NCBI RefSeq assembly: GCF_900187185.1
Contig: NZ_LT906465.1
Location: 434,001-498,000 of the forward strand
DNA length: 64,000 nt
Direction of reading: 5' to 3'
Source of the DNA: Chryseobacterium taklimakanense
GTDB taxonomy: Bacteria > Bacteroidota > Bacteroidia > Flavobacteriales > Weeksellaceae
This document shows positions 1-64,000 of the stretch, piece after piece. The notes beneath the pieces are model-generated. The model did no database searches. It was given only the letters and a program-made list of their open reading frames with translations, and had not been told where the DNA came from. Position 1 is the stretch's first letter. The number at the start of each line of letters is the position of its first letter. A program made the translations under genes and the position numbers.

Positions 1-24
1 TTCTGCTGGATTTATTTCTGCCAT
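1..24 (-). CDS. atpA: ATP synthase F1 subunit alpha, N-terminal start only (partial)
   Basis: Only the first eight codons are in the window; read on the minus strand they give M-A-E-I-N-P-A-E, the usual Bacteroidota AtpA start. The gene runs off the left edge. It lies 15 nt after the atpH stop, so it is the next gene of the atp operon. The alpha subunit is the non-catalytic nucleotide-binding F1 subunit. The call rests on the start peptide plus operon position. Confidence 0.8.
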
Positions 25-39
25 TTTGGTTGTTTTTTC

Positions 40-576
40 TTAATTAACTTGGAAATCTTTTCTTAATTTATTCAGCTTGTTTTTCACCGAAGCATCTACC
101 TGCTGGTCGCCAACTCTTAGAATATAACCTCCTAAAACATCTGGATTGATATTGGTTTGCAGGTCAAAATTCTGAGATTTTACCAAACCGGAAGATTTAA
201 TAATCTCATCGATATTCGCGTCTGAAAGCGGTGCTGCAGTGGTAAGCGTAATTCTTTGGATTCCCTGCATATCTTCCACTTTATTAATGAATTCCTGGGC
301 AATATCTTTCAGGTGGGTTTCCCTTCCCTGCTTGATGACAAGGCTGATCAGGTTTTTGGCTACTGGTGAAAAGTTTTTGAAAATTTCAGAAGCTGCAGCA
401 GTCTTCTTCTTACTGTCGATGAAAGGTGTTGCGAAGAAAGAATTCAGCTCCTTGCTGTCTTTCATCACTTTTACCACGTCCTTCATTTCAGCAAAAACAG
501 ACGCTGTATTACCGGTTTCCTCTGTGAAATCCAGCAAACCCTGCGCATATCTTTTTGCTACTTTGGATGTAAGCAT
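40..576 (-). CDS. atpH: ATP synthase F1 subunit delta
   Basis: Encodes 178 residues, the normal length for the delta (OSCP) subunit that ties the F1 head to the peripheral stalk. The N-terminal helical domain starts with the typical VAKRYAQGLLDF segment, and the C-terminal part has the family signature IL..G..ILRVGDQQVDASVKNKL, which forms the b-subunit contact. It starts 2 nt after the atpF stop and precedes atpA, the standard F1 order. Cytoplasmic, membrane-associated complex. No oddities seen. Confidence 0.96.
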   Translation of the reverse strand: MLTSKVAKRYAQGLLDFTEETGNTASVFAEMKDVVKVMKDSKELNSFFATPFIDSKKKTAAASEIFKNFSPVAKNLISLVIKQGRETHLKDIAQEFINKVEDMQGIQRITLTTAAPLSDANIDEIIKSSGLVKSQNFDLQTNINPDVLGGYILRVGDQQVDASVKNKLNKLRKDFQVN

Positions 577-578
577 TA

Positions 579-1076
579 TTAGTTAAGATTAGATTTGTTT
601 AAATAATTTTCAACTAAAGCGTTCTGAGCTTCGCTGCTGTCCAGTTTCTGCTGAAGGATGTTCTCTGCAATATTTACAGACAAAGCACCGATTTGGCTTT
701 TGATGTCAGCCATGGCAGCAGATTTCTCAGCCTGGATAGACTGTCTTGCCTGGTCAATCATTTTGTCGCCTTCAGTTTTTGCAGCGTCTTTAGCTTCAGC
801 TACGATTTTTTCCTTTATCTCTCTTGCCTCTTTCAAGATAGCATCTCTTTCAGCTTTTGCCTCGCGGATGATATTTTCGTTCTCAGCCTTCAGGTTCTTC
901 ATTTCATCTCTTGCAAGCTGAGCCTGGTTCAGGGCATCCTGAATAGAAACTTCTCTCTCGTTGATTGCATTAAGAATGGGCTTCCAGGCGAATTTACCAA
1001 GAACAAATAGTAAAATCAGGAAAACTACTGATTGGATGATAAATAATCCTGACGAAAAATTTTCTAATAATCCCAT
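579..1076 (-). CDS. atpF: ATP synthase F0 subunit b
   Basis: 165-residue peripheral-stalk subunit. One hydrophobic N-terminal membrane segment (about residues 10-30, FIIQSVVFLILLFVLGKFAW) is followed by a long charged Ala/Lys/Glu-rich helix (about 40-130) expected to form the coiled-coil stator. Length matches bacterial AtpF. It is separated from atpE by about 94 nt carrying a strong hairpin, whereas atpF-atpH-atpA are nearly abutting, suggesting one tightly coupled translation block downstream of atpE. Confidence 0.96.
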   Translation of the reverse strand: MGLLENFSSGLFIIQSVVFLILLFVLGKFAWKPILNAINEREVSIQDALNQAQLARDEMKNLKAENENIIREAKAERDAILKEAREIKEKIVAEAKDAAKTEGDKMIDQARQSIQAEKSAAMADIKSQIGALSVNIAENILQQKLDSSEAQNALVENYLNKSNLN

Positions 1077-1115
1077 AAGATATAAATAGTTGTTTTAATT
1101 TAAATTTTTAAAAAT

Positions 1116-1146
1116 CACCTGCCGGAACCAACCGTTGCGGCAGGTG
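1116..1146 (-). terminator. Intercistronic hairpin between atpE and atpF
   Basis: A perfect 9-bp GC-rich stem (CACCTGCCG at 1116-1124 with CGGCAGGTG at 1138-1146, 13-nt loop) sits in the only sizeable gap of the atp operon. On the transcribed (minus) strand it is followed by ATTTTTAAAAATTT, a weak U tract. It could be a leaky terminator or an mRNA-stabilising 3' end that favours atpE transcripts, since the c ring needs many more copies than b, delta or alpha. Confidence 0.55.
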
Positions 1147-1170
1147 AAGTTTTTTAAGAATGTCTTAAAA

Positions 1171-1362
1171 TTAAACTGCGAAAAGAGCAGCAAATGCAAG
1201 ACCTTCAACAAGTGCAGCAGCAATAAGCATCGCTGTCTGTAGTTTACCAGACTGCTCTGGCTGGCGTGCCATACCTTCTAAAGCGGCAGCACCAATTTTA
1301 CCGATACCGATACCAGCACCAATTACTACTAAACCTGCACCTACTAATTTTGGAATTTCCAT
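1171..1362 (-). CDS. atpE: ATP synthase F0 subunit c
   Basis: 63-residue hairpin protein with two membrane helices joined by the polar RQPEQ loop (residues 33-37). The ion-carrying carboxylate is Glu53 in LVEGLAF. The residue after it is Gly rather than Ser/Thr and there is no matching Gln/Glu pair in helix 1, so this looks like a proton type rather than a sodium type ring. Lies between atpB and atpF in the operon. Confidence 0.96.
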   Translation of the reverse strand: MEIPKLVGAGLVVIGAGIGIGKIGAAALEGMARQPEQSGKLQTAMLIAAALVEGLAFAALFAV

Positions 1363-1413
1363 AATATAAAAATTTAAAAAATTTGTTTTTTGTTTTTGTT
1401 TAAAATCTTTTTC

Positions 1414-2580
1414 TTAATGGTGAGCTGCCTCGCCTTCGTGGTGGTGTTCTTCATTTGCCATACCGAAGTAAACCGCAGAAAGCATCGTGAAGATATAAGC
1501 CTGAAGGAATGCTACCAGTATTTCAAGTAAATAAAGAACGAAAGTAAGGAACGGGAACGCTATACCGGCGATGACATTCTTGAAGAAATAGATCATCGCG
1601 ATCAGCGACATAATTACAATGTGTCCCGCGGTCATGTTCGCAAAGAGACGGATAAGAAGCGCAAACGGCTTGATGAACATCCCGATAATCTCAATTGGCA
1701 TCATTACCAGTTTCATTGGCAACGGCAGGCCCGGCATCCAGAAAATGTGCTGCCAGTAATTCCTGTTGGCTGTGAACTGTGTAAGAATGAACGTAAAGAT
1801 TGCTAGAGCTGCAGTTACCGCAAGCTGTCCTGTCACGTTGATTCCGAAAGGCATCAAACCAAAAATATTCAGAAATAAAATAAAGAAGAAAATCGTTAAA
1901 AGGTAACCGACGTACTTCTTGTATTTCGGGCCGATGTTCGGTTTAGCGATTTCATCTCTGATGAAGATAATCAAAGGTTCGAAAAGTTTTGCTGCGCCGC
2001 TTGGAACAAGAGATTTCCTGTAGCTTTTTGCCATACCGCCGAAGATCAAAATCATCAGCAAGCCTGTGATCAGGATCATCATCACACTTTTGGTGATAGA
2101 AAGGTCAAGAACCTTTTCATTGGTCGCGTGGTCTTTGTCATCTAAATTGATGGTACCGCTGGCATCAGTCTTATAGATTTTTTCGTGGTAAAGCGCATAT
2201 TTCTGGCCTTTACTCTCTACTACACTGTATTTTTTACCGTGAGCATCTTTCATTTGCTGCCCGTGGTGAAATTTAGAACTCATAAAAGAGTGCAGCCCGT
2301 TTGCTTTATCATAAAAAATAACAGGCAGTGGGAAACCGATGTGATGTTCCGTACCGTCTGCTTTTTTCTCGACCATGATGTCGAAGCTGTGCGCATCTAA
2401 AAGGTGATGGCTGATGAAGTCTTTGTTTTCCTGCTTGGTGATTTCTCTCTCATCCATCGGAGCAGCAGTTTCAGTTTTGACAACTGTGGCCGTGGTGGTT
2501 GTGGCAACCGCGTGATCCTGCGCAAAAGAAGGTGAAAAAATGGATAAAAATCCGGCTAAAAGTATTACTCTTTTCAGCAT
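1414..2580 (-). CDS. atpB: ATP synthase F0 subunit a
   Basis: 388 residues, much longer than the roughly 270-residue proteobacterial subunit a. A signal peptide (residues 1-20, ending SFAQ) is followed by about 140 polar residues predicted to be periplasmic, then the membrane domain from about residue 165. The essential stator arginine is visible at about R311 in LLIRLFANMTAGH. The tail is His-rich. The exported N-terminal extension is common in Bacteroidota AtpB; its role is not known to me. Forms the proton half-channels with the c ring. Confidence 0.96.
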   Translation of the reverse strand: MLKRVILLAGFLSIFSPSFAQDHAVATTTTATVVKTETAAPMDEREITKQENKDFISHHLLDAHSFDIMVEKKADGTEHHIGFPLPVIFYDKANGLHSFMSSKFHHGQQMKDAHGKKYSVVESKGQKYALYHEKIYKTDASGTINLDDKDHATNEKVLDLSITKSVMMILITGLLMILIFGGMAKSYRKSLVPSGAAKLFEPLIIFIRDEIAKPNIGPKYKKYVGYLLTIFFFILFLNIFGLMPFGINVTGQLAVTAALAIFTFILTQFTANRNYWQHIFWMPGLPLPMKLVMMPIEIIGMFIKPFALLIRLFANMTAGHIVIMSLIAMIYFFKNVIAGIAFPFLTFVLYLLEILVAFLQAYIFTMLSAVYFGMANEEHHHEGEAAHH

Positions 2581-2644
2581 TGCTGTATCTCTTTTTAAAG
2601 TTTTGCAAAAATAGGATAAATAATCCTAATATAAAAACTAATAT

Positions 2645-3049
2645 TTACTGATTTTTTTCATCTTTTTCAGGGTCTTTTTTGTCTGCCGATCGGATCATAT
2701 TTACGGTGAAAACAGTTTCCAGAAAAAGCGAAAAAAGATAAGGCAGAATAAAGTGGAATTTATAGTTCGGAATCTCCGTGATATTGAGCTTTTTGCGGAT
2801 GATGAAAACCATCGCCAGCTTGAACATTACCAATCCCAAAAATACAAAACCAAGATACTCAGGATATATTTTTTTAAAGATGGAAACAATGGTAAGCACC
2901 ATCATAAACAGAATGGTCAGAAAAAAATAATAGCGGATCAGGGTGGTTTCAAAACCGATTCCCAAACACTGCCACAACAGAAAATGCACCGCAAACATTA
3001 TAAAATACAAGGCAATCAGCAGGTTATTATTTGTAAAATTCAGCTTCAT
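2645..3049 (-). CDS. Small four-helix membrane protein in the atp operon (DUF6168-like)
   Basis: 134 residues with four hydrophobic segments (about 8-30, 38-60, 66-88, 100-122) and a charged C-terminal tail rich in Lys, Asp and Glu. Its start overlaps the atpZ stop by 4 nt (ATGA) and it precedes atpB by 64 nt, the position that atpI holds in many bacteria. It resembles Flavobacteriia proteins annotated DUF6168; a role as an AtpI-like assembly factor or Mg transporter for F0 is inference from position only. Confidence 0.75.
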   Translation of the reverse strand: MKLNFTNNNLLIALYFIMFAVHFLLWQCLGIGFETTLIRYYFFLTILFMMVLTIVSIFKKIYPEYLGFVFLGLVMFKLAMVFIIRKKLNITEIPNYKFHFILPYLFSLFLETVFTVNMIRSADKKDPEKDEKNQ

Positions 3050-3309
3050 TTCTGTACGTTTTTCAGTTGCCTCAAAAGGTTATAAAAAGCCAGACCCATT
3101 CCTATAAAACCAATGGCAATCGTAAGCAGGTTATTTTCAATCCCATAATGGTCGTTGAGTTTTTTGCCGCCCCAAAACGCCAGCCCCATCGTTCCCAGCA
3201 TCTGGAAAACGATTGCTGAGTAAATTCCATACTGACGGATTCCGCTTTTGGCAAAATCTGCCATGTCTTTTTCTGAAGAACCGTCTTTTTTTAAATCTTT
3301 TTCAGACAT
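3046..3309 (-). CDS. atpZ: AtpZ/AtpI family protein
   Basis: 87-residue protein with a short charged N-terminus (MSEKDLKKDG) and two membrane segments separated by a GGKKLNDHYG loop, the AtpZ/AtpI pattern. The reading frame is open another 30 codons upstream, but that part is Phe/Lys-rich and unlike the family, so the start at 3309 is preferred. It is the first gene of the atp operon and translationally coupled to the next gene. AtpZ-type proteins are implicated in c-ring assembly or Mg uptake. Confidence 0.8.
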   Translation of the reverse strand: MSEKDLKKDGSSEKDMADFAKSGIRQYGIYSAIVFQMLGTMGLAFWGGKKLNDHYGIENNLLTIAIGFIGMGLAFYNLLRQLKNVQK

Positions 3310-3324
3310 TAAATTTGATTTATG

Positions 3325-3332
3325 CAAAGATA
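3325..3332 (-). promoter_or_regulatory. Candidate -7 box for the atp operon
   Basis: On the minus strand this reads TATCTTTG, a full match to the Bacteroidota -7 consensus TAnnTTTG, 15 nt upstream of the preferred atpZ start. No clear TTTG -33 box at the usual distance, so support is partial. Confidence 0.35.
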
Positions 3333-3421
3333 ACTTAAATCCAAATATTTTAAAATACAGAAAAATCTTCAATCTTCGGAAAGGATTAGCTATGAACATT
3401 TTAAAAACACAAATATTTCCT

Positions 3422-3429
3422 TATTTTTG
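3422..3429 (+). promoter_or_regulatory. Candidate -7 box for ffh
   Basis: TATTTTTG matches TAnnTTTG and ends 19 nt before the ffh start. Together with the minus-strand box at 3325-3332 it makes the 3310-3448 gap a divergent promoter region for atp and ffh. No clear -33 partner. Confidence 0.4.
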
Positions 3430-3448
3430 CAGTCCTTAAATAAATTAT

Positions 3449-4822
3449 ATGTTCAACAGTTTACAGGAAAAACTAGATAAAGCATTACACAATATTGCCG
3501 GCCGCGGCAAAATTACCGAGATCAACGTAGCAGAAACCGTGAAGGAAATCCGCCGTGCCTTGGTTGATGCCGACGTGAATTACAAGGTTGCCAAAGACCT
3601 CACCAAACGCGTTCAGGACAAAGCTTTGGGACAGAACGTTCTTACCAGTTTAACGCCGGGCCAGCTGATGACCAAAATCGTTCATGATGAATTGGTTGAC
3701 CTGATGGGCGGCTCGCAGGAAGGCATCAACCTTTCCGGGAAACCAACGGTCATTCTTATCGCCGGTTTGCAGGGTTCAGGTAAAACAACCTTCTCCGGTA
3801 AGCTTGCGAACTATTTAAAGACAAAAAGAGGCAAAAAACCCTTACTTGTTGCCTGCGACGTTTACAGGCCAGCTGCAATCGAGCAGCTGAAAGTTCTCGG
3901 AAGCCAAGTGAATGTTCCTGTTTATACCGAAGAAGGCGCCACCAATCCTTCTGCGATTGCAGAAAATGCTGTGAAATTCGCGACACAAAACAATCACGAT
4001 GTCGTAATTGTAGATACCGCCGGCCGTTTGGCAATTGATGAGCAGATGATGAACGAGATCAGATCCGTGCATTATTTCATCAAGCCGCAGGAAACGCTTT
4101 TCGTAGTGGATTCCATGACCGGTCAGGACGCCGTGAACACCGCTAAAGCCTTCAATGATGCACTAAATTTTGACGGCGTTGTACTTACAAAATTAGACGG
4201 TGATACCCGTGGTGGTGCCGCACTAACCATCCGTTCCGTAGTGGAAAAACCGATTAAATTTATTTCCACAGGAGAAAAAATGGAAGCGCTCGACCTGTTC
4301 TATCCGGAAAGGATGGCCGACAGAATTCTGGGGATGGGTGACGTAGTTTCCCTTGTTGAAAGAGCCCAGGAGCAGTTTGATGAAGAAGAAGCAAAAAAAC
4401 TCCACAAGAAAATTGCTAAAAACGAATTCGGCTTTGATGATTTCCTAAAGCAGATCAACCAGATCAAAAAAATGGGAAATATGAAAGATCTCATGGGCAT
4501 GATTCCTGGAGTCGGAAAAGCAATTAAAGATGTAGACATCAATGATGACGCATTCAAACATATCGAAGCCATCATCCACTCCATGACGCCGGAAGAGCGA
4601 AGAAAGCCATCCCTCATCGATATGAGCCGCAAGAAAAGAATCGCAAGAGGTTCCGGAAGAAAACTTGAAGATGTAAATCAGTTGATGAAGCAGTTTGACC
4701 AAATGGGTAAAATGATGAAAATGATGCAGGGGCCACAAGGCAGACAAATGATGCAGATGATGCAGAAAATGGGCGGACCTGGCGGAATGCCGGGAATGGG
4801 CGGCAATCTTTTCGGAAGATGA
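3449..4822 (+). CDS. ffh: Signal recognition particle protein Ffh (SRP54)
   Basis: 457 residues, normal for Ffh. N-terminal helical bundle (1-90), then the G domain with P-loop GLQGSGKTT (106-114), DTAGR and TKLDG motifs, and a C-terminal M domain that is extremely Met-rich (the last ~60 residues include MGKMMKMMQ and GGPGGMPGMGG) and binds signal peptides and 4.5S RNA. With FtsY it delivers ribosomes making inner-membrane proteins. Single gene with its own terminator. The SRP RNA gene was not found nearby. Confidence 0.98.
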   Translation: MFNSLQEKLDKALHNIAGRGKITEINVAETVKEIRRALVDADVNYKVAKDLTKRVQDKALGQNVLTSLTPGQLMTKIVHDELVDLMGGSQEGINLSGKPTVILIAGLQGSGKTTFSGKLANYLKTKRGKKPLLVACDVYRPAAIEQLKVLGSQVNVPVYTEEGATNPSAIAENAVKFATQNNHDVVIVDTAGRLAIDEQMMNEIRSVHYFIKPQETLFVVDSMTGQDAVNTAKAFNDALNFDGVVLTKLDGDTRGGAALTIRSVVEKPIKFISTGEKMEALDLFYPERMADRILGMGDVVSLVERAQEQFDEEEAKKLHKKIAKNEFGFDDFLKQINQIKKMGNMKDLMGMIPGVGKAIKDVDINDDAFKHIEAIIHSMTPEERRKPSLIDMSRKKRIARGSGRKLEDVNQLMKQFDQMGKMMKMMQGPQGRQMMQMMQKMGGPGGMPGMGGNLFGR

Positions 4823-4841
4823 AAATTAACTTACTGACATG

Positions 4842-4872
4842 AAAAATCCTGAATCTTTGATTCGGGATTTTT
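4842..4872 (+). terminator. Rho-independent terminator after ffh
   Basis: Hairpin AAATCCTGAATC / GATTCGGGATTT around a 3-nt TTT loop, with one T-G pair, followed by a T tract; begins 20 nt after the ffh stop. Confidence 0.8.
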
Positions 4873-4899
4873 TATGCCAACAGCACATAACTCAATAAA

Positions 4900-4923
4900 A
4901 AATCCCGGGATTAACCGGGATTT
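4900..4923 (-). terminator. Terminator for the minus-strand beta-barrel gene
   Basis: Perfect 9-bp stem AAATCCCGG / CCGGGATTT with a 6-nt loop. On the minus strand it ends in a T run, 23 nt after the stop of the gene at 4947-5438; it also faces the ffh terminator, insulating convergent transcription. Confidence 0.75.
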
Positions 4924-4946
4924 CAATGACATGTTTTTTGGATAAG

Positions 4947-5438
4947 TTATTGTCCAAGTTTGAATGCTACTCCAACATTTACAGAACCTATCGATCCGTT
5001 ATTGCTGATTCCTTTGTAAGCAAGATAAAATTCTGTATTTCCGCTCTCGTAACCAACTTTTGGCTGATAATAGAATCCGCCATCAGAATCTTTTGCGGTC
5101 TCCAGTGCGTAACCCAAATCTGCTCCAAGGAAGAAATTTGGTGCAACCGTGTATTTTGCAGTAGCAGCAATAGGAATTACTCCTGCGCCATCAACATAAT
5201 CGCTGTAATCTGATTTTACGAAATAATGTGAATAACCCGATGTAAGACCAAGGTCAAACCCTGAACCCATATTCCACAGGTAAGCAACATCAGCTCCAGC
5301 ATTAAAGCTAGACACATCAGCAGCGTCACCAGTTATCAATCCCACATGGAATCCCAATTTAGGATATCCTGAAGCCTGTGCATTCAAGGAAACAGCGCCT
5401 AAAAGTGCAAAGGCACCGGCTAAAAATAATTTTTTCAT
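4947..5438 (-). CDS. Small secreted outer-membrane beta-barrel protein
   Basis: 163 residues starting with a clear signal peptide (MKKLFLAGAFALLGAVSLNA, cut after about residue 20). The rest alternates short hydrophobic/polar strands with many Gly, Tyr and Phe and ends in FKLGQ, a pattern typical of small eight-stranded outer-membrane barrels. Four or so strand-like repeats beginning with GAD or GLT can be seen. Function unknown. It is monocistronic between its own terminator and the phoH gene. Confidence 0.8.
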   Translation of the reverse strand: MKKLFLAGAFALLGAVSLNAQASGYPKLGFHVGLITGDAADVSSFNAGADVAYLWNMGSGFDLGLTSGYSHYFVKSDYSDYVDGAGVIPIAATAKYTVAPNFFLGADLGYALETAKDSDGGFYYQPKVGYESGNTEFYLAYKGISNNGSIGSVNVGVAFKLGQ

Positions 5439-5673
5439 AATGGTTAATTTTTTCTTGTTAACAAAACAAAAATAACACTTAATGTGATACCAGCCAACTT
5501 TTTATTGTGAATTTTATAATAAAATATGGCTTTTGATTATAATAAACTATTAATCATTATTAAACACAAAAAGCAAGTAATTGATGTAAAAATTTAGCTA
5601 ACAGACTATTGAGCGCCTACGTTTAAACTAAAGATTCAGGGTCTGAAATCTCCAGATTTTGAGGATTTGATAA

Positions 5674-6633
5674 TTACTCCTCCCGCATCCTTTTTTCTTC
5701 GTTGTTGTATGCTAAGATAATCTTTTTCACAACCGGGTGCCTTACAACATCCTCTTCTGTGAGGTGTACAAATCCAATTTCATTGACATCTTTCAGGATT
5801 CTCATCGCTTCTTTCAAGCCAGATTTTTGTTTTAATGGCAAATCGACCTGGCTTGGATCACCGGTGATGATGAATTTCGCATTCATTCCCATTCTGGTTA
5901 AGAACATTTTCATTTGGGAATGCGTTGTATTTTGAGCTTCATCCAGAATTACGAAGGCTTCATCCAGCGTTCTGCCCCGCATAAATGCCAAAGGCGCCAC
6001 TTCAATCACTTTTTTCTCGATAAAACCTTCAAGTTTTTCGTGCGGAATCATGTCACGGAGCGCATCATAAAGCGGCTGTAAATAAGGGTCAAGCTTTTCT
6101 TTTAAATCTCCAGGAAGAAATCCGAGGCTCTCGCCGGCTTCCACGGCGGGACGTGTGAGAATGATTCTTTTAACCTCCTTGTCGCGCAGTGCTTTTGCAG
6201 CTAAGGCCACACTGGTATAAGTTTTTCCTGTTCCGGCAGGACCAATGGCGAAAACCATATCCTTCTTTTCAACTTCTTTTACCAGTTTCTTAAGGTTGGT
6301 CGTTTTGGCTTTGATCACTTTCCCGTTTACGCCTTTTACGATAATATCCTGATCAAAAACCAGCTGTTTTTCGGTTTCGTCTTTTATTTTAAGGATATTT
6401 TCTACATCTTTTATTGTGATGGAGTTGTTTGTGGAGATGAAGGCTGCAATGTCTTCCAGTCTTTGCTTCAGCACATCGAGCGCTTCCTGGTTGCCCATTG
6501 CAAAAATATAATTGTCGCGTCCGGTTATTTTTAAAGTTGGAAAACTCGATTTTATCAGATTAAAATTTTGGTTCTGTACACCGTAGAAAATTTTGGTATC
6601 AATACCCGAAAGTTCGTAATTCAGTTCAAACAT
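5674..6633 (-). CDS. phoH: PhoH-like ATPase
   Basis: 319 residues, the size of the PhoH/PhoL family. A weakly conserved N-terminal region (1-100) precedes the ATPase core with Walker A GPAGTGKTYT (about 130-139), the family signature AFMRGRTLDEAFVILDEAQN (Walker B plus sensor) and TGDPSQVDLP. PhoH proteins are cytoplasmic ATPases linked to RNA metabolism; in other bacteria the gene often neighbours ybeY, which is not seen here. Monocistronic by spacing. Confidence 0.93.
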   Translation of the reverse strand: MFELNYELSGIDTKIFYGVQNQNFNLIKSSFPTLKITGRDNYIFAMGNQEALDVLKQRLEDIAAFISTNNSITIKDVENILKIKDETEKQLVFDQDIIVKGVNGKVIKAKTTNLKKLVKEVEKKDMVFAIGPAGTGKTYTSVALAAKALRDKEVKRIILTRPAVEAGESLGFLPGDLKEKLDPYLQPLYDALRDMIPHEKLEGFIEKKVIEVAPLAFMRGRTLDEAFVILDEAQNTTHSQMKMFLTRMGMNAKFIITGDPSQVDLPLKQKSGLKEAMRILKDVNEIGFVHLTEEDVVRHPVVKKIILAYNNEEKRMREE

Positions 6634-6736
6634 ATATTCCGTTCTGTTATTTGGTTTTTAAAATTATGATATTTTACACAATTTGCAGCAAATAGTTTTC
6701 CACAAATTCTGATTTTCAGAAAAGCGTTTTATTTGT

Positions 6737-6744
6737 TATTTTTG
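6737..6744 (+). promoter_or_regulatory. -7 box placing transcription start at the start codon
   Basis: TATTTTTG, a full match to TAnnTTTG, ends only 4 nt before the ATG at 6749. If used, the mRNA would be leaderless. Confidence 0.45.
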
Positions 6745-6748
6745 CCCA

Positions 6749-7579
6749 ATGCCCGTGATTACCCTAACATCCGATTATGGACTTACCGATTACCGTGTTG
6801 CTGCTATCAAAGGAAGTATACTTACCCAAAAAAGCACTGCGGTAATTGCCGATATCTCTCACGAGATTGAGGCCTACAACCTGCTGCAAACCGCTTATAT
6901 TGTAAGGAATGCTTACAAATATTTTCCCCAGGGCAGCGTGCACATTATTTCCGTAGACAGCTTCTACAGAAAAGAGGTAAAAAGTATTATTTATAAAACG
7001 GACGGCCACTATTTCATCGCTGCTGACAATGGACTGCTGAGTCTGATTTTTTTTGATATGAATCCTGAGGCTATTTACGAAATCACTCTTAATAACCGTT
7101 TTGATGATGAAGTGAATTCCACGACCATCGACATCTTCGTTCCGTCAGCAGTTCACCTTTCGAATGGCGGCGTTCCGGAAGTTATCGGCAGGAAAATTAC
7201 GACAGCCAAAGATCTTTCCTTCCCCCGGGCGGTTCACAATGAAAGCGAAAAAATGATTATCGGCGAGGTTATGTATATCGATAATTTTGGAAATCTGGTC
7301 TCCAACATCAGCAGGAAATTTTTCGAGAAAATAAAATCCAATCACAGTGCTTTTACCGTAAAATTCAGAAATTACGTGATGTCGAATGTGTATAACAACC
7401 ACACCGATTTCGTGAAAATCTGGGAAGAAGAACGGGATTACCACGGTAAAGCCGTTGCAGCATTCAATGAAGCGGCACTGCTGGAGCTCTGCATTTACAA
7501 AGGCAATAAAAACAACGGCGCCAAAACGCTTTTCGGAATGAATGTTGGCGAAAAAGTTTACGTGGAATTCGAGGATTAG
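6749..7579 (+). CDS. SAM hydroxide adenosyltransferase family protein (DUF62)
   Basis: 276 residues. The start MPVITLTSDYG with Asp9, and the internal segments ISHEIEAYN and FVPSAVHLSNGG, are typical of the S-adenosyl-L-methionine hydroxide adenosyltransferase (duf62) family, relatives of fluorinase and chlorinase that convert SAM and water to adenosine and methionine. The C-terminal beta domain begins near residue 170 (GEVMYIDNFGNLVSNI). Stands alone; physiological purpose in this family is unclear. Confidence 0.88.
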   Translation: MPVITLTSDYGLTDYRVAAIKGSILTQKSTAVIADISHEIEAYNLLQTAYIVRNAYKYFPQGSVHIISVDSFYRKEVKSIIYKTDGHYFIAADNGLLSLIFFDMNPEAIYEITLNNRFDDEVNSTTIDIFVPSAVHLSNGGVPEVIGRKITTAKDLSFPRAVHNESEKMIIGEVMYIDNFGNLVSNISRKFFEKIKSNHSAFTVKFRNYVMSNVYNNHTDFVKIWEEERDYHGKAVAAFNEAALLELCIYKGNKNNGAKTLFGMNVGEKVYVEFED

Positions 7580-7598
7580 CACCTTCTTCAATAAACCT

Positions 7599-7606
7599 TA
7601 TATTTG
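7599..7606 (+). promoter_or_regulatory. Candidate -7 box for hemJ
   Basis: TATATTTG ends 18 nt upstream of the hemJ start. It lies 20 nt after the previous stop, so hemJ can be transcribed separately. No -33 box seen. Confidence 0.35.
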
Positions 7607-7624
7607 CATCACTAATTTTTAAAG

Positions 7625-8188
7625 ATGCTTTACACGATCTTAAAAGCGGTTCACATCATTTTCATGGTCAGTTATTTTGCCGGAATCTTTTATCTGGTAA
7701 GGCTTTTCGTGTATTACAAAGATACGGACGAGTTTGATGAAACAAAGCAAAAAGTACTTCGCGGGCAATATGTTTTTATGGCCAGAAGGTTGTGGAATAT
7801 CATCACGGTACCGGCGTTTGTAATTATGCTCGCGTCGGGGCTTACTTTGATATTTTTAAATACAGGACTGCTGAAAATGCCTTGGTTTCATTTGAAACTG
7901 ACTTTTCTGACCGCTCTTTTCATCTATCATCACTGGTGCTGGAAAAAAGTAATTGAGATCAGAGATCTGAATGGCAGCACACTGAACAGTGCCAATATCA
8001 AACTTCGCCAGGCGAATGAGATTGCAACCTTCCTTTTGTTTTTAGTGGTTTTCACGGTCATTTTAAAATCAGCGGTCATTGCATATTGGTGGCAATTAAT
8101 TCTAGGATTTGTCGTTTTGGTGATTACGGTTATGATGATTGTAAAACTTGTAAATGCTAAGAACCCACACAAAGGCCGCAAAGATTAG
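7625..8188 (+). CDS. hemJ: Protoporphyrinogen IX oxidase, HemJ type (CopD-like membrane protein)
   Basis: 187 residues with four to five membrane helices. The N-terminus (LKAVHIIFMVSYFAGIFYLVRLFVY) carries the conserved His9 of HemJ, and the conserved ARRLW segment follows near residue 53; a lysine-bearing HLKLTFL helix is near residue 92. HemJ oxidises protoporphyrinogen IX to protoporphyrin IX late in heme synthesis. Length fits HemJ rather than the longer CopD. No other heme gene is next to it. Confidence 0.85.
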   Translation: MLYTILKAVHIIFMVSYFAGIFYLVRLFVYYKDTDEFDETKQKVLRGQYVFMARRLWNIITVPAFVIMLASGLTLIFLNTGLLKMPWFHLKLTFLTALFIYHHWCWKKVIEIRDLNGSTLNSANIKLRQANEIATFLLFLVVFTVILKSAVIAYWWQLILGFVVLVITVMMIVKLVNAKNPHKGRKD

Positions 8189-8189
8189 C

Positions 8190-8431
8190 ACAAAGACCGC
8201 AGAATTCTCAAGAAATCCTCGCTTTAAAGAATGAAGGTTATACCATCGACAGAGGTTTGATGTTTTAGTTGTAGAAAAGATTGTTTTAGTATCAAAAACC
8301 GTTGAAGCAGCACCAGCAATCATATTACAAAAACACTGATATATCTTAAGTTTGGCAATTAAGAACCGGGGTTGATTTTTAATTTTAATGAAAGTATCCT
8401 GAAAAATGGAATTAAAAGAGTGATTAAATAA
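8190..8431 (+). pseudogene. Degraded GxxExxY family gene
   Basis: No open frame spans this gap, but frame-shifting reading recovers the second half of a GxxExxY protein: GYTID, then FDVLVVEKIVLVSKTVEAA, then LIYLKF, then GLIFNFNESILKNGIKRVIK and a stop at 8429-8431. This order matches the family pattern (GYRID-LLVE-KVIVELK-VE, YLKLS, GLLINFN, LLK-GIKR). At least three frameshifts and stops, no start, and N-terminal half missing. Two 13-bp direct repeats (CACAAAGGCCGCA at 8168-8180 and CACAAAGACCGCA at 8189-8201) lie at its left end. The remnant abuts gldF: the stop overlaps the gldF ATG by 1 nt. Confidence 0.7.
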
Positions 8432-9159
8432 TGACTGCTATACTAAAAAAAGAACTGTGGAGCTATTTTGGGAACTGGAGCGCGTGGATCATCATCGGGG
8501 CATTCAGCCTTATTGGAACGCTTTTTATCTTTTTCTTTGATAACGATTCCAATATTTTCGATATTGGGATTGCCTCGCTGCAAAGTTATTTTGCACTTTG
8601 TCCGTGGCTGCTGATGTTCATCATCCCTGCCCTGTCGATGAGATCTTTCGCTGAGGAACAGCAAACCGGCACACTGCACTGGCTTTTCTCTCAACCCTTG
8701 AAAATTTCTGAAATCGTTGCCGGGAAATTTCTCTCGGTTTGCATTGTGGGGATATTCTGCATTATTCCGTCACTCGTTTACATTTATACTATTTATGTTT
8801 TGGGCGTGCCCGCCGGCAATATGGATATGGGCGCAACCTTAGGAAGCTATTTTGGCGTGGTTTTACTTATTGCAGCTTTTGCAGCCATCGGAATCCTGGC
8901 TTCAGCATTATCACAGAACCAAATTATGGCTTATTTGCTGGGCGTGTTTATGTGTTTCATTCTTTACTTTGGGGTGGAACAATTGGCGAGCTACAAACTT
9001 TTGGGCGGCGCAGATTTCTGGCTTTCAAATCTTGGGTTTTACCAGCATTTCATAGGTTTTTCCCGTGGTTTGATTGATACGAAGGATGTTTTCTACTTCG
9101 CTTTGGTCATTTTCATCTGCCTGTGCCTGGCAACCTATTTTGTAAAGAAGAAAAAATAA
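8431..9159 (+). CDS. gldF: Gliding-motility ABC transporter permease GldF
   Basis: 242 residues with six membrane segments, the ABC-2 permease pattern; the N-terminus (ILKKELWSYFGNWSAWIIIGAF) and the soluble EEQQTGTLHWLFSQPL loop before the second helix match GldF. In Flavobacterium it works with ATPase GldA and with GldG, the next gene. No gldA is present in the window, as expected when it is encoded elsewhere. Many Chryseobacterium-type bacteria keep these genes although gliding is often not seen. Confidence 0.88.
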   Translation: MTAILKKELWSYFGNWSAWIIIGAFSLIGTLFIFFFDNDSNIFDIGIASLQSYFALCPWLLMFIIPALSMRSFAEEQQTGTLHWLFSQPLKISEIVAGKFLSVCIVGIFCIIPSLVYIYTIYVLGVPAGNMDMGATLGSYFGVVLLIAAFAAIGILASALSQNQIMAYLLGVFMCFILYFGVEQLASYKLLGGADFWLSNLGFYQHFIGFSRGLIDTKDVFYFALVIFICLCLATYFVKKKK

Positions 9160-9175
9160 CTTCTGAATTTTACGA

Positions 9176-10840
9176 ATGAACAAGAAACATTTGCCATATA
9201 TCATTTTATTTGCAGTCCTTTTACTAGGAGCGGCCGGACTGTTTTCTACACGTTTCGATTTGACCAAAGAAAAGCGCTACACACTCTCCGATTCTTCGGT
9301 AAAAGTTTTAAAAGCCGTCAAAAAACCTTTGACCATTGAAGTTTATCTTGAAGGCGACTTCCCGGCAAACTTCAAACAGTTGAGGAATGAAGCGAAATTC
9401 ATGCTGGAAGAATTCAGAAAAATTAATCCGAAAATCGATTATAAATTTATTGATCCTTTAAAAACCAAAATGTCTCAGGACACGCTGGTGGCGATGGGTA
9501 TGCAGCCTTCAAAACTGTCTGATATGAAGGACGGTAAAATTTCAGAAATCATCATTTTTCCTTATGCAGTCCTTAAATACGACGGTTATGGTTCCTCGCA
9601 TTCGCTGATCTCTCAGCAAACCGGTTCAGATTTGGATCAGCAGATTAACAGATCAATTGAGAGTCTTGAATACAATCTGGTTTCAAACATAAAATCAATT
9701 ACCCAGGAACATAAAAAAAGTATTGGAATCCTCGTAAATCAGGAAGAACTGAGGCCCGACGAATTCCGGGGATTTGTCAATATGGCGCTCGAAAATTACA
9801 ATGTGGGGCCCGTAATTCCGACAACGACTGGGGAGCTTACCTTACCAGACATTCCAAAACTTAAGAAATTTGATGCCCTCGTTATCGCGAAACCCAGAAA
9901 GCCTTTTACCGACGGCGAAAAAGTGATTCTGGACCAATACATCATGAATGGCGGCAAAACCCTTTGGATGATTGACGCCGTGAATGCGGAAATGGACACG
10001 CTGAACGTTTCCGAAAATAAGAAAATAATGGCGTATCCGATTGATAATAACCTTACTGATTTCTTTTTCAATTTTGGTCTCAGGATCAATCCTGCGCTGG
10101 TAAAAGATGTACAGAAATTCGCACTTTTACGTTTGGTCACGGGGGAAGTTCAGGGAAATCCGCAGTTTACAAGTCTGCCGTGGCCGTATTTTCCTTTGGG
10201 TATTGCTGAAAGTAAAAATCCGGTTACCAACAACATCAATCCCGTAAAATTCGAGTTTCCTACCTCTATCGACACATTGGGAAGACCCGGAATCAAAACG
10301 AATGTGCTTTATGAATCCAGTAAGAAAACCCTGCTGAAACAAGTCCCTAACTATGTGGACTTAAAGGAAATAGCTTCCGTGGACAGCCTGGGACAAAATG
10401 AAAAACCAACCACGCCGAAAATTTTTGCAGTTTCACTGGAAGGAAAATTCAGCTCCGGTTATGCCGCGAGATCTGAACGAAATACGTTTCCAAACTTCAA
10501 GCCCGAAAGCGAAAACAATAAAATGATTGTGATCGCCGACGGCGATGTGGGCAGAAACAAAGTTTTGAAAGGCGAACCGCTGCCATTGGGTTTTGATTTG
10601 CTTACAAACCAGCAGTTTGGCAATGAGCAGTTTCTAAAAAATGCTCTGGACTATTTGCTGGACGACAGCAACCTGATGGAACTCCGGAACCGGAATATCG
10701 AAGCAAGACTCCTCGACCGACAACGGATTAACGAAGAAAAAGCGCAATGGCAATGGCTGAATCTCCTTCTGCCTTTGGCGATTATCGGGTTTTTAGGTGC
10801 GTTATTTTTCTGGTTGAGGAAGAGAAGATTCAGTAAATAA
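9176..10840 (+). CDS. gldG: Gliding-motility-associated ABC transporter substrate-binding protein GldG
   Basis: 554 residues. One N-terminal membrane anchor (about 8-25) preceding FDLTKEKRYTLSDSS, a hallmark of the GldG/ABC-type uncharacterised family, a large periplasmic domain, and one C-terminal membrane helix (about 527-546) followed by LRKRRFSK. Located 16 nt after gldF and evidently cotranscribed. GldG is proposed to be the extracytoplasmic component of the GldAFG transporter; the transported substrate is not known. Confidence 0.9.
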   Translation: MNKKHLPYIILFAVLLLGAAGLFSTRFDLTKEKRYTLSDSSVKVLKAVKKPLTIEVYLEGDFPANFKQLRNEAKFMLEEFRKINPKIDYKFIDPLKTKMSQDTLVAMGMQPSKLSDMKDGKISEIIIFPYAVLKYDGYGSSHSLISQQTGSDLDQQINRSIESLEYNLVSNIKSITQEHKKSIGILVNQEELRPDEFRGFVNMALENYNVGPVIPTTTGELTLPDIPKLKKFDALVIAKPRKPFTDGEKVILDQYIMNGGKTLWMIDAVNAEMDTLNVSENKKIMAYPIDNNLTDFFFNFGLRINPALVKDVQKFALLRLVTGEVQGNPQFTSLPWPYFPLGIAESKNPVTNNINPVKFEFPTSIDTLGRPGIKTNVLYESSKKTLLKQVPNYVDLKEIASVDSLGQNEKPTTPKIFAVSLEGKFSSGYAARSERNTFPNFKPESENNKMIVIADGDVGRNKVLKGEPLPLGFDLLTNQQFGNEQFLKNALDYLLDDSNLMELRNRNIEARLLDRQRINEEKAQWQWLNLLLPLAIIGFLGALFFWLRKRRFSK

Positions 10841-10894
10841 TTTTAAGACTTTATAAGCTCGTTGTGGTTTTCAGTTTTTGTCATGCTGAGCTTT

Positions 10895-11323
10895 TTAAAC
10901 ATCTTTAATAAAATCCTCAAAATCAAAATAAAATCTTTCAAAACCGTCCATTTTTTCAACAAAAAATTCGAAGATTTCCTGCCAGGTATTTTTATTGAAG
11001 ATTGAGACACCGCTCTTTTCAACCCATATCCTGCTGATGATTTTACCGTTTTCTAAAGTGTAAAATTCATCTTTGCTGAATTCACCTACATAATCTTTCA
11101 GCATGTCTTCCAGCGACCAAATCTTCTCGTAGTAGGCATTACGGAAGAGCTCATCCTTCATCTCGATATCGAGTGAAACTTCGGCTTTTTTGTTGTCGGC
11201 TGAAAATTTAAATGAAAAATCCTTGATCTTGGTATCATACAAAATCCATTTCCTGGGAAACGATTTCCCGAAAGCCGTCCAGAATTCCTTTTTCAGCTGC
11301 TGCGCCTCTTGTTTTGAAAACAT
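10895..11323 (-). CDS. DUF4268 family protein
   Basis: 142-residue cytoplasmic protein, rich in Phe, Lys and Glu, starting MFSKQEAQQLKKEFWTAFGKSFPRKW and containing FSFKFSADNKKAEVSLDIE and WVEKSGVSIFNK, recognisable as a DUF4268 protein. These short stand-alone members are common in Flavobacteriia; longer DUF4268 proteins are attached to nuclease-like domains. No function is known to me. It converges on gldG and diverges from the Rrf2 gene. Confidence 0.75.
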   Translation of the reverse strand: MFSKQEAQQLKKEFWTAFGKSFPRKWILYDTKIKDFSFKFSADNKKAEVSLDIEMKDELFRNAYYEKIWSLEDMLKDYVGEFSKDEFYTLENGKIISRIWVEKSGVSIFNKNTWQEIFEFFVEKMDGFERFYFDFEDFIKDV

Positions 11324-11327
11324 TTGC

Positions 11328-11350
11328 TAAATTTGGTTCCTGCAAAAGTA
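11328..11350. promoter_or_regulatory. Overlapping divergent -7 boxes (DUF4268 / Rrf2)
   Basis: TAAATTTG on the plus strand (11328-11335) precedes the Rrf2 start by 24 nt; TACTTTTG on the minus strand (11343-11350) precedes the DUF4268 start by 19 nt. Both match TAnnTTTG fully. The 36-nt gap must hold both promoters, so the two genes could compete for polymerase. Confidence 0.4.
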
Positions 11351-11359
11351 CTCTAAATA

Positions 11360-11767
11360 ATGCTTTCCAAAAAATCACAGTATGCGCTCAAGGCGCTTTC
11401 TTATCTCGCAGAGCATAAAAACAAAGGTCCTGTTTTGATTTCGGAAATCGCACAGCTGAAAAACATTCCGATAAAATTTCTTGAAAATATTCTTCTTGAA
11501 CTCAAAAAAGCCAATATTCTCGACAGCAAGAAAGGTAAAGGCGGCGGCTATTTCCTGAAGCAGAATCCGGAAGATGTAAGTTTGGCAAAAGTCATAAGAA
11601 TCAGCAACGGTCCTATCGCACTGATTCCCTGCGTGAGCCTTAATTTCTACGAAAAATGTGAAAACTGTAACGAAGACCACTGCGGCTTGCACGACGTTCT
11701 TATTGAGGTTAGAGATGCTTCTTTGGCGATTTTAGAAAAGAAAACTCTTTTGGATTTAACCGACTGA
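11360..11767 (+). CDS. Rrf2 family transcriptional regulator
   Basis: 135 residues. Winged helix domain with the Rrf2 start MLSKKSQYALKALSYLAEH and recognition helix IPIKFLENILLELKKANIL, followed by KGKGGGYFL, the family wing. Cysteines C91, C100, C103 and C108 form a cluster suited to binding an iron-sulfur cluster, as in IscR/NsrR/CymR-type regulators. It sits directly upstream of cysHDN in the same direction; by analogy with CymR it may control sulfate assimilation, but that is inference. Confidence 0.88.
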   Translation: MLSKKSQYALKALSYLAEHKNKGPVLISEIAQLKNIPIKFLENILLELKKANILDSKKGKGGGYFLKQNPEDVSLAKVIRISNGPIALIPCVSLNFYEKCENCNEDHCGLHDVLIEVRDASLAILEKKTLLDLTD

Positions 11768-11796
11768 CCTTTTTTTTGCCGCAATAGTCTACTAAT

Positions 11797-11827
11797 TTTG
11801 TGGATTATTAATTTTATCCTACATTTG
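11797..11827 (+). promoter_or_regulatory. Promoter of the cysH-D-N operon
   Basis: TTTG at 11797-11800 and TACATTTG at 11820-11827 are separated by exactly 19 nt, a textbook Bacteroidota -33/-7 pair. The -7 box ends 18 nt before the preferred cysH start. It separates the sulfate genes from the Rrf2 gene transcriptionally. Confidence 0.7.
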
Positions 11828-11845
11828 TTGCGCAAAAAAATTATA

Positions 11846-12538
11846 ATGTTCACAGCTGATACCATAAGAAAAATCGAGGAAAGTTCACTTCTTGAAGGCT
11901 TGAAACAAATTACAGAACTCTTGCCGGAAGGTGTTGTTTTTTCCACTTCGCTTAGTCAGGAAGATCAGGTCATTACGGATGTCATTTTCAGGAATGAACT
12001 GCCGGTAAAGGTGTTCACTTTAGATACCGGACGTCTTTTTTATGAACATTATGAACTCCTGGCAAACAATAATTCAAAATATAAAATCAAGACCGAAGTT
12101 TATTTCCCCAACAGTGATGATGTAGAGAAATATGTGAACGAAAAAGGTATCAACGCCTTTTATCACTCTCTGGAAAACAGAAAGGAATGCTGTTACATCC
12201 GGAAGGTAAAACCGCTGAACCGTGCTTTGGAAGGTGCAAAGGTATGGATTACGGGTTTACGTGCCGAGCAGTCGGAAAACCGGGAACACATGCCAATGCT
12301 GGCGTTTGATGAGCAGAGAAACCTGTACAAATTTAATCCTCTGATAAATTGGTCTTACAACGATGTACTGAACTATATTGAGGAAAATAAAGTGCAGGAA
12401 CTGCCACTTCACCGGCAGGGGTATATCAGCATTGGCTGCAAGCCATGTACCCGACCCATAGAGCCTGGAGAAAATCCAAGAGCCGGAAGATGGTGGTGGG
12501 AAGAATCTCAGAAAGAATGTGGCCTGCATTCAAAGTAA
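11846..12538 (+). CDS. cysH: Assimilatory phosphoadenylyl/adenylyl-sulfate reductase
   Basis: 230 residues. PAPS/APS reductase fold with FSTSLSQEDQVI near residue 32 and FTLDTGRLF near 57. Cysteines C115-C116 (ECCYIRK) and C198-x-x-C201 (GCKPC) form the [4Fe-4S] site that marks the APS-reducing subgroup, and the C-terminal ECGLH holds catalytic C225. Reduces activated sulfate to sulfite using thioredoxin. The frame is open 16 codons further upstream, but those lie within the promoter, so the start at 11846 is chosen. Since no cysC kinase follows, APS is the likely substrate. Confidence 0.94.
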   Translation: MFTADTIRKIEESSLLEGLKQITELLPEGVVFSTSLSQEDQVITDVIFRNELPVKVFTLDTGRLFYEHYELLANNNSKYKIKTEVYFPNSDDVEKYVNEKGINAFYHSLENRKECCYIRKVKPLNRALEGAKVWITGLRAEQSENREHMPMLAFDEQRNLYKFNPLINWSYNDVLNYIEENKVQELPLHRQGYISIGCKPCTRPIEPGENPRAGRWWWEESQKECGLHSK

Positions 12539-12597
12539 GCAGTAAATTTTTATTGCAGAGCACAGTATTAAGCCCTTAAAAACCCTGAAATTTTACA

Positions 12598-13506
12598 ATG
12601 AAAAAATATAAACTGGACTATCTGGAACAGCTCGAAGCCGAAAGCATTTATATTATGCGCGAAGTGGCGGCACAGTTTGAAAACCCTGCGCTGCTTTTCA
12701 GTGGCGGAAAAGATTCAATCACTTTGGTACATCTTGCCCAAAAGGCATTTGCACCAATGAAAATTCCATTTCCGCTGGTGCATATCGACACCGGGCATAA
12801 TTTTAAGGAAGCATTAATCTTCAGAGATCATCTCGCCAAAGAAATCGGAGCGGAACTGATTGTGAGAAAAGTTGAAGACACCATCCGCGAGAAAAAACTC
12901 ACACAGCCCAAAGGCAAATTTGCTTCAAGAAACTGGCTTCAGACTCACACCCTTTTGGATACTATCGAAGAATTTAATTTTGATGCCTGTATTGGAGGCG
13001 CCCGCCGGGACGAGGAAAAAGCACGCTCAAAAGAAAGATTTTTCTCGGTACGTGACGAATTCGGACAGTGGGAACCAAAACTGCAGCGGCCGGAACTTTG
13101 GAATATTTATAACGGAAGAATTCATAAAGGTGAAAATGTACGGGTTTTTCCGATTTCAAACTGGACGGAGCTTGATGTCTGGAATTATATCAGAAAAGAA
13201 AATATTTCGCTGCCATCTATCTATTTTGCACACGAACGGGAAGTCCTCGAGCACGAAGGCCAGCTGATCGCAGTTTCGGATTTCATCCAGATCGATGAAA
13301 ACGACCGTATTTCCACACGCAAAGTCCGTTACAGAACTGTTGGCGATATGACCTGTACTGCAGCTGTGGAAAGCAGCGCCACAACTTTGGATGATGTAAT
13401 CCATGAAATTACCACATCCAGAATTTCAGAACGCGGTGAAACCAGAATAGACGATAAGGTAACCGAAGCCGCAATGGAAGACCGCAAAAAAGGCGGATAT
13501 TTTTAA
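12598..13506 (+). CDS. cysD: Sulfate adenylyltransferase subunit 2
   Basis: 302 residues, the standard CysD length. PP-loop motif LFSGGKDSITL (about 33-43) binds ATP; typical blocks VHIDTGHNF, GGARRDEEKARSKER and VRYRTVGDMTCTAAV are present. Together with CysN it forms ATP sulfurylase, making APS from sulfate and ATP. Lies between cysH and cysN with gaps of about 60 nt, in one operon. Confidence 0.97.
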   Translation: MKKYKLDYLEQLEAESIYIMREVAAQFENPALLFSGGKDSITLVHLAQKAFAPMKIPFPLVHIDTGHNFKEALIFRDHLAKEIGAELIVRKVEDTIREKKLTQPKGKFASRNWLQTHTLLDTIEEFNFDACIGGARRDEEKARSKERFFSVRDEFGQWEPKLQRPELWNIYNGRIHKGENVRVFPISNWTELDVWNYIRKENISLPSIYFAHEREVLEHEGQLIAVSDFIQIDENDRISTRKVRYRTVGDMTCTAAVESSATTLDDVIHEITTSRISERGETRIDDKVTEAAMEDRKKGGYF

Positions 13507-13572
13507 TTTAAAATCTGGTGGGTTAATCGCTGTTTCTCTGATAACTCATTCTGAAAAATTTTCTACCATAAT

Positions 13573-14814
13573 ATGGATATTTTAAGATTTATTACCGCCG
13601 GAAGCGTGGATGACGGCAAAAGCACACTGATTGGAAGACTGCTCTACGACAGCAAAAGCATCCTGGTGGATCAGCTGGAAGCACTGGAAAAGCAGTCAAA
13701 AAATAAAAATGCAGACGGCATCGACCTTGCCATCTTGACTGACGGACTGCGGGCCGAACGTGAACAGGGTATCACCATCGATGTTGCGTACAGATATTTC
13801 TCCACTCCGAAAAGAAAATTCATCATAGCAGACGCTCCGGGACACGTTCAGTATACCAGAAATATGATTACGGGCGCATCAAATTCACAGCTGATCATTA
13901 TTCTGGTGGACGCCCGAAACGGCGTTATCGAGCAAACCAGAAGGCATTCCATCATTGCTTCTCTGTTGAAAATGAAGCACGTGGTGGTGGCCGTCAACAA
14001 AATGGATTTGGCCGATTATTCCGAAGAAGTTTTCAATAAAATTAAAGATGACTATTCCAAAGCAGCTGCAACACTTGGACTGGAAAATGTCAATTACATT
14101 CCTATTTCTGCTTTTAACGGAGATAATATCGTTGAAAAATCTGATAAAATGGATTGGTATAACGGACCGTCCTTATTGGAATTTCTGGAAAACGTTGAAG
14201 TAAGCGAAGACATTGATTACGAAAATCCGAGATTTCAGGTTCAGTTTGTAATCCGTCCCCAAACCGAAGAACTGCACGATTACAGAGGATATGCGGGCCA
14301 CGTGGTTTCCGGAACATACAAAAAGGGGGACAAGATTACCATTCTTCCACAGAATATTGAGACCATCATTTCTAAAGTGGAAACCGGCGGTAAAGAAGTG
14401 GATGAAGTATTTGCTCATCAGCCGGCGGTGATTCATATTAACGACGATATTGACATATCACGTGGCGATTATTTTGTAAAACCGGATAATCTGCCTAACG
14501 TGGAAAATGAACTTGATGCAGTGGTATGCTGGCTTGATAAAAAGGAATTGAATGTGGGAAACAAATATTTCCTTCAGCATAAAAGCCGTTTGGTTAAAGC
14601 CGTCATTCGTGAAATAGAATACCGTATCGACGTTAATACCCTTGAAAAAACTGCGGTAACAGATTCTGTAAAACTGAACGAGGTGGTTCGCGTTCGCATA
14701 AAAACTGCTTCTCCCATAGTTTTTGATTCCTACGACAAAAATATCGCAACGGGTACAGCTATTTTAGTTGACGAAACGGGCAATTCGACCGTTGGCGCAG
14801 TAATGATTGTTTAA
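13573..14814 (+). CDS. cysN: Sulfate adenylyltransferase subunit 1 (GTPase)
   Basis: 413 residues. EF-Tu-like GTPase with P-loop GSVDDGKST (10-18), the RAEREQGITIDVAYRYF switch region, DAPGH and NKMD motifs, and two C-terminal beta-barrel domains. GTP hydrolysis drives APS formation by CysD. It ends after the barrels with no APS kinase (CysC) extension, in contrast to CysNC fusions, which agrees with the Fe-S APS-reductase type of the upstream cysH. Confidence 0.96.
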   Translation: MDILRFITAGSVDDGKSTLIGRLLYDSKSILVDQLEALEKQSKNKNADGIDLAILTDGLRAEREQGITIDVAYRYFSTPKRKFIIADAPGHVQYTRNMITGASNSQLIIILVDARNGVIEQTRRHSIIASLLKMKHVVVAVNKMDLADYSEEVFNKIKDDYSKAAATLGLENVNYIPISAFNGDNIVEKSDKMDWYNGPSLLEFLENVEVSEDIDYENPRFQVQFVIRPQTEELHDYRGYAGHVVSGTYKKGDKITILPQNIETIISKVETGGKEVDEVFAHQPAVIHINDDIDISRGDYFVKPDNLPNVENELDAVVCWLDKKELNVGNKYFLQHKSRLVKAVIREIEYRIDVNTLEKTAVTDSVKLNEVVRVRIKTASPIVFDSYDKNIATGTAILVDETGNSTVGAVMIV

Positions 14815-14819
14815 ATCTT

Positions 14820-16349
14820 ATGAACGAACACCGTCTAAATAGAATACCTCCGTTCTTTCTGAATGTGGAAAGATTACCGCTGGTTATTGTGGGTAGCAAT
14901 AAAACGGTTTTGGACGTTGTTACATCTGTCTGTACCACTTCTGAAGAGAGCATAATCAGGGTTTTTGATTTAGAAATCTCAGAGGCGCTGAAAAAGTATG
15001 CTGAAAAGTATCCTCAGATAAAGCTGTACAATAGAAACATCGAAGCCAAAGACCTTCATGATCTTTCATTACTGATCATTGCCACCAATGATGATGAATA
15101 TGAGCAATATGTACTGAGTCTCTCTCGACAAAGGAGTATTCTGGTCTGCGTGACAGGTAAACCACAAATCAGCGATTTCTCTCCTGTTTCGGTAATCGAA
15201 ACCAGCAGTTTTAACCTCGGCATTTTATCTAACGATATTTCTCCCGAAGTTACTTCACGGCTTCACAGAATTATTGAAAACAGTATTCCCAACGATATTG
15301 ACGGGTTGATTGAAAGACTGAAGTTTGTTCAGAAAAACCCTCTGATGAATAATATTGATGATGAGCTTAGGGAACTAGACCGGATTACCGCAGAATATCT
15401 CGATCAGAAACAAAAGCCAAAAGACTCAGCAGCTGAATTGGAGAACCTCGCAAAAGTAAACAAAGCAGTTCAGCGCCGGGCCAATATCTATCTGGGGATT
15501 ATTGGCGTTTTGGTCTTTCTTGCAATCTTCTCGTTTATCATTGTGAATTTCCAGCTATGGCCCGATATTAAAGCTTTCCTCAGCGAAGACAATCACATTT
15601 TTTATAAAATGCTTGCAGCAGGATTCTTCGCCGAAGTAGTGGCAGGCAGTATGGGTATGGGATACGGCGTAATATGCACCACAATTCTCCTAATGCTGAA
15701 TGTTGCGCCTCCGGTGGTGAGTGCCAGTATTCATTCTGCTGAAACCTTTACGTCCGCTGCAGGTAGTATAAGCCATTATAAATTGAAAAACGTTAATATG
15801 AAACTGGTGAAAGCTCTTGCACCGGCTGCCATTCTCGGAGCCATCATCGGTGCTTTGGCACTCACCTATTTTGGTAAGCATTACAGCGAAGTTGTAAAAC
15901 CGATTATTTCCTGCTATACGTTTTATCTGGGGATCAATATACTTCGGAACGCTTTTAAAAATAAAACTAAAAATATCAGGAAACAGAAATCTGCTAAAAA
16001 ACTTAGTGTGCTCGGATTTTCAGGCGGTTTTATCGATTCTTTCGCAGGCGGTGGCTGGGGACCTTTGGTTACCGGCACATTAATGAAGGATGGCAGAACT
16101 CCACGGTATGTTGTTGGAAGCTCTACTCTTTCAAAATGTTTACTCACTGTGACGAGTGCCGTAACCTTTGTATTCACCCTAGGAATTCAGCACTGGAATA
16201 TAGTTCTGGGGCTTCTGATCGGCGGGATTGTTACTGCACCTTTCTCAGCAATGCTTACCGCAAAACTTCCCGTACGAAAAATGTTTATCGTTGTTGGATC
16301 CCTCGTAATAATCATGAGCTCTGTAACAATTTTTAGAGCAATTTTCTAA
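14820..16349 (+). CDS. Fusion: siroheme-synthase (Met8/CysG N-terminal)-like domain plus TSUP anion transporter
   Basis: 509 residues starting 5 nt after cysN. Residues 1 to about 150 resemble the precorrin-2 dehydrogenase part of CysG/Met8: IPPFFLNVERLPLVIVGSN, LLIIATNDDEYEQYV, ILVCVTGKPQISDF and FNLGILSNDISPEVTSRL. A charged helical linker (about 155-215) leads into nine or so membrane helices of the TauE/SafE (TSUP) family, with AGSMGMGYGVICTTILL and, in the second half, GGFIDSFAGGGWGPLVTGTL. The NAD-binding glycine motif is degraded (VIVGSNKT instead of GxGxxA/G), so the first domain may sense rather than catalyse. Probably moves sulfate or sulfite across the inner membrane. Confidence 0.85.
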   Translation: MNEHRLNRIPPFFLNVERLPLVIVGSNKTVLDVVTSVCTTSEESIIRVFDLEISEALKKYAEKYPQIKLYNRNIEAKDLHDLSLLIIATNDDEYEQYVLSLSRQRSILVCVTGKPQISDFSPVSVIETSSFNLGILSNDISPEVTSRLHRIIENSIPNDIDGLIERLKFVQKNPLMNNIDDELRELDRITAEYLDQKQKPKDSAAELENLAKVNKAVQRRANIYLGIIGVLVFLAIFSFIIVNFQLWPDIKAFLSEDNHIFYKMLAAGFFAEVVAGSMGMGYGVICTTILLMLNVAPPVVSASIHSAETFTSAAGSISHYKLKNVNMKLVKALAPAAILGAIIGALALTYFGKHYSEVVKPIISCYTFYLGINILRNAFKNKTKNIRKQKSAKKLSVLGFSGGFIDSFAGGGWGPLVTGTLMKDGRTPRYVVGSSTLSKCLLTVTSAVTFVFTLGIQHWNIVLGLLIGGIVTAPFSAMLTAKLPVRKMFIVVGSLVIIMSSVTIFRAIF

Positions 16350-16361
16350 AAATAGTTCTAT

Positions 16362-16402
16362 TGCTAACATTCACCCCCGCATATAGAAATACTATGTTGT
16401 AC
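16362..16402 (-). other. attC-like imperfect palindrome at the 3' end of the orphan gene
   Basis: A 41-nt element running from TGCTAACAT to ATGTTGTAC. The outer arms AACAT/ATGTT and the inner arms ATAG/CTAT pair, with an unpaired CCCCCGC bulge, giving the stem-with-bulge architecture of integron attC sites. Read on the minus strand it follows the stop of the 16423-16974 gene. Core boxes do not match GTTRRRY exactly, so this is a resemblance, not a firm call. Confidence 0.35.
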
Positions 16403-16410
16403 GTCATTTT
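16396..16410 (+). repeat. Left arm of 15-bp inverted repeat flanking an orphan gene
   Basis: GTTGTACGTCATTTT; its exact reverse complement is at 16999-17013. The two arms bracket a single gene of about 550 bp. Confidence 0.75.
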
Positions 16411-16422
16411 TTCAAATTAATT

Positions 16423-16974
16423 TTAAGAAAAGTCGGTTTTACCATCGGGATTAATCAGATATTTAAAATGCAATTCATCTTTTAGAGCCCCACGAGAATT
16501 ATCTTTTATCTCTAAAATTTTAATAACCGCGTAATTTCCATATTTATTTTTTAGAACAGCAATTCCGTGTTTTTCTACGGTTCTACTTCGGGAAGAAAAG
16601 TCGTATTGACTCGCATCTTTTATATTTTCGATATCATACACGCTATTGGCAATAGCAATTCCTGAAATAACATTAGGGTCGTTATATAAATGTATAGATT
16701 GGTCGCTTGCTTTTGACCATTTTGTTTCAAAAGTTAATTCGTTTTCACCAATTATGTATATTCCATTATTGTTGCTGTAATCAAATTTTATCTCTCCCTT
16801 AATTCTACGGTTTTTGTATTTTTTATTTACTGTCAGTGAACTTATTATTCCACCTAAACTTATTATTAGTCCAATAGCTGGTTCATAAGTTCTCTCATTA
16901 TACAACCAGATCGAAAATCCTATAGTCGCAATTATTGAAGTAATAAATGTTACGCTTTTTTGAAATTTTGTCAC
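16423..16974 (-). CDS. Hypothetical membrane-anchored protein, orphan
   Basis: 183 residues from a GTG start at 16974. Two closely spaced hydrophobic helices (about 8-26 and 32-48: FITSIIATIGFSIWLY, AIGLIISLGGIISSLTV) are followed by a Lys-rich stretch and a cytoplasmic-looking beta-rich domain of about 130 residues. I do not recognise a family. The gene is markedly more AT-rich than its neighbours and is bracketed by a 15-bp inverted repeat, both signs of horizontal acquisition. Confidence 0.7.
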   Translation of the reverse strand: MTKFQKSVTFITSIIATIGFSIWLYNERTYEPAIGLIISLGGIISSLTVNKKYKNRRIKGEIKFDYSNNNGIYIIGENELTFETKWSKASDQSIHLYNDPNVISGIAIANSVYDIENIKDASQYDFSSRSRTVEKHGIAVLKNKYGNYAVIKILEIKDNSRGALKDELHFKYLINPDGKTDFS

Positions 16975-16998
16975 TTATTTAGATTTGAGGGTGGTTTT

Positions 16999-17013
16999 AA
17001 AATGACGTACAAC
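16999..17013 (-). repeat. Right arm of 15-bp inverted repeat flanking an orphan gene
   Basis: AAAATGACGTACAAC, exact reverse complement of 16396-16410, 25 nt upstream of the GTG start of the enclosed gene. Confidence 0.75.
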
Positions 17014-17117
17014 TCACGAATATCTGCAAAAGCCTTCGACATCGAAGAAACTTTGAGACCTCCGTAATGAGATCTTGGAGAATTTTATGAAATTAAAAAA
17101 AGTAAATCAACAGATAT

Positions 17118-17552
17118 TCATTTTTTCATATTAATACTGTCAACTTTCTTTCCCAAAACATATTTCCTGATGAATAAAATCTTTCCCTTATCATCATAAT
17201 ATTTCCAGTCGCCGAAATAATACCAGTGCCTTTCATTTGACGAAATATCAGTTCTGCTTTGACCCTTCTGCATAATTTTCCCGTTCGCATGATATATTTT
17301 GGTTTTTATAATTCCATCTTTTATCACATCCTTTTGATATTTCTTACCTTGAAAACTCGTTTTCCAGATTCCGACTTTTTCACCTTTATAGTACCTTCCT
17401 TTAGCCTGCAGTTTCCCGATGTCGGAATCGTAGCTCTCTAACCAAAGCCCATCCCGTAGCTGTGCACCGTTTATTTTAACGTATTGATTTACCTTTTTCG
17501 GTGTGCAGCAAATCATAAAAAACATGAAAAGAATTAATATAGAATTTTTCAT
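17118..17552 (-). CDS. Small lipoprotein with MORN/YwqK-like repeats
   Basis: About 144 residues from the ATG at 17552 (an ATG 5 codons upstream is also open). The N-terminus MKNSILILFMFFMICCTPKK is a lipoprotein signal with Cys lipidation site. The mature part has repeated strand motifs of the type DGLWLES.D, KGRYYKGEKVGIWK and NGKIMQKGQS, resembling the MORN-like repeats of the YwqK antitoxin/toxin_YwqK family. Probably a surface or periplasmic protein; specific role unknown. AT-rich like the neighbouring orphan gene. Confidence 0.65.
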   Translation of the reverse strand: MKNSILILFMFFMICCTPKKVNQYVKINGAQLRDGLWLESYDSDIGKLQAKGRYYKGEKVGIWKTSFQGKKYQKDVIKDGIIKTKIYHANGKIMQKGQSRTDISSNERHWYYFGDWKYYDDKGKILFIRKYVLGKKVDSINMKK

Positions 17553-17631
17553 AGTTTCAAAACTCACTCTACATATGTTGAAATAATTTGTAAAAGGAAA
17601 ACGTTCCGGTTAAAGAAGGTTTAAATTTTAT

Positions 17632-18828
17632 CTAAGAAATTACACCCAATTCCTTTCCAACTTTCTCAAAAGCTGCAATCGCTTTATCGAGGTGTTCTCT
17701 TGTATGTGCCGCAGAAAGCTGAACTCTAATCCTTGCTTTGCCTTTTGGTACAACCGGGTAAAAAAATCCGATCACGTAAATACCTTCATCCATCATTTTT
17801 TCTGCCATTTTCTGTGCCAGCGGCGCATCGTACAGCATCACCGGGACAATCGCAGCGTCGCCGTCCGGAATATCAAACCCTTTGGCTTTCATTTCAGTCC
17901 TGAAATATTCTGCATTCTCCATCACTTTATCACGAAGTGAGGTATCGGCAGAAAGCATATCCAACACCTTTAGGGCCGCTCCGACAATTCCCGGAGCCAG
18001 TGAGTTAGAAAACAAATATGGTCTGGAACGCTGTCTCAGCATATCTATAATTTCTTTTTTACCAGAAGTAAATCCACCCATAGCGCCGCCCAGAGCTTTA
18101 CCCAGCGTAGAAGTGATAATATCTACTCTGCCCATCACCTCATTGGCTTCATGAGTTCCGCGACCGGTTTTTCCGATAAATCCGGTAGCGTGCGAATCAT
18201 CAACCATTACTAAGGCATCGTACTTTTCTGCCAGATCGCAAACACCTTTGAGGTTGGCAACAATCCCATCCATGGAGAAAACGCCGTCGGTTACAATAAT
18301 TTTAAAACGGTGATTCTGTTTGGAGGCTTCAATCAACTGCGCTTCCAAATCTTCCATATTATTGTTTTTGTAGCGGTATCTCGCAGCTTTGCAAAGCCTT
18401 ACTCCATCGATAATCGAAGCATGGTTGAGTTCGTCTGAAATAATGGCATCCTGATCCGTAAACAAGGGCTCGAAAACACCGCCATTGGCATCAAAACACG
18501 CGGCATAAAGAATTGTGTCCTCCATACCAAGGAATTCGGAAATTTTAGCCTCCAATTCTTTGTGAATATCCTGCGTACCGCAGATGAAACGTACCGAAGA
18601 CATCCCGTATCCGTGCGATTCGATTACATCCTGAGACGCTTTTATCACTTCCTTATTATTTGAGAGACCGAGATAATTGTTCGCGCAAAAGTTCAGCAAA
18701 GTCCTGCCGTTGGCCACGATTTCTGCCGATTGCTGAGAGGTAATAATTCTTTCTCTTTTATAAAGTCCGTCATTTTCAATATTCTGAAGTTCGTTCTGAA
18801 GTGTTGTGAGGAAATTATTAGATATCAT
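17632..18828 (-). CDS. kbl: Glycine C-acetyltransferase (2-amino-3-ketobutyrate CoA ligase)
   Basis: 398 residues, matching Kbl. Alpha-oxoamine synthase family PLP enzyme: [12 protein letters not shown] near the start, [13 protein letters not shown], and the PLP-lysine in [15 protein letters not shown] (about K244). Converts 2-amino-3-ketobutyrate and CoA to glycine and acetyl-CoA in threonine breakdown. Threonine dehydrogenase (tdh) is not adjacent. The frame is open 27 codons upstream but those overlap the dacB terminator, so the start at 18828 is used. Confidence 0.93.
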
Positions 18829-18867
18829 AGATTTATTTTTATTGATGGCTAATTTACGAAATTGAAC

Positions 18868-18899
18868 AAAAAAAAACTCCCATCTGATGATGAGAGTTT
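18868..18899 (-). terminator. Terminator of dacB
   Basis: On the minus strand AAACTCTCATC - ATCA - GATGGGAGTTT followed by nine T; an 11-bp stem with one G-T pair, starting 20 nt after the dacB stop. Confidence 0.85.
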
Positions 18900-18919
18900 C
18901 AATATACAAAAATTTATCT

Positions 18920-20377
18920 TTACAAATTTACAGTGGGATTCAGAAGCTGTTCCATTCTGTCTTTTACCTGGTCCACTGATCCTGCGTAATTATTGATTAG
19001 CAGCGAAAAAGTCAATGTTCTCCCGGTTCTGGTTTTAATGTACCCAGCTAAAGTTTTTACTTTGTTCAGGGTTCCGGTTTTTGCAAATATCTGCCCGTAA
19101 GATTCACCAAAAAACATTCTTTTCAAAGTTCCTGACTGACCTGCAATTGGCAATGATTCCATAAAATCCTTGAAATAAGGCTCATTCATTTCATTAGCCA
19201 AAAATTTAGCCTGAGAGATGGGAGTCACCCGGTGGCTTCTTGAAAGGCCGCTGCCATCGATATAAACCAGAGATGAGGTATCAAAATTTTTACCTTTCAA
19301 ATTATCTACTACAGCAGCTCTGCCGCTTTCCAAGGTTTGATCACCCCATTTCTGAAATCCAACCATACGCAAAAGTGATTCTGCAAGGGCATTATCGCTC
19401 ACCTGATTGGTTTCGTAAACGATATCTTTCAACGTGGGAGATTTATAAGCTGTGATAATTTTTCTGGTTTCCGGCTGGCGGTCTACCATTTTGGCAGTCA
19501 CTTTCCCTGTAACCGGAATTCCGCTTTTTATCATCGAATTCCTTAGAGCTGTCGCTAGGTAATTCGGTGCATCCGGTAATGATGTCGTAATCCAGTTACC
19601 TTCAAAAGTATCAGCATAAACCAGTTTGTTGATATATGGCGAAATGTAGAAATATTTTTTGGTTTGCTCGAAAGGATTGTTCTGTTTTACCGTCAGTTTT
19701 TCGTTTCTTGGATCTACACCCTGTGTGGTTCCCACCGGCAGATAGTAGTTGTTGTGCTCCATCCACACGATGTTTGCAGGTAAAGAGGCCATTTTGTTTT
19801 CTTTGAAAACTGCAGTTTGGATGATGATATCGCCGGTAACTTTTCTGATGCCTTTGTCGGCCATAGCGTAAATAAAATCCGTCACAATATCAGTGTACGA
19901 ACTGGCTCCTGCTTTTCTCGTTCCCAGTGAGGGGTCGCCGCTGCCAACAATGTACAGGTTTCCGTTCAGTGTACCGTCCGCATCGATATCGCCTGTGTAC
20001 TCAAGCTGCGTCATCCATCTGAATTTCGGGCCAAGAAGCGAAAGGGCGGTATCCGTCGTAAGAAGTTTGGTGGTAGATGCCGGAACGAAAGCACTATTCT
20101 CGTTATATGAGCTTACAATCTTCTGTGTTTTAGGATCATACACCACAAATCCCCAGCTGGCGTTGCGTAGAACAGGATCGTTCATTAACCGGTTGATATT
20201 GATGTCGATCTCGTCTTTTACACTTAAAGCAATTTTTTCTGGTTCCGCGGAAGCATAGGTTCTTGCCTGGTTCTCGTACATCGAAGTGTAGTGAGAAGGT
20301 ATGTTGCTCGACTGCGCGATGGTAAACCCCGAGACCATTACAGCAAGGGCAGAAATATAATTTTTAACTCTTTTCAT
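18920..20377 (-). CDS. dacB: D-alanyl-D-alanine carboxypeptidase/endopeptidase (PBP4, peptidase S13)
   Basis: 485 residues with a signal peptide (1-21). Penicillin-binding motifs are all present: SxxK as S101-T-T-K104 in PASTTKLLT, SxN in VSDNALAES, and KTG in [10 protein letters not shown]. The large insertion between SxxK and SxN is typical of class C low-molecular-weight PBPs. Periplasmic; trims or cleaves peptidoglycan cross-links. Monocistronic, ending in a strong terminator. Confidence 0.94.
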
Positions 20378-20528
20378 TCAAATTCTTTTACTTTTTTGAT
20401 GATCTGTGTTGCGTGAAAGTTAAAACAGATTTTATCAAAAGAATAATCAAACGGTCAAATGTAAAGATTATTGGTGAAAACCAATGCCTTAGACTCATTT
20501 AAAATTACCAAAAATGTGTTAAAAAAAG

Positions 20529-22976
20529 TTAAAAATCAACAAAAATCAGTTTTTTGATACTCCTGTAAGCGGCAACATCCTCAAATTCCTGTAAACTTTT
20601 CGTTACAAAATTTTTATATGATGTATAATTTTTACCACGCGGAAATTTGAGTAAAATCTGGTATTGATAAAGCAGATTGATCTTGCCTATCGGTGACTTT
20701 TCAGGGCCCAAAACACATTCCTGAGGAAGATATTTTCTAAGGATTGAACTTAAAAATTTAGAGGCGCGGTCCACCTTATCTTCCTTTCGGTGTTTAAGCT
20801 CGATTAATATCGTCCTGGTATAAGGCGGATAATGAAATTTCTTTCTTTCATCCAAAAAATACTGATAAATTTTTTCCACCTCATTTTCTTTAATCAACTG
20901 AAAAACCGAATGATGCGGATTAAAAGTCTGGATCATAATTTTCCCTTTTCCGGAAACCCGCCCTGCCCTGCCGGAAACCTGGGTGATGAGCTGGTAAGCC
21001 CGTTCCTCTGCCCGGAAGTCCTGAACATAAAGCATCTGATCCGCTCGCGGAATTGTCACCAGCTCTATATGGTCAAAATCCAGACCTTTGGAAATCATTT
21101 GTGTGCCCACAATGATATCGGTTTCGCCGGATTCTATTTTCTCATAAAGTTTTTCGTAAGCAAATTTTTTGCGCATACTGTCCACATCCATCCGGTCAAC
21201 TTCCGATTCCGGGAAAATCCTGGATACTTCCTCATGTATCTGCTCTACGCCAACGCCTCTTGTATTCAAGTTTTCCGAGAAACATTTGGGGCAGGTTTTA
21301 GGCTTTGCAGCTTTATGCCCACAGTAATGGCATTTCAGTTCGTTTGAAAATTTATGATAAGTCATCACTACATCGCAGTTGGAGCAGTATGCGACGTATC
21401 CGCAGCTTTCACATTCCACAACATTGGCGTAGCCGCGGCGGTTGTGCAGCACAATCACCTGTTTTTTTTCATCTACAACTGTGCGGATTTGTTCAAGAGT
21501 TTTTACAGAAAAATTTCCGTTTACATTCTTGGTATCCTGTGCTTCCTTGAAATCCACAAGCTCAAATTCAGGTAATTTTACCTTTCCGAAGCGTTCGTTG
21601 AGCTGTACATATTTCAGCTTATCTGTTTTGGCCAGCCAATAGCTTTCTACAGAAGGCGTGGCAGAACCGAGAATCACTTTGGCATTATAAAAATTGGCCA
21701 ATACCAAAGCGGCGTCCTTAGCATTGAAATATGGAGAAACTTCACGGGGTTTATAGGCACTGTCGTGCTCTTCGTCAACCACGATTAATCCTAAATTTTG
21801 GAAGGGTAAAAAAAGTGCGATCCGGGTTCCAATCAGGATTTTTATTTCATTCTTACGAATTCTCCTCCAGACTTCTACCCTTTCAAAATCCGTTAATTTT
21901 TGGTGGTAAAAGCCGAGTTGTTTGCCGTATTTTCTTTCTAATCTTTTGGTAATTTGCTTGGTGAGTGAAATCTCCGGAAGCAGGAATAATACGTTTTTCC
22001 CAGAATTGATCGTTTCTTCAATCTTCTCTAAATAAATATGGGTTTTACCGGAAGAAGTGACCCCATGCAAAAGAACATTTTTTTCTTCATTAAAAGCTGC
22101 GTCAATCTCAGTTTTTGCCTGTTTTTGCGCGTCGGTAAGTTCTTCAATTCCTTCAGTTTCACCTTCATAGCTTTCGAGACGGTCTTTCTGGAGGTAATAT
22201 TCCTCAATTAAACCTTTATCCATCAGAGATTTCAATTGCGAATGTGCAAAATCACCTTCCTCAAAAATATCAGATTTTCTGATTTGCTGTTCTGGATTTT
22301 CAGTTTGTTTTCCAAGAATTAAAAGAAAAAGCTCCTGCTGCTTTGGCGAACGCTTCAGCTTCAAAAGGATTTCCGGCAGATTATTCAGAACTGATTTCTC
22401 ATTATTAATTTTTAAAAAGGCGATTTCTTTAGCTTTGTACTTCTCCGCAATTTTTTCATCAATTTCAATGTACTGCAGATCTATGAGCGAATTGATGGTT
22501 TTTACGATTTCCTTTTTTGGAATGAAAGCTTCAATCTCCGATAAACTGATAAGCTGGCGTACTTCCAAGGCCTGGATGAGGTACATTTCATTCACATCCA
22601 GATTCTGAAAATCGATGACGGCGTGCGGTTTCAGTTTGAGATAGGTTTCGCTTTCCAATTTCAAAGAACCCGGAAAGGAAAAGCGGTAAATCTCACCGAT
22701 ATTGCAGAAGTAATAGTCCGAAAGCCAATTCCAGAAATCAATTTGCTCTTTCGGCAAGATCGGAAAATCGTCCAGAATATTTATGATTTCTTTTGGAGCA
22801 AAGGTGTCCGGTGCTCTGTCGTGCAGTTCAGCCACGATGCCGGTGTAAATTTTCTTTCCCCCAAACGAAACCAAAACCCTCATTCCTACTTCAATTTTGC
22901 CCTGTAACTCTTCCGGTACTTTGTAGGTAAAAGTCCCCGTAAGATTCAACGGTAAAATGATCTGAGCAAAACTCAC
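20529..22976 (-). CDS. priA: Primosomal protein N' (replication restart helicase PriA)
   Basis: About 815 residues from GTG at 22976. N-terminal 3'-DNA-end-binding domain (AQIILPLNLTGTFTYKVPE), superfamily 2 helicase core with GVTSSGKTHIYLE (Walker A), VDEEHD and GSATPSVES, and eight zinc-ligand cysteines in CESCGYVAYCSNC and CHYCGHKAAKPKTCPKC. Reloads the replisome at stalled forks. The frame is open to a TTG at 23006, but that codon overlaps a TATTTTTG promoter box, so the later start just before the conserved domain is preferred. Confidence 0.95.
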   Translation of the reverse strand: MSFAQIILPLNLTGTFTYKVPEELQGKIEVGMRVLVSFGGKKIYTGIVAELHDRAPDTFAPKEIINILDDFPILPKEQIDFWNWLSDYYFCNIGEIYRFSFPGSLKLESETYLKLKPHAVIDFQNLDVNEMYLIQALEVRQLISLSEIEAFIPKKEIVKTINSLIDLQYIEIDEKIAEKYKAKEIAFLKINNEKSVLNNLPEILLKLKRSPKQQELFLLILGKQTENPEQQIRKSDIFEEGDFAHSQLKSLMDKGLIEEYYLQKDRLESYEGETEGIEELTDAQKQAKTEIDAAFNEEKNVLLHGVTSSGKTHIYLEKIEETINSGKNVLFLLPEISLTKQITKRLERKYGKQLGFYHQKLTDFERVEVWRRIRKNEIKILIGTRIALFLPFQNLGLIVVDEEHDSAYKPREVSPYFNAKDAALVLANFYNAKVILGSATPSVESYWLAKTDKLKYVQLNERFGKVKLPEFELVDFKEAQDTKNVNGNFSVKTLEQIRTVVDEKKQVIVLHNRRGYANVVECESCGYVAYCSNCDVVMTYHKFSNELKCHYCGHKAAKPKTCPKCFSENLNTRGVGVEQIHEEVSRIFPESEVDRMDVDSMRKKFAYEKLYEKIESGETDIIVGTQMISKGLDFDHIELVTIPRADQMLYVQDFRAEERAYQLITQVSGRAGRVSGKGKIMIQTFNPHHSVFQLIKENEVEKIYQYFLDERKKFHYPPYTRTILIELKHRKEDKVDRASKFLSSILRKYLPQECVLGPEKSPIGKINLLYQYQILLKFPRGKNYTSYKNFVTKSLQEFEDVAAYRSIKKLIFVDF

Positions 22977-23003
22977 TGAAATGGAACGGTTTGATTGTTT
23001 TAA

Positions 23004-23011
23004 CAAAAATA
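23004..23011 (-). promoter_or_regulatory. Candidate -7 box for priA
   Basis: Minus-strand TATTTTTG, a full TAnnTTTG match 27 nt upstream of the GTG at 22976. It overlaps the alternative TTG start at 23006 and argues against it. No TTTG at the -33 position. Confidence 0.35.
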
Positions 23012-23119
23012 ATGAATTAATTCTGGGTTTACCAGAACTTATTAAAAGCCCAACAACATCAACAAAACAGAAAACGGGCTAAAGCCCGCATTCCTGGTAT
23101 GATCTAAAAAAAAAAATTG

Positions 23120-24292
23120 TCAGTTAATACCTCTGCGGCGCTTCAGTTCTTTCTGTATCAAACCTAATTCCCGACCGGTTTGTCCCGCTACTGAAGTGTT
23201 CTCCTGCGCTCTTCTGGTAAGATATGGTACCACATCTTTTACAGGTCCGTACGGAAGATATTTCGATGCGTTGTATTTTTTACTGCCGAGGAAATAAGTA
23301 ATATTATCACTCATACCGTAGAGCTGGCCGAAATAAATCTGCGGATGGTCATTTACAAGATTTTTCTCACGCATTTTATCCATCACCAATTCGGTAGATT
23401 TCTCATTATGAGTTCCAAAATATCCTGAAACTTTGTCAAGATTATCGATCACAAATGCAATCGCAGCGTTATAATTATCGTCTGTCGCCTGCTTGTTCGG
23501 TTGTATGGGATCCGGATAATTCATCTCCGCCGCCCGCTCACGCTCCTTTTCCATATAGGCACCGCGAACGAATTTATAGCCAAGGAAATATCCTTTTTCA
23601 GCAGCACGTTTCAGATCTTCAGCCAGATATTCCAAACGGCCGGTTCTGTACATCTGGATGGTGTTCCACACGATGGCTTTTTCGCGGTTATATCTGGCCT
23701 TCATTTCGTTTACCAGGTTATCTACTGCCGTCTGTATCCAGGATTCCTCAGCATCAACCATCACCACCACATTTTTTTCGTAGGCGAGTTTGCAGACATC
23801 ATCATACCTTTTTACCACGCGGTTCCACTCTTCTTTTTCACTGCTGGTCAATTCTTTTCCGCGTTGCACTTCTGCATAAAGATCCAGCCTTCCGAAACCG
23901 GTTGGTTTGAAAACCACAAATGGAATGGCAGGATTTCCTTCAGCAAACTTGATGTTCTGCTGAATTTCCTGGCAGGTATGATCAAAAGTCGCTTCCTCTT
24001 CCTTTCCCTCGATCGCGTAATCGAAAATGCTCCCAATGTGGTTCTTGAAAAGTTTTTTCACCACTTCCATGCTTTTCTCACGGGTTTCGCCGCCTACAAA
24101 CTGCTCAAACAAAGTTTTGCGGACTACTCCTTCCACAAAAGGAAAATTGTTCTTAACTGTAAAATTCAAAAGATTAATTCCGATGTTGGTAAGGGCTGGA
24201 TTTTCAATGGCTCTGAACATCCATTGCGCTTTTTTCAGTTGGTCAGTAGATTTATCCTTAAAAGCGATTTGAGTATCGTTGAAAATTGACAT
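23120..24292 (-). CDS. Proline dehydrogenase family protein
   Basis: 390 residues, the size of monofunctional Bacteroidota proline dehydrogenases. TIM-barrel flavoenzyme with VVMVDAEESWIQTAVD, WNTIQMYRTGRLEYL, GYKFVRGAYMEKER (substrate/FAD-binding Arg and Tyr) and the C-terminal LPYGPVKDVVPYLTRRAQEN, the signature containing paired arginines that hold the proline carboxylate. Oxidises proline to pyrroline-5-carboxylate with electrons to quinone. No P5C dehydrogenase gene is adjacent. Confidence 0.92.
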   Translation of the reverse strand: MSIFNDTQIAFKDKSTDQLKKAQWMFRAIENPALTNIGINLLNFTVKNNFPFVEGVVRKTLFEQFVGGETREKSMEVVKKLFKNHIGSIFDYAIEGKEEEATFDHTCQEIQQNIKFAEGNPAIPFVVFKPTGFGRLDLYAEVQRGKELTSSEKEEWNRVVKRYDDVCKLAYEKNVVVMVDAEESWIQTAVDNLVNEMKARYNREKAIVWNTIQMYRTGRLEYLAEDLKRAAEKGYFLGYKFVRGAYMEKERERAAEMNYPDPIQPNKQATDDNYNAAIAFVIDNLDKVSGYFGTHNEKSTELVMDKMREKNLVNDHPQIYFGQLYGMSDNITYFLGSKKYNASKYLPYGPVKDVVPYLTRRAQENTSVAGQTGRELGLIQKELKRRRGIN

Positions 24293-24371
24293 TATAATTG
24301 ATTAGAAAAAATTGAAAAATCAAAATTACTAATAGTTGATGAATCCTTAAAATATTAAAATAACATATTAC

Positions 24372-24379
24372 TACTTTTG
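24372..24379 (+). promoter_or_regulatory. Candidate -7 box for aroB
   Basis: TACTTTTG ends 17 nt upstream of the aroB ATG, in the divergent gap with the proline dehydrogenase gene. No -33 partner. Confidence 0.35.
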
Positions 24380-24396
24380 TATAAATATAATTTCAA

Positions 24397-25446
24397 ATGA
24401 TTTCACTGCTCGACGAAAGTTTCACTTCACTTAACGATTATATATTTGATTTAAAACCAGGAAAAATTCTGATTCTGGTTGATGAAAACACCCATCAATA
24501 CTGCCTTCCCACGCTACTGGGAAATATGGAAACCGATGTTCCCTTTGAAATTATTGAGATTGAAGCCGGCGAAGAGCTTAAAAATATAGAAACTGCAGTG
24601 CAGCTCTGGGAAATATTATCAGAATTTGAAACTGATAGAAAATCTCTTTTAATCAATCTCGGTGGCGGGGTTATTACCGATTTGGGCGGATTTGTGGCTT
24701 CAACATATAAAAGAGGAATAAAATTTATCAATATCCCGACGACACTTTTAGGAATGTGCGATGCTTCAATTGGGGGCAAAACCGGAATCGATCACCAGTT
24801 TCTGAAAAACATTGTAGGGACCTTTGCGCAGCCGGAAAAAATATTTGTGTTCCCCCCCTTCCTTAAAACGCTGCCTTTTGAGGAATTGAGGAGCGGTTTC
24901 GCAGAAATGCTGAAACACGGCCTGATTGCTGATGCAAAGCACTGGCATGATTTAATCAGCATTGTAAAACTTACGCCAATAACAATATCGCCCTACATTA
25001 CAAGGTCGATGCAGATCAAGGAAACTGTGGTGGAGAAAGATTTCAAAGAGGAAAATATACGTAAAAGCCTGAATTTTGGCCACACGATCGGGCATGCGGT
25101 AGAAAGCCTGTTTTTAAAGTCAGGGAAGATTGTTCCTCATGGTGAGTGTGTTGCATTGGGAATGATCTGCGAAACAAAGCTTTCTTTTTATGAAGGTCTG
25201 ATTGATGAAAACACTTCAAAAATTATCATCCAACATCTCAGAAGGTTTTATCCTGAACTCAATATCTCTGCATTTTCCAATTCCGAAATTCTGAGTGTGA
25301 TGAGGAATGACAAGAAAAATACGACAGGAGAAATCAAGTTTTCTCTATTGAATTCTATAGGACATTCTGTCTTTGACTACCAATGCAATGTAGAAAATAT
25401 AAACAAATGTTTAAATTTTTACAAAGACGCAAACCCCGATGAATAA
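24397..25446 (+). CDS. aroB: 3-dehydroquinate synthase
   Basis: 349 residues. NAD-binding GGGVITDLGGFVAST (about 88-102), metal-binding region with PTTLLGMCDASIGGKTGID, GFAEMLKHGL, and the second zinc histidines in FGHTIGHAVE and HGECVALGM. Converts DAHP to 3-dehydroquinate in the shikimate pathway. Monocistronic. Confidence 0.96.
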   Translation: MISLLDESFTSLNDYIFDLKPGKILILVDENTHQYCLPTLLGNMETDVPFEIIEIEAGEELKNIETAVQLWEILSEFETDRKSLLINLGGGVITDLGGFVASTYKRGIKFINIPTTLLGMCDASIGGKTGIDHQFLKNIVGTFAQPEKIFVFPPFLKTLPFEELRSGFAEMLKHGLIADAKHWHDLISIVKLTPITISPYITRSMQIKETVVEKDFKEENIRKSLNFGHTIGHAVESLFLKSGKIVPHGECVALGMICETKLSFYEGLIDENTSKIIIQHLRRFYPELNISAFSNSEILSVMRNDKKNTTGEIKFSLLNSIGHSVFDYQCNVENINKCLNFYKDANPDE

Positions 25447-25517
25447 AGGATTTTTCCTATTTTTTATCAATTAAATTTTTCAAATTCGGCCATTTTTTTT
25501 GTCTTAAAAGTCATTTT

Positions 25518-25533
25518 TGGCACAGTCCTTGTC
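25518..25533 (+). promoter_or_regulatory. Sigma-54-like promoter upstream of an outer-membrane protein gene
   Basis: TGGCACAGTCCTTGTC matches the -24/-12 consensus TGGCAC-N5-TTGC at all positions but the last (T for C). It lies 51 nt before the start of the following gene in an otherwise AT-only gap, and the window also encodes a sigma-54 activator (48048-49232). Confidence 0.5.
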
Positions 25534-25584
25534 ACTATCCAGACAGTAAAATTTGATAAAGAAATTAATTAAAATTTAAAAATT

Positions 25585-26205
25585 ATGAAAAAGTTATTTT
25601 TAGGAGCGGCAATCGCAGTTAGTTCACTAACATTCGCTCAACAGTTTGGTATTAAAGGAGGTATGAACGTAGCTTCAATTTCCAAGGATGGTACTTTGAG
25701 TGATACCTCTTCTAAAATTGGTTTTAATGCAGGTGTATTCATGAATGCTCCGCTTGCAGAAAACTTCAGCATTCAGCCAGAAGTTCTGTACAATGATCTT
25801 GGCTCAAAAATTACTTACGGACAAAATGACAATAACTCCTACAGTACTAATTTGGGTTATATCTCTGTACCGGTAATGTTCCAGTATAATGCAACTCCAG
25901 AGTTTTATTTAGAAGCAGGTCCACAGTTTAGCTTTTTGGTAAATGCTAAAAATAAACTGAAGGATGGTAATAATAATACCTTAGTGAATGATTGGACGAA
26001 GTTAGCTAAAGACAATCTGAACACCTTTGATTTTGGTCTTGGATTAGGAGCTGGTTACTATTTCACTCCTCAGTTAGGTCTTACTGCTAGATATGTAGCG
26101 GGTATGACTAAAATCGGAAAGGATGATAATGTTTACGGACAACCTTACAAAGACTCTAAGAACAATGTTTTCCAAGTAGGTTTAGCTTATAAATTTGCAA
26201 AATAA
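25585..26205 (+). CDS. Porin-family outer-membrane beta-barrel protein
   Basis: 206 residues with signal peptide (1-18, ending TFAQ). QFGIKGGMNVASIS then amphipathic strands such as KIGFNAGVFMNAPLAENFSIQPE, LEAGPQFSFLV, and a final VFQVGLAYKFAK ending in an aromatic strand, the pattern of the OMP_b-brl_2/PorT-like family common in Bacteroidota. Function unknown; highly expressed surface proteins of this type are frequent. Preceded by a sigma-54-like promoter and followed by a strong terminator. Confidence 0.85.
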   Translation: MKKLFLGAAIAVSSLTFAQQFGIKGGMNVASISKDGTLSDTSSKIGFNAGVFMNAPLAENFSIQPEVLYNDLGSKITYGQNDNNSYSTNLGYISVPVMFQYNATPEFYLEAGPQFSFLVNAKNKLKDGNNNTLVNDWTKLAKDNLNTFDFGLGLGAGYYFTPQLGLTARYVAGMTKIGKDDNVYGQPYKDSKNNVFQVGLAYKFAK

Positions 26206-26250
26206 TTGCTGAAAAAAGACAACACTCATATTACACTTAATATTACAAAG

Positions 26251-26282
26251 AATCTGTCTCACAACTGAGGCAGATTTTTTTT
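26251..26282 (+). terminator. Terminator of the beta-barrel gene
   Basis: AATCTGTCTCA - CAAC - TGAGGCAGATT followed by nine T: 11-bp stem with one G-T pair. Nearly the same hairpin recurs at 27951-27987 and 52227-52256. Confidence 0.8.
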
Positions 26283-26295
26283 TGGTTTTTTTCAA

Positions 26296-27949
26296 GAGAG
26301 TGTTGTTTATTTTCAGATTAATTCGTATATTGTACTGGTAATCAATACGATGTATGAATTTCAAAGACTATAATCAATCACAGCTGTTTTTGTTTCCCCC
26401 AACTTTTGAGGACCTGATCCCGGAATCTCATCCGGTTCGGGTGGTTAACGATATCATTGAGAAGATAAAGATCGAACCGTTATTAAAAGCCTATAAAAAA
26501 GAAGGCAATCCGAGCTACCACCCGAAGATGATGCTCAAGATTATGGTTTTCGCCTATATGGAAAACACCTATTCCAGCCGCAGGATTGAAAAACTGGTGC
26601 GCGAGAATGTCAACTTCATGTGGCTTTCGGGAATGAAGATGGTGGACCATAACACCATTGCGCGTTTCAGAAGCCAGCGCCTGCAGGATGCCTTCAAGGA
26701 TATTTTTCGTCAGGTCGTCCTGCTTTTGGCAGACGAAGGACTCGTCAGTCTGAAAGAAATATATACGGATGGCACCAAGATAGAGGCACAGGCGGGAAAA
26801 TATACTTTTGTGTGGAAAAAATCTATAGAAACAAGCAAGACAAAGATGCTCCAGCAGCTGGAAGAACTCTGGACCTACGCGCAAAACATTGCCGCATCCG
26901 AGGACAGGGATCCCGAGCCGCCGGAGTTTACCAAAATCAGCAAAGAGAAAATCCGTGAAACCGTGGAAAGTATCGACAGAAAGCTCAGCGGCAGCGATAT
27001 CCCGGACAAGAAGGGGAAAGCAAAAGCCAAAGCCAAACTTCGTTATATTAAAAATAATTTTGAACAGAACCTGGAGAAGTACGAACTTCAGGAAGAGATT
27101 TTAGGCGAAAGAGGCTCCTACAGCAAAACCGACCCCGATGCTACCTTTATGAGGATGAAGGACGACCATATGGGGAACGGACAGCTCAAGCCGGCGTACA
27201 ATCCGCAGATCTCCACCGAGAACCAGTTTATCCTGCACTACAGCATCCACCAGCAAACTACCGACAGCACGACGCTTCCTGATCATTTGGATGGTTTTAA
27301 AGAAACTTTCGGCGAAGAAGTTTTCGCCGGGCTTGAAAGCATCACCACAGATGCGGGCTACGGCAGCGAGGAAAATTACGAATATCTTGAGCAGGGCGGC
27401 ATTGAAGCCTATGTAAAGTACAACACGTTCGATAAGGAGCAGGACGGGAACTACCAGTTAAAGCACAAGGCCTTCAGCAAAGAGCATCTGCATTACAACG
27501 CTGAACAGGATTTTTACGTCTGCCCGATGGGGCAGCGGATGGAGAAAACCCACGAAAGCAGCAGGAGAACCAAGAACGGCTTTGAGCAAAAACTTTCGCA
27601 CTACCAGGCAAAAAACTGCGAAGGCTGCCCGATACGCAGCATGTGCCACGGCTCGAAAAACAACCGAAGTCTGGAGCGCAACCACAATCTGGAGCGGCAC
27701 AGGGAAAAAGTCCGGGAACTCCTTAAAAGCGACGAAGGCATCAGGAAACGCAAACGGCGCTGCTATGACGTGGAAGCCGTCTTCGCCCACATGAAACACG
27801 CCCACCAGTTTAGAAGGTTTACACTAAAATCCCTCAAAAAAGTCGAAATAGAGTTCGGATTACACGCTCTTGCACATAACTTAAGGAAGAAAGTGGCCTA
27901 AAAGGCCACCTTCAAACATATCTTTTCCTCAAAAATTAAAAGTCCTCTC
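26296..27949 (+). mobile_element. IS1182-family insertion sequence (boundaries tentative)
   Basis: One intact transposase gene with short flanks. Imperfect end repeats GAGAGTGTTGTTTATTTT (26296-) and, inverted at the right end, GAGAGGACTTTTAATTTT (to 27949) agree at 13 of 18 positions and would define a 1654-bp element, a usual size for the family. No convincing target duplication. It sits between two convergent terminators, so it disrupts no visible gene. The transposase is clearly more GC-rich than the surroundings. Confidence 0.6.
26354..27901 (+). CDS. IS1182 family transposase
   Basis: 515 residues. N-terminal DUF772-type segment (FPPTFEDLIPESHPVRVVNDI, YHPKMMLKIMVFAYME, SRRIEKLVRENVNFMWLSG) followed by the DDE catalytic core: EIYTDGTKIEA (first Asp), ITTDAGYGSEENYEYLE (second Asp) and the C-terminal DVEAVFAHMKHAHQFRRF with the Glu. 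A cysteine cluster CEGCPIRSMCHG lies before the last block. Full length with no frameshift, so potentially active. Confidence 0.95.
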   Translation: MNFKDYNQSQLFLFPPTFEDLIPESHPVRVVNDIIEKIKIEPLLKAYKKEGNPSYHPKMMLKIMVFAYMENTYSSRRIEKLVRENVNFMWLSGMKMVDHNTIARFRSQRLQDAFKDIFRQVVLLLADEGLVSLKEIYTDGTKIEAQAGKYTFVWKKSIETSKTKMLQQLEELWTYAQNIAASEDRDPEPPEFTKISKEKIRETVESIDRKLSGSDIPDKKGKAKAKAKLRYIKNNFEQNLEKYELQEEILGERGSYSKTDPDATFMRMKDDHMGNGQLKPAYNPQISTENQFILHYSIHQQTTDSTTLPDHLDGFKETFGEEVFAGLESITTDAGYGSEENYEYLEQGGIEAYVKYNTFDKEQDGNYQLKHKAFSKEHLHYNAEQDFYVCPMGQRMEKTHESSRRTKNGFEQKLSHYQAKNCEGCPIRSMCHGSKNNRSLERNHNLERHREKVRELLKSDEGIRKRKRRCYDVEAVFAHMKHAHQFRRFTLKSLKKVEIEFGLHALAHNLRKKVA

Positions 27950-27950
27950 A

Positions 27951-27987
27951 CAAAAAAAATCCATCTCATCAAGTTATGAGACGGATT
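27951..27987 (-). terminator. Terminator of the purC-purF transcript
   Basis: On the minus strand AATCCGTCTCA - TAACTTGA - TGAGATGGATT followed by eight T, 17 nt after the purF stop. Closely related in sequence to the terminator at 26251-26282. Confidence 0.8.
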
Positions 27988-28003
27988 GTATTGGTGTAAA
28001 TGG

Positions 28004-29497
28004 CTATCTGAACAAATCAACATTTTCTCCTTTTTCCACGGGATATTTTTCTGTAAAACATCCAAAGCAATGTTTGTCTGAACCTAAGATTTCAGTAAGG
28101 TTTTCCATAGTTAAGAACTCCAAAGAGTCTACTCCCAGATATTTACGAAGTTCTTCTACAGACATATTAGCGGAAATTAAATCATCTTTTGAAGGCGTAT
28201 CAATGCCCAGGAAACAAGGCGCGATGATTGGCGGAGAAACACTCCGGAAGTGAATTTCCTTCACACCGGCATCTTTCAGGATCTTAACCAACCTTTTTGA
28301 AGTTGTTCCGCGGACAATGGAGTCGTCGATGATCACGACCCTCTTATCTTTAATTTCAGAGATAATCGGGTTGAGTTTCAGGTTTACGATCCGCTCCCTC
28401 ATTTCCTGAGTGGGAACGATAAAACTTCTGCCGATATATCTGTTCTTTATCAAAACCGGACGGAAAGGAATTCCCGAAACTTTAGAAAAACCGATTGCAG
28501 CCGGAACGCCAGAATCTGGAACGCCAATCACAATATCAGCATCCACAGGAGCCTGGTACCAAATTTTTTCTCCGGATTTTTCACGTATTTCGTGTACGTT
28601 AATGCCTTCCATCGTGGAATCGGGCCTTGCAAAGTAGATATATTCAAAAGAGCAGATGTTCCGCTCGCAATTTTCTTTTACCAGGAATGACTGCAACCCT
28701 TTTTCATTCTCGCTGGTGTAGACAATTTCCCCGGGTAAAATATCCCGTACATACTGTGCGCCTACCGCATCCAGAGCTGCACTTTCCGAGGCCACGACAT
28801 AACTTTTTTCATCCATGGCGCCCAGAACCAACGGTCTGATTCCGTGGAAATCCCGGAAGGCAAAAAATTTGTTGCGCGTAATTCCAACCACTGAATAGGC
28901 ACCTTCAATCTTGTCCATCGTTGCCTTGATGGCACCACGGAGTCCGAGGTCCAGATTTTTTTGGATAAGCCTCAAAATTACTTCTGAATCGGAAGTGGCC
29001 TTGAAAACCACACCTTCTTCTTCCAGTTCCTTTTTGAGTTCCATGGCATTGGTTAAATTACCGTTGTGTGCGATGGAAAGAATAATCTGGTCATATTCAT
29101 TTTTAGCGAAAAACGGCTGGAAGTTGTATTTTTTCTTATCGCCGGCAGTGGTATACCTCGTGTGGCCAATCACCCCGTTTCCCATGAAGGTTTCCGGCTC
29201 CTGTATTTCTTTGTAAACATCCAGAACCAAACCTTCATCTTTTATATTGAAGATCTTGTTATTGTTCATCACAGAAATACCGCAAGCCTCCTGTCCACGG
29301 TGCTGCAGTGCAAAAAGCCCGAATTGTGAAAGCGAAAAAGTATCGGTATCATTTTCGGAGTAAAGCCCAAAAATCCCGCATTCCTCAGTCGGTGCATCCA
29401 GGCGCTCCTCGTCCTGCGTACGGAAGAGGTTTCGCCCGTAGCTCCGGGTTTTGAACTGATTTAGATATACTTCTTTCTGATTTTTTAAATCTTTCAT
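28004..29497 (-). CDS. purF: Amidophosphoribosyltransferase
   Basis: 497 residues. A 39-residue leader ends in EEC40GIFG, so Cys40 becomes the N-terminal nucleophile of the glutamine amidohydrolase domain after self-processing. The PRTase domain has the PRPP loop VVIIDDSIVRGTTSKRLV, and C-terminal cysteines (APCFLGID, HCFGCFTEKYP) fit the Fe-S-containing Bacillus-type enzyme. Catalyses the first committed step of purine synthesis. Follows purC by 17 nt. Confidence 0.96.
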   Translation of the reverse strand: MKDLKNQKEVYLNQFKTRSYGRNLFRTQDEERLDAPTEECGIFGLYSENDTDTFSLSQFGLFALQHRGQEACGISVMNNNKIFNIKDEGLVLDVYKEIQEPETFMGNGVIGHTRYTTAGDKKKYNFQPFFAKNEYDQIILSIAHNGNLTNAMELKKELEEEGVVFKATSDSEVILRLIQKNLDLGLRGAIKATMDKIEGAYSVVGITRNKFFAFRDFHGIRPLVLGAMDEKSYVVASESAALDAVGAQYVRDILPGEIVYTSENEKGLQSFLVKENCERNICSFEYIYFARPDSTMEGINVHEIREKSGEKIWYQAPVDADIVIGVPDSGVPAAIGFSKVSGIPFRPVLIKNRYIGRSFIVPTQEMRERIVNLKLNPIISEIKDKRVVIIDDSIVRGTTSKRLVKILKDAGVKEIHFRSVSPPIIAPCFLGIDTPSKDDLISANMSVEELRKYLGVDSLEFLTMENLTEILGSDKHCFGCFTEKYPVEKGENVDLFR

Positions 29498-29514
29498 TAT
29501 TTACCTTCAGAAAA

Positions 29515-30237
29515 TTATTTGTTTAAAGCGGTTTTTAATCTTTCATAAATCTCAACGTATGCTTCGGTAACCTCTCCCAAATCCCGGCGGAAACGGTCTT
29601 TGTCAAGCTTTTTCATGGTATCTTTGTCCCAAAGCCTGCAGGTATCCGGTGATATTTCATCAGCCAGAATAATTTTTCCGTCAGAGGTTTTTCCAAGCTC
29701 AATTTTGAAATCTACAAGTATGATGTTCATTTTATCAAAAAGTTCAATCAGCAACTGATTGATTTTTCCTGTTAAGGCATACATTTCATCAAGTTCCTCT
29801 TTAGTTGCAGCGCCAAGGAAAATCGCGTGGTAATCGTTGATCAGCGGATCGCCCAATTCATCCTTTTTGTAGCAGATATCGAAAATTGGGACGGGGGATT
29901 TTATGCCTTCTTCCACTCCTAATCTCTGCGCCATACTACCGGCAGCGTAGTTTCTTACCACCATTTCCAATGGGATGATTTCTACCTTTCTTACCAGCTG
30001 TTCCCGGTCATTGAGCTGTTTTATAAAGTGGGTTTCAACACCTTTTTCCTTTAAGTATTCAAAAATTAGAGTTGTTATAGCATTGTTCATCTCGCCTTTT
30101 CTGTCGAATGAACCTCTTTTTTGCGCGTTGAATGCCGTAGCATCATCTTTGAATTTTACCACAACTTCCTCTGGGTTGTCGGTCAAGAAAATCTGTTTCG
30201 CTTTACCTTCGTAAAGCATTTCACGTTTTTCGCTCAT
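29515..30237 (-). CDS. purC: Phosphoribosylaminoimidazole-succinocarboxamide synthase
   Basis: 240 residues. Start [27 protein letters not shown], then [27 protein letters not shown] and [15 protein letters not shown], all standard PurC blocks. Makes SAICAR from CAIR, aspartate and ATP. Upstream of purF in the same transcript. Confidence 0.97.
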
Positions 30238-30287
30238 TTTTCAAAATTTTTCAAAAGCATTTCAGCTTCCTTTTTACTTTTATTAAA

Positions 30288-30986
30288 TTATATTTTCACT
30301 AAAATTCCTGTCATTACAGCTATTCCGAAACTCAGCAGAGTGCCGATCAGTACATATTCTGTAAGTTTTCTCTGTTTGGCTTCTGCCAAGTCGCTGAATC
30401 TGAAAACGGATTTTGCTGCAATCATAAAACCAACACCTTCCCAATGGTTTACGACGATGAAAATGAAAACCAAAAGGCGTTCTAAAATTCCGATATATTT
30501 CCCGGCATTTGCCAGAGATTCCGTCTGTGGTGAAGTTAGATTCGGCGTTACCGGCGTCCAGCCCGAGATCAGCATTTTAACAATGATTGAAGCCGGGACT
30601 GTAACGAAAACGGCACCGGCAATCACTTTCAACAAATCAGAATTATCAATAAAGCTGAAATCAAATTTCATGACATAAAGCGTGATTCCAGCGATCACCA
30701 GAACGTGAAGCAACTGATCGATGAAAAACCAGTTCTTCCTGGTGTTTGGTTTTTGATACTGAAGTTTCGCTAAATCTATAATGAAATGTGATCCTGCCAC
30801 GGCAGCCGCAATCCACCAGAGATGAAAATCCCATAGCAGGAGCATGATGAGAGCGAAATGTATGAATGTATGCAGATAAAGATAGAGGCTTTTGGCCTTT
30901 TCCCTTTCTTTATCGGCAACCCAAGAATTAGGCTGGAAGATGAAATCTCCTAATAAATGTGCCAATATGAGTTTGATAAAGAGCAT
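30288..30986 (-). CDS. DUF3307 domain membrane protein
   Basis: 232 residues with five to six membrane helices. The N-terminus IKLILAHLLGDFIFQPNSWVADKE and the following HTFIHFALIMLLLW are diagnostic of DUF3307. Starts 1 nt after the satD stop; this satD-DUF3307 pairing is common in Bacteroidota, so the two products probably work together, with SatD as the cytoplasmic regulator. Biochemical function unknown. Confidence 0.85.
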   Translation of the reverse strand: MLFIKLILAHLLGDFIFQPNSWVADKEREKAKSLYLYLHTFIHFALIMLLLWDFHLWWIAAAVAGSHFIIDLAKLQYQKPNTRKNWFFIDQLLHVLVIAGITLYVMKFDFSFIDNSDLLKVIAGAVFVTVPASIIVKMLISGWTPVTPNLTSPQTESLANAGKYIGILERLLVFIFIVVNHWEGVGFMIAAKSVFRFSDLAEAKQRKLTEYVLIGTLLSFGIAVMTGILVKI

Positions 30987-30987
30987 T

Positions 30988-31593
30988 CTACAGTTCGGCT
31001 ATTTTTTTTCTGAAGTATTTGTCGGTTTCGGTAATCAGGTCGAGGTTGGCGCGTTTCAGGCGCTGGCTTACGGATGATTGGGTAATATTGAGTTTTTTGG
31101 CAATATCTTCCTGCGTAATACCGGAATTCATGATGAAAATGTGAATAATTTCCGCCACGGCCGGGGTCCAACTGTCAAAATCTATGGATGACCATTTGAA
31201 AACGATGTTCAAATCCTGATCTACGCTGTCTTTTGGAGTTTTGATGGCTAAAGTTTTGCCGTCGGATTTTATGTCATTAAGTAGTCTTCCTGAATTTACG
31301 TAAGCAGAACCGTTGGATTCGGTGATTTTTTCTGATGAGAAATTCTCTTCGCCGATCCCGATTGCCATCCTCACATCCAGGCTTTCATTGCACTTGATCA
31401 GAGATTTTATCGCAAGAAATATTTTGAAAACTTCATCAATATCACATTTGATCTGGAATTCATCTCCGCGGTAAACCTCCCATTTTTCAGGCGTTTTGCC
31501 CCAGTTCATCAATATTTTTTTTAATGAATCGAGCCAAATTTCTGAGTTGGAATTTTCAGAATTTATGATGTCGCCGGTAATTACTGCAATCAT
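30988..31593 (-). CDS. satD: SatD family protein with C-terminal HTH
   Basis: 201 residues. The start MIAVITGDIINSENSNSEIW and WEVYRGDEFQIKCDIDEVF are SatD-family signatures; the N-terminal domain resembles a degenerate nucleotide-binding/cyclase-like fold. The C-terminus holds a helix-turn-helix (GITQEDIAKKLNITQSSVSQRLKRANLDL, about 163-192). Family members are linked to acid tolerance in streptococci. Its promoter is overlaid by a dyad operator array, suggesting autoregulation. Start lies about 4 nt after the -7 box. Confidence 0.85.
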   Translation of the reverse strand: MIAVITGDIINSENSNSEIWLDSLKKILMNWGKTPEKWEVYRGDEFQIKCDIDEVFKIFLAIKSLIKCNESLDVRMAIGIGEENFSSEKITESNGSAYVNSGRLLNDIKSDGKTLAIKTPKDSVDQDLNIVFKWSSIDFDSWTPAVAEIIHIFIMNSGITQEDIAKKLNITQSSVSQRLKRANLDLITETDKYFRKKIAEL

Positions 31594-31597
31594 TAGG

Positions 31598-31628
31598 CAA
31601 AAATAAGCAAATAAACTTATAAACCAAA
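31598..31628 (-). promoter_or_regulatory. satD promoter
   Basis: Minus strand: TTTG (31628-31625), 19 nt, TATTTTTG (31605-31598); perfect Bacteroidota -33/-7 pair. The -7 box ends 4 nt before the satD ATG, so the mRNA should be leaderless. The spacer is occupied by the first unit of the dyad array. Confidence 0.65.
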
Positions 31629-31708
31629 ATTATAAGACAAATAGCTTATATTGTGAATATATTAGATAAAAAGCTAATAAATTCCATTTATAAGAAAATA
31701 ACCTAATA
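31602..31708. promoter_or_regulatory. Array of four 20-bp operator-like dyads, 29-bp period
   Basis: Units start at 31602, 31631, 31660 and 31689, exactly 29 bp apart. Each is half-site (TATAAG, TATTAG or AATAAG), 8 nt, inverted half-site (CTTATA or CTAATA): AATAAG-CTTATA, TATAAG-CTTATA, TATTAG-CTAATA, TATAAG-CTAATA. The 9-nt spacers between units are unrelated. Unit 1 lies between the -33 and -7 boxes of satD. The pattern fits a repressor binding on evenly spaced sites; the SatD HTH is the obvious candidate. Confidence 0.7.
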
Positions 31709-31758
31709 TTAATCATCTTTTTTGCCTTAACATTAAATTAAAAAAGACACATTTTTAT

Positions 31759-31766
31759 TATATTTG
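31759..31766 (+). promoter_or_regulatory. Candidate -7 box for the acyl-CoA dehydrogenase
   Basis: TATATTTG ends 15 nt before the preferred start at 31782; this overlap argues against the in-frame start at 31764. Confidence 0.4.
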
Positions 31767-31781
31767 AACCAAACTATTTTT

Positions 31782-32921
31782 ATGAATACAGAAGTACATC
31801 ACAACCTTCAGATGATTGCTGAAACAGCACGGGATTTTGCAGAAAAGAATATCCGCCCGAATATTATGGATTGGGACGAAAGCCAGACTTTCCCAGTAGA
31901 ACTCTTCCACCAGCTTGGTGAAATGGGATTTATGGGAATCGTTATTCCTGAGGAATATGGCGGTTCAGGGCTCGGATATCAGGAATACGTTACCATCCTT
32001 GATGAAATCTCGCAGGTTGATCCTTCTATCGGTTTATCGCTGGCGGCGCACAACTCGCTTTGTACCAATCATATTTATGAGTTTGGAAACGAAGAGCAGC
32101 GTCACAAGTGGCTTCCACAGCTGGCTTCGGGCAAAGTTATCGGCGCTTGGGGACTTACGGAGCACAATACCGGTTCAGATTCAGGAGGTATGAGTACTAC
32201 TGCGGTGAAGGACGGCGACGATTGGGTCATCAACGGAGCCAAAAACTTCATCACACACGCTATATCCGGTGACATCGCTGTCGTAATGACCAGAACCGGC
32301 GAAAAAGGCGCAAAAAATAATTCCACCGCATTTGTTCTGGAAAAAGGAATGCCTGGCTTTGCTTCAGGAAAAAAAGAAAATAAGCTGGGAATGAGAGCTT
32401 CAGAAACGGCTGAACTCATTTTCGACAATGTAAGAGTTCCGGATTCCCACAGACTGGGTGAAGTTGGAGAAGGATTCAAACAGGCAATGAAAATCCTGGA
32501 TGGCGGCAGAATCTCTATCGCGGCCCTAAGCTTGGGAATAGCAAGAGGCGCTTACAAGGCTGCTTTGAAATACTCTTTGGAGAGACAGCAATTTGGAAGA
32601 CCGATCAACGATTTCCAGGCGGTAAATTTTATGCTTGCCGATATGGCAACAGAAATCGATGCGTCGGAATTGCTCATTAGAAGAGCTGCCACGATGAAAA
32701 ATGCGAAAATGAAAATGACCCGCGAAGGCGCCATGGCAAAACTTTACGCTTCTGAAGCCTGTGTAAGAATTTCAAACAACGCCGTTCAGATCTTCGGCGG
32801 TTACGGCTATACCAAAGATTTCCCGGTAGAGAAATTCTACAGGGATTCCAAACTTTGTACGATAGGTGAAGGAACTTCTGAAATCCAGAGACTGGTGATC
32901 GGCAGGGATATCTCCAGATAA
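31782..32921 (+). CDS. Acyl-CoA dehydrogenase
   Basis: 379 residues from the ATG at 31782 (MNTEVHHNLQ). Family blocks: GIVIPEEYGGSGLGY, WGLTEHNTGSDSGG (FAD site), NFITHAISGD, ERQQFGRPINDFQAVNF, and IFGGYGYTKDFPVEKFYRD with the catalytic-region Glu near IGEGTSEIQRLVIGR. Probably short/branched- or medium-chain specific, as most such Bacteroidota enzymes. FAD-dependent first step of beta-oxidation or branched-chain amino acid breakdown. Divergent from satD. Confidence 0.94.
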   Translation: MNTEVHHNLQMIAETARDFAEKNIRPNIMDWDESQTFPVELFHQLGEMGFMGIVIPEEYGGSGLGYQEYVTILDEISQVDPSIGLSLAAHNSLCTNHIYEFGNEEQRHKWLPQLASGKVIGAWGLTEHNTGSDSGGMSTTAVKDGDDWVINGAKNFITHAISGDIAVVMTRTGEKGAKNNSTAFVLEKGMPGFASGKKENKLGMRASETAELIFDNVRVPDSHRLGEVGEGFKQAMKILDGGRISIAALSLGIARGAYKAALKYSLERQQFGRPINDFQAVNFMLADMATEIDASELLIRRAATMKNAKMKMTREGAMAKLYASEACVRISNNAVQIFGGYGYTKDFPVEKFYRDSKLCTIGEGTSEIQRLVIGRDISR

Positions 32922-32945
32922 AAAAATACTGCTTAAAAGATAAAG

Positions 32946-32970
32946 GCATCGGGTTTCCGGTGCTTTTTTT
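32946..32970 (+). terminator. Terminator of the acyl-CoA dehydrogenase gene
   Basis: GCATCGG - GTTT - CCGGTGC followed by seven T, a 7-bp stem with one T-G pair. Confidence 0.75.
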
Positions 32971-32977
32971 ATATTTG
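32970..32977 (+). promoter_or_regulatory. Candidate -7 box for the MazG-like gene
   Basis: TATATTTG directly at the end of the preceding terminator T run, 23 nt before the start at 33001. Confidence 0.35.
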
Positions 32978-33000
32978 TTTTAAACTTTAAAATATCAGAT

Positions 33001-33466
33001 GGAAAAAATTGACAGCCTGAACCAGGTCGCAGAATTTCACAGAACTTTTAACGCTCCAATTTTAGATTCGCCGAAAATTCCTTCAAAAGAGAGATGTGAT
33101 TTAAGGGTTTTGCTTTTACAGGAAGAATTGGATGAGCTGAAACAGGCGATTGCAGACAACGATATCACTGAAGTTGCAGATGCCCTGTGCGATTTGCAAT
33201 ACGTTCTTAGTGGCGCAGTTTTGGAATTCGGTTTAGGAAATAAATTTGTAGAACTCTTCAATGAGGTGCAGCGCTCTAACATGTCGAAAGCGTGTTCCAC
33301 ACAGGACGAAGCAGATAAAACCATAGAATTCTACAGAAATAAAGGCGAAGATGCTTACTCAGAAACTTCTGGGGACAAAATTAACGTGCACCGCAAGACT
33401 GACCGTAAAGTTTTGAAAAGCGTAAATTATTCTCCGGCAGATTTAAGATCAATTTTAGAAAAATAG
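33001..33466 (+). CDS. MazG-like nucleoside triphosphate pyrophosphohydrolase family protein
   Basis: 155 residues (the ATG is at 32999-33001 region, product MEKIDSLNQVAEFH). All-helical with LLLQEELDELKQAI and EVADALCDLQYVLSG, the EExxE and DxxD metal-binding motifs of MazG/HisE-type pyrophosphatases. Resembles the Flavobacteriia family often labelled phosphoribosyl-ATP pyrophosphohydrolase-like. Likely cleans up non-canonical nucleotides. Followed 3 nt later by a secreted thioredoxin-like gene. Confidence 0.8.
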
Positions 33467-33469
33467 GTT

Positions 33470-34033
33470 ATGAGAAATATTATAAAATCCATATTTACGG
33501 TAGGTTTGATCGCCCTTACACTTCAGTCCTGCGAAGCGCAGAAAGTCGTAGTAAACCGCGAAGTCGATAACCAGACAGACGGAAAAATGCTGCTGGGCCC
33601 GCAAACCATCGATCAGTTTAAAAAAGAACCTTACAGCGACTGGTACGATGAGGAATATTCCGGTTACAGCTTGGATGCGGCTACAATGGCAGAACTTAAA
33701 AAGAAAAAATTCAAATCGTATCAGCTGGTGGTATTTATTGGGACATGGTGCAGCGACAGCCACAGGGAATTCCCGCGGCTGATGAAAATTCTGGATGAGC
33801 TGGATTTCCCTTCAGAAAAATTAAGCATTATTGCCGTAAACCGCAAAAAAGAGTCGCCCAGCGGTGAGGAAGGTTTATACAACATACAATTTGTGCCGAC
33901 CATCATCGTAAAAAAATATGGTAAGGAATTTGGCAGAATTATTGAATTTCCAAAATCAGGCTTTATCGAAAAAGACCTTCTGGAAATCATAGAAAAGAAC
34001 GATACATCGGTAAAAGATTTATTTAAAAAATAA
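33470..34033 (+). CDS. Thioredoxin-fold lipoprotein with a single active-site cysteine
   Basis: 187 residues with a lipoprotein signal (LTLQSC, Cys21). Thioredoxin-like domain from about residue 80: YQLVVFIGTWCSDSHREFPRLMKIL and cis-proline region QFVPTIIVKKYG. The active site reads WCSDS: only the first cysteine is kept. It may act in disulfide isomerisation, as a peroxiredoxin-like protein, or only bind partners. Periplasmic face of a membrane. Probably cotranscribed with the next two genes. Confidence 0.8.
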   Translation: MRNIIKSIFTVGLIALTLQSCEAQKVVVNREVDNQTDGKMLLGPQTIDQFKKEPYSDWYDEEYSGYSLDAATMAELKKKKFKSYQLVVFIGTWCSDSHREFPRLMKILDELDFPSEKLSIIAVNRKKESPSGEEGLYNIQFVPTIIVKKYGKEFGRIIEFPKSGFIEKDLLEIIEKNDTSVKDLFKK

Positions 34034-34036
34034 AAC

Positions 34037-34645
34037 TTGAAAAACAGAAATACAATATTTGCATTTGTAGGAGGAGCATTGCTGATGCTGCTCTTATTTT
34101 TAGCCCTGAAATCCTTTAAACCAAAAAATGAGGACATTCAGAACGATTTCTACATCATCACCAACCAGATTAAAAAAATGAATAAAATGGTGGTAGTGGA
34201 ACAGGATTTCAGCAGTATGCAGAAAACGAAGGTCACTTCACAGATTTTTGGAGGTCTGCTACCGAACATGGAAAAAGAAATCGTAACCTTTACCAAAACC
34301 AATGCGCAGGTGTCTTATGATTTAAATAAAATGAAGATTGATGTGGACAGCGCCAACAAAAAACTGATTATCCGTGAGCTGCCAAATGCCGACATTAAGA
34401 TCACTCCCAGCGTTGAAATTCAGAATATGGATGATTCCTTTTTTGACCGTTTTAATGAAAATGACCTGAAAAAGATTCAGAATAATGCCAAGGACAACGC
34501 CGTGAAAACGGTTAACCAAAATTATTTGAGAGATCTTGGGAGAAAGCAGCTCAGCGAAAACCTAAGCCAGATTTTTGTCCTTGCAAAAGCCTTAAAATAT
34601 ACCATCGAGGATGAAACCGGGCAAATTGATACAACCAAACTTTAA
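34037..34645 (+). CDS. DUF4230 domain-containing membrane-anchored protein
   Basis: 202 residues from a TTG start at 34037; no ATG exists before the hydrophobic segment, and the TTG places KNRNT ahead of one membrane helix (TIFAFVGGALLMLLLFLALK). The remainder is a soluble domain with VVVEQDFSSMQKTKVTSQIFGG and VNQNYLRDLGRKQLSE typical of DUF4230. Role unknown. Starts 3 nt after the thioredoxin-like gene and is read in the same direction. Confidence 0.75.
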   Translation: MKNRNTIFAFVGGALLMLLLFLALKSFKPKNEDIQNDFYIITNQIKKMNKMVVVEQDFSSMQKTKVTSQIFGGLLPNMEKEIVTFTKTNAQVSYDLNKMKIDVDSANKKLIIRELPNADIKITPSVEIQNMDDSFFDRFNENDLKKIQNNAKDNAVKTVNQNYLRDLGRKQLSENLSQIFVLAKALKYTIEDETGQIDTTKL

Positions 34646-34656
34646 AACAGAATATT

Positions 34657-34851
34657 ATGAACGAGGACAAAAAAGAAACTCCGGAAAAAACCACAAATCT
34701 GGAGACCAAGAAGCAAAATCAGGATTTCCCGAATATTCCGGCAGCAAATGAAAAACAAAATCCGCCGGACATAAAAAAAGAAGATATTAAAAAATCATCT
34801 GAACTTACGGATACCGGCAAAACGGATAATACTGAAAAGAGTGAAAATTAG
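34657..34851 (+). CDS. Small disordered hypothetical protein
   Basis: 64 residues made almost only of Lys, Glu, Asn, Thr, Asp and Pro, with no hydrophobic core, so expected to be intrinsically disordered. It starts 11 nt after the DUF4230 gene and its stop lies inside the terminator hairpin, which supports it as a true last gene of the operon rather than chance. No known family. Confidence 0.5.
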   Translation: MNEDKKETPEKTTNLETKKQNQDFPNIPAANEKQNPPDIKKEDIKKSSELTDTGKTDNTEKSEN

Positions 34852-34868
34852 TTTTTCGCTCTTTTTTT
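34835..34868 (+). terminator. Terminator after the small disordered-protein gene
   Basis: AAGAGTGAAAA - TTAG - TTTTTCGCTCTT followed by T run; overlaps the last codons of the preceding gene. Confidence 0.7.
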
Positions 34869-35033
34869 AATCAAACATTTGATAAGTTGTTAAAATATTT
34901 TAATATTCAGGCCATAACAATGCTCAATCTGTTAAATAAATATAAAAATCGGGAAACCAGTTCATTTGTCATGGTTTTTGTTGCCTGTAAAGTAACCAAA
35001 TCACAAATATATTAACCATTAAAAAACAATGTT

Positions 35034-35585
35034 ATGGCTTATACAGTAGTGGGATTGTTCCCAAACAATGAAATGGCCGAAACTGCTTCAAATAAATTAG
35101 ATTCAGCAGGTTTCAGCAAAGAAGATTACTCAGTTTCCAGGTACAACAACAGCGGAGATTACGACAGCGACATCGATGACAGTTTCGAATATGACGAAGA
35201 TGAAAAAACAGGCGGATTTTGGGACTGGCTGTTCGGTGAAGACACGGATGAAAGAAGAAGATACAGCTACGCCGGTACCAAAAGCAATGTGGTAACCGTT
35301 TACACTGACGATATGGACCGCGCAGAAAAAGCGAGAGACATTATGAATGATAACGGCGCTTTGGATGTGAACGATGTTTCAAAAAATTACGTATCATCCG
35401 AAGCTACTCAAGCAGAAGAATTCATCAGCACAGACAACGACGGAATTACTGAGAGCGAAAGAGCAAGAATTCTCAACAAAGCCCGAAATGATATCTATAT
35501 GTCGCCTTCCGAAAGAAATTATTCCTGGAGGAGGCGTGGAATGACCCATGATATGGATTCCATGGGCAGCGAGGACGATTTATAA
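35034..35585 (+). CDS. General stress protein (YflT-like) family
   Basis: 183 residues, very acidic. The N-terminal block MAYTVVGLFPNNEMAETASNKLDSAGFSKEDYSVS and a second NVVTVYTDDMDRAEKARDIMNDNGA half resemble the heat-stress YflT/general stress fold (a duplicated alpha-beta unit). The middle has an acidic DSDIDDSFEYDEDE stretch and a WDWLFG motif. Likely a stress-induced cytoplasmic protein; biochemical role unknown. It has its own terminator and a 180-nt upstream gap with no clear housekeeping promoter. Confidence 0.75.
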   Translation: MAYTVVGLFPNNEMAETASNKLDSAGFSKEDYSVSRYNNSGDYDSDIDDSFEYDEDEKTGGFWDWLFGEDTDERRRYSYAGTKSNVVTVYTDDMDRAEKARDIMNDNGALDVNDVSKNYVSSEATQAEEFISTDNDGITESERARILNKARNDIYMSPSERNYSWRRRGMTHDMDSMGSEDDL

Positions 35586-35607
35586 AACAGTTTTCATAAT
35601 TTTTTAG

Positions 35608-35640
35608 TCCGGCTTCACTTTACTTGAAGCCGGATTTTTT
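35608..35640 (+). terminator. Terminator of the stress-protein gene
   Basis: Perfect 10-bp stem TCCGGCTTCA / TGAAGCCGGA followed by TTTTTT. Confidence 0.9.
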
Positions 35641-35795
35641 ATGACAGTACTTCTTGCCAAGTCGATTTAGAGAGTTTTAACCCTTTTGTTTCGTTCGCTT
35701 TCCTTCTGATGATCATTGGTGAAAAATTCATAATTTTAAACTTTAAAACAAAACTAAAAAGGAACACAAATGAAGAATGCAAGGATATATAACGT

Positions 35796-35803
35796 TACAT
35801 TTG
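35796..35803 (+). promoter_or_regulatory. Candidate -7 box for the thioesterase gene
   Basis: TACATTTG ends 16 nt before the ATG at 35820. No -33 partner. Confidence 0.35.
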
Positions 35804-35819
35804 CATCAAATAAAAAGTT

Positions 35820-36227
35820 ATGAATTACCACACCAGAAAATGGATAAAACCTGAAGACCTGAATCCAAATCATTCACTTTTTGGAGGACGGTTATTACAG
35901 TGGATTGATGAGGAAGCTGCACTCTACGCCATTGTTCAGCTGGAAACACCGCGTTGTGTTACTAAATTTATCTCGGAAATTAATTTTGTAAGTTCCGCAA
36001 AACAGGGTGACATTATTGAAATTGGGATTGAAGCAACAGAATTTGGCAATACTTCGATTACTTTAAGATGCGAAGTAAGAAATATGATGACACGCCAAAC
36101 CATCATTACCATCGAGAAAATTGTTTTCGTTGGCGTGGATGAACATGGAAAGCCTACCAAACACGGCAAAACGAAAATTGAATATATAAGCGACAGACTT
36201 CAGAATATTGACAATCCTTCACGTTGA
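35820..36227 (+). CDS. Acyl-CoA thioesterase (hotdog fold)
   Basis: 135 residues. HTRKWIKPEDLNPNHSLFGGRLLQWIDEEAALYA has the hotdog thioesterase pattern with the Asn/His-Gly-Gly motif and the catalytic Asp/Glu (WIDEEAA). Resembles the YciA/Acot group that hydrolyses acyl-CoAs. Its stop overlaps the TTG start of the next gene (TTGA), so the two are translationally coupled, an odd pairing with a metal regulator. Confidence 0.88.
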   Translation: MNYHTRKWIKPEDLNPNHSLFGGRLLQWIDEEAALYAIVQLETPRCVTKFISEINFVSSAKQGDIIEIGIEATEFGNTSITLRCEVRNMMTRQTIITIEKIVFVGVDEHGKPTKHGKTKIEYISDRLQNIDNPSR

Positions 36228-36784
36228 AAATCTTTATTAAAAATATGGTTTGTGGCCGTTGCGAGATGGCGGTTTCTCAAATTTTTAAAGATTTAGGAAC
36301 TGAAACCGTTTCCGTTCGGTTGGGCGTGGTGGAAACTCAGAATGATCTGAATGAAAAGGAATTGAAGAATCTTGATGCCGAACTGAAAAAAATCGGTTTT
36401 GAAATTTTGGAAGACCAGTCGCAGAAACAAATAGAGCAAACCAAGAATCTCATTATCCGGAAGATTTCTGAACTGGATATTTCCGAAGACTTCGTGCTTT
36501 CCGAATTTTTAAGTGACAAACAGCACCGCGAATACAGTTCGATTTCAAAACTGTTTTCACAAAACCAGGGCATCACGCTGGAACAGTATTTCATCCTTCA
36601 AAAAATTGAAAAAGTAAAGGAACTGCTTTTCTACAACGAATTCTCCCTCACCGAAATAGCCGGGAAACTCGGGTACAAAAGTGTACAGCATCTTTCGGCG
36701 CAATTCAGGAATACAACCGGATTCACGCCAACGGAATTTAAAAAGATGAAAGGCCAAAACCGCATGCCACTCGACAAATTCTGA
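36224..36784 (+). CDS. AraC-type regulator with HMA-like metal-binding N-terminus
   Basis: 186 residues from TTG at 36224. Residues 1 to about 65 form a heavy-metal-associated-like ferredoxin fold: KIFIKNMVCGRCEMAV has the MxCxxC copper site, and GFEILED the last strand. The C-terminal part (about 85-178) is an AraC HTH: SLTEIAGKLGYKSVQHLSAQFRNTTGFTPTEFKKM. The TTG is chosen because the first beta strand begins there; an ATG at 36245 would remove it. It sits just upstream of copA and likely senses Cu(I) to control it. Confidence 0.85.
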   Translation: MKIFIKNMVCGRCEMAVSQIFKDLGTETVSVRLGVVETQNDLNEKELKNLDAELKKIGFEILEDQSQKQIEQTKNLIIRKISELDISEDFVLSEFLSDKQHREYSSISKLFSQNQGITLEQYFILQKIEKVKELLFYNEFSLTEIAGKLGYKSVQHLSAQFRNTTGFTPTEFKKMKGQNRMPLDKF

Positions 36785-36800
36785 ATTTCATAAGTCTTTT

Positions 36801-36849
36801 CCCGATATTTGTAACTGCCTGCGATTTCGACTCCCGAAATTTGTAACTG
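36801..36849 (+). promoter_or_regulatory. Direct-repeat operator candidate upstream of copA
   Basis: CCCGATATTTGTAACTG (36801-36817) and CCCGAAATTTGTAACTG (36833-36849) are 17-mers differing at one base, spaced 32 bp centre to centre, about three helical turns. They fill the gap between the HMA-AraC regulator and copA; AraC-type proteins usually bind such direct repeats. Confidence 0.6.
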
Positions 36850-36861
36850 AAAAATAATCGT

Positions 36862-39624
36862 ATGGAAAGAACCTATCACGTAACCGGAATGACTTGCTCC
36901 GGTTGCCAAAACAAAATATCAAAAACTCTAAATTCAATCGGCGGAATTAACGCGGAAGTTAATCTTGAGGATTCATTGGTTAAAATTCATTCTCAACATG
37001 AAATTTCTTTAGATGAATTAAATTCCAAATTAAAAGAAGCCGGAAATTATGCTTTGGCAGAATTAAATTCACCAGAAAAAACCATTCAAATTCCCCCAAA
37101 AGACCGCATTTCCCCGAGCTCTGTTTATTACTGTCCGATGGAATGCGAAGGTGACAAAGTTTATTTCCAGCAGGGAAAACGCTGTCCGGTCTGCAATATG
37201 TACCTCGTTCCAATTGAAGAAAAAGCCGGATTTAAAACCAACGAAAAAACGCTCGAATCTCAAATCTCAAATCTCGAATCCCGTATCGGGAAATTTTACT
37301 GCCCCATGTTCTGCGAAGGCGATAAAGTCTATGATTCCGACACTGGCTGTCCGGTTTGCCATATGCATCTGAAGGAAATTACCCCGGAACTGGTGGCAGC
37401 AAGCAAAGGACATCACAGCCATCATGCTCATCCACCGGCAGAAAATCTCAAATCTCGAATCTCAAATCTCGAATCTAAAGGCAACGCCGGTAAATATTAC
37501 TGCCCCATGTTCTGCGAGGGAGATAAGGTCTATGATTCCAACGTCGGCTGCCCGGTTTGCGGAATGGATTTGGTGCAGATCCCCGGAAAAGCAGGTGAAG
37601 TGGCAGAGGATGACACCGTAAAAACTCTAACACGAAAATTCTGGATTGCCCTGGCCTTCACGGTTCCGGTGTTCATTCTGTCAATGGGCGGAATGTGGAT
37701 CAACTGGCCGTTTTCTCATCAAATTCAGGGAATTTTGGAACTGATTTTGACGCTTCCGGTTCTTTTTTATGCCGGTTGGTTTCTAATGAAACGTGGCTGG
37801 GGTTCCTTCAAAACCTGGAACCTGAATATGTTTTCGCTGATTGCACTGGGCGTTGCGGCGGCGTTTCTGTTCAGCTTGGTTGCCTTAATTTTCCCGGAAA
37901 TTCTGCCTCACGAAATGGCGCACGAAGGAAAAGTTCCGTTTTATTTTGAAGCCGTGTCCGTAATTTTAACTTTGGTGATTTTAGGCCAGTTAATGGAAGC
38001 CAAAGCCCACCAGAAAACCGGTAAAGCGATAGAGGAACTGATGAATCTTTCACCGGACGAAGCGAATTTAATTGTGAACGGCGCCGAGAGAAAAGTACCA
38101 CTTTCAGAAGTAAAAATCGGTGATGTTCTAAGGGTGAAACCGGGCGAAAAAATTCCGGTGGACGGTAAAATTACTGAGGGAAATTCAAGCATTGATGAAA
38201 GTATGATTACAGGTGAACCGATTCCTGTGGAGAAAATTCTGAATGATAAGGTGACTTCCGGAACCATCAACGGCAACGGAACTTTCCTCATGATTGCCGA
38301 AAAAGTGGGCGATGAAACTCTGCTTTCAAAAATCATCGACATGGTGAACACTGCAAGCCGCAGCCGTGCGCCCATCCAAAAACTGGCGGATAAAGTTTCC
38401 AAGGTTTTTGTGCCGGCGGTGATTGGCATTTCGATATTAACCTTCATCCTTTGGTTTATTTTTGGTGGTGAAAACCGGATGATTCTGGCCCTGGTAAACG
38501 CTGTTGCGGTGCTTATTGTAGCATGTCCCTGTGCTTTAGGTTTGGCAACGCCGATGAGTTTGATGGTCGGTATCGGGAAAGGCGCAAAAAACGGAATTCT
38601 CATCAAAAATGCCGAAGCTCTGGAACAAATGGACAAAATCAACGTGCTGATAACCGATAAAACCGGAACTTTAACCGAAGGAAAACCATCGCTTGAGCAC
38701 ATTGAGGCATTAGAAAATATTGATAAAAACAAAATTTTAACTCTCGCAGCAGCACTCAATCAAAACTCAGAACATCCCCTTTCCAAAGCCATTATGGACG
38801 CTTTGCATTCTTCTGAAATAAAAATGGAAACTGCGAATGACAATTCCTACAAAGTTGAAGATTTCGAAAACATCACCGGAAAAGGGGTAAAAGGAGTCAT
38901 CAGTAACGAAACTGTTTTATTGGGGAACGAAGCGCTGCTGAATCAGTTCAGCATTCAGATTCCGGAAAATTTAAAACAAAAAGTTGCTGATATTCACGAT
39001 AAAGCGCATACGGTGTCTTATTTGGCAAAAGGCCATCAGGTTTTGGGTTTCCTTTCTTTCTCGGATAAAATAAAACCGACTTCCAAAAAAGCAGTGCAGT
39101 TTTTGCAAAAAGAAGGCATCGAAGTCATCATGATGACCGGCGATAACGAACACAGCGCAAAAGCGGTCGCAGCCGAGCTTGGCATTATAAAATACATTGC
39201 AAACGCGCTTCCTCAGGACAAAATGGAGGCCGTAAAAAAACTGCAGTCTGAAGGAAAAATCGTAGCAATGACCGGCGACGGCATCAATGATGCTCCGGCG
39301 TTGGCGCAGTCAAACATTGGAATTGCCATGGGAACAGGAAGCGATGTCGCGATTGAAAGTGCAGAAATCACCTTGCTGAAAGGCGACATTTTGGGTGTTG
39401 CAAAATCCAAAATTTTGAGTGAAAAATTATTGAGAAATATCAAACAAAACTTATTCTTTGCTTTTATTTACAATACTTTGGGCATCCCGGTTGCGGCGGG
39501 CCTGCTCTATCCTGTTTTCGGCATTCTTTTAAGCCCTATGATTGCGGCGGCGGCAATGAGTTTTTCTTCGGTTTCTGTCATTTTAAATTCGCTGCGGTTA
39601 AACAGTGCAGAATTAAAATTTTAA
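36862..39624 (+). CDS. copA: Copper-translocating P-type ATPase with three Cys-rich metal-binding modules
   Basis: 920 residues. N-terminal HMA domain with GMTCSGC (9-15), then three heavy-metal-binding (HMBD/YHS-like) modules at about 90-115, 145-170 and 212-237, each CPM-CEGDKVY-CPVC-M, with a His-rich [11 protein letters not shown] spacer. The pump core follows: TGEP phosphatase motif, CPC transmembrane copper site (ACPCALG, about 554), DKTGT phosphorylation site (about 600), SEHPLSKA and [11 protein letters not shown]. Exports Cu(I) from the cytoplasm. The linkers between modules are encoded by a short tandem DNA repeat. Confidence 0.95.
37252..37280 (+). repeat. Short tandem repeat in copA linker 1
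   Basis: CTCGAATCTCAAATCTC-AAATCTCGAATC; contains the 15-mer CTCAAATCTCGAATC, which occurs twice more in linker 2. In frame, encoding Ser-Asn-Leu-Glu-rich linker. Confidence 0.7.
37444..37476 (+). repeat. Short tandem repeat in copA linker 2
   Basis: Two back-to-back copies of CTCAAATCTCGAAT (14-bp period) encode [10 protein letters not shown], closely matching linker 1 in both DNA and protein. Confidence 0.7.
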
Positions 39625-39751
39625 GAAAAATTAACAATATAAAGACATTCTTTTATACTTTATAATCATTCTTTTATATAATTAAAATTTTGCCGTTTTG
39701 TTGAGTTTTTTTGAAATACATTTGAAGTAACAATTAAAAATTAAACTAAAT

Positions 39752-40285
39752 ATGGCAAAGAAAACCACTACTGCCGGCAAAGTAAAGCCGAAGGCAGACG
39801 CAGCAGAACAACTGCAAGATTTTATGGTCGATGGTATGAAGGATATGTACTGGGCAGAAAAAGCGCTGGTAAAAAACCTTCCAAAAATGTATAAAAATGC
39901 AACTTCCAAAAGTTTGAAAGAGGCCATCAACGGTCACATTGAAGAAACCAAAGGTCAGGTAAAAAGGCTGGAAGATGCCTTTAAAGCGCTGAAACTGAAA
40001 CCTGAAGCTGTGAAGTGCGATGCGATGGACGGCCTGCTAAAAGAAGCAGAAGGAATTATGGAGGAAACGGAACCAGGTGCGGTGCGCGATGCCGCGATTA
40101 TTGCCGCCGCACAAAAAGTGGAACATTATGAAATTGCTTCATACGGAACGCTGGCAACGTATGCAAAATTGCTGAAACATAAAGAAGTTCTCGCACTCCT
40201 CTTACAGTCATTGGCAGAAGAAAAAAACTGCGACAAGGATTTAACAAAACTTGCCAAAACAGAAATAAATTTAAAAGCAAAATAA
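39752..40285 (+). CDS. YciE/YciF-like ferritin-like protein (DUF892)
   Basis: 177 residues, four-helix bundle. LQDFMVDGMKDMYWAEKALVKNLPKM and HIEETKGQVKRLEDAF and AAQKVEHYEIASYGTL are typical DUF892 blocks with the Glu/His iron-type ligands. The lysine-rich N-terminus (AKKTTTAGKVKPKADAA) is an extra tail. Related proteins are stress induced in E. coli. Located between copA and katE, consistent with a stress cluster. Confidence 0.88.
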   Translation: MAKKTTTAGKVKPKADAAEQLQDFMVDGMKDMYWAEKALVKNLPKMYKNATSKSLKEAINGHIEETKGQVKRLEDAFKALKLKPEAVKCDAMDGLLKEAEGIMEETEPGAVRDAAIIAAAQKVEHYEIASYGTLATYAKLLKHKEVLALLLQSLAEEKNCDKDLTKLAKTEINLKAK

Positions 40286-40288
40286 CGC

Positions 40289-40313
40289 AAAGCGGTGATA
40301 TGACCGCTTTTTT
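40289..40313 (+). terminator. Terminator after the YciE-like gene
   Basis: AAAGCGGT - GATATG - ACCGCTTT followed by TTT; it lies only 10 nt before katE, so katE may be read through at low level or have an overlapping promoter. Confidence 0.7.
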
Positions 40314-40322
40314 ACATTTATT

Positions 40323-42455
40323 ATGAAAAATCAAAAAAAAGACGAACAAAACGTCAATAAAAAAACTGAGGACCTGCAGCAAAATGTTTCTTCAGCAGAA
40401 GGTCAGTTTCTTACCACGAATCAGGGTGTCAAAATCAACGATAACAACAATTCACTAAAGTCCGGTGAGCGCGGGCCTTCCCTGCTGGAAGATTTTATCC
40501 TGCGTGAAAAAATTACGCATTTCGACCACGAAAGAATTCCGGAAAGAATTGTGCATGCGCGCGGAAGCGGGGCGCACGGTGTGTTCCAGTTGTATGAAAG
40601 CCAGGCAGAGGTGACCAAGGCCGGTTTCCTGAACGATACCTCAAGAACCACCCCTGTCTTTGTGCGATTCTCAACCGTGGCCGGTTCTAAAGGTTCCACC
40701 GATTTGGCAAGGGACGTTCGCGGATTTGCTGTTAAATTCTATACCGACGAGGGAATTTTCGACCTTGTGGGCAACAATATTCCTGTATTTTCCATCCAGG
40801 ATGCGATGAAGTTTCCGGATTTTATCCACTCCGTAAAACCGGAACCGCACCACGAAATGCCGCAGGCAGCGTCCGCACACGACACGTTCTGGGATTTCGT
40901 GTCCCTTGTTCCCGAAACGATGCATATGACGTCGTGGGTAATGAGCGACCGGGGCATTCCAAAATCGTTGAGAATGATGGAAGGTTTCGGCATCCATACT
41001 TTCAGGCTGATTAATGAAGAGGGAAAATCACATTTTGTGAAATTCCACTGGAAGCCACTTCTGGGCGTGCATTCTGTTTGCTGGGACGAGGCCACGAAAA
41101 TTTCAGGTAAAGACCCGGATTTCCACCGCCGTGATCTTTGGGAAAATATCGAAAAAGGAAATTATCCGGAATGGGAACTGGGCTTGCAGATCGTTCCGGA
41201 AGAAGATGAATTTAAATTTGATTTTGATTTGCTCGATCCTACCAAACTGATCCCCGAAGAACTGGTTCCGGTAAAAATCGTCGGCAAGATGACTTTAAAC
41301 AGAAATCCCGATAATTTTTTTGCAGAAACAGAGCAGGTAGCGTTTCACCCGGGGCATATCGTTCCCGGTATTGATTTCAGCAACGACCCGCTGCTTCAGG
41401 GAAGATTATTTTCATATACCGATACCCAACTTTCCCGTTTGGGAAGCCCCAATTTCCACGAAATACCGATCAACCGTTCCGTGGCGCCGGTACACAACAA
41501 CCAGCGCGATGCGCATATGCGGATGACCGTGAATAAAGGAAACACGGCATATCATCCGAATTCGTTGGGCGGCGGCTGTCCGTTTCAGGCAATGATGAAA
41601 GAAGGTGGATTTACAAGTTTTCCGGAACGTGTGGATGCCCATAAGATCAGAAACCGCAGCGAAAGCTTCAGCGACCATTTTTCGCAGACGAAACTCTTTA
41701 TGAATTCGCTTTCTGAACACGAAAAGCGTCATATGATTGATGCTTACGCTTTTGAACTGAGTAAAGTAAATTACGACCACGTGAAGGAACGCGTTTGCTT
41801 TAATTTAAATATGATTGATAAGGATGTGGCAAAAAAAGTCGCAGACAAACTTGGAATAGACATTCCGAAAAAAGTTGATATGCCATTGAACCAGAATATC
41901 GGTGCCGATGAAAATCCGAATAACCATCAGCCAAAAGATGCCAACAGCGTTACGGCAAAATCTGATAAACTTTCAATGACCGCACACAACAAAGGCGACA
42001 TCAAAACGCGGATGATCGGCATTATCTGCGATAACGGTGTGGATGAAACTTCATTGAACAACTACAAAACAGCACTGGAAAAAGAAGGCGCAGACTATAA
42101 AATCGTTGCCCCGAAAGGCGGAAAAATAAAAGGAAACAACGGCACTGAGATGAAGGTGGATGAGAATTTCCTCACCGCAACTTCCGTGGTTTTCGATGCG
42201 ATGTTCGTTCCGAGCGGGATTTCAGACGTCGTAGTTTCCCACGAAGTTTCCAGACATTTGCTGAATGAAACCTTCAAACACTGCAAAGCGATTGCTGTGG
42301 AGGGTAACGGAAAAGAATTGCTCTCGAATACCAATATCCCAACAGATAAAGAAGATCCGGCACTTTTAATAGATAAAAAACCGGCTGATTTTGTGAAAGC
42401 CATTGCAGCAGGAAGAAACTGGAACCGGGAATTAAATCCTATTGTTCCGGCATAG
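40323..42455 (+). CDS. katE: Large-subunit catalase (HPII type) with C-terminal DJ-1/amidotransferase-like domain
   Basis: 710 residues, the size of clade 2 catalases. Catalytic His in [14 protein letters not shown] (about 77), Asn in [12 protein letters not shown], and proximal heme Tyr in [14 protein letters not shown] (about 363). After about residue 555 a flavodoxin-like DJ-1/PfpI domain follows ([23 protein letters not shown]). Removes hydrogen peroxide in the cytoplasm. The next gene encodes a free-standing protein of the same fold as its C-terminal domain. Confidence 0.96.
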
Positions 42456-42498
42456 TCTTAAACTTTGCCAAAAAATATTAATAAATATCAACAATTCA

Positions 42499-42528
42499 AG
42501 GGGTGGCAATATTCTTGTTGCCCTTTTT
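42499..42528 (+). terminator. Probable terminator after katE
   Basis: AAGGGGTGGCAATATTCTTG then TTGCCCTTTTT: GGCAA/TTGCC core with outer AAGGG/CCCTT pairing across a small bulge, then T run. Confidence 0.5.
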
Positions 42529-42546
42529 AATCAAAAATCAACTTAT

Positions 42547-43083
42547 ATGTCAACATTATCAAACAAAAAAATCGCTGTACTAGCTGCTGACGGTTATGAA
42601 CAAAGCGAACTTGAACAACCGGTAGAAGCGTTAAAAAATGCGGGAGCAACCGTAGAAATTGTATCGCTGAAGAGCGGTGAAATCAAAGCGATGAAAGACC
42701 ACGAGTGGAGTAATTCTGTGAAAGTGGACCGAACGGTTTCCGACGCAAAAGTTTCCGATTACGACGGACTGCTTTTGCCGGGTGGCGTGCTGAACCCCGA
42801 TACTGTGCGTGGTGATGAGAATGCCGTAAAGTTTGTTAAAGATTTTTTTACGGAAAATAAACCGGTAGCAGCAATCTGCCACGGACCGCAAACGCTGATC
42901 GACGCAGAGGTGGTTGAAGGTAAGAAAATGACCTCATTTAAGGCCATTTCAAAAGACCTTCAGAATGCCGGGGCAAATTGGGTGGATGAAGAAGTTATAA
43001 CTGACGGAAACCTTACCACCAGCCGCAAACCGGAAGATATACCAGCCTTCAATAAAAGGATTATTGAAGAATTCGCTAAGTAA
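42547..43083 (+). CDS. PfpI/DJ-1 family type 1 glutamine amidotransferase-like protein
   Basis: 178 residues from the ATG at 42547; the frame is open 35 codons upstream but that portion overlaps the katE end and terminator. KIAVLAADGYEQSELEQP start, YDGLLLPGGVLNPD, and nucleophile elbow AAICHGPQTLIDAEVV with catalytic Cys-His. Related to YhbO/PfpI, linked with protein or DNA deglycation and stress resistance. Follows katE; ends in a strong terminator. Confidence 0.92.
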   Translation: MSTLSNKKIAVLAADGYEQSELEQPVEALKNAGATVEIVSLKSGEIKAMKDHEWSNSVKVDRTVSDAKVSDYDGLLLPGGVLNPDTVRGDENAVKFVKDFFTENKPVAAICHGPQTLIDAEVVEGKKMTSFKAISKDLQNAGANWVDEEVITDGNLTTSRKPEDIPAFNKRIIEEFAK

Positions 43084-43100
43084 TTATTTTTTTAAGTCAC

Positions 43101-43131
43101 GCTGTCAGGTTCGAAACCTGACAGCATTTTT
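43101..43131 (+). terminator. Terminator after the PfpI gene
   Basis: Perfect 11-bp stem GCTGTCAGGTT / AACCTGACAGC, 3-nt loop, then ATTTTTTT. Confidence 0.9.
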
Positions 43132-43136
43132 TTATC

Positions 43137-43739
43137 ATGGAAGAAAACATACCGCAGCAATACACCGGTGCTAAAAGTGATACGGTTTCAGAAGTCAAAC
43201 TGAATACCGAAAGCGAAGCCATTGCTCATTTTGAAACCGTGAAAAAAAGATTTCTGGATGTGAACTCCTGGGAATTTTTTGCGGGTGAAGAAAAGGCGTC
43301 TTTTACGCTTCGTGATGAACTGGGAACTCTTCTGCTTGAAAAACCAAAGGTTGGAAATTACTTCAAAATTCAGATTCCCGGACTGCACAACCCAACTGGT
43401 GAGGGTTTCGACTGGGTGAAAATTGAGGAAATAAAGGAGGAAAAAACCGAAAATTCAGAAAGCATATACATCCGCGTCCGTCCAACTTCCGATCCCACAA
43501 AACCTGAGGATAAAACTGCGCATTTCTTCGATGAAAAAGCCACTTCCAATTTTCTGATTAAAAGAGAGGGAAATAAAATCAGTGCGGAAGTACACGGACG
43601 AAATGAGAAACCAAACACCGACGATCTGTCTGCTTTGGAAAAAGTAAGGAATTTTCTCGTAGCCGTAGGCGGAATGATCGCCGGAAGTAAATTTCAGTGG
43701 AAATCGCTGACGGAAGGATTGATTTCAATGGAAAATTGA
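43137..43739 (+). CDS. Conserved hypothetical protein, possible SRPBCC-free soluble protein
   Basis: 200 residues, Glu/Lys-rich, no signal peptide. Central part has KIQIPGLHNPTGEGFDWVKIEEI and YIRVRPTSDPTKPEDKTAHFF, suggesting a beta-rich fold; the end AVGGMIAGSKFQWKSLTEGL is mildly hydrophobic. I do not recognise the family. Starts 6 nt after the preceding terminator and runs with the DUF72 and sirtuin genes. Confidence 0.6.
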   Translation: MEENIPQQYTGAKSDTVSEVKLNTESEAIAHFETVKKRFLDVNSWEFFAGEEKASFTLRDELGTLLLEKPKVGNYFKIQIPGLHNPTGEGFDWVKIEEIKEEKTENSESIYIRVRPTSDPTKPEDKTAHFFDEKATSNFLIKREGNKISAEVHGRNEKPNTDDLSALEKVRNFLVAVGGMIAGSKFQWKSLTEGLISMEN

Positions 43740-43797
43740 AAGTTGAAAATTGAAAATTCAATTCAATTCAAAATTCAAAATTCAAAATTCAAAAACA
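43737..43797 (+). repeat. AT-rich GAAAATT/AAAATTC repeat spacer
   Basis: Several copies of TTGAAAATTGAAAATTC followed by CAAAATTCAAAATTC tandem units fill the gap before the DUF72 gene; a related TTGAAAATTGAGAGTTGAAAATT lies at 46828-46852 before arsM. Such spacers recur between Flavobacteriia genes. Confidence 0.6.
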
Positions 43798-44523
43798 ATG
43801 AAGGATCAAGTTTTCATTGGCTGTTCCGGGTTTTCTGAAAGTCTGTGGAAAGGATTTTTCTATCCGGAAGATCTGCCTTCAAAAGATTATTTGAAATACT
43901 ATTCCGGGCATTTGAATTCTGTCGAAATCAATTCGACTTTCTACCGAAGACCTCGGCCAACCACCATTCAGAAATGGTACGATGAATCCCCTGAAGATTT
44001 CCGGTTTTTCATCAAGGTGCACAAATATTTTTCACACAATAAGCGGATGCAGGACTGCAAAGAGGAACTGACGGTTTTCTGCGATAATATCTCAAAAATC
44101 CTGAAAGAAAAAATGGCAGGATTTCTCTTCCAAATGCCGCCGTCTTTTAAATATTCTGAAGAAAATCTTCAACGCATTATCGAAACCGCTGACAAAAACT
44201 ATCTGAATGTGGTTGAGTTCCGACACAACAGTTGGTGGAACCAAACGGTTCTGGATAAACTTAAGAAACATGAAATCATTTTCTGTGGCGTATCATTCCC
44301 AAAAGGTATTCCTGATGATGTGATGGTGAACAGTGATGATGCGATCTACTACCGGCTGCACGGCGTTCCCGAACTTTTTAAGTCAGAGTATTCTGAAGAA
44401 GAACTGGACAAACTTGCCACAGAAATCAAAAAATTCAATGGGATAAAATACATCTATTTCAACAATACCTTCGGAATTGCGGGAATAAAAAATGCCTTAT
44501 ATTTAGACAAAATTCTGAAATGA
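43798..44523 (+). CDS. DUF72 domain-containing protein
   Basis: 241 residues from the ATG at 43798; the upstream extension is translated repeat spacer and rejected. TIM-barrel-like: FIGCSGFSESLWKGFFYPEDLP, NSVEINSTFYRRPRPTTIQKWYDE and NVVEFRHNSWW are standard DUF72 (YecE) blocks. Function unknown in the family. Stop overlaps the next gene's ATG (ATGA). Confidence 0.9.
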   Translation: MKDQVFIGCSGFSESLWKGFFYPEDLPSKDYLKYYSGHLNSVEINSTFYRRPRPTTIQKWYDESPEDFRFFIKVHKYFSHNKRMQDCKEELTVFCDNISKILKEKMAGFLFQMPPSFKYSEENLQRIIETADKNYLNVVEFRHNSWWNQTVLDKLKKHEIIFCGVSFPKGIPDDVMVNSDDAIYYRLHGVPELFKSEYSEEELDKLATEIKKFNGIKYIYFNNTFGIAGIKNALYLDKILK

Positions 44524-45200
44524 AAAAGAAACTCGTCGTACTTACAGGTGCCGGAATTTCGGCGGAAAGCGGAATAAAAACCTTCAGGGATTCCAACGGA
44601 TTGTGGGAAAACCACCGTGTGGAAGATGTGGCATCGCCGGAAGGTTTTGCACGTGATCCACAATTGGTCCTGGATTTTTATAATTTGAGAAGACGCCAAC
44701 TGAAGGAGGTGGAGCCCAACGATGCACACAAAATTTTAGCCGATTTAGAGCGGGATTTTGATGTGAATATCATCACCCAAAATGTCGATGATTTGCACGA
44801 AAGAGCCGGTTCTACAAAGGTTTTACATCTTCACGGCGAACTTCTGAAAGCACGGCCGGTAAATTCGGACGGCAATTCAATTCCCTGGGAAGATGATTTA
44901 AATTTAGGCGACCTTGATGAGAACGGAATTCAGTTGCGGCCGCACATTGTGTGGTTTGGCGAGATGGTTCCCGCGATGGAGGAAGCCACAATTATCACTT
45001 CAACAGCCGATATTTTCGTGGTGATTGGTACGTCGATGCAGGTTTATCCCGCCGCAGAACTCATACATTATGTTCCGGAAGGCTGCGAAGTTTTTGTGAT
45101 TGATCCAAATTTGGAGCACTCCTACACAAAACCTGAAAACTGTTTTAAATGCGGTGGTTCCGAGGGAATGAAAAAATTGCGTGATCTTCTTTTACATTAA
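44520..45200 (+). CDS. cobB: NAD-dependent protein deacylase (sirtuin, class III type)
   Basis: 226 residues. GAGISAESGIKTFRD binds NAD; TQNVDDLHERAG and catalytic H105 in LHLHGEL follow; RPHIVWFGE completes the core. Tyr54 and Arg57 in FYNLRRRQ are the Y-x-x-R acyl pocket of SIRT5/CobB that prefers succinyl and malonyl lysine. The two CxxC zinc motifs normally found after HGEL are absent. Starts inside the DUF72 stop. Confidence 0.9.
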   Translation: MKKKLVVLTGAGISAESGIKTFRDSNGLWENHRVEDVASPEGFARDPQLVLDFYNLRRRQLKEVEPNDAHKILADLERDFDVNIITQNVDDLHERAGSTKVLHLHGELLKARPVNSDGNSIPWEDDLNLGDLDENGIQLRPHIVWFGEMVPAMEEATIITSTADIFVVIGTSMQVYPAAELIHYVPEGCEVFVIDPNLEHSYTKPENCFKCGGSEGMKKLRDLLLH

Positions 45201-45812
45201 TTATTTCCTGATTTTCGAAAACACAAAATACATTTCCGAAGCGATCTCAAAACTGCGGTTGAAGTAAGTTTCATCCATTCCAGGCGTACCGTCGCTGATT
45301 TTTGGATCCTCAAATTTTACGGCAATTCTTTTCTCGGCACCCGGGATAAATGGGCAACCCTGATCGGCATTGGAACAGGTCATGATCGCCGCAAAATCTG
45401 AAACGGGATTGAAACCATCATCATATTTCTTGGAAAAACAAATCAAGGGGCGACCGTTCTCCGAAAATTTCACGGCATACACCGGATTTTCCGTTTCAGA
45501 AAGCTTTTGAATTTTAAAACCTTGCTTGGTAAGGGTTTCAGCCACTTTTGGGAACATTGCCGTAGCTTCCGTTCCGCCGGAATAGCAGAAAACGTTTTTA
45601 ATTCCGAAATGCTCTGCCATGGTCTGCGCCCAAATCTGTGACAAATGGCTGCGCCGCGAGTTGTGGGTGCAGATAAAATTCAGATTGATAGGTTCATTCT
45701 GCTCCAGTTTGCTTTGAATAAAATCAATCAGCGGTTTTAGAATTTCTTTCCTTTCGTCTGAAACTCTCAGTATAGCGATTTCACCAATGGAGTTTACAAG
45801 GTTTTTAAACAT
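45201..45812 (-). CDS. arsC: Arsenate reductase, thioredoxin-coupled low-molecular-weight phosphatase type
   Basis: 203 residues with a 40-residue N-terminal extension over the typical 130-residue enzyme. Catalytic P-loop CTHNSRRS (C48 to R54), and redox cysteines C146 and C153 in MTCSNADQGC, the relay pair of the ArsC thioredoxin clade. Reduces arsenate to arsenite. Last gene of a minus-strand ars operon; its start overlaps the stop of the 57-aa gene by 8 nt. Confidence 0.88.
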   Translation of the reverse strand: MFKNLVNSIGEIAILRVSDERKEILKPLIDFIQSKLEQNEPINLNFICTHNSRRSHLSQIWAQTMAEHFGIKNVFCYSGGTEATAMFPKVAETLTKQGFKIQKLSETENPVYAVKFSENGRPLICFSKKYDDGFNPVSDFAAIMTCSNADQGCPFIPGAEKRIAVKFEDPKISDGTPGMDETYFNRSFEIASEMYFVFSKIRK

Positions 45813-45978
45813 TTTTTGTTTTATTAAATTTTGGAAAATTAAGATTGATTAAAACCCAAAGGCAGCTGATGATCGTAAACCGTGCATCAAAACCGAACAT
45901 AAAATTAAGCGCCGTGATTCCGCAGAGGATGAACAGCATTTTTTGATGTTGCTGGATATATTTTCTCGCAGAATTCAT
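45805..45978 (-). CDS. 57-residue membrane protein in the ars operon
   Basis: Short gene from the ATG at 45978 directly after the arsM stop (TAAATG) to a stop overlapping the arsC start by 8 nt. The product begins MNSARKYIQQHQKM and has two hydrophobic stretches (about 15-30, LFILCGITALNFMFGF, and 34-48, FTIISCLWVLINLNF), with two cysteines (C19, C39). No family recognised. Coupling on both sides makes it a convincing gene. Possible roles: membrane partner for arsenite handling, or a small regulator. Confidence 0.75.
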   Translation of the reverse strand: MNSARKYIQQHQKMLFILCGITALNFMFGFDARFTIISCLWVLINLNFPKFNKTKNV

Positions 45979-46818
45979 TTAGCAGCAGCCGGTTTTTGGA
46001 TCGCAGCACGCTTCGCCTTTTTCGGCATAAACCGTGATGCTGTAGATTCTGGATTCAGAATTTTTATATCGTTCGATTTCATCTTCGTTCAGATAATTTT
46101 TCAGAATATCATCTGGAATGATGATGGCCTTTTCTTTTTGCAGCATCAGGTTACCGAATCCTGCATCTTTAATGATCTTCAGATAATCTTCTTTCTGAAT
46201 CGCACTGGCAACACAACCGGCATACATTTCCGCTGCGTTTTTTATTTTGTCGGGAAGCTCCCCCACCAATACAATATCCGAAATGGAGAAATGACCTCCC
46301 GGTTTCAAAATTCGGTACACTTCACCGAACGTTTTGGGTTTGTCCGGAACCAAGTTCATCACGCAATTGCTCACCACGACATCTGCTACATTGCTGGTCA
46401 TTGGAATTTTCTCAATATCGCCCTGCCTGAATTCCACATTATTAAAACCTAGTTTTTCAGCATTCATTCTGGCTTTTTCAATCATCGCTTCGGTGAAATC
46501 GATTCCGATTACTTTTCCGGTTACACCGGTTTCGGCGCGCGCTACAAAGCAGTCGTTTCCGGCGCCGCTGCCTAAATCGACAACGGTGTCGCCTTCTTTA
46601 ATTTTAGCAAAATTCGTTGGCAAACCACAACCTAAACCCAAATCCGCATCAGGATTATAACCGCTCAGTTCGTCGTAGTCTTCGCTCATGATGTTGTACA
46701 CTTCGGTACTGCAGCCACCTGCACCACAGCAGGAAGAAGCGTTGGTATCCTTGTCCTGTAAAGCAATTTCAGAGTATTTTTGCTTTACCATTTCTTTAAT
46801 TTCTTCGTTGGTATTCAT
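45979..46818 (-). CDS. arsM: Arsenite methyltransferase
   Basis: 279 residues. SAM-binding motif VVDLGSGAGNDCFVA; arsenite-binding cysteines in LGLGCGLPTNF, VVSNCVMNLVPDKPK and MYAGCVASAIQ, the ArsM triad. Additional Cys pairs at the N-terminus (SSCCGAGGC) and C-terminus (CCDPKTGCC) may deliver metalloid. Methylates As(III), often to volatile species. Preceded by the arsR gene with a 36-nt spacer. Confidence 0.94.
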   Translation of the reverse strand: MNTNEEIKEMVKQKYSEIALQDKDTNASSCCGAGGCSTEVYNIMSEDYDELSGYNPDADLGLGCGLPTNFAKIKEGDTVVDLGSGAGNDCFVARAETGVTGKVIGIDFTEAMIEKARMNAEKLGFNNVEFRQGDIEKIPMTSNVADVVVSNCVMNLVPDKPKTFGEVYRILKPGGHFSISDIVLVGELPDKIKNAAEMYAGCVASAIQKEDYLKIIKDAGFGNLMLQKEKAIIIPDDILKNYLNEDEIERYKNSESRIYSITVYAEKGEACCDPKTGCC

Positions 46819-46854
46819 ATTTTTTTAATTGAAAATTGAGAGTTGAAAATTATC

Positions 46855-47190
46855 TTAGCAGCACTTTGAGCTGTTCTGCTGGTGAATTTTGTGAAAAATC
46901 TGGTCGATGAACGTTTCCATCTTTTTAAAACTTTCCGGATTGATGCAGTAACAAACTGTTTTCCCTTCCACTTCTCCCTGAATGATTCCGGCATTTTTGA
47001 GTTCTTTTAAATGTTGAGAAACGGTAGGTTGCGCAAGATTGATTTCCGCCACGATATCGTTGCAGATACAGGTTTCAACTGATAATAAATATTCAATAAT
47101 CGCTACTCTCGCTGGGTGTGCCAGTGCTTTCAGCACTGTTGCGATTTCGTTCTGTTCTTCAGTGAAATGGTGTGTTTTAGTGATCCCCAT
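46855..47190 (-). CDS. arsR: ArsR family metalloregulator
   Basis: 111 residues. Winged helix with ALAHPARVAIIEYLL and NLAQPTVSQHLKELKNAGII; C41 and C43 in ETCICNDIV match the alpha-3 ELCVCDL arsenite site, and the C-terminal SSKCC offers extra ligands. Repressor released by As(III). First gene of arsR-arsM-orf57-arsC. An imperfect palindrome sits 14 nt upstream of its start. Confidence 0.93.
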   Translation of the reverse strand: MGITKTHHFTEEQNEIATVLKALAHPARVAIIEYLLSVETCICNDIVAEINLAQPTVSQHLKELKNAGIIQGEVEGKTVCYCINPESFKKMETFIDQIFHKIHQQNSSKCC

Positions 47191-47203
47191 TTTTTACTAT
47201 TTT

Positions 47204-47225
47204 CATATTGCAATATTACGATATG
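47204..47225. promoter_or_regulatory. ArsR operator candidate
   Basis: CATATTGCAATATTACGATATG is a 22-bp imperfect palindrome (18 of 22 positions agree with its reverse complement), 14 nt upstream of the arsR start. It overlaps a minus-strand -7-like TAATATTG. Typical ArsR sites are such AT-rich 12-2-type dyads. Confidence 0.6.
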
Positions 47226-47228
47226 TTA

Positions 47229-47260
47229 TTTGAAGACCAAATTTTTCTTTGTTAAATTTG
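47229..47260 (+). promoter_or_regulatory. Promoter of the yggS-type gene
   Basis: TTTG (47229-47232), 20 nt, TAAATTTG (47253-47260), ending 14 nt before the ATG at 47275. A good -33/-7 pair, only 4 nt from the ArsR palindrome. Confidence 0.65.
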
Positions 47261-47274
47261 TAAAAAAATTAAAA

Positions 47275-47934
47275 ATGTCATTAAAAGAACAATACGAAGA
47301 AGTATTACAGCAACTCCCCTCTCACATTCAGCTGGTGGCCGTTTCCAAAACACATCCGGTTGAAAAAATACAGCAGGTGTACGACTTCGGACAAAGAGTT
47401 TTCGGAGAAAATAAAGTTCAGGAACTCGTAGAAAAAGCGCCTCTCCTTCCCAATGACATTCAGTGGCACCTGATCGGGCACCTTCAGAGAAATAAAGTAA
47501 AATATATTGCAGAATTTGTAGATACAGTTCAAAGCGTGGATTCTGAAAAACTTTTAGATGAAATCAACCGCCAGGCGAAAAAATGCAACCGAAAAATAAA
47601 AGTGCTTCTGCAAGTTAAAATTGCTGAAGAAGATACCAAATTTGGTTTGGAAGTTTCCGAAACCAAAGAACTGTTTTTAAAATGGCTTCAGGGCAATTTC
47701 CCAAATGTCGAAATTACAGGACTAATGGGAATGGCCACTTTCACAGACAATGAAGCTCAAATACGCAGAGAATTTTCTTTCCTCAAAAGGCTTTTCGACC
47801 AACTTTCTTTGCAGCACAGGCTTCAAACTCTTTCCATGGGAATGAGCGGCGACTTCCCTATTGCCATCGATTGCGGTGCAAATTCGGTACGAGTTGGCTC
47901 AGCAATTTTTGGTGAAAGATCTTATACAAATTAA
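47275..47934 (+). CDS. yggS: PLP homeostasis protein, YggS family
   Basis: 219 residues from the ATG at 47275 (53 further upstream codons overlap arsR and its operator and are rejected). PLP-lysine K25 in LVAVSKTHP, GQRVFGENKVQELVEKA, WHLIGHLQRNK, SVDSEKLLDEI and MGMSGDFPIAIDCGANSVRVGSAIFGER are all standard. Binds PLP and buffers vitamin B6; racemase-like fold without strong activity. Stands alone. Confidence 0.95.
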   Translation: MSLKEQYEEVLQQLPSHIQLVAVSKTHPVEKIQQVYDFGQRVFGENKVQELVEKAPLLPNDIQWHLIGHLQRNKVKYIAEFVDTVQSVDSEKLLDEINRQAKKCNRKIKVLLQVKIAEEDTKFGLEVSETKELFLKWLQGNFPNVEITGLMGMATFTDNEAQIRREFSFLKRLFDQLSLQHRLQTLSMGMSGDFPIAIDCGANSVRVGSAIFGERSYTN

Positions 47935-48034
47935 TATATTGTTTTTAAGATTTTTGTTTCTGAAAATCCTTACTGCATTGGGAATAATTTTTGCTGCAAA
48001 CAACTGAAATTCCCAAAAATCCTTAAATAATCCG

Positions 48035-48042
48035 TAAATTTG
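48035..48042 (+). promoter_or_regulatory. -7 box 5 nt before the response-regulator ATG
   Basis: TAAATTTG, 5 nt before the start at 48048, predicts a leaderless or nearly leaderless mRNA. Confidence 0.45.
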
Positions 48043-48047
48043 CCCTT

Positions 48048-49232
48048 ATGCAGAAAATCCTTATCGTAGAAGACGAAAAATCTATTTCAGGTGTGTTACA
48101 AAGCATCCTTTCAGACGAATTAAAAGATTATGAATTTTTAGTGGCCGAAGACGGGCTTGAAGGTTACAAAAATATTGAAAAAGAAGACTTTGCGCTGGTA
48201 ATTTCAGATATTAAAATGCCAAAGTTATCCGGTACGGAACTTCTGAAACAGGCCTTAACACTGAAACCGGAAACCACCTTTGTAATGATTTCGGGCCATG
48301 CGGATATTGATACCGCTGTGGACTGCCTTAAGGAGGGTGCTTATGATTTCATCTCGAAACCGATCGATATCAACAGACTGATGACCAGCGTAAAAAATGC
48401 ACTGGATAAGGAAAAGCTGGCAAAGGAAAACCAGTCCCTTCAAAAAGAAAATGTGACTTTAAAGAAAAAAGTCAACAAAAAATACCAGATGATCGGCGAA
48501 AGTGCTACCCTGAAAAAAATTCAGGATATGATCGATAAAGTTGCCGCTTCTGATGCCAGAGTCTTAATCACAGGACCAAACGGAGCCGGTAAAGAGCTGG
48601 TTGCACACGCCATCCATGCACAAAGTGAGAGAAGCCGCGGCCCCATGGTTGAAGTAAACTGTGCCGCAATTCCTTCAGAACTTATTGAATCTGAGCTTTT
48701 TGGACACGTAAAAGGTTCATTTACAGGAGCCATCAAAGACAAGCAGGGAAAATTTGAGCTTGCCAACAACGGAACAATTTTCCTGGATGAAATTGGTGAT
48801 ATGAGTTTAATTGCTCAGGCCAAAGTTCTTCGTGCATTGCAGGAAAGTAAAGTTTCCCCGGTTGGAAGCGACAAGGAGATAAAAGTTGACGTTCGCGTGG
48901 TAGCGGCAACCAACAAGGATATGCAGAAGGAGATCGAGGCCGGGCGCTTCCGGGAAGACCTTTATCACAGGCTTTCGGTAATAGAAATTTATGTGCCGCC
49001 TTTGGATGACAGAAAAGAGGACATCAAACTTTTAGTGGATCATTTTGCGAAACTTGTTGCAGATGAACAGGGCAATACACCGCGTTTATTCGACGACAAT
49101 GCCATCCAGGCTTTACAGTCGTTCTCCTGGACCGGAAATATCCGTGAGCTGAGAAACGTGGTTGAAAGACTGATCATCTTAGGTGGAAACCCGGTAACTG
49201 AAGAAGATGTTGCTGCTTTCGTACGGAAGTAA
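48048..49232 (+). CDS. Sigma-54-dependent response regulator lacking a DNA-binding domain
   Basis: 394 residues. Receiver domain (1-120) with acidic pocket VEDE, phospho-acceptor D54 in VISDIKMPK and ISKP lysine. AAA+ domain (about 150-375): Walker A GPNGAGKELVAHAIH, sigma-54 contact loop as GSFTGA (usual GAFTGA), Walker B GTIFLDEIGDM and the arginine-finger region REDLYHRLSVI. It ends at RELRNVVERL-EEDVAAFVRK with no Fis-type HTH. Acts on sigma-54 RNA polymerase, possibly from solution. No kinase gene is nearby. Confidence 0.92.
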   Translation: MQKILIVEDEKSISGVLQSILSDELKDYEFLVAEDGLEGYKNIEKEDFALVISDIKMPKLSGTELLKQALTLKPETTFVMISGHADIDTAVDCLKEGAYDFISKPIDINRLMTSVKNALDKEKLAKENQSLQKENVTLKKKVNKKYQMIGESATLKKIQDMIDKVAASDARVLITGPNGAGKELVAHAIHAQSERSRGPMVEVNCAAIPSELIESELFGHVKGSFTGAIKDKQGKFELANNGTIFLDEIGDMSLIAQAKVLRALQESKVSPVGSDKEIKVDVRVVAATNKDMQKEIEAGRFREDLYHRLSVIEIYVPPLDDRKEDIKLLVDHFAKLVADEQGNTPRLFDDNAIQALQSFSWTGNIRELRNVVERLIILGGNPVTEEDVAAFVRK

Positions 49233-49342
49233 TATTTCTAATATATAAAATTCAAATCCGGTTTTTTGCCGGTTTTTTTTTGCCTATTTATTAATTCTGC
49301 TTAATCTATTGGCAATCCAATTTTAGGGCAAACATTAATCAT

Positions 49343-49350
49343 TACTTTTG
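49343..49350 (+). promoter_or_regulatory. -7 box 4 nt before the MATE gene ATG
   Basis: TACTTTTG with 4 nt to the ATG at 49355; another predicted leaderless start. Preceded by a short CCGG-loop-CCGG hairpin with T run (49258-49280) that may terminate the response-regulator gene. Confidence 0.45.
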
Positions 49351-49354
49351 CAAA

Positions 49355-50716
49355 ATGAATTTTTTGGATAGAAACTATACCAAACAAACTGTGAAACTGG
49401 CACTTCCAGTGATGCTTACACAGCTGGGACAGGTTTCGGTACAGCTTTTTGACAATATTATTGTTGGGAATTTACTCGGTGCCAATGCTTTGGCAGCAGT
49501 TTCCCTGGGTAACGCACTTTTTTTCTCGGTTTTTGTTTTCGGATTGGGAATTTCATTTGCAATTCCACCGCTGGTTTCTGAAGCGCATTCGCAGAACAAA
49601 CACGACAGGATCAATTCAGTTTTTCGTCATGGCTTCGTCCTGAATATGGCCGTGGGATTACTGTTGATGATTTTATTACTCGCGTTCCGCCCGCTGCTCT
49701 ATCATTTGGATCAGCCAAAAGAAATTATTCCCGATACCGAAATTTACCTCACCGTCATGGCGTTCAGTATTTTGCCGTTTATGACATTTCAGACCCTTCG
49801 TGAAGTTTCGGAAGGTTTGGGTTATACGATTGGGGTAACTAAGGCGACAATTTTTGCAAATGTGATTAATATTGGTTTGAATTACGTTTTCATCAAAGGA
49901 ATGTTCGGTTTTCCGCCGATGGGCGTAAAAGGTTCCGCAATTGCAACGCTGATTGCGAGAATTTTCATGCTAGCTTTCCTCTATTTTGTCATGGTAAATC
50001 ATCAGACCACAAAACGTTACGTGAAAGATTTCAGTTTAAAAATCGGGCTTTTCACTAAAAGAATGTTCACCAAAATGCTGAAACTCGGTTTGCCAACGGC
50101 TTTACAGATGTTTTTTGAAGTTACGGCCTTTGCCGGTGCTGCATTTATTTGCGGGATGATTTCCGCGAAAGACATCGCATCGCACCAGATTGCGCTGAGT
50201 ATGGCTTCATTCACCTTTAATTTATGCATTGGCTTCAGTGTTGCTTCTACAGTGATGATCGGCAGAAAACTGGGCCAAAGAGACTTTATGGAACTGAGAA
50301 AAGTGGGGGTCAATAACATCAAAATCGCCTTCATTTTTATGGTTTTATGTGGCGCTTTTTTCATTTTGGCAAGAAATACTTTGCCGACATTTTTCACCAA
50401 AAAAGAAGATGTGGAAGTGATTCAGCTGGCTTCAAAACTTTTGATTATTGCCTCACTTTTCCAGCTTTCTGACGGAATTCAGGTGACCGCACTGGGTATT
50501 TTACGGGGAATTCAGGATGTAAAAATCCCGAGTTACCTCACATTTTTTGCGTATTGGATTATTACGATCCCATTAGGATTTTACCTCTGCGTCACTTTAA
50601 AAATGGGTGCATTTGGAATGTGGATTGCATTGGGATTAGGGCTCACGATTTCAGCGGTGCTTTTGGTGTACCGTTTTCTGAAACTTTCGGGCAAACGAAT
50701 TAAGGCAAATACTTAG
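49355..50716 (+). CDS. MATE family multidrug/sodium efflux transporter
   Basis: 453 residues with twelve membrane helices in two six-helix halves. Start KQTVKLALPVMLTQLGQVSVQLFDNIIVGNLLGANALAAVSLGNA is typical of NorM-type MATE proteins; the second half begins KLGLPTALQMFFEVTAFAGAAFICG. Exports cationic compounds using Na or H gradient. Ends 5 nt before the next gene, probably cotranscribed. Confidence 0.93.
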   Translation: MNFLDRNYTKQTVKLALPVMLTQLGQVSVQLFDNIIVGNLLGANALAAVSLGNALFFSVFVFGLGISFAIPPLVSEAHSQNKHDRINSVFRHGFVLNMAVGLLLMILLLAFRPLLYHLDQPKEIIPDTEIYLTVMAFSILPFMTFQTLREVSEGLGYTIGVTKATIFANVINIGLNYVFIKGMFGFPPMGVKGSAIATLIARIFMLAFLYFVMVNHQTTKRYVKDFSLKIGLFTKRMFTKMLKLGLPTALQMFFEVTAFAGAAFICGMISAKDIASHQIALSMASFTFNLCIGFSVASTVMIGRKLGQRDFMELRKVGVNNIKIAFIFMVLCGAFFILARNTLPTFFTKKEDVEVIQLASKLLIIASLFQLSDGIQVTALGILRGIQDVKIPSYLTFFAYWIITIPLGFYLCVTLKMGAFGMWIALGLGLTISAVLLVYRFLKLSGKRIKANT

Positions 50717-50721
50717 AAATT

Positions 50722-52230
50722 ATGCAGGTAGAAATACGAAGGCTTACTTTAGACGATTACGATGCGCTGATCGAGGTGATGAAAAAATCATATCCCGAAA
50801 TGCGCGACGATGTTTGGGATAAAAGAAATATCCAAAAACTGACCTCCATTTTTCCGGACGGGCAAATTTGTGTGACTGTTGACGGCAAAGTTGCGGCCGC
50901 TTCCCTCTCGATCATCGTGCAGTACGAGCTTTATGGCGATGATCACACTTATGCTGAAATTACCGGAAATTCTACCTTCAATACGCATTACAATTCCGGA
51001 AATGTTTTATACGGCATCGAAATGTTTGTGGATCCGGAATTCCGCTCGCTGCGCCTGGGAAGAAGGCTTTATGATGCGAGAAAAGAACTTTGCGAGAAAT
51101 TAAATCTAAAATCAATCGTCATCGGCGGCAGAATTCCGAATTACCATCAGTACATGGATGAGCTTACGCCGAGGCAGTATATTCAGAAAGTAAGGAAAAA
51201 GGAAATTTATGATCCTGTGCTTACGTTTCAGCTCTCCAACAGTTTTCAGCCGATCAGGATTTTAAAAAATTATTTGCCGGGTGATACATCTTCCCAGGAC
51301 AATGCAGTTCTGATGGAATGGAGCAATATCTACTACAGCCGCAGGCCAAACACGATGCAGGACAGCGTGGTGAGGTTGGGGCTAGTTCAGTGGCAGATGC
51401 GGCATTTCAATGATCTGGACGCGTTCTTCGAGCAGGTGAGATTTTTTGTGGATGTGATGAGCGATTACAAATCTGATTTTGTGATGTTCCCCGAGCTTTT
51501 CAATACACCGCTTTTAGCGCCTTACAATCACCTTTCTGAACGTGAAAGCATGCTCGAACTTGCAAAACTGACGGAAACCATTAAAGAAAAAATTTCAGAA
51601 TTCGCCATCAGTTACAACGTGAATATCATCGCCGGAAGTATGCCTTTGGAAGAGGACGGCGAATTATACAACATCAGCTATCTTCTGCATCGTGACGGAA
51701 AAATTGATGAATACCGGAAAATCCACATTACGCCAAATGAAAAGAAATATTACGGCATGAAAGGCGGCAGCGAAATCAAAGTTTTCGATACCGATTGTGG
51801 AAAAATTGGACTGTTGATTTGCTACGACGTCGAGTTTCCGGAACTACCGAGAATTCTTGCAGACCAGGGCATGAAAATTCTGTTTGTGCCTTATCTTACC
51901 GATACGCAAAATGCTTACACACGCGTTCGTCACTGCGCCGCTGCAAGAGCCATTGAAAATGAGTGTTACGTAGCGATTGCCGGATGTGTAGGAAATTTAC
52001 CCGGTGTAAACAATATGGATATTCAGTACGGACAGGCGGCGGTTTTCACGCCTTCTGACTTTGCATTTCCATCCAATGCGATTAAAGGGGAAGCGACGCC
52101 AAATACCGAGATGACTTTGATCGTAGACGTTGATTTGAATTTACTGAAAGAACTTCACCACAACGGTGCCGTGCGCACGATGAGCGACCGGAGAAGAGAT
52201 TTGTACACGGTCGGGTTGAAAGAAAATTAA
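50722..52230 (+). CDS. GNAT acetyltransferase fused to carbon-nitrogen hydrolase
   Basis: 502 residues. N-terminal GNAT domain (about 1-160) with VDPEFRSLRLGRRLYDARKEL as the acetyl-CoA-binding loop. C-terminal nitrilase domain (about 215-500) with Glu in VMFPELFN, Lys in YRKIHITPNEKKYYG and Cys in GLLICYDVEFPE, the catalytic triad. This two-domain protein is a recognised Bacteroidota family; substrate unknown, probably an amide or amino compound. Follows the MATE gene. Confidence 0.92.
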   Translation: MQVEIRRLTLDDYDALIEVMKKSYPEMRDDVWDKRNIQKLTSIFPDGQICVTVDGKVAAASLSIIVQYELYGDDHTYAEITGNSTFNTHYNSGNVLYGIEMFVDPEFRSLRLGRRLYDARKELCEKLNLKSIVIGGRIPNYHQYMDELTPRQYIQKVRKKEIYDPVLTFQLSNSFQPIRILKNYLPGDTSSQDNAVLMEWSNIYYSRRPNTMQDSVVRLGLVQWQMRHFNDLDAFFEQVRFFVDVMSDYKSDFVMFPELFNTPLLAPYNHLSERESMLELAKLTETIKEKISEFAISYNVNIIAGSMPLEEDGELYNISYLLHRDGKIDEYRKIHITPNEKKYYGMKGGSEIKVFDTDCGKIGLLICYDVEFPELPRILADQGMKILFVPYLTDTQNAYTRVRHCAAARAIENECYVAIAGCVGNLPGVNNMDIQYGQAAVFTPSDFAFPSNAIKGEATPNTEMTLIVDVDLNLLKELHHNGAVRTMSDRRRDLYTVGLKEN

Positions 52231-52256
52231 AAAACCGCCTCAGTTGTGAGACGGCT
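52227..52256 (-). terminator. Terminator (minus strand) of the small secreted protein gene
   Basis: Minus strand CCGTCTCA - CAAC - TGAGGCGG followed by TTTTTT; third member of the GTCTCACAACTGAG hairpin family in this window. Confidence 0.75.
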
Positions 52257-52263
52257 TCTTATT

Positions 52264-52683
52264 TTAAAGGTCTTCGGTCTTTTCGTCAGTAAATTTATAG
52301 GACGAATCGTTTTTTCCGATGATAAATTGCGATTCGAAACTTGCAAACTGACCGTCAGGACTCACTTCGTACTTGTAAATGTCTGTAAGACCGGAAGTTT
52401 TGTGGAATTCATAATATCTTCCTTTGCTCGTCCACCAGATACCGTTTTCAGTACTTTGCATCACGGCTCCATTTTTTGGATTCAATGCCACGAAAAGTAG
52501 TACAAATTTTCCATTTTCAAGACGGCAGTTTACCCAATATTTATTCACATCTTCCAGTTGCTGGCCTTCTTCAGAACCTTTCCAGCAGCCAACCATTTTT
52601 TTGTCGTATTCTTTCTTACCGTCAAACTTTTGCGAAAATGCCATTGTTGGTAAAATCAACATCAAAGCTAAAATTTTTTTCAT
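52264..52683 (-). CDS. Small secreted protein, lipocalin-like
   Basis: 139 residues with signal peptide MKKILALMLILPTMAFSQ. The mature part begins with a VGCWKGSE motif that resembles the GxW start of small lipocalin-like domains, followed by beta-rich sequence (FVLLFVALNPKNG, IWWTSKGRYYEF). Function unknown. It lies downstream of the TonB-dependent receptor in the same direction, 7 nt from its stop on the opposite side. Confidence 0.65.
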   Translation of the reverse strand: MKKILALMLILPTMAFSQKFDGKKEYDKKMVGCWKGSEEGQQLEDVNKYWVNCRLENGKFVLLFVALNPKNGAVMQSTENGIWWTSKGRYYEFHKTSGLTDIYKYEVSPDGQFASFESQFIIGKNDSSYKFTDEKTEDL

Positions 52684-52689
52684 AAAATA

Positions 52690-54909
52690 TTACAGTTTAA
52701 ATTCTAATTTCACATTAAAGAAACGCCCCGTCAAACGTACAGGAACAGGATAGACATAATTTGAATACACATCAGTCACCCATTGGTTTGCAACGGTATT
52801 CTGAATATTAAAGGCATTGAAAATCTGAACACCTAACGTCAGTTCGCGGAAGTTTTTCCAGAAACTTCCCGTTGCCTGATTATCTCCCTGATCTATAAAA
52901 ACCTTTGATAAGCCGATATCTACCCTTTTGTACGACGGCAAAGTCTTTTGGTAAGTGTACTGTGCATCAAATACCGGAAGATTGGTCGCAGGATCAACCG
53001 TAACCGGTGTTCCCGTCGGTAAACCGTTGGCATAAACCAAAGTAAGATTCACCCGCATACTTGGGAATTTCGGCATATAATCCTGATAAAACATCGAGAA
53101 CCGGAACCGCTGATCTGTCGGCCTCGGAATGTCGCCCTTACCTTCAATATTCTCGTAAATACGGGCATAACTTGCAGAAATCCAAGAATCCACACCCGGA
53201 ACAAATTCTCCAAACAATCTCGTATCTATCCCATAAGCATAACCAGTGGCGTTGTTCTTCCCGGAATATCTCGTCCGCACATTGTCGATATAATACGGAA
53301 TCAGCCGGTCCATTTTTTTGTAATACGCTTCCGTAGTGAGTTTGAATGGCCTTTCAACCATCTGAAACTCATAATCATTGGCCAAAACCAACTGATAAGA
53401 CCGCTGTGCTTTAATTTCAGAATTAAAATTCCCGCTTAAATCTTTAATTTCTTTGTAAAAAGGGGCCTGGTAATAAACTCCGCCCGAAAGTTTAAACAGC
53501 ATATCAGCGTCCCAATCCGGTTTTACAGCAACCTGAATTCTTGGACTGATCAAAGTTTCTTTATTGAATGTCCAGTTTTGTGCGCGAACGCCGGCATTTA
53601 CAAACATCCGGCTTGTTCCCCAGTAGAATTTTTTGGAATATTGTGCATAAGCTGAGATTCGCTCCGGCGAGATGTCATTGTTCCCGCTGATATGGTATTT
53701 CAATTCCAAACTTGATGCATCCAGATTTCCCGGCAAAACAAAATTGCGCGGTTGTGAATAACCCAGCGAATCAATTAGTTGCCATTCATTCGTTAAATCC
53801 TGAAGCCGTTCTTTTTCAAATTTGGCTCCAATTTCGTAATCGGTGTTTGCATCGGGAGAAAACCGCGCTTTGAACTGGCTTCCCAACGTCCTTACAAACA
53901 AATCATTTCTCGCATGATCTATTTGCCCGCCTGCATCGTAAGACGTAACCGGATCGCCGGTCACCGGATCAAAAGTCTGCAGCATATACCCTGAAGCGAT
54001 GCTGTAATACTCCCGCTCGCGATTCTGGTAGGCAAAATTGTCCAAAGTTAAAGACCATTTCTTATTAGGTTTATAATTAACGGATACCGTGCCCATCATA
54101 TTCCGGTAGCGGTCATCTTCCCTGCCGGTGTAAAATACTGTGAGTTTAAGTGGTTGCTGGAGCGTTCCAAAATCGACATCCTTTTTCTTCGGCACCATTT
54201 CGTAATCGTTTTTAGAATAATACCCGATAAATGAAACGTTCCATTTAGGATTGATGCTGTAATTGATGTACGACTGAAAATCCATATACTGCGGATTAAA
54301 GTCGGCATCCTCCTTCATGGTATTCAGTACCAAATTGGTATTTCTGTAACGCCCGGAAAATAAGGCTGAAAGTTTCTGATTCTTGGAAGCAAAACCAGTT
54401 GAAAGCCTTCCTCCAATCAAACTTGCTTCGCCTGACAGTTCAAATTTTGTGGGTTGGCGATAGTAAATATTAAGTGCCGAGGACATTTTATCGCCGTATT
54501 TAGCCTCGAAACCACCCGGCGAAAAATTGATCAGCGAAACCATATCAGGATTGATGATGCTCATCCCTTCCTGCAAAGAATTTCTGATGAGAAACGGGCG
54601 GTAGATTTCAATATCATTAATGTAAATAAGGTTTTCATCGTAGTTGCCGCCGCGAACCATATATTGCGAAGACAGTTCCGTATTGGAGTTTACGGAAGGC
54701 AAAGTTTTAATGACGCCTTCAATTCCTCCGGAAATAGACGCTACTTGTTGCGCATTTTTAGCGGAAATCACCGTTGTGGAAAGGTCTGTCACTTTTTTCT
54801 TGGCTTTCTTTTGAAACACCACTTCTTCTATGTCTCTTACACGTTCTTTTTCCTGCGAAAAGAAAAAAAAAGGTGCCAATGCGGAAGAAAAAATAATTAT
54901 TTTTTTCAA
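52690..54909 (-). CDS. TonB-dependent outer-membrane receptor
   Basis: 739 residues with signal peptide (1-19). Plug domain from about 40 to 160: KKVTDLSTTVISAKNAQQVAS, GGIEGVIKTLPSVNSN, YMVRGGNYDENLIYINDIEIY, FSPGGFEAKYGDKMSSALNI. The rest is a 22-strand barrel ending VRLTGRFFNVKLEFKL. There is no N-terminal CarboxypepD_reg domain and no SusD partner, so import of a siderophore, metal or small nutrient is more likely than a glycan. The small secreted gene follows by 6 nt. Confidence 0.93.
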   Translation of the reverse strand: MKKIIIFSSALAPFFFFSQEKERVRDIEEVVFQKKAKKKVTDLSTTVISAKNAQQVASISGGIEGVIKTLPSVNSNTELSSQYMVRGGNYDENLIYINDIEIYRPFLIRNSLQEGMSIINPDMVSLINFSPGGFEAKYGDKMSSALNIYYRQPTKFELSGEASLIGGRLSTGFASKNQKLSALFSGRYRNTNLVLNTMKEDADFNPQYMDFQSYINYSINPKWNVSFIGYYSKNDYEMVPKKKDVDFGTLQQPLKLTVFYTGREDDRYRNMMGTVSVNYKPNKKWSLTLDNFAYQNREREYYSIASGYMLQTFDPVTGDPVTSYDAGGQIDHARNDLFVRTLGSQFKARFSPDANTDYEIGAKFEKERLQDLTNEWQLIDSLGYSQPRNFVLPGNLDASSLELKYHISGNNDISPERISAYAQYSKKFYWGTSRMFVNAGVRAQNWTFNKETLISPRIQVAVKPDWDADMLFKLSGGVYYQAPFYKEIKDLSGNFNSEIKAQRSYQLVLANDYEFQMVERPFKLTTEAYYKKMDRLIPYYIDNVRTRYSGKNNATGYAYGIDTRLFGEFVPGVDSWISASYARIYENIEGKGDIPRPTDQRFRFSMFYQDYMPKFPSMRVNLTLVYANGLPTGTPVTVDPATNLPVFDAQYTYQKTLPSYKRVDIGLSKVFIDQGDNQATGSFWKNFRELTLGVQIFNAFNIQNTVANQWVTDVYSNYVYPVPVRLTGRFFNVKLEFKL

Positions 54910-54969
54910 AACTGAAATTTTTTCAAATTTAATGATTTTTAACTTACCTCATAATATGTACGTTTTTAA

Positions 54970-54977
54970 AATTCATT
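54970..54977 (+). repeat. 8-bp target site duplication, left copy
   Basis: AATTCATT, repeated exactly at 55961-55968 on the other side of the IS982 element. Confidence 0.85.
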
Positions 54978-55960
54978 ACCTGTTGTGCATTTAGCACAAA
55001 TTAACTTTTAGTTTATTTAAACTTCTTTTAAACACGAAGAAATTCAGGTATTGAATCATTGTGAAAGAAGTTATTTTTGACACTATTCTTGTCGCAAGAC
55101 CTTGAAAGGTTTTTGCAAAGTTCGTGTTTATGGTGAACTGTCCGCACAGTTGCGAGATATTGGTTTCAATTCTCTTTCTTATTTTTGATTTCGTCCTTGA
55201 AAACTCCACAAAACCATGTTGATTCCTGCGCATAGGAACCGAAAGGTTAATCTTGGAGAAATTGAATAAATCCACTTGCAATTCTTTGCTGATATATCCT
55301 CTGTCTCCGATTAATAAACAATTTTGAAAATTTTCTTTAATATCGAAAAGATAATTTACATCGTGGACATTTGCGGGCGAAAAATCAAAAGAGTGAAAGA
55401 TTCCATTCTTATCACAAACTGCATGTAGTTTATAGCCAAAATATCTTGACTTCTGCGCCGCACAATATCCAAATGCAGGTTTGATTTCATCCGTAGAGCA
55501 AATTGCGGAACGATTTGCCCTGCTTATTTTACATATTTCAATGGGTGTTGAATCCACAATGAAGACGTCGGTAAAGTCTGCAAACTTTCCGCTCAGAGTT
55601 TCCCGAATTTTCTCAATGTAAGGGAAAAGTTTTCTTTTCCTTCTGTTATATACGCTTCTTTCTATCTTTTCGTCCAAACCAGTTCCCGAAATACACCTAA
55701 ACAACTGTAGTTCAGAGTTAATCGACATGTATTCTGCGGTAATATTAAGTGCCACAAGTTCCAAGTCGGACATTTTTGGAAGTCTGATTTGCTTCTTAGT
55801 GGTGATATGGTTGCAGGTTTTTGTCAATTCTTTTAAAATAATTTCGTAGTTTTGAATGAGATTGTTCATGTATTTAATGGCTTGGTAACCAATTAAATAT
55901 ACGATTTTTTAATCAAATGAACAATCTTTTTTCTTTTTAATTTCTAAATGCACAACAGGT
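54978..55960 (-). mobile_element. IS982-family insertion sequence, complete
   Basis: 983-bp element with perfect 17-bp terminal inverted repeats ACCTGTTGTGCATTTAG (54978-54994) and CTAAATGCACAACAGGT (55944-55960) flanked by 8-bp direct repeats AATTCATT. One intact transposase gene; its stop codon lies inside the left repeat. It has landed in the promoter gap between the TonB receptor and the secreted paralogue pair. Confidence 0.92.
54991..55869 (-). CDS. IS982 family transposase
   Basis: 292 residues. DDE core with IVDSTPIEICKISRANRS (first Asp), IGDRGYISKELQVDLF (second Asp) and KRIETNISQLCGQF (Glu), the IS982 order. N-terminal PKMSDLELVALNITAEYMSI is typical. No frameshifts, and ends and duplication are intact, so the element may be recent. 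Confidence 0.94.
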   Translation of the reverse strand: MNNLIQNYEIILKELTKTCNHITTKKQIRLPKMSDLELVALNITAEYMSINSELQLFRCISGTGLDEKIERSVYNRRKRKLFPYIEKIRETLSGKFADFTDVFIVDSTPIEICKISRANRSAICSTDEIKPAFGYCAAQKSRYFGYKLHAVCDKNGIFHSFDFSPANVHDVNYLFDIKENFQNCLLIGDRGYISKELQVDLFNFSKINLSVPMRRNQHGFVEFSRTKSKIRKRIETNISQLCGQFTINTNFAKTFQGLATRIVSKITSFTMIQYLNFFVFKRSLNKLKVNLC

Positions 55961-55968
55961 AATTCATT
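55961..55968 (+). repeat. 8-bp target site duplication, right copy
   Basis: AATTCATT; the last T overlaps a TATATTTG -7 box (55968-55975) of the following gene. Confidence 0.85.
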
Positions 55969-55975
55969 ATATTTG
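55968..55975 (+). promoter_or_regulatory. -7 box of the first secreted paralogue
   Basis: TATATTTG, full TAnnTTTG match, 20 nt before the ATG at 55996. The region upstream of it is now the IS982 right end, so any original -33 box has been separated from it. Confidence 0.4.
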
Positions 55976-55995
55976 CAAAACAAATTTTAGAAAAA

Positions 55996-56682
55996 ATGAT
56001 GAAAAAATTTTTTATTTTAGGAACTTTAGCGTTCTGCTTTAGTTTAAATGCACAAACAGGGAAAGTTGGTATCAATACAACTACCCCAACAGAAGTTTTA
56101 GATGTTAACGGAACTGCAAGAGTAAGAGATTTACCTGTAGATGGTGCTGCCAATGCTTTATACAATGGTGCTGCAACGAAAGCCACTACATTTACAGCAA
56201 CAGCCCCGGTTCTTATAGATGCGAACGGCAATTTAGGCAAAGCCGCGAATAAAGATCTTGTTCCTAATAATGCTACAACTGGCTTTACAGCTACAGATGC
56301 TTCTACAGCTATGTTTGTTATCAGGAGATACTCTGTTACAGACTGGCCTTCCGGTCAAAATGCAGGAGCAGGTTTCGATACCGGAATGTCCACCGCAAAA
56401 TGGGAAGCCGTAATGTCTAATGTAAGTTATAAACTTTCCAACAGAGATACTACGAGCAACGACACCAGTGCTGCCAATACAGCAGTAAACAACTTTTTAT
56501 CCAAATTATTCGGCTCCGAGGTCAGTGCAGGTACTAAAACCACAGCAACTTTTGGCTATACATTAGGAAAATCCGGAACCACATGGAGGGTAATAGGAGA
56601 TTTTGGAGGCATAATTGAGCAGGTTACTCCGGTAGATATCCTTTTCATCAATAAAAATTATGTAGCAACTGATAGACCTTAA
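55996..56682 (+). CDS. Secreted protein with GKVGINTTTP-EVLDVNG motif, paralogue 1
   Basis: 228 residues, signal peptide MMKKFFILGTLAFCFSLNAQ. Then TGKVGINTTTPTEVLDVNGTARVRD, a motif seen in many Flavobacteriia secreted proteins and in phage tail-fibre-like collars. The rest is Thr, Ala and Gly rich with DWPSGQNAGAGFDTGMSTAKWEAVMSNVSY, ending in DILFINKNYVATDRP. Function unknown, likely surface or matrix protein. The next gene, 10 nt downstream, is a clear paralogue. Confidence 0.75.
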   Translation: MMKKFFILGTLAFCFSLNAQTGKVGINTTTPTEVLDVNGTARVRDLPVDGAANALYNGAATKATTFTATAPVLIDANGNLGKAANKDLVPNNATTGFTATDASTAMFVIRRYSVTDWPSGQNAGAGFDTGMSTAKWEAVMSNVSYKLSNRDTTSNDTSAANTAVNNFLSKLFGSEVSAGTKTTATFGYTLGKSGTTWRVIGDFGGIIEQVTPVDILFINKNYVATDRP

Positions 56683-56692
56683 TATTGAGACA

Positions 56693-57364
56693 ATGAAAAA
56701 AATAATAATATTGGGTTCTGTATTACTCAGTTTTGCCTTAAAAGCCCAGCTTGGTAAAGTTGGTATTAAAAATACTGCACCTACCGAGGTTTTAGATGTT
56801 AACGGAACAATGAGGGTTAGAGACATCCAAATAGACGGAACTACGAATGCCCTATATAATGGCAGTGCTACCAAATCTACCACGTTTACAGCTACGAACG
56901 TTATGATGACCGATGCTAACGGCAACTTAGGAAAAGCGCTAAATAAAGATTTGATCCCAAATAAAAATTATACAGGGTTTAATGCACTGGATAATTCCAC
57001 CGCCATATTTGTAACACGCCAGTATACCGTAGGTGACTGGCCGTCTTCGGGTAGCGGTTTTGATACCGGGATGTCCACTACAAAATGGGAAGCCATCTTA
57101 TCTAATATCAGCTACAAATTGTCTGATAGATATACTACGACAGGTAGTACTGCTGCTAACAACCCATTTATTAATACATTTTTAACCAACGTATTTGGTT
57201 CTGAAGGGAGTGGAACAACCGTTCAAACTTTTGGATGGGCACTCGGAAAAAATAGTGGAACATGGAGGATTATTGGAGATTTTAATAGTATAAAAGAGCA
57301 GCCTACTAAAATAGATATTATTTTTATTAACAAAAAGTATGTGGCTACGGATGATAGGCCATAA
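56693..57364 (+). CDS. Secreted protein with GKVGIKNTAP-EVLDVNG motif, paralogue 2
   Basis: 223 residues, signal peptide MKKIIILGSVLLSFALKAQ. It parallels the upstream gene block by block: GKVGI-NT-PTEVLDVNGT-RVRD, ANGNLGKA-NKDL-PN, DWPSS-GFDTGMSTTKWEAILSNISYKLS-R and a final IDIIFINKKYVATDDRP. Tandem duplication is evident, with divergence in the middle. No conserved catalytic motif seen. Confidence 0.75.
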   Translation: MKKIIILGSVLLSFALKAQLGKVGIKNTAPTEVLDVNGTMRVRDIQIDGTTNALYNGSATKSTTFTATNVMMTDANGNLGKALNKDLIPNKNYTGFNALDNSTAIFVTRQYTVGDWPSSGSGFDTGMSTTKWEAILSNISYKLSDRYTTTGSTAANNPFINTFLTNVFGSEGSGTTVQTFGWALGKNSGTWRIIGDFNSIKEQPTKIDIIFINKKYVATDDRP

Positions 57365-57393
57365 AGAAAACTTTACAGTAAAAAATTACATAG

Positions 57394-57424
57394 AAGTCAT
57401 TTCGTTTTGAAGTGACTTTTTTTG
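57394..57424 (+). terminator. Terminator after the secreted paralogue pair
   Basis: AAGTCATTTC - GTTTT region - GAAGTGACTT then TTTTTT: 10-bp stem with one T-G pair, facing kdsA. Confidence 0.75.
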
Positions 57425-58234
57425 TTATAAAATTGCTTCTCTGATTTTTGTTAATTTTCCCAATAAATTCTCGAGCAGATCAAGTTTCAGCATATTGGCA
57501 CCGTCTGATTTTGCGCATGAGGGATCCGGATGGGTTTCAATGAAAATTCCATTGGCACCCACGGCAATTCCAGCTTTAGCGATGGTCTCAATTAATTCCG
57601 GACGACCTCCTGTAACGCCGGAATTTTGATTCGGTTGTTGCAAAGAATGCGTTACATCTAAAATTACCGGCGCATAATTCTGCATTGTTGGAATGCCGCG
57701 GAAATCCACCACCAAATCGGTATAACCAAACGAGTTTCCGCGCTCAATGATGGCCGTTTTCTCGTTGCCAGAATCCCTTACTTTTTCCACGGCAAATTTC
57801 ATGGATTCCGGTGACAGAAACTGGCCCTTTTTCAATGTTACACACTTCCCCGTATTGGCTGCAGCCACCAAAAGATCAGTCTGGCGCACCAGAAAAGCCG
57901 GAATCTGCAGTACATCAACATATTTTGCGGCTAATGCTGCATGTTCATTTTCGTGAATGTCTGTGGTGGTGGGAATATTGAAATTTTCGCCAACTTTCTT
58001 CAGGATTTCGAGAGCCTTTTCGTCGCCGATTCCGGTAAAGGAATCTACACGGCTGCGGTTGGCTTTTTTGAAACTTCCTTTAAAGATGTAGGGAATCTGA
58101 TATTTGTCTGAAAGCCTCACAATCTTTTCTGCAATTTCAAACGCCATATCCTCGCTTTCTATGGCGCACGGCCCGGCAATCAGGAAGAAATTTTTTGAAT
58201 CTTTATGGTGAATTTTATCTAAGAACTGAATCAT
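57425..58234 (-). CDS. kdsA: 3-deoxy-8-phosphooctulonate synthase
   Basis: 269 residues. NFFLIAGPCAIESEDMAFEIAEKI, FKGSFKKANRSRVDSFTGIG, PTTTDIHE, LQIPAFLVRQTDLL and VDFRGIPTMQNYAPVILDVTHSLQQPN are all KdsA signatures. Condenses arabinose-5-phosphate and PEP to Kdo-8-phosphate for lipopolysaccharide. Adjacent to membrane glycosyltransferase genes upstream, but separated from them by a DUF1697 gene. Confidence 0.97.
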   Translation of the reverse strand: MIQFLDKIHHKDSKNFFLIAGPCAIESEDMAFEIAEKIVRLSDKYQIPYIFKGSFKKANRSRVDSFTGIGDEKALEILKKVGENFNIPTTTDIHENEHAALAAKYVDVLQIPAFLVRQTDLLVAAANTGKCVTLKKGQFLSPESMKFAVEKVRDSGNEKTAIIERGNSFGYTDLVVDFRGIPTMQNYAPVILDVTHSLQQPNQNSGVTGGRPELIETIAKAGIAVGANGIFIETHPDPSCAKSDGANMLKLDLLENLLGKLTKIREAIL

Positions 58235-58247
58235 TTTTTTCTATAAA

Positions 58248-58772
58248 TTAAAGCTTAGCAACTATTTTCTCAAAGGTATTGATATTTCTTGAAGTGATTT
58301 TGTCTTTAAATGATTTTTTGCCTAAAATTTTACCAAAATCAGAATTCAAAGTTTCACCTTTTTTAATTTTCCAGTAAAAGACTTTTTGGACAATTTTTGC
58401 AGCTTCGCCGTCTGATTTTATTCCTTTAGCAAATTCGTTCATCAATTCTTCCACGATTTCATCAGAAGAAATAAAAACATAACTGTGATATTCCTCAGAT
58501 TTAGTGAAAGGATTGTTTTTCAAAGCATGGGTGACGAAGTCTGCCTTTCTAATAAACATAAATGCTTCATAATCAAAATAGTCAGCCATTGATTTTTCCA
58601 GAACCGTTTTCAGCTGTGTTTCATTTTTTTCAGAATCGAAAAGTATATTGCCGGTTGCTAAAACAGACACAACATTTTTCATTCCCGCGTTTAGAAAAAC
58701 GGCACAAACATCGGCCATTTTCATGGCAGTTCCTTTTACATTTACACCTCTTAAAAATGCGCAGTATCTCAT
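58248..58772 (-). CDS. DUF1697 domain-containing protein
   Basis: 174 residues. Starts RYCAFLRGVNVKGTAMKMADVCAVF and has SVLATGNILFDSEK, the DUF1697 pattern (two ferredoxin-like lobes). Often annotated as of unknown function. Its ATG overlaps the stop of the upstream membrane protein by 1 nt (TAATG), so the two are coupled; kdsA begins 13 nt further on. Confidence 0.85.
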   Translation of the reverse strand: MRYCAFLRGVNVKGTAMKMADVCAVFLNAGMKNVVSVLATGNILFDSEKNETQLKTVLEKSMADYFDYEAFMFIRKADFVTHALKNNPFTKSEEYHSYVFISSDEIVEELMNEFAKGIKSDGEAAKIVQKVFYWKIKKGETLNSDFGKILGKKSFKDKITSRNINTFEKIVAKL

Positions 58773-60262
58773 TATTTTATTCTTATATAAAGATTATAAT
58801 CAGTTCCTGAAGGTTTTAATTTATAGACTTTTTCAAGGATTTTATTTTCGCTCTGAAGATAATCGTTTATCCTGAATTCCTTTAAAAGTTTATAATGGCC
58901 TCTGTAGTATACAGCATCTTTACCCACAAATAAATCCCTGTAAGAAAGAAGATATTTAGGCTGACGTTTTTTCACTGTATTGACCCAGTAATTCGCTTTA
59001 TCTTTCTTTATTTCAGCCTGTATTTCTTTATCTACCAAACCAACTTCATCAATGGTTTTTAAGCCTGAAAAATACGGTACATAGCCGGCCGGTTCCAGTA
59101 AAATCCACTGGTTTTTGTCCTGTTCATAATTATTCAGGAAAATGCCGATGTTCCTTCTATAATTCCATTCCCCATTTCCGGTTGCGATTGAATGTATTGT
59201 CTGAAACGCCAACATTGGCAGGATATAGAAAACTACAAGGAGTGTAAGCCACAGATATTTTCTATGCTTCTGTTCGATCACAAATATCAAAACTGGCACA
59301 AACAGCAGGATTTGCGGCACCCAATAATACCAGTCGAAATAGCTTTTCTGTGATATAAAGATGATCTGCTTCGTCCACGCAAAAACAAAAATGATCCAGA
59401 GAAATTTGTTTCTGGAATCTTTCTTCCTGATTAAAAAAATAAAACATAAAAGCTCGAAAACCATAACCAAAATGGTAAAAGGATTAAAACTGCCGGGCAA
59501 CTTGAGCATGCCCCAATAATTTCCGAAATTCTGAAGAAAGTATATCCAGTTTTGCCGCGAAGTAAAGGCCTGATCATATGTGGTCTGCTTTGCGACGATT
59601 GTGTTATTTACAATCTCATGGAAATAAAACCAATTGAAACTTAAAACCGAAATTAAACCAAGAATTCCGCCTAAAACGTAATACCAGTTTATTTTTTTGC
59701 TGAAAACCAAATCCACGATAAATACGATTCCCAGGAATATGACCGTATCAATTCTTGTAAAAAGAATCAGTACCGGTAAAATCACCAAAGCCCAGTTTTT
59801 TCCTTTCGTAAAACCAAAATAAAGCAGACTCATTTCCAGAAAAAACAGTATTCCGTACTCCATACCAAGAATTGAAATTTTTATTGATGGTGGAAGTATT
59901 CCGAATAAGAAAATGAAAACAGCCTGATGTATTGGGTTTGTAAGGATGATTTTAGAAAGAAGATAACTGCCAGCAGTGAAAAGGAGAGAGTTGAAGATCA
60001 AAATAGGAATTACGAAGTGATCTTTACCAAAAATTAAATTAAAAAACCACGACACAAAAACATAAAGATGCGTAGTAGAAGCTGAAATCCTGGTATCTCC
60101 GTTAAAGCCAATGACGCCATAATCTAAAAGGTTTTGTGCTACGCGCCATGTGATAAAGGCATCCTCCTGAATGTGGTGAGTCAGTAAAAATAAAAGTTTG
60201 AAAACGACGGTAAAAACTACCGCATAAACTGGCATCCTCTCAAATTGCTGCGTGCGCTCCAT
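58772..60262 (-). CDS. GT-C-type membrane glycosyltransferase-like protein
   Basis: 496 residues with about ten membrane helices. An early acidic loop EDAFITWRVAQNLLDYGVIGFNGD resembles the catalytic Asp/Glu loop of PMT- and arabinofuranosyl-transferase-type GT-C enzymes, and a C-terminal soluble part of about 130 residues follows (NNYEQDKNQWILLEPAGYV onward). Probably transfers a sugar from a lipid carrier on the outer face of the inner membrane. The exact family is uncertain. Confidence 0.65.
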   Translation of the reverse strand: MERTQQFERMPVYAVVFTVVFKLLFLLTHHIQEDAFITWRVAQNLLDYGVIGFNGDTRISASTTHLYVFVSWFFNLIFGKDHFVIPILIFNSLLFTAGSYLLSKIILTNPIHQAVFIFLFGILPPSIKISILGMEYGILFFLEMSLLYFGFTKGKNWALVILPVLILFTRIDTVIFLGIVFIVDLVFSKKINWYYVLGGILGLISVLSFNWFYFHEIVNNTIVAKQTTYDQAFTSRQNWIYFLQNFGNYWGMLKLPGSFNPFTILVMVFELLCFIFLIRKKDSRNKFLWIIFVFAWTKQIIFISQKSYFDWYYWVPQILLFVPVLIFVIEQKHRKYLWLTLLVVFYILPMLAFQTIHSIATGNGEWNYRRNIGIFLNNYEQDKNQWILLEPAGYVPYFSGLKTIDEVGLVDKEIQAEIKKDKANYWVNTVKKRQPKYLLSYRDLFVGKDAVYYRGHYKLLKEFRINDYLQSENKILEKVYKLKPSGTDYNLYIRIK

Positions 60263-60370
60263 CAGATATTTTCAGGCTACAAAAGTGATATTAACTGCAA
60301 AGATAGTTTTTAAAATTAAGCTAAAACAAAAGGCGGACAAAGCCCGCCAATGAAATAAATCCTATAAGTT

Positions 60371-63300
60371 TTACTGTGTCGCCCGCATGATCTGCGTTTC
60401 AATCTGCTTAAGTTTTTCCGGCCCGTAGGTGGAATCGTAAGGCTTCATCACATCAAAAATATAATGGTAGAAAGGAACGATATTCTGTATCTTATCAGCC
60501 TCCCTGTAAGCTTTTTCCTTGCCCATTGCTTCAAGGTCTTTGATGAAGGTATTGTAGCGCTTGTCCAGAGGCCCCAATGATTTTACGAGATAATCATAGG
60601 ATTTATTTTTCTGTCCGAGTTTGTCGTAGGCATTGGTTACGGCCTGCACCACCATTGAAAATTCCAGAGGTTTTGTACGCATCTGTCTGCCGGCAAAACG
60701 CTGATCTTCCGGTGAGAGGCTGGTATAATAATCATACTCTTCAAAAATGCCTTTTTTAAGCTCTTCTGCCAGCTGAAGGCCTTTCTGTTCCTGGCCCGCA
60801 AGGATATAGGCATAAACTACGGCACTCAGCGAGCGTGGATCATTGTATTTCTGCACCGGAATTTCTTTGGTAACCAGATCCATTAGCTCTACAGCTCTCT
60901 GCCTATCACCTTTCATTACAAGTGCTTCCGCAGCGCGGCTGGCCGAACTTCTGTACCCCATGATGTTTTGTGTACAGGTTTCATCAAAATGAACATTCAA
61001 ATCCTTGAAATTACCCCACTTGAAATTTTTAACAATTCTGTACAGGTCATCAGCATCTACCCTTCCCATGTCCCCGGACTCATCTTCAGGAGTTTTGATT
61101 GGAACCAGTCTGTAGCTAAAGCCGTCAAACTGCAAATAATCACCCAGGTAAAAGATATTTTCAGGATCATAAACTCCGCCGGAGGAGAAACTGATTGGCC
61201 TTTTCCAGTCGAAATTTGCCAGAATATCCATCAAAAGCATGCTGTTTTTAAACATACTTTGGCGTTTATAATCAACCGTGATCTGATCTACAGCCAACGC
61301 CGCATCCTGTGGCTTTATGATGCCCGATTTCACTGCATTAGCTTTATTCACCGGAATTACGAATCTGGAAACCGGAAGGAAATTAAACCGCTCGTATTTT
61401 GATTCACCAAAAAGTAATTTCAGGATTGCGTCTTTGCCTTCAGACTTTTTCTTTAAAAAATTTACCGCATCCTTCACCGTCATTGAATCCTGTGTCTGGA
61501 ACTGTTTAAACTCCGAAAGTGAACTTTCAGGAATTCCTCTTTCGGCCAATGATGAAAACAGATCTTTCCATTGGTCCGGAGACATCAGATAAACCTGATC
61601 GTTGGTTCCTTCCCGATAATCTTCATGAGTAAGAACTGAGGGTACAGGCATGGAATTATAGGTCCTGCGCTTCATCTGGTCAATGTACCAGGGTGTAGAA
61701 AGTAAGGTAAAATTCACCAACTTCACATCGTCGCGGAAACGCTCGGTCTCCTGCATTCCCCAAAGCGGATAAGTGTCATTGTCACCGTACACGAAAAGCA
61801 AACCGTCTTTCGGCAGGGATTTCATCGTTGAATACGTATAATCGTAAGCCGTACTTCTGCCGCTTCTGTCGTGCGGGTTATAATTCTGGAAGCCCATCAT
61901 CAAAGGAACACCAAGCAAAACCAATCCTGCAACGATATTGGCAGCATCTGACTTTATTTTTTTCTGTAAATACCAAAGAATGGCAGCTGCGCCCAGGCCG
62001 ATCCAAATGGCAAAGGCATAGAAAGATCCGACCATCGCGTAATCTCTTTCACGAGCCTCAAAAGGTTTAACACCGGTGTAGAAGATAATTCCGACACTGG
62101 TTAAAATGAAAAGCGCCAATATCGCATAGAACCGCTCAAAATCTTTGTTTGCCTGATAAAAAAGCCCAATCAATCCCAAAATTAAAGGCAGAAAGAAAAA
62201 CGCAACCGTACTTTCATTCTTAAATTTCGCAGGCATCTTATCCTGATTTCCCCAAAGCGCATTGTCTATGAAAGAAATTCCTGAAATCCAGTTTCCGCGG
62301 TTATTTTCCATATGACCTTCCAAATCGTTTTGACGGCCAACATAGTTCCACATCAGGTAGCGGACGAAATAGTAATAATTCTGAAAAGTGAAGAAATAAT
62401 CAAGGTTTTGAGCTAGTGAAGGCCTTTGAACGTTTATCAGATCATAACCTTTCACATCCAAATAGTCATCAACTTTTATGGTGCCGTTGTCATATTTTGC
62501 CCTTAAATCATCAAATATTTTTTTAGCCTGCGGATTATCTGCAATATCCGGATTATCAAAGTTGAACGTAAAATCCGGTGCGCCATACATTGAAATATAG
62601 TTGGACATCACGTCTTTATCATCATTGAACATTCTCGGCATGATGCTCACATGGTCCTTGCTGTAAACATAATTGAAGCGCTCGCCCACTTTCCTGTAAT
62701 TGCCGGCTTTTTCATCTTTTTCATAGATATCTCCAGTTTTATCCTGCTTGTAGCTACCGTCCTCATTTTTTACCATTCCGTTGTAATCCAGTGTTGCGGT
62801 GTAGTTTTGCCCATAAAGTGTTGGCCAGTCGCCGTACTGCACACGGTTGTAGTAATCAAGCATTCCGATGGCGTTATCCGGATTATTAAGGTTCATCGGT
62901 GGATTTGCATTCGCCCGGATTGGAATCACCAGCCAGCAGGAGAATCCGATAATCAAATAAATTACTGATAAAGCAGCCGTCTGATAAATTTTATTATTCT
63001 GTTTTTTAGCAAACTTTACCGCGTAATAACACAGCGCAACCAAAATGACAAACGCCATCACAGTTCCTGAATGGAAGGGCAAACCAATTCCGTTTACCGC
63101 AAATATTTCAATTTTCCCAAACATCGTCATGATTAATGGGAAAATGAGTTTAAACACAAAAATCAATACGCCCAAAGTAATGACGTTTGCAATGGCAAAA
63201 CTCTTCCATGTGAACTTATAATTTCTGGCGTAATAAATAAGGCAAACCGCGGGAATCACCAGCATTACCATCATATGCACCCCAACGCCAAGCCCGGTCG

Positions 63301-63856
63301 CGAAGAAAATCAGGAGTATCCACCGTTCATTGTCCGATTCGTGGTATTCATTTTCCCATTTCATCATCAGCCAAAGAATCAGCGCGATGAACATGGAAGC
63401 CATCGAGTAAACCTCGCCTTCCACCGCAGAAAACCAAAATGTATCTGAAAAAGTAAATGCCAAAGCACCTACCAAACCCGCAAAAAGAATGGAAATTTCC
63501 TGATGTCTGCTAACTTCCTCAAAATCTTTATTTAAAAGCCTTCTCACCAGGTGCGTAATGGTCCAAAACAGAAATAAAATCGTAAAGGCACTGAACAGGG
63601 CCGACATGGCATTGATCACCACCCCATAATTGGCTTCATTTCCAAACGCAAACATTGCCGCAACCGCGCCTACCAACTGAAAAAGCGCCGCACCAGGAGC
63701 GTGGGTCACCTCTAATTTAACTGCAGATGAAATGTATTCACCTGTATCCCAAAAGCTGAATTTGCGCTCCATCGTGGATAGATAAGTTATGAATGCTATC
63801 ACAAAAACAACCCAGCCCAATACAGTATTCCAGGTCTTGAAAGTCCAGTTTTTCAT
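60371..63856 (-). CDS. DUF2723 (GT117-type) large membrane glycosyltransferase-like protein
   Basis: 1161 residues. N-terminal FVIAFITYLSTMERKFSFWDTGEYISSAVKLEVTHAPGAALFQLVG is the DUF2723 signature with the Asp-Thr-Gly-Glu loop that mirrors the catalytic loop of protein mannosyltransferases. About twelve membrane helices (to roughly residue 700) are followed by a soluble region with FVYGDNDTYPLWGMQE and helical TPR-like repeats near the C-terminus. Classed as CAZy GT117; thought to act on proteins or lipids at the membrane surface. Confidence 0.9.
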   Translation of the reverse strand: MKNWTFKTWNTVLGWVVFVIAFITYLSTMERKFSFWDTGEYISSAVKLEVTHAPGAALFQLVGAVAAMFAFGNEANYGVVINAMSALFSAFTILFLFWTITHLVRRLLNKDFEEVSRHQEISILFAGLVGALAFTFSDTFWFSAVEGEVYSMASMFIALILWLMMKWENEYHESDNERWILLIFFATGLGVGVHMMVMLVIPAVCLIYYARNYKFTWKSFAIANVITLGVLIFVFKLIFPLIMTMFGKIEIFAVNGIGLPFHSGTVMAFVILVALCYYAVKFAKKQNNKIYQTAALSVIYLIIGFSCWLVIPIRANANPPMNLNNPDNAIGMLDYYNRVQYGDWPTLYGQNYTATLDYNGMVKNEDGSYKQDKTGDIYEKDEKAGNYRKVGERFNYVYSKDHVSIMPRMFNDDKDVMSNYISMYGAPDFTFNFDNPDIADNPQAKKIFDDLRAKYDNGTIKVDDYLDVKGYDLINVQRPSLAQNLDYFFTFQNYYYFVRYLMWNYVGRQNDLEGHMENNRGNWISGISFIDNALWGNQDKMPAKFKNESTVAFFFLPLILGLIGLFYQANKDFERFYAILALFILTSVGIIFYTGVKPFEARERDYAMVGSFYAFAIWIGLGAAAILWYLQKKIKSDAANIVAGLVLLGVPLMMGFQNYNPHDRSGRSTAYDYTYSTMKSLPKDGLLFVYGDNDTYPLWGMQETERFRDDVKLVNFTLLSTPWYIDQMKRRTYNSMPVPSVLTHEDYREGTNDQVYLMSPDQWKDLFSSLAERGIPESSLSEFKQFQTQDSMTVKDAVNFLKKKSEGKDAILKLLFGESKYERFNFLPVSRFVIPVNKANAVKSGIIKPQDAALAVDQITVDYKRQSMFKNSMLLMDILANFDWKRPISFSSGGVYDPENIFYLGDYLQFDGFSYRLVPIKTPEDESGDMGRVDADDLYRIVKNFKWGNFKDLNVHFDETCTQNIMGYRSSASRAAEALVMKGDRQRAVELMDLVTKEIPVQKYNDPRSLSAVVYAYILAGQEQKGLQLAEELKKGIFEEYDYYTSLSPEDQRFAGRQMRTKPLEFSMVVQAVTNAYDKLGQKNKSYDYLVKSLGPLDKRYNTFIKDLEAMGKEKAYREADKIQNIVPFYHYIFDVMKPYDSTYGPEKLKQIETQIMRATQ

Positions 63857-64000
63857 ATATAAAATTAGATGTTGCGAAAATAAGATTTTTTAATTGAACC
63901 CCATTAAGCAACCAAGGGATTTTGGCTCAGTTTTTGACAAAACGGCCCTGAATGTAAAAATATGACTGAAGTCATTTTTTTGCTTATTAAACTTAACTAA

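Follow-up and report, generated by a model that had tools for sequence, protein, structure and literature searches.

A periodic operator array upstream of satD genes in the Bacteroidota, very probably read by SatD itself

Our analyses indicate that satD of Chryseobacterium taklimakanense is preceded by a regularly phased array of four dyad-symmetric sites, and that SatD itself very probably reads this array, since the letters of the half-sites covary with the recognition helix of the protein. What was established by computation is the presence and geometry of the array, its association with satD, and the way in which half-site and recognition helix covary. Taken as one explanation, a cognate SatD array, occlusion of the satD-DUF3307 promoter and a nucleotide-handling palm domain account for the data in a way that we consider quite probable. 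The window, i.e. the whole stretch of 64,000 nucleotides that was analysed, contains on its minus strand, in this order, satD, a DUF3307 gene and purC, and the features of interest are the following.

30288..30986, minus strand: DUF3307 membrane protein gene (PF11750), second gene of the presumed satD operon
30988..31593, minus strand: satD (PF16264, 45.5 bits, cut-off 29; model pLDDT 89.3; fold comparison)
31598..31605, minus strand: -7 element TATTTTTG of the satD promoter, from sequence, 4 bp in common with dyad 1
31602..31621, no strand: dyad 1 (promoter-proximal), AATAAG-CAAATAAA-CTTATA, one mismatch, overlapping the -7 element
31625..31628, minus strand: TTTG, presumed -33 element of the satD promoter, from sequence, 19 nt from the -7 element
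31631..31650, no strand: dyad 2, TATAAG-ACAAATAG-CTTATA, from sequence
31660..31679, no strand: dyad 3, TATTAG-ATAAAAAG-CTAATA, from sequence
31689..31708, no strand: dyad 4, TATAAG-AAAATAAC-CTAATA, from sequence

Re-reading of the sequence confirmed the four dyads that the original prediction had placed at 31602, 31631, 31660 and 31689, the first of them with one mismatch. Each dyad spans 20 bp with the consensus TATWAG-N8-CTWATA, and the step between successive dyads is a constant 29 bp. The chain score of this array, which also includes a fifth, degenerate unit farther upstream that was left out of the dyad count, was equalled by none of 200 Markov shuffles (z 14.7), in agreement with the claim that such phasing lies beyond chance. 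The exact single dyad occurs four times in the 2.76-Mb genome (each time on the other strand too), three times in the satD array and once elsewhere, while its reversed control occurs six times in the same genome; single dyads are thus no rarer than expected by chance, and it is their arrangement in a row that is unusual. Allowing one mismatch, the two-dyad pattern was found three times per strand genome-wide, the number given by four dyads 29 bp apart, with 0 occurrences of its reversed control, and whole-genome scans with the single-dyad and two-dyad patterns revealed no second array in this genome.

The promoter pair proposed for satD, a minus-strand TTTG and TATTTTTG separated by 19 nt, appeared as claimed. 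We take the TTTG at 31625–31628 to be the -33 element, so that dyad 1 sits between the -33 and -7 elements. The latter corresponds to TAnnTTTG, described as the sigma-A -7 box in Flavobacterium in PMC9723704. Among the 78 homologues with a significant array (see below), a TAnnTTTG box within 120 bp accompanies only 44, against 9.7 expected from base shuffles. In 33 of the 78 the box overlaps a dyad or lies directly next to one. This overlap, for which there was no separate control, is favoured by half-sites that end in ATA; of the 40 overlaps listed, 32 fall at dyad offsets 16 and 18.

Arrays of this kind were expected upstream of other satD genes, and they are indeed present there. Of 296 Weeksellaceae genomes searched, 210 yielded a satD homologue, and 59 loci were fetched from them. 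The PF16264 profile matched none of 14 control genomes. Within Chryseobacterium, at least two dyads at a 28- or 29-bp step occur within 200 bp upstream in 71 of 72 loci, and a dyad with at most one mismatch starts 28 bp before the ATG in all 72, though these 72 loci include records fetched twice via two collections. One Chryseobacterium locus (L015:1281-1329) carries an extra dyad pair ∼105 bp farther upstream than the next dyad of the main array. Across the Weeksellaceae, the two-dyad pattern was detected in 41 of 65 satD-positive but only 2 of 83 satD-negative genomes (Fisher test, 3.5e-17, kinship ignored), the latter belonging mostly to other genera. In Flavobacterium, a two-dyad pattern with TATTAC half-sites was found in nine of 14 genomes and, among the matches listed, always at satD.

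Searches at higher rank yielded matches in 76 of 246 genomes for the order and in 87 of 296 for the phylum, and 83 of the 109 places listed outside the family were fetched, the 26 omitted being mostly short, partial or weak, with six full-length. Counting the family and named loci as well, a SatD frame of 170–260 aa was present in 191 of 193 loci, which were reduced to 92 at <75% identity. Chains with 28/29-bp steps were significant in 78 of these 92 homologues at p<=0.05 and in 70 at p<=0.005. They comprise two to nine dyads, with 126 steps of 28 bp and 69 of 29 bp, and their end units can be degenerate. The period was picked after the data had been seen, and at p<=0.01 it was recovered in 72 of the 92 homologues versus one to four for other periods; at p<=0.05, where the score is somewhat liberal, the figures were 76 versus 8–15. 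Control placements gave 0/92 arrays inside satD and 2/92 in the region +700 to +1000. The same geometry emerged without any motif, given that, of the 92 upstream regions, 56 contain direct 6-mer repeats spaced by 28 bp and 29 contain such repeats spaced by 29 bp (∼5 expected), and 50 have inverted repeats at 14 (versus ∼5 expected). No significant array was detected in the remaining 14 of the 92 loci, six of which are distant homologues with a longer HTH. By eye, L056, one of these 14, shows dyads 29 bp apart.

A later search at the class level added 29 newly matched genomes, of which 21 were tested, seven short HTH-only matches and G1060, present in two fragments, being omitted. All 21 homologues scored at p<=0.01, although in a few of them (e.g. 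L321 and L322) the array looks poor by eye. Likewise, plasmid copies of satD in Vibrio, Salinivibrio (two, near-identical) and Segatella were preceded by arrays in four of four cases (p=0.005).

While the period is constant, the half-site letters depend on the lineage, with TATWAG, TATTAC (in many Flavobacterium), TATCGG, TATCTG, TATTCC, TATCGT and others. Mutual-information tests were carried out on 64 of the 92 loci, those with an array at p<=0.01 and an unambiguous TATNNN half-site; of the other 28, 14 have no array and the rest show a weaker p, or a non-TAT or ambiguous half-site. When SatD columns were scanned against half-site bases 4–6, residue 177 ranked first (z 13.6) and residue 174 next (z 7.1), both falling in helix 172–181 of the model, the recognition helix of the SatD HTH. 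Correlations off this helix, at columns 186 (z 6.8), 49 (6.4) and 103 (6.0) and, for single bases, at columns 45 (z 10.7) and 165 (z 9.3), are put down to ancestry. The TAT core appears linked to a further position of the helix in the whole set of 78 array loci: 67 of the 71 loci that retain Gln172 carry TAT, and TAT is absent from all seven loci in which Gln172 is replaced.

Comparison of homologues at different distances points in the same direction. For pairs with N-domain identity of at least 35%, those sharing residues 174 and 177 differ on average at 0.30–0.40 of the three bases versus 1.54–2.20 in those that do not share them, a contrast that becomes small below 30% identity (1.73 versus 1.95 bases differing). 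In a set of 23 sister pairs without overlap, seven of the 10 with the same residues 172–174 and 177 have identical half-sites, as against two of the 13 in which these residues differ, two of the 13 involving an ambiguous base. Examples are L198/L203 (S174 to N, TATCGG to TATCTG; 72% identity), L139/L149 (Q172 to R, TATTAC to TGTTAC; 74%) and L052/L209 (G177 to R, TATTGC to TATTCC; 75%), pairs in which other residues differ too. A half-site rule fixed before the class search gave the complete half-site correctly at 10 of 19 unseen loci, where shuffling would lead one to expect 2.1; three of the 21 loci of that search are 77–83% identical to a training protein. The rule was right in 10 of 12 loci with a training protein of at least 40% identity and in none of the seven below. 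The code is thus real, yet this failure at low identity makes it context-dependent.

The PF16264 match is nearly full-length, covering residues 2–188 of 201 above the curated cut-off, and hence places the protein in the SatD family, whose name derives from the Streptococcus sat operon. The cyclase-like N-domain and C-terminal HTH that had been read from the sequence are backed by a confident AlphaFold2 model and by fold comparison, the palm domain (GGDEF/cyclase/Cas10-like) occupying residues ∼1–120 and the HTH residues ∼145–182. The N-domain aligned with Cmr2/Cas10, GTP cyclohydrolase III, GGDEF and adenylyl/class III cyclase structures with Z ∼10–12. In the Foldseek search Panoptes OptS (9pd0) was among the rows, and no match reached E<=0.001. 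The palm carries two aspartates, D8 and D44, which we take to be metal-binding positions on the basis of cyclase/GGDEF motifs, and both are kept in 76 of 78 SatD proteins of array loci. The modelled palm fold and these kept residues make a nucleotide likely as ligand or product of SatD.

From this set of observations we infer binding of SatD to the array, repression, cooperativity and a ligand, which may be combined as follows. SatD would bind the dyads through its C-terminal HTH with one recognition helix per half-site, one dimer occupying each 20-bp dyad and successive dyads following every 28–29 bp. Since dyad 1 shares bases with the -7 element and sits between -33 and -7, SatD bound there should occlude RNA polymerase and repress the satD-DUF3307 operon, in a negative and probably cooperative autoregulation that the palm domain would probably modulate by binding or making a nucleotide that alters DNA binding. 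The idea that SatD acts on its own promoter thus gains from the phylum-wide arrays and the helix covariation, which assign the array to SatD and make it very probable that this is the operator of its own gene; autoregulation, understood as the protein on its own promoter DNA, is supported indirectly through that covariation. In arrays with a 28-bp step one half-site follows the next every 14 bp, corresponding to one third of four helical turns; a regular SatD polymer on DNA is therefore conceivable.

The partner gene is a constant companion, as 77 of the 78 array loci have a DUF3307-like frame on the same strand within the downstream sequence that was fetched. Its product matches DUF3307 in Pfam and nothing else; the model (mean pLDDT 69) is of low quality over the second half, and neither a usable fold match nor a sequence match in the PDB was obtained. 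Within the protein encoded at 30288–30986, residues H10, D14, H39, H43, H67, D71, D90 and H94 are invariant in 13 aligned sequences and lie mostly in helices of the model, which suggests a membrane metal site.

It had been stated that no operator of this form was described, which was too strong, since, as reported in PMC3920265, HipB of Escherichia coli binds four TATCCN8GGATA operators before hipBA. These operators appear to be the closest known to the SatD array, with a common TAT...ATA core and several dyads located before the two-gene operon of the binder, a role that SatD would play here. Multiple copies are found in both systems, with four dyads in the window and chains of two to nine in the 78 homologues. 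The HipB HTH aligns with that of SatD with Q and S in common in the recognition helix, in a match that is weak (E 0.014). The window dyads TATWAG-N8-CTWATA differ from the HipB-type consensus TATCCN8GGATA, and span 20 bp (6+8+6) compared with 18 bp (5+8+5). Unlike HipB, SatD possesses a palm domain, its partner matches DUF3307 in place of a HipA kinase, and its half-sites diversify by lineage at a constant period of 28/29 bp. The open-licence literature searched, as far as its texts were available, contained no mention of a SatD operator or of a DNA-binding role for SatD.

A second point of reference is Panoptes. Its OptS/mCpol enzyme (PMC12657218), like Cas10, has in common with SatD a palm nucleotidyl cyclase/polymerase fold, and both genes have a membrane-protein gene as neighbour. 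What sets SatD apart from those palms is its C-terminal HTH and the operator array before its gene, and its partner matches only DUF3307 in Pfam, with no mCpol and S-2TM-beta effector combination as in optSE. This likeness bears on the possibility, tentative and rather doubtful, that SatD and DUF3307 form a toxin-antitoxin-like or guard module in which SatD, in addition to repressing the operon, restrains a harmful membrane DUF3307 protein, a reading that would add to the preferred explanation. Both genes are closely paired, including on four plasmids, one of them conjugative; HipBA offers a precedent for autoregulation via several operators, and Panoptes (PMC12657218) for a membrane effector held in check by a palm enzyme. 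Moreover, satD of S. pyogenes was essential yet accessory in transposon screens, as reported in PMC11323703, which hints at an antitoxin- or guard-like role. Against this, SatD hit only weak HTH entries in PADLOC, whose 2023 library predates Panoptes, and DUF3307 hit no entry there, the DUF3307 fold has no usable structural match, and DUF3307 as a neighbour of the streptococcal satD is an assumption. The plasmid-borne satD-DUF3307 pairs with arrays correspond to loci L289–L292. Going further, one could picture an unrecognised nucleotide-signalling guard module, in which an HTH-fused palm senses or makes a nucleotide, lies filament-like on its own promoter and frees a membrane effector upon disturbance of the nucleotide pool, while turnover of operator letters prevents cross-talk between coexisting modules; as a whole, this picture is speculative and distinctly improbable.

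As to the sign of the regulation, SatD might bind the array as an activator, or a ligand might switch the sign, instead of SatD being a simple repressor. The resemblance of its N-domain to nucleotide-binding palms is compatible with such a switch, and in several loci the last dyad starts 40–100 bp before the start codon, a location compatible with activation. However, in the window, as in the 33 arrays mentioned above, a dyad overlaps or directly adjoins the -7 consensus, which favours occlusion, and a repressor is the simplest reading of the overlap between TAnnTTTG and dyad. Hence, we regard activation or a ligand-dependent switch as unlikely.

Some arrays lie outside the satD locus. A second two-dyad array is present in 16 of 20 Chryseobacterium genomes, amounting to 17 arrays, each joined directly to the stop codon of a gene for a patatin-like protein, as determined by script for 16 of the 17 and from ORF coordinates for the last. 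At L090–L106, L268 and L269 (e.g. L268:11914-11962) such arrays, with SatD-type half-sites, run across the stop codon of the gene for this patatin-like phospholipase; in the neighbourhoods read, an M15 peptidase gene adjoins and the more distant genes differ (DUF2589, LRR, tail-like). One genome in which no satD was detected (G041) carries two two-dyad arrays at gene 3' ends (L314:1501-1549 and L317:1501-1549). In another, G013, an orphan array stands beside purC with the first satD codons remaining (L079:1472-1549), satD having been lost and the operators kept. Such arrays might suggest that another HTH protein reads the sites and that satD is merely a regulated neighbour, as the same half-site recurs in two-dyad arrays at a Chryseobacterium locus devoid of satD and arrays exist in two satD-negative genomes. 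Nevertheless, the half-site letters track the recognition helix of SatD itself, and the array of the satD-negative G013 sits at the truncated beginning of a satD that this genome has lost, so that a different reader seems very improbable to us. Chance or a mobile family (tandem repeat, MITE or terminator) is hardly credible, because in spite of the AT-rich DNA, the tandem-repeat-like even spacing and the location at gene 3' ends of the arrays away from satD, conservation is confined to the half-sites, the N8 centres and spacers being variable, and the strong specificity of period and place makes such an origin very unlikely for the satD array as such.

Cognate reading by SatD would provide an uncharacterised family with a concrete likely function, that of a self-binding regulator whose DNA target can be recognised from the letters alone across much of the Bacteroidota and in some plasmids beyond. 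The dozens of natural helix/half-site pairs constitute material for learning and testing an HTH recognition code. In addition, a palm of the Cas10/cyclase type would be tied directly to transcription control, and the SatD ligand becomes assayable.

The original prediction also considered control of the divergent acyl-CoA dehydrogenase gene by the array, which relatives did not bear out. In the window, the likely -7 element of this gene (31759–31766) lies ∼50 bp beyond the array. An acyl-CoA dehydrogenase gene was found within 3 kb of satD in 36 of 51 named loci; in the 27 named loci with a long match it is always divergent, with its 5' end ∼2.15–2.55 kb from satD, while the array stays in place. 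Elsewhere in the window, a 515-aa ORF at 26354–27901 resembles, by eye, a DDE-type insertion-sequence transposase.
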